Source: an uncultured Bacteroidales bacterium (GTDB lineage: Bacteria; Bacteroidota; Bacteroidia; Bacteroidales; UBA932). Taken from it: DNA of 7,829 nucleotides. The DNA lies in the NCBI GenBank assembly GCA_946408295.1, contig CAMJRT010000049.1, positions 1 to 7,829 of the forward strand, in the 5' to 3' direction. The number at the start of each line of letters is the position of its first letter. Position 1 is the first letter of the stretch. Position numbers and translations under genes: made by a program. Below the pieces are notes generated by a model, which made no database searches, was not told the origin of the DNA, and saw only the letters and a program-made list of their open reading frames with translations. Positions 1 to 7,829 of the stretch are shown here, piece by piece.

Positions 1-1274
1 TTGTTTCTTTGGCCCTGGTGGTCTGGGCGTGTTCTCCGGATAATGAACCGTTGGTGCAAAGGCAGACGGAGTGGATGGAGCGTGTGCCGGGGTTTCAGGA
101 TAAGTATGAGCTGGAACAACTGTTGGTCTTTAGCCGGCACAATATCCGCACTCCGCTGGTGGGGAAAGGGTCGGTGCTTTCCAGGGTTACGGATCCCCAA
201 AACCAGTGGTTCCCGTGGCAGGATCCGGCCGGTCATCTTACAGCCAAAGGCCAGCGGCTGGAAGCCATTATGGGTTCCTTCTTCCGCGAATGGCTCTCGA
301 AAAAGGACTTTCTGGACAAGTATTCGGCCCATCCGTCCACTTTCCGCTTCTATGCAAACGCCAAACAGCGTTGCCAGTTGACAGCCCGCACCTTTGCCGA
401 GGCGCTGTTTCCGGGAAACCCTCCCGAGGTGGAAATGCACGTGGCATTCGACACGATGGACCCGGTATTCACGCCTAAGTTTACCAAACTGCCGGCCAGC
501 TTTGTTGAAAAAGCGCAGCAGGAAATCGCCGAGCGGGTGGGGGATGACATCAACGCGGGCATTGCCGCCCAGTATTCGCTCATAGAAAGGGTCATCGGAA
601 TAACGGGTGCCCCTGCCTATCCCGACACCACATCCTTTTCCCAGTTCCCTTCTTATGTCGGCTTTACCTTGGACGAAGAGCCTTTTATGAATGGGGGGCT
701 CAAGATGGCCTGCACGGTATCCGACGCACTTGTGCTACAGTATTACGAGGAACCGGACGAGAAAAAAGCCGCTTTCGGTCAAATGCTTACGCCAAATGAT
801 TGGAAAAATGTCTCGCTGGTGAAGGACTGGTATGGAGATGCGCTCTTTACCGCCCCGTCCATTGCCGTGAACGTTGCCCATCCTCTGTTGCAGACGATGC
901 TGGCTGAACTGCAGCAGAGCGGCCGGGTGTTTACTTTCCTGTGCGGGCACGATTCGAATATCGGCAGTGTGCTTGCGGCGCTGGAAACCGAGGAATACGA
1001 CCTCCCGGGAACCATCGAGAATCGAACGCCGATCGGCAGCAAGATCATCATAGAAAAATTCAAGGCAAAAGACGGTTCGCAGTATGCCGATTGTTGGCTT
1101 GTATATGCGTCCACCAGCCAGATACGAAGCGAAAGCGCAATCACTTATGCCCAGCCGCCCGTTGCTGTCCGCCTGCGGCTGCACGGGCTTTCCGAAAATG
1201 CCGACCGTCTGTATAAGCTCTCGGATGTGGAACAGCGCTTTACAAAGGCCATAGCAGCCTACGATTCCTTGTGA
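1..1274 (+). CDS. Histidine acid phosphatase, glucose-1-phosphatase (Agp) type lipoprotein, 5' partial
   Basis: Probable periplasmic or surface-anchored phosphomonoesterase of histidine phosphatase clan 2, the group of Agp and phytases; these enzymes remove phosphate from sugar phosphates or inositol phosphates through a phospho-histidine intermediate. The catalytic R-H-N-I-R-T-P motif is encoded at about 135-155, where Agp also has Asn in place of the usual Gly. The following stretch (GKGSVL, W..W, LT.KG..LE..MG..FREWL) follows Agp closely. The C-terminal catalytic H-D pair (GHDSN) is at 948-959. The frame is open to the left edge (reading frame begins at base 3), so the true start lies outside; the TTG at 9 is not a credible start. 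The first residues (SLALVVWAC, then SPDNE) look like the end of a type II signal peptide with the lipid-bearing Cys at 30-32, though Trp at -2 is unusual. About 424 codons are visible, close to the full family length. Exact substrate is not decidable. Confidence 0.9.
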   Translation, partial: VSLALVVWACSPDNEPLVQRQTEWMERVPGFQDKYELEQLLVFSRHNIRTPLVGKGSVLSRVTDPQNQWFPWQDPAGHLTAKGQRLEAIMGSFFREWLSKKDFLDKYSAHPSTFRFYANAKQRCQLTARTFAEALFPGNPPEVEMHVAFDTMDPVFTPKFTKLPASFVEKAQQEIAERVGDDINAGIAAQYSLIERVIGITGAPAYPDTTSFSQFPSYVGFTLDEEPFMNGGLKMACTVSDALVLQYYEEPDEKKAAFGQMLTPNDWKNVSLVKDWYGDALFTAPSIAVNVAHPLLQTMLAELQQSGRVFTFLCGHDSNIGSVLAALETEEYDLPGTIENRTPIGSKIIIEKFKAKDGSQYADCWLVYASTSQIRSESAITYAQPPVAVRLRLHGLSENADRLYKLSDVEQRFTKAIAAYDSL

Positions 1275-1593
1275 AAACAGGGTTCTGAAAACCCCTTGTG
1301 GTGAGGCACATTTTATGGTGCTGGGACTTTACCCCGTTGACCATTATGTAATCGCTCGCGTGCCAACGGGGACGAAATGCTCCGCTGGCTTCGGGGGAAC
1401 TGATGTATGTCTTGGTGTCTTCCATACCCGCAGAAAACATCACCGTCTCACCGATGACAGGGGACATTTCTTCAAAGGGCTTGACCTCATTGGAGATTTC
1501 TTCGTTTTGGGGCAGTTCCTTTTGGCAGGACAGAATCGCGCAGGCGCAGAGAAGCGCACCCGTGAAATAAGTGAAAAGAGTTTGCTTTTTCAT
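1240..1593 (-). pseudogene. 3'-truncated fimbrillin-like lipoprotein
   Basis: The N-terminus is a good type II signal peptide: MKKQ, a hydrophobic stretch, then lipobox I-L-S-C with Cys at residue 23, followed by QKE. Residues 49-88 (TVMFSAGMEDTKTY, a Trp at 77, then SDYIMVNGV) match the opening of Bacteroidota fimbrillin-like and related surface lipoproteins, which read roughly F.A..E.TKTY...W...D.I.VNG. Such proteins are normally several hundred residues long. Here the family pattern stops near residue 90 (about base 1324), and the last ~27 residues (Q-H-H-K to L-L-W-P-L) look random and run antisense into the 3' end of the phosphatase gene. This indicates a deletion or rearrangement that removed the rest of the gene, with the junction between about 1275 and 1324. 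A short exported product could still be made. No convincing promoter was found. Family assignment is by pattern only. Confidence 0.65.
1279..1296. terminator. Weak hairpin after the phosphatase gene
   Basis: AGGGTT and AACCCCT form a short imperfect stem with a 4-5 base loop a few bases after the phosphatase stop codon. There is no clear T-run on either side, so this is only a possible terminator. Confidence 0.2.
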
Positions 1594-1608
1594 AATGCAG
1601 ATGCGTTT

Positions 1609-1752
1609 TTAGTCAAGATCTTCCCATTCGCCCTCACTGGCTTCGACAGGGAGGAGTGACAAATCGGCCGAGTAACAGAGAATGGTAAATATCTGTTCGG
1701 AGTGAATCCAAACGGACGGCGTGGAATACGTTTTTACGGATTGATTCAGCAT
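1609..1752 (-). CDS. 47-codon small ORF upstream of the fimbrillin-like lipoprotein
   Basis: This ORF runs ATG to TAA on the minus strand and ends 15 bases before the ATG of the lipoprotein remnant, so the two look like one transcription unit. The protein begins MLNQSVKTYSTPSVWIHSEQ and ends in an acidic, Trp-containing tail (ASEGEWEDLD), with one Cys near residue 26. The layout, a 'Y..P.v.....' start, a Cys in the middle and an acidic aromatic end, resembles small uncharacterised Bacteroidota proteins encoded beside surface lipoproteins, but this is recall of a pattern, not a proven family. No signal peptide is visible. No clear Bacteroidota -7 box was found upstream. It could be a genuine small protein that has survived although its partner gene was truncated, or an old leader peptide. 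Function unknown. Confidence 0.5.
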   Translation of the reverse strand: MLNQSVKTYSTPSVWIHSEQIFTILCYSADLSLLPVEASEGEWEDLD

Positions 1753-1940
1753 AGTTTGGTTGTTTTATGTCAATTTTCGATTTTTTCGGTCTTTGTTGTT
1801 GCGAAGTTCGCAGTTTTCCTATGCGTCATTTTCCAAAAATCGGTATTGTTCTTTCATTTTTCGGGAATAGTCCGGCATCGCCATCTACGGTCACGAAGTT
1901 CGCACCGGCAGGGACAAAGTGGAGAAGTGGCTGAAGGGAT

Positions 1941-2180
1941 TTATTTCCCAAGGAAGCCCGAAGGAGTGATTCCCGTCACCTTCTTGAAAAGGCGGGTGAA
2001 GTGGTGCGGGAATTCGAAGCCCAACAGGTGTGCGGTTGCCTTGTGGATGGCGCTCACCATCGGATGCAGTTCCGGCGCACCTACAAAACGGTCGTACACA
2101 TTGGGGTTTGTGATGTGCAGAATATTCTTTCTATTGCCGGTAAGGGTATGAATTTCTGCAAAAATATGTAAAATTCTGCG
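1941..2180 (-). pseudogene. AraC-family regulator with large internal deletion
   Basis: The minus strand is open for 79 codons from a TAG at 2181-2183 to a TAA at 1941-1943. The first part contains N-P-N-V-Y-D-R-F-V-G-A-P-E-L-H-P-M-V-S-A-I, which matches the N-terminal start of a large Bacteroidota AraC family (NxYxRYVGxPxLHPLVSVI). This is joined directly to H-L-L-G-F-E-F-P-H-H-F-T-R-L-F-K-K-V-T-G-I-T-P-S-G-F, the second helix-turn-helix and AraC signature that normally sit at the C-terminal end of a ~300-residue protein. Roughly 220 codons are therefore missing and the frame is kept across the join (near base 2045). No ATG lies at the expected start; the only ATG (2058-2060) is near the join. 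The gene is divergent from the alpha/beta hydrolase, a usual place for a regulator of that gene. Almost certainly non-functional as a regulator. Confidence 0.75.
2159..2166 (-). promoter_or_regulatory. Possible -7 box for the AraC remnant
   Basis: On the minus strand this reads TATTTTTG, fitting the Bacteroidota -7 consensus TAnnTTTG, just upstream of the AraC-like reading frame. No good TTG was found at the expected -33 distance, so support is weak. Confidence 0.3.
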
Positions 2181-2208
2181 CTATTGGTAGAAAAAGAACC
2201 AAAATCGG

Positions 2209-2240
2209 TTAAAGAATCTCCGATAGATTGTCTACCTTTG
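2209..2240 (+). promoter_or_regulatory. Bacteroidota-type promoter of the alpha/beta hydrolase gene
   Basis: TACCTTTG at 2233-2240 is a perfect TAnnTTTG -7 box. A one-mismatch -33 element (TTA, 2209-2211) lies 21 bases upstream. Transcription would start around 2245-2250, giving a leader of about 15 bases before the ATG at 2262. Confidence 0.7.
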
Positions 2241-2261
2241 CACCATAAAAACGACAACGAG

Positions 2262-3344
2262 ATGAATATCAAAACCATCCTTACAGTCTGCACCGCATCT
2301 TTGATGCTGCTTGCCTGCAAAACAAACACGAACGAGAATATGAGTACCCTGAATCTTACCCGGGAATGGGACAAGACCTTCCCCAAGTCCGAGCTGGTCG
2401 ACCACAGCAAGGTCACCTTCCACAATCGCTACGGCATCGAGCTGGCGGCGGATATGTATATGCCAAAGGATGCCGAGGGGAAACTCCCCGCCATTGCGGT
2501 GAGCGGTCCGTTCGGCGCTGTGAAGGAGCAATCCAGCGGTCTCTATGCCCAGCATATGGCCGAGCGCGGATTCCTGGCCGTCGCATTCGATCCATCCTTT
2601 ACCGGTGAATCCGGCGGTGAGCCTCGCAGAATGGCATCTCCCGACATCAATACCGAAGACTTCCTGGCGGCCGTGGATTTCCTTTCCACCTGTGACCTGG
2701 TCGATCCGCAGCGCATCGGTATCATCGGCATTTGCGGTTTCGGCGGAATGGCCATCAACGCCGCAGCGCTTGACCCGAGAATCAAGGCCACCGTAGCCAG
2801 TACGATGTACGATATGAGCAAAGTCAATGTGGAAGGCTACTTCGCAAGTCAAGATACGCCCGCACAGCGCCAGGAAAAACGCAAGGCCCTGGCTGCACAG
2901 CGAACCAAGGACTATGCCGCAGGCTCTTACGAGCGCGCCGGCGGCGTCATCGACCCTCTTCCGGAAGATGCCCCGTGGTTCGTGAAAGACTATCACGCCT
3001 ATTACAAAACGCCCCGCGGCTATCATAAGCGCAGCGGCAATTCCACCGACGGCTGGAACGTGATTGGCTGCCAGAGTTTCCTGAACCAGCCCCTGCTGGC
3101 CTGGGCCGGTGAGATTGAGACCCCCGTGCTTCTTATCCACGGCGAGAAGGCCCACAGCCGCTATTTCAGCGAATATGCTTTCGAACGTATGACCGGTCTC
3201 CACGTCAAGGGCGAGAGCGCCGTCGAAGGAAACAAGGAACTGATGATGATTCCCGGAGCCTCACACGTGGACCTTTATGACGATGTTGCCGGCGTGATTC
3301 CCTACGACAAAATGGAAGCCTTCTTCAAGGCAAACCTGAAATAG
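2262..3344 (+). CDS. Alpha/beta hydrolase lipoprotein, dienelactone hydrolase/YcjY type
   Basis: A 360-residue predicted esterase- or hydrolase-fold protein. I chose the ATG at 2262 because it follows the promoter closely and begins a proper lipoprotein signal peptide: MNIK, hydrophobic stretch, lipobox L-L-A-C with Cys at residue 19, then KTNTNEN. The frame is open further upstream, but that part would include the promoter. The nucleophile elbow reads G-I-C-G-F-G-G with Cys at residue 158, as in dienelactone hydrolases, instead of the Ser of most esterases. A motif typical of the YcjY-like family, DPSFTGESGGEPR, is present. The likely acid is in H-G-E-K (Glu 295) and the His is in G-A-S-H (His 335). 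Substrate unknown. It is divergent from the AraC remnant, probably its former regulator, and is followed after one base by a 31-codon ORF. No Shine-Dalgarno sequence precedes the start. Confidence 0.88.
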   Translation: MNIKTILTVCTASLMLLACKTNTNENMSTLNLTREWDKTFPKSELVDHSKVTFHNRYGIELAADMYMPKDAEGKLPAIAVSGPFGAVKEQSSGLYAQHMAERGFLAVAFDPSFTGESGGEPRRMASPDINTEDFLAAVDFLSTCDLVDPQRIGIIGICGFGGMAINAAALDPRIKATVASTMYDMSKVNVEGYFASQDTPAQRQEKRKALAAQRTKDYAAGSYERAGGVIDPLPEDAPWFVKDYHAYYKTPRGYHKRSGNSTDGWNVIGCQSFLNQPLLAWAGEIETPVLLIHGEKAHSRYFSEYAFERMTGLHVKGESAVEGNKELMMIPGASHVDLYDDVAGVIPYDKMEAFFKANLK

Positions 3345-3345
3345 T

Positions 3346-3441
3346 ATGATTCGTACATTAGCTATCGGAATCCTGTTCACGGTTATTCTCCCAGCCATCC
3401 TTGCCTGCGAAAACGAAGGCTGTGTGGAGAATCCGTCTTAG
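3346..3441 (+). CDS. 31-codon lipoprotein-like small ORF
   Basis: The ATG lies one base after the TAG of the hydrolase gene, which would allow translational coupling. The product begins M-I-R-T, continues with a hydrophobic stretch (LAIGILFTVILPAI) and then L-A-C-E-N-E, a good lipobox with Cys at residue 21. Only ten residues follow that Cys, with a second Cys (G-C-V-E), before a TAG. It is either a minimal lipoprotein, matured to an 11-residue lipopeptide, or the signal-peptide end of a larger gene whose body was lost; the frame after the TAG shows no recognisable family. No homologue is recognised and codon evidence is limited by length. Confidence 0.45.
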   Translation: MIRTLAIGILFTVILPAILACENEGCVENPS

Positions 3442-3760
3442 CGGAATTTTACCGCCTTAGTTTCCATTGTACTATGGCTTTGAGTACTTGCTCTTTTATA
3501 ACCTACATCATTGCGGCGAGGAAATTCTCATAGCCGAGTTCCACCAGGCGAAATGTTGTTTGCTGTTTCCAATTGATGAGGACTCTTAATCGGAAAAGCC
3601 TGTTGTATTTCCTGTTAATTCTTGCCGATAACGGCAAAATACTATATTTGGGCTGGTTTTTACAAGAAAATTGCCGATTAAGTATTAATTGCTTCGATAA
3701 ATTCGCGTGCGGTCGTTATGACAGGGGCCGTTAAAATTCTGTTACAATTGATTTCGCGTC
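3442..3760. other. AT-rich intergenic region with hairpin and inverted repeat
   Basis: No convincing gene. It holds a perfect hairpin TTGCCG-ATAA-CGGCAA (3622-3637) and a 9-base inverted repeat CTTAATCGG (3585-3593) / CCGATTAAG (3674-3682) enclosing it. GCGG/CCGC at 3441-3455 could form a small stem after the small ORF. The minus strand is open for about 70 codons (3503-3715), ending FRLVELGYENFLAAMM, but has no usable start codon and no recognised family; it may be a worn gene end. Confidence 0.5.
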
Positions 3761-3791
3761 TTGAGAAATTCGGCTTGTGTAAGTATCTTTG
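3761..3791 (+). promoter_or_regulatory. Bacteroidota-type promoter of the Na/Pi cotransporter fusion gene
   Basis: TTG at 3761-3763, a 20-base spacer, then TATCTTTG at 3784-3791. This fits the Bacteroidota sigma-ABfr-type consensus (TTG, 19-21 bases, TAnnTTTG) exactly. Transcription should start near 3797, leaving a leader of only about 10-15 bases before the ATG at 3810. Confidence 0.8.
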
Positions 3792-3809
3792 CACTGAAAT
3801 TATCTGAAT

Positions 3810-5771
3810 ATGCTGATTGTATTGAAACTTCTGGGCGCCATCGCCATCCTGATATTCGGTATGAAAATGACCAGCGAGGCCCTGCAGAAAATGGCCGGTC
3901 CCCAGCTTCGTCATTTGTTTGGGGCGATGACGAGAAATCGCTTCTCCGGTGTGGCCACCGGTGCCTTGATAACGGTAGCCGTGCAGTCATCTTCGGCAAC
4001 CACCGTGATGACGGTGTCCTTCGTGAATGCGGCACTGCTCTCCTTGACACAGGCCATATCGGTTATTATGGGCGCCAATATCGGCACCACACTGACGGCC
4101 TGGATACTGTCGGCCGGCTTTGCCTTTAATATCGTCAACATCGTCTGGCCAGTCCTATGTGTCGGTATCGCTCTGATTCAACTAGGAAGGCATCGGTATT
4201 TCGGTGACTTTCTGATCGGACTGGGTTTCCTGCTCTATGCGATGGTCCTTCTGAAGAACACCGGGGTGGAGATGGATCTCGCCAGTAAGCCGGCCGTCGT
4301 GGATTTCTTCTCCAGTTTCAAGACCAACTACGCCACTATCCTGCTGTTCCTGCTCATCGGCACCATCCTTACCGCTGTCCTCCAGAGTTCGGCGGCGCTG
4401 ATGGCCATTACGATGGTTCTCTGTGCCACGGGAGCCATTTCCATCTATCAGGGTATCGCGTTGGTGATGGGTGAGAATATCGGCACCACCTCCACGGCCA
4501 ATCTGGCGGCATTGAACGCGAACACACAGGCCCGGCGGACGGCTATGGCCCACCTGGTGTTCAACGTATTCGGTGTCATATGGATGCTCATCGTTTTCTT
4601 CCCTTTTGTGAGGATGGTCTGTGGCATCGTGGGACTTGACCCGGAGGCGCCGCAGCCGGACACGACATTGCTTTCCTTTACGCTGGCGGCTTTCCACACC
4701 GGATTCAATGTCATCAATACGGCCATTCTGATTGGGTTCATCCCGCAGATTGAAAAACTGGTTTGCAAGATTGTCCGGCCCAGGAAGTCTGACGAGGAAG
4801 ATGAGTTCCGCCTTCAATATATCCGTGGTGGTATTATGAAAACACCGGAAATTTCCGTGCTTCAGGCGCAGAAAGAGATTGTCGTTTACGGAGAAAAGAC
4901 CCAGCATATGTTCGCCTTGGTGGAGGAACTTTATGCCGCGAAAGATGAGCAGGCTTTTTCCCGACTCTATGACCGCATCGAGAAGGGTGAGGAAGGCAGC
5001 GACCGGATGGAGAACGAGATTGGCCGATACCTGGGCGATCTCGGGTCGGCCCATCTGTCCGATGATACGAAAGAGATGGTCAGGGCGATGCTTCGGCAGA
5101 TCGGGGAACTGGAATCCGTGGGGGACAGTTGCTTCAATCTGGCGCGCATCCTTCGCCGCAAGCGGAGCAACAAGATTGAGTTTACCGAGCAGCAGGATGA
5201 AGGTGTCCAGGAGATGTTCTCGCTGGTCGGTGATGCCCTTACCAGGATGAACGAACTTCTTTCCGGGCGCAAAGAAAAACTGGACCTGGCACGCTCCGAG
5301 GATATTGAGCGCAGGATCAATGCCTGCCGCAATGCACTCAAACAGCAGAATATCGATAATCTTGACGATCATCAATACGGATACGACAAGGGGACCGTGT
5401 ATGCAGATCTCGTGAGCGAATGCGAAAAGACGGGAGACTATATTATCAACGTGGTGGAAGCCCGGCTCGGCGCCGTCCGCAACGGAATCCGCTATCTGGG
5501 CATCCAGATGGATACGGATGCGAAAAAGGTGACCGTGGACGGCGAATATGTATCTTTCACGAAGACCGAATATGAACTTCTGAAACTCTTTCTGGAGAAT
5601 CGGGGAAAGGTCTTTTCGCGGGAGCAGCTGCTGTCGGCCGTGTGGCCTGACGATGTCATTGTAACTCCCCGGACTGTGGATGTGAACATCACGCGCATCC
5701 GGAAGAAAATCGGCCCGTATGCCGATGCGCTTGTGGCCCGGGCAGGGTTTGGTTATTCTTTTCAGGAATAA
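3810..5771 (+). CDS. Na/Pi cotransporter-PhoU protein with C-terminal OmpR-type winged-helix DNA-binding domain
   Basis: A 653-residue inner-membrane protein. Residues 1 to about 325 are a type II Na+/phosphate cotransporter domain with the two inverted repeats of that family: QSSSATT at 59-65 with GANIGTT at 88-94, and QSSAA at 192-196 with GENIGTT at 221-227, among multiple hydrophobic segments. Residues ~345-555 form a helical PhoU-like cytoplasmic region (VYGEKTQHMFALVEEL; IGELESVGDSCFNLARIL; CEKTGDYIINVVEARLG). Residues ~562-653 are an OmpR/PhoB-type winged helix: TKTEYELLKLFLENRGKVF, SREQLLSAVWPDD, TPRTVDVNITRIRKKIG, and GFGYSFQE at the end. It closely resembles the effector end of Bacteroidota response regulators, but no receiver domain is present. 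Family members without this domain are about 560 residues. The frame is continuous with a short linker. The gene appears to be transcribed alone from the promoter at 3761-3791. The transporter and winged-helix calls are sure. The idea of phosphate-responsive, membrane-bound gene control is inference. Confidence 0.93.
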   Translation: MLIVLKLLGAIAILIFGMKMTSEALQKMAGPQLRHLFGAMTRNRFSGVATGALITVAVQSSSATTVMTVSFVNAALLSLTQAISVIMGANIGTTLTAWILSAGFAFNIVNIVWPVLCVGIALIQLGRHRYFGDFLIGLGFLLYAMVLLKNTGVEMDLASKPAVVDFFSSFKTNYATILLFLLIGTILTAVLQSSAALMAITMVLCATGAISIYQGIALVMGENIGTTSTANLAALNANTQARRTAMAHLVFNVFGVIWMLIVFFPFVRMVCGIVGLDPEAPQPDTTLLSFTLAAFHTGFNVINTAILIGFIPQIEKLVCKIVRPRKSDEEDEFRLQYIRGGIMKTPEISVLQAQKEIVVYGEKTQHMFALVEELYAAKDEQAFSRLYDRIEKGEEGSDRMENEIGRYLGDLGSAHLSDDTKEMVRAMLRQIGELESVGDSCFNLARILRRKRSNKIEFTEQQDEGVQEMFSLVGDALTRMNELLSGRKEKLDLARSEDIERRINACRNALKQQNIDNLDDHQYGYDKGTVYADLVSECEKTGDYIINVVEARLGAVRNGIRYLGIQMDTDAKKVTVDGEYVSFTKTEYELLKLFLENRGKVFSREQLLSAVWPDDVIVTPRTVDVNITRIRKKIGPYADALVARAGFGYSFQE

Positions 5772-5829
5772 TCCCACTCCGAAGCGTCAACTCTACCCGG
5801 TCATCATCTTCAATGATGCCGTTCAGCCT

Positions 5830-5970
5830 GCTGGAACCGGCTTCTATCTCGGAGATGTCGAGCCTGTCGATGATGGCGCTCACCACACGTGAGGGATGGT
5901 TCTGCGGAAGATAATCGCCAAGACACGGAGGAAGTAGATGTCAATATTTGGTTGGTTTGAGCGTAATACA
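5830..5970 (-). pseudogene. IS1182-family transposase N-terminal remnant
   Basis: Minus-strand codons 5934 down to about 5830 read L-P-P-C-L-G-D-Y-L-P-Q-N-H-P-S-R-V-V-S-A-I-I-D-R-L-D-I-S-E-I-E-A-G, the typical start of IS1182-type transposases (LLPPSL.D.IPE.H..RVV..IID.LD). The preceding residues (Y-A-Q-T-N-Q-I-L-T-S) are in another frame, so a frameshift lies near 5935; the conserved frame has a TGA at 5941-5943. After the A-G-S-S the family pattern ends at about 5830, where Y-K-G-G-G would be expected, and the rest of the ~450-residue transposase is missing. No ATG start remains. The piece lies between the convergent ends of the transporter fusion gene and the rplQ operon. Confidence 0.72.
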
Positions 5971-5998
5971 AATATAAGCAAAAGATTGACAAAAGCAA
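5969..5998 (-). promoter_or_regulatory. Bacteroidota-type promoter reading into the IS1182 remnant
   Basis: On the minus strand, TTG (5998-5996), a 19-base spacer, then TATATTTG (5976-5969), matching the Bacteroidota consensus. It points into the transposase remnant and is probably its original promoter. It overlaps the hairpin that follows rplQ. Confidence 0.5.
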
Positions 5999-6020
5999 TA
6001 GCTACTCTCTTGCTTGTCAA
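5986..6020 (-). terminator. Hairpin downstream of rplQ, likely operon terminator
   Basis: TTGACAAAAGCAA and TTGCTTGTCAA form an 11-pair stem with a two-base bulge and an 11-base loop, about 50 bases after the rplQ stop. On the minus strand it is followed by TCTTTTGCTTATATTTG, a moderately U-rich tail. The stem is AT-rich, so terminator strength is uncertain. It may also serve the plus-strand transporter gene. Confidence 0.45.
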
Positions 6021-6031
6021 AAGAATAGCTA
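5990..6031. repeat. Near-perfect direct repeat pair
   Basis: CAAAAGCAATAGCTA at 5990-6004 recurs as CAAAAGAATAGCTA at 6018-6031, differing by one missing base. The second copy extends into the palindrome AATAGCTATT (6024-6033). It may be a footprint of the decayed insertion sequence or a local duplication. Confidence 0.6.
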
Positions 6032-6068
6032 TTTTCTTTAATGGTTCTGCCCGATGTCGGTAGAAAGA

Positions 6069-6638
6069 CTACTCGGCTTTGGCTTCTTCTGCGGGAGCTT
6101 CGGCTTTCTTGGCCTTGGGGGCTTTCGCTTTAGGGGCTTTGGGAGCCTCTTCAGCAACAGCCTCTTCCTTCACTTCAGCGGCGGCTTCGGCGGCAGGGGC
6201 CTCGGCGGCAGCGGCTTTCTTGGAGGAACGGCGGGTGGTCTTCTTCGCCGCTTTCTTCGTCGTGGAGGCAAGAGCGGCTTCGTTGAAGTCAACCAGTTCG
6301 ATGAGGGCCATTTCGGCACCGTCACCCTGACGGAAACCGGTCTTGAGCACGCGGGTATAGCCACCCGGACGGTCTGCAATCTTCGGTGCGATAACGCGGA
6401 AGAGTTCGGAAACGGCCTCTTTGTTCTTGAGGTAGCTGAACACGGTACGGCGGGAAGGAGTCGTATCCTCTTTGCTCTTGGTCATCAGCGGCTCGACATA
6501 AGATTTGAGGGCTTTGGCCTTGGCAACGGTCGTGTTGATTCGTTTGAGCAGAATCAGGGACGTAGCCATAGACGCCATCAAGGCTTTGCGGTGACCACTC
6601 TTGCGGCCAAGGTGATTGATAGATCTATTGTGTCTCAT
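6069..6638 (-). CDS. rplQ: 50S ribosomal protein L17 with long charged tail
   Basis: Large-subunit ribosomal protein, 189 residues. The start [29 protein letters not shown] and the middle part (residues ~60-117: [39 protein letters not shown]) are the standard L17 core. Residues ~118-189 are a low-complexity tail of Ala, Lys, Glu and Pro repeats ([10 protein letters not shown] type). The E. coli protein is about 127 residues; longer tails of this kind are usual in Bacteroidota. The gene starts two bases after the rpoA stop codon and is the last gene of the ribosomal operon, with a hairpin about 50 bases downstream. Confidence 0.97.
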
Positions 6639-6640
6639 AC

Positions 6641-7651
6641 TTAGTTATTCTTATTCTTGGGTTCAATGTTGTACTTGGTAACATCCATACCGAAGCTCAA
6701 TTTCATCTTGTCGAGCATCGCATCAATCTCTGCAACGGATTTTTTGCCGAAGTTGCGGAGCTTCTGCAATTCCGTACGGGAATAGGAAACGAGGTCGGCG
6801 AAAGAATCGATGTCGGCGGCCTTGAGGCAGTTGTAAGCACGGACGGACAGTCCGACTTCGGAGAGTTTGGTCAACAGGAGTTTGCGGATATGACGGTCTT
6901 CGTCGCTCAATTCTCCGTTCCGGGGGATGCCGACGGGCTTCTCGGAAGTGATGCTGCCTTCGTTGGTCAGGAGGGAGAAATGGCGGATGAGGATGTCAGC
7001 CGCTTCCTGGAGAGCCTGCTTGGGAGAGATGGAACCATCCGTCTCGATATCCAAGGTCAGTTTCTCATAGTCGGTCTTCTGTTCGACACGCCAGTCTTCG
7101 CGAATCCAGTTGACATTGCGGATTGGCGTGTAGATGGCGTCCACGGCAATCGTCCCAATCGGAGCGTTCGGGTCACGGCTGTCTTCGGAAGCGACGAAGC
7201 CGCGGCCTTTGGTGATTACCAGGTTGATTTCGAGCTTGACAGAGGGCTCGAGGGAGCAGATATGCAAATCGGGGTTCAATACCGTAAAAGAAGACAATCC
7301 GTTGGAGATGTCCCCGGCGGTAAACTCATGGCGACCGCTGATAACGATGGAAACCTCTTCAGATTCGACGGACTCCACTCTTCTCTTGAAGCGAACTTGT
7401 TTGAGGTTGAGAATGATGTCCTGCATTCCTTCAATCACGCCGGGGATGGTTGCAAACTCCTGTTGCACACCGGCCACGCGGACTGAACTGATAGCAAAGC
7501 CTTCCAGGGAAGACAACAACACCCGGCGGATGGCATTGCCGATGGTGGTCGCGTAACCGGGCTCAAGGGGCCTGAACTCGAAACGGGCGGAGGTGTCCGT
7601 TCCTTCGAGCATAATGACCTCATCCGGTTTTTGAAATGCTAAGATTGCCAT
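6641..7651 (-). CDS. rpoA: DNA-directed RNA polymerase alpha subunit
   Basis: 336 residues, full length for the family. The N-terminal assembly domain (residues 1 to ~230) carries the dimerisation and beta-contact motif [25 protein letters not shown]. After a linker, the C-terminal domain (~250-320) contains [10 protein letters not shown] and [10 protein letters not shown]; these keep the Arg, Asn, Cys, Gly, Lys and Ser used for upstream-element DNA binding and activator contact in E. coli. It lies 26 bases after rpsD and two bases before rplQ, the normal Bacteroidota order. There is no Shine-Dalgarno sequence before the ATG; the upstream bases are A/T-rich, as is common in the phylum. Confidence 0.98.
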
Positions 7652-7677
7652 AATATTGTCTTTTTGGGTATTACTTG

Positions 7678-7829
7678 TTACTTGGAATAGAGCTCGACGA
7701 TGAGCTGTTCGTTGATGTTCTCGGGAATCTCTTCGCGGACGGGAACCGTCAGGAACTTGGCGCTGAGCGATTTGGCATCGAACTCAATCCAGGAATACTT
7801 CTTGGCGCCGGCAACGGCGGCCGTGATGA
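7678..7829 (-). CDS. rpsD: 30S ribosomal protein S4, C-terminal part (5' end outside window)
   Basis: Only the last ~50 codons are present, read from the right edge. The frame ends S-W-I-E-F-D, then R-E-E-I-P-E-N-I-N-E-Q-L-I-V-E-L-Y-S-K and TAA, the characteristic C-terminus of bacterial S4. S4 is a primary 16S rRNA-binding assembly protein of the small subunit. Position directly before rpoA and rplQ agrees with the conserved end of the alpha operon. Confidence 0.95.
   Translation of the reverse strand, partial: ITAAVAGAKKYSWIEFDAKSLSAKFLTVPVREEIPENINEQLIVELYSK

Follow-up and report, generated by a model that had tools for sequence, protein, structure and literature searches.

It has long been asked by what route PhoU signals the status of phosphate import to transcription. 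In PhoB of Escherichia coli the receiver holds the effector off, and in ToxR and CadC the DNA-binding domain is N-terminal and the sensor is single-pass. According to a survey (PMC10269533), ToxR, CadC and TcpP combine a DNA-binding domain and a membrane part in one polypeptide. Pseudomonas CbrA, an SLC5 transporter-histidine kinase transceptor, joins a secondary transporter to a cytosolic signalling module and signals via its kinase to a separate regulator, according to PMC13022988. NptA-type Na/Pi cotransporters (Staphylococcus aureus NptA; TIGR00704, NF037997) carry transporter repeats followed by PhoU, and the PhoU domain of NptA affects nptA expression via the separate two-component system PhoPR; in that species, nptA rises as phosphate falls, and deletion of the PhoU domain raised nptA expression at intermediate phosphate (PMC13170248).

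The gene described here lies in a 7,829-nucleotide stretch of DNA (the window) from an uncultured Bacteroidales bacterium. Its product has the repeats and the PhoU order of NptA, and shares with PhoB (NF053854; E. coli 1gxp) the C-terminal winged helix, the RTVDV-I--R-RK recognition helix and an 11-bp direct-repeat Pho box before the gene. Unlike NptA, it carries the effector domain on the same chain; unlike PhoB, it is without a receiver and without a phosphorylation site and appears membrane-tethered; and unlike CbrA, it would have the DNA-binding domain itself as output. The initial annotation likened it to ToxR and CadC, a loose likeness that extends to a winged helix and a membrane part on one chain; in this protein the DNA-binding domain sits at the C-terminus, beyond PhoU, of a transporter that crosses the membrane several times. 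Judged by its domains, the fused protein is neither PhoB-type nor ToxR/CadC-type in layout and, if the reading given below holds, works like a one-component regulator made from NptA and PhoB.

Domains and conservation of the fused protein

The features of the gene, all on the plus strand, are as follows.

3810-5771, plus strand: fused gene, Na/Pi cotransporter, PhoU and PhoB-type winged helix (reading frame, Pfam, NCBIfam, homologues)
3810-4784, plus strand: Na/Pi cotransporter part, residues 1-325, two Na_Pi_cotrans repeats with motifs QSSSATT and QSSAALM (Pfam, alignment, match to SLC34A2a 9z60)
4845-5468, plus strand: PhoU-like helical domain, residues 346-553 (Pfam PhoU 361-447; match to PhoU 2i0m at 376-551; AlphaFold2 helices 346-553)
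5493-5768, plus strand: PhoB-type winged helix, residues 562-653 (Pfam, NCBIfam, best Foldseek matches 1gxp/1gxq, PhoB effector domain)
5670-5708, plus strand: recognition-helix stretch RTVDVNITRIRKK, residues 621-633 (alignments with E. coli PhoB and Bacteroidota PhoBs)

The claim that a Na/Pi cotransporter, PhoU and a complete winged helix share one frame without a receiver is borne out. The frame starts with ATG, encodes 653 amino acids and contains no internal stops. Pfam finds Na_Pi_cotrans in two stretches (best 13-149, E 1.2e-53), PhoU (PF01895) at residues 361-447 (E 4.3e-9) and Trans_reg_C at 579-651 (E 5.8e-20), and no receiver family at E <= 0.001. Residues 558-652 correspond to positions 131-225 of the Bacteroidota PhoB model NF053854, so that the match begins only at position 131, and its 119.1 bits lie under the 270 bits curated as cut-off for a whole PhoB. 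Searches by sequence against solved structures gave SLC34A2a (9z60) for the transporter, PhoU (2i0m) for the middle and E. coli PhoB (1gxp) for the end, and the top Foldseek matches of the winged helix in the PDB are the PhoB effector domains 1gxp and 1gxq. In a tree with four other OmpR-type regulators, the winged helix falls on the PhoB side of a branch with 98/95 support. Moreover, the recognition helix is intact when aligned with Bacteroidota PhoBs.

A simple hydropathy scan places about seven to nine hydrophobic segments before the C-terminal winged helix. Q59-S61 and Q192-S194 are invariant across 88 aligned sequences, fused and unfused, and sodium-coupled phosphate uptake is the putative function of the transporter part. 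The AlphaFold2 model (88 homologues) has a mean pLDDT of 78.7 and a pTM of 0.56, which is too low for inference about domain packing. In this model the PhoU helices stop at 553 and the winged helix begins at 560; the join is short, as annotated, and the linker is about 6 residues rather than the ten proposed. Values of GC3 are 0.71, 0.67 and 0.62 for transporter, PhoU and winged helix, broadly uniform across the join as the initial annotation held.

The same domain order, for which the initial annotation had suggested a search in other genomes, recurs widely. Three protein searches were made, with the window's protein, a Muribaculaceae relative (L020) and a third lineage (G150) as queries, and the best 120 of about 8000 scored sequences were taken from each. 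Trans_reg_C and Na_Pi_cotrans occurred together in 120/120 of the best homologues of the window's protein (one of them, P0098, without a PhoU call), in 120/120 for L020 and in 87/120 for G150. Hence, among these 360 sequences, all of them distinct, 327 had transporter and winged helix, and 322 of these also had a PhoU call. The unbroken first set makes an assembly error very unlikely. In the genome contigs, the fused frame was found at 21 of 76 loci (L001-L018, L020, L026, L028), and the gene in 14/199 genomes of one family and 2/149 of another.

Estimates of dN/dS from 13 chosen pairs were 0.059 for the winged helix, 0.046 for the transporter and 0.072 for PhoU, the last from 12 pairs after one saturated value was dropped; by this measure the winged helix is under purifying selection. 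The conserved order likewise indicates that the fused architecture is no accident. The initial annotation had offered an accidental fusion after loss of a receiver as its alternative: receiver loss does look like the origin, and such an origin is no rival to the regulator reading. Met567 was considered as a start for translating the winged helix on its own and was rejected, as this residue is Ile, Leu or Val in many relatives. Literature searches, to which subscription papers were mostly out of reach and which are weak evidence of novelty, had no description of a transporter-PhoU-winged helix architecture among the results listed, and the accessible text of PMC8115612 holds nothing on a fused transporter; as far as the searched literature goes, the architecture is undescribed.

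Several relatives are variant in form. Two genomes carry second, diverged fused paralogues (L154 in G004 and L155 in G001, 57% and 76% identical) beside a close form. At L098 (G189:C22) the open frame has 963 aa, the fused frame extending 308 codons upstream without a stop, and at L076, a 78% identical relative with a promoter box, the reading frame ends after about 160 aa, apparently through breakage or truncation.

Around the fused gene, the window holds at 3-1274 (plus strand) a gene cut by the window start, of the histidine phosphatase superfamily branch 2 (phytase/acid phosphatase kind, E 4.5e-15), which could belong to phosphate scavenging and whose promoter lies outside the window. A short frame at 1240-1593 (minus strand), with a lipoprotein-like signal start by eye and no Pfam match, possibly marks the beginning of a surface lipoprotein gene that has been disrupted. 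At 2184-3344 (plus strand) lies a Peptidase_S15-like alpha/beta hydrolase, and at L020 a gene 77% identical to it lies on the opposite strand, about 0.9 kb past the fused gene. The fused gene is adjoined by rplQ and rpoA (6069-7651, minus strand). Within the fetched flanks these two neighbours were not found at the compared loci, and the genomic place of the fused gene thus varies.

Pho box and promoter of the fused gene

Upstream of the gene, three elements can be proposed.

3730-3751, plus strand: Pho box, 11-bp direct repeat GTTAAAATTCT GTTACAATTGA (pst-promoter profile, 21.4 bits)
3761-3763, plus strand: -33 element TTG of a presumed Bacteroidota-type promoter (sequence)
3784-3791, plus strand: -7 element TATCTTTG, set beside a presumed TAnnTTTG consensus (sequence)

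We take -33 TTG with -7 TAnnTTTG to be the Bacteroidota-type promoter consensus. The Pho box is followed after nine bases by TTG and after a further 20 bases by TATCTTTG, and TTGAG is present in 12 of the 13 promoters compared.

For comparison, the pst loci of 12 same-family genomes, chosen for PstB, were inspected for repeats. A GTTA-N7-GTTA repeat precedes the gene run holding pstB in 8/12, with L142 and L143 near-copies, and these boxes lie at a distance from their genes similar to that of the fused gene's box. Nine such pst-promoter sites from PhoB-bearing kin (L143 omitted, none from fused genes) made the Pho-box profile, which is partly built in because the pst sites were chosen by their GTTA core. 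For each of 70 selected transporter genes, as much as 250 bases of upstream sequence was scanned against 200 block shuffles, and 68 genes were scored, L193 and L194 being excluded because their start was not covered; fused near-copies (L001, L003-L006, L011, L012, L018, L087-L091) and L026/L028, whose promoter lies off the contig, stood outside the scan. At p<=0.02 a box was found in 16/23 fused promoters, many of the 16 being close relatives, in 1/8 of the nearest unfused promoters, in 3/3 testable nptA-phoB operons and in 7/34 other unfused ones. The window's box scored 21.4 bits (p 0.005, the lowest possible with 200 shuffles), and the next best site on either strand 7.5. Seven of the 23 fused promoters (L009, L095, L098, L099, L105, L154, L155) had no significant box, and the unfused L100-L104, in PhoB-less genomes, gave one weak match among five (L103).

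The excess of boxes in fused over nearest unfused promoters has a Fisher p of 0.011 with related rows, and the eight nearest unfused include two paralogues from fused genomes (L156, L157) as well as L019, whose genome has a PhoB-like regulator of 245 bits. A tree-aware test of fusion against box on 69 rows, of which 33 and 36 bore both traits, yielded 6 pairs, about one of which agreed, and was not significant. In 13 box-aligned promoters the mean major-base fraction was 0.93 in the box, 0.52 in the preceding 60 bases, and 0.73 and 0.69 in the following stretches; from these alignments, the box appears to outlast its upstream flank.

In fused genomes that have a close match to the box, it is usually the only one. 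Across 32 genomes (27 fused, 5 unfused), a match with <=3 mismatches was found in 19, all fused, and in 0/5 unfused. It stood before the fused gene in 18/27 fused genomes, and in 16 of those it was the sole match; two 3-mismatch matches, in G017:C2 and G112:C63, lay away from the fused gene, and the pattern read backwards had 4 matches over the 32 genomes. A looser pattern matched in 27/42 genomes, in fused ones mostly once and at the same promoter, in 1/5 unfused genomes once, and 0-3 times in PhoB-bearing genomes. Since this pattern read backwards gave 16 matches against 38 rows listed forward, single extra matches mean little, and a wider regulon cannot be drawn from them. In one genome (L126, G015:C55:25619) a second perfect Pho box lies 2.85 kb ahead of the fused gene; TTGAG follows it, and neither a long frame nor a clear gene begins there.

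Recognition helix and box may be linked in their fate. Among 11 rows compared, the helix fitted the PhoB pattern at 11-13 of 13 positions in the 5 fused rows with a box and at 7-11 of 13 in the 6 without (L095, L098, L099, L105, L154, L155; L009, with a weak box, and near-copies were kept out). The exact p of 0.009 is post hoc, on rows that are not independent, and the pattern is in keeping with helix and box being retained or lost as a pair.

Operon relatives and carrier genomes

Transporter-PhoU proteins that end near residue 558 with a separate regulator downstream, the arrangement to which the initial annotation opposed the fusion, do exist and are not the form of all relatives. Among 27 unfused loci screened for a nearby winged helix, some with short flanks, four (L194, L195, L196, L198) have a transporter-PhoU gene that ends at the join site and is followed on the same strand by a complete response regulator and then a kinase. 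These regulators score 308, 303, 317 and 308 bits, all above the PhoB cut-off of 270, and their winged helices are 51-63% identical to that of the window. The kinase of L196, the only one of the four scanned, fits PhoR best, and the best PhoR matches of the four operon genomes sit at these nptA-phoB loci. On the simplest reading, the fused gene looks like an nptA-phoB-phoR operon minus receiver and kinase.

In a transporter-PhoU tree (69 rows, quick method), three operon rows fall in a group adjoining four fused rows, and the fourth, L198, lies beside the group holding the remaining fused rows. Fused and unfused rows interleave with at least 12 changes, which suggests that the fusion was gained or lost repeatedly. 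In a winged-helix tree (46 rows) the fused domains lie within PhoB in three groups, and its 93 columns cannot decide between one and several fusions. One genome, G311, has the fused gene and a separate nptA-phoB-phoR operon; behind the stop of the unfused L100-L104, tblastn found no winged-helix remnant. In the Crocinitomicaceae-type loci L047 and L051, an OmpR-type regulator lies about 45 bp downstream of the Na/Pi-PhoU gene; these loci were rejected as a source of the fusion, as the compared regulators group with other OmpR-type proteins and not with PhoB.

Carrier genomes seldom showed a full-length PhoB. A PhoB-like regulator of at least 237 bits was found in 5/31 fused genomes (G007, G012, G013, G016, G311), three above the cut-off, and not in the other 26/31; G012 is a bin named Fibrobacter and probably mixed. 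For 9 fused genomes, the best E-values listed suggest that the top PhoB match is the fused domain. G004 yields a partial PhoB-like match of 157 bits at a contig edge, and G020 a 184-bit regulator of a kind present in 9/11 genomes compared. A PhoR-like kinase of at least 239 bits was not found in 25/29 fused genomes, the exceptions being G007, G013, G016 and G311. Many of the genomes are metagenome bins, which leaves these absences soft. PstB over its cut-off occurred in 0/14 fused genomes and in 44/199 overall.

PhoB over the cut-off was present in 1/14 fused versus 137/185 other genomes (Fisher p 8e-7, rows related). The nearest unfused genomes (G055, G123, G124, G212, G213) are also without PhoB in 5/5 cases, so PhoB loss tracks the clade and not strictly the fusion. 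Hence, PhoB loss was set aside as proof of replacement and serves as context, the nearest unfused kin being equally PhoB-less and the rows related. PhoB-like and PhoR-like pairs occur at L079 (G019:C21) and L080 (G007:C11); in G019 the pair and another NptA-PhoU gene point away from each other, and TTAA repeats spaced at 11 bp lie in the region that separates them.

Proposed working and its alternatives

On balance, we think it probable that the fused protein is a membrane-tethered, phosphate-responsive autoregulator, that is, a Na+/phosphate importer serving as its own transcription factor. In this proposal, an nptA-phoB-phoR operon lost the receiver and phoR, the nptA end becoming continuous with PhoB's effector half, and PhoU beside the transporter would stand in for the missing receiver and kinase. 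With PhoB's effector fixed to the PhoU of NptA, the signalling chain would be cut short: PhoU would restrain or release the winged helix according to phosphate flow; the freed winged helices of at least two transporters would bind the 11-bp direct repeat shortly ahead of the -33 element and, once bound, would set transcription of their own gene. The rise of nptA expression on deletion of NptA's PhoU domain in S. aureus speaks for such a role of PhoU. The proposal draws on a conserved architecture, a winged helix under purifying selection, a conserved box, the operon relatives and the scarcity of PhoB and PhoR. It predicts DNA binding, binding to the box at 3730-3751, phosphate as signal, and activation rather than repression. 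The one-component regulator of the initial annotation thus gains from conservation on one chain, the PhoB-type effector, the Pho box at its own gene and the 26/31 carriers in which no PhoB was found, and its phosphate response and direction would be as proposed here. Release and activation at low phosphate are favoured, with modest confidence in the sign, because the box lies upstream of the -33 element, at a pst-like distance, pst itself depending on PhoB in Bacteroides fragilis (PMC3547664), and because PstB is absent in the searched fused genomes.

The sign is where another account competes best. The fused domain may repress its own gene, for example when phosphate is low and uptake shifts to other importers, or it may be constitutively active without phosphate input, PhoU only tuning transport; we regard this as possible and rather doubtful. 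A PhoB effector without its receiver would no longer be held off, as is familiar from work on E. coli PhoB. In Bacteroides fragilis, as reported in PMC3547664, PhoB is required for pst genes and several phosphatases, and low phosphate lowers the putative Na+-dependent phosphate transporter BF4351 101-fold in the wild type, a drop that the phoB mutant does not show (Table 2). BF4351, only putatively comparable to NptA-PhoU, speaks for repression, in that a PhoB-type domain may repress such a gene. However, the window's box lies upstream of the -33 element and not over the start, as one would expect for an activator, and shut-off of an importer at low phosphate would be odd in genomes of which 0/14 have PstB over its cut-off. 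The rise of nptA with falling phosphate in S. aureus (PMC13170248) also argues against it.

It is unlikely, though plausible for some relatives, that the winged helix is a leftover of the fusion on its way to being lost, either not binding DNA in the cell or only capping PhoU in a structural or dimerising role. Interleaving of fused and unfused forms implies that the winged helix is dispensable in some lineages, and several fused lineages combine less PhoB-like recognition helices with missing boxes; for those of L095, L099, L105 and L154 this account is plausible. It is less so for the window, where the dN/dS of 0.059 in its clade, the intact recognition helix and a box retained while its upstream flank diverged speak against it.

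We judge it quite improbable that a separate PhoB acts in trans on the Pho box, as it does in other Bacteroidota, the fused domain competing with PhoB or having another partner. Such a regulator, of at least 237 bits, does occur in 5/31 fused genomes, and the box also stands at unfused nptA with operonic phoB (3/3). Yet many of the 26/31 fused genomes in which none was found retain the box, a PhoR-like kinase of at least 239 bits is missing from 25/29, and L100-L104, unfused and in PhoB-less genomes, gave only the weak match at L103. That the fusion is an assembly or annotation artefact can be dismissed almost outright: many of the sequences are metagenome assemblies, but hundreds of distinct homologues have a similar length and join, the winged helix is under purifying selection, and the internal start codon is not conserved (residue 567, Met in the window).

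The autoregulator reading leads to a broader one, in which a single polypeptide would be a whole nutrient circuit (importer, PhoU as flux sensor, PhoB-type C-terminal effector) that binds its own promoter from the membrane, reads its own transport, has essentially one genomic target and has replaced PhoR-PhoB; on this our judgement is evenly divided. New here are a plausible source operon, a Pho box at the fused gene itself, and the 26/31 carriers in which no full-length PhoB was found. In the fused protein the sender and the receiver of PhoU's message are covalently joined and the kinase is seemingly gone, which makes their coupling studiable in one protein and at one promoter. It would be a case in which two signalling components have shrunk to a one-component regulator, with the apparent intermediates (operon, fusion and fusion lost) still alive in related gut bacteria.
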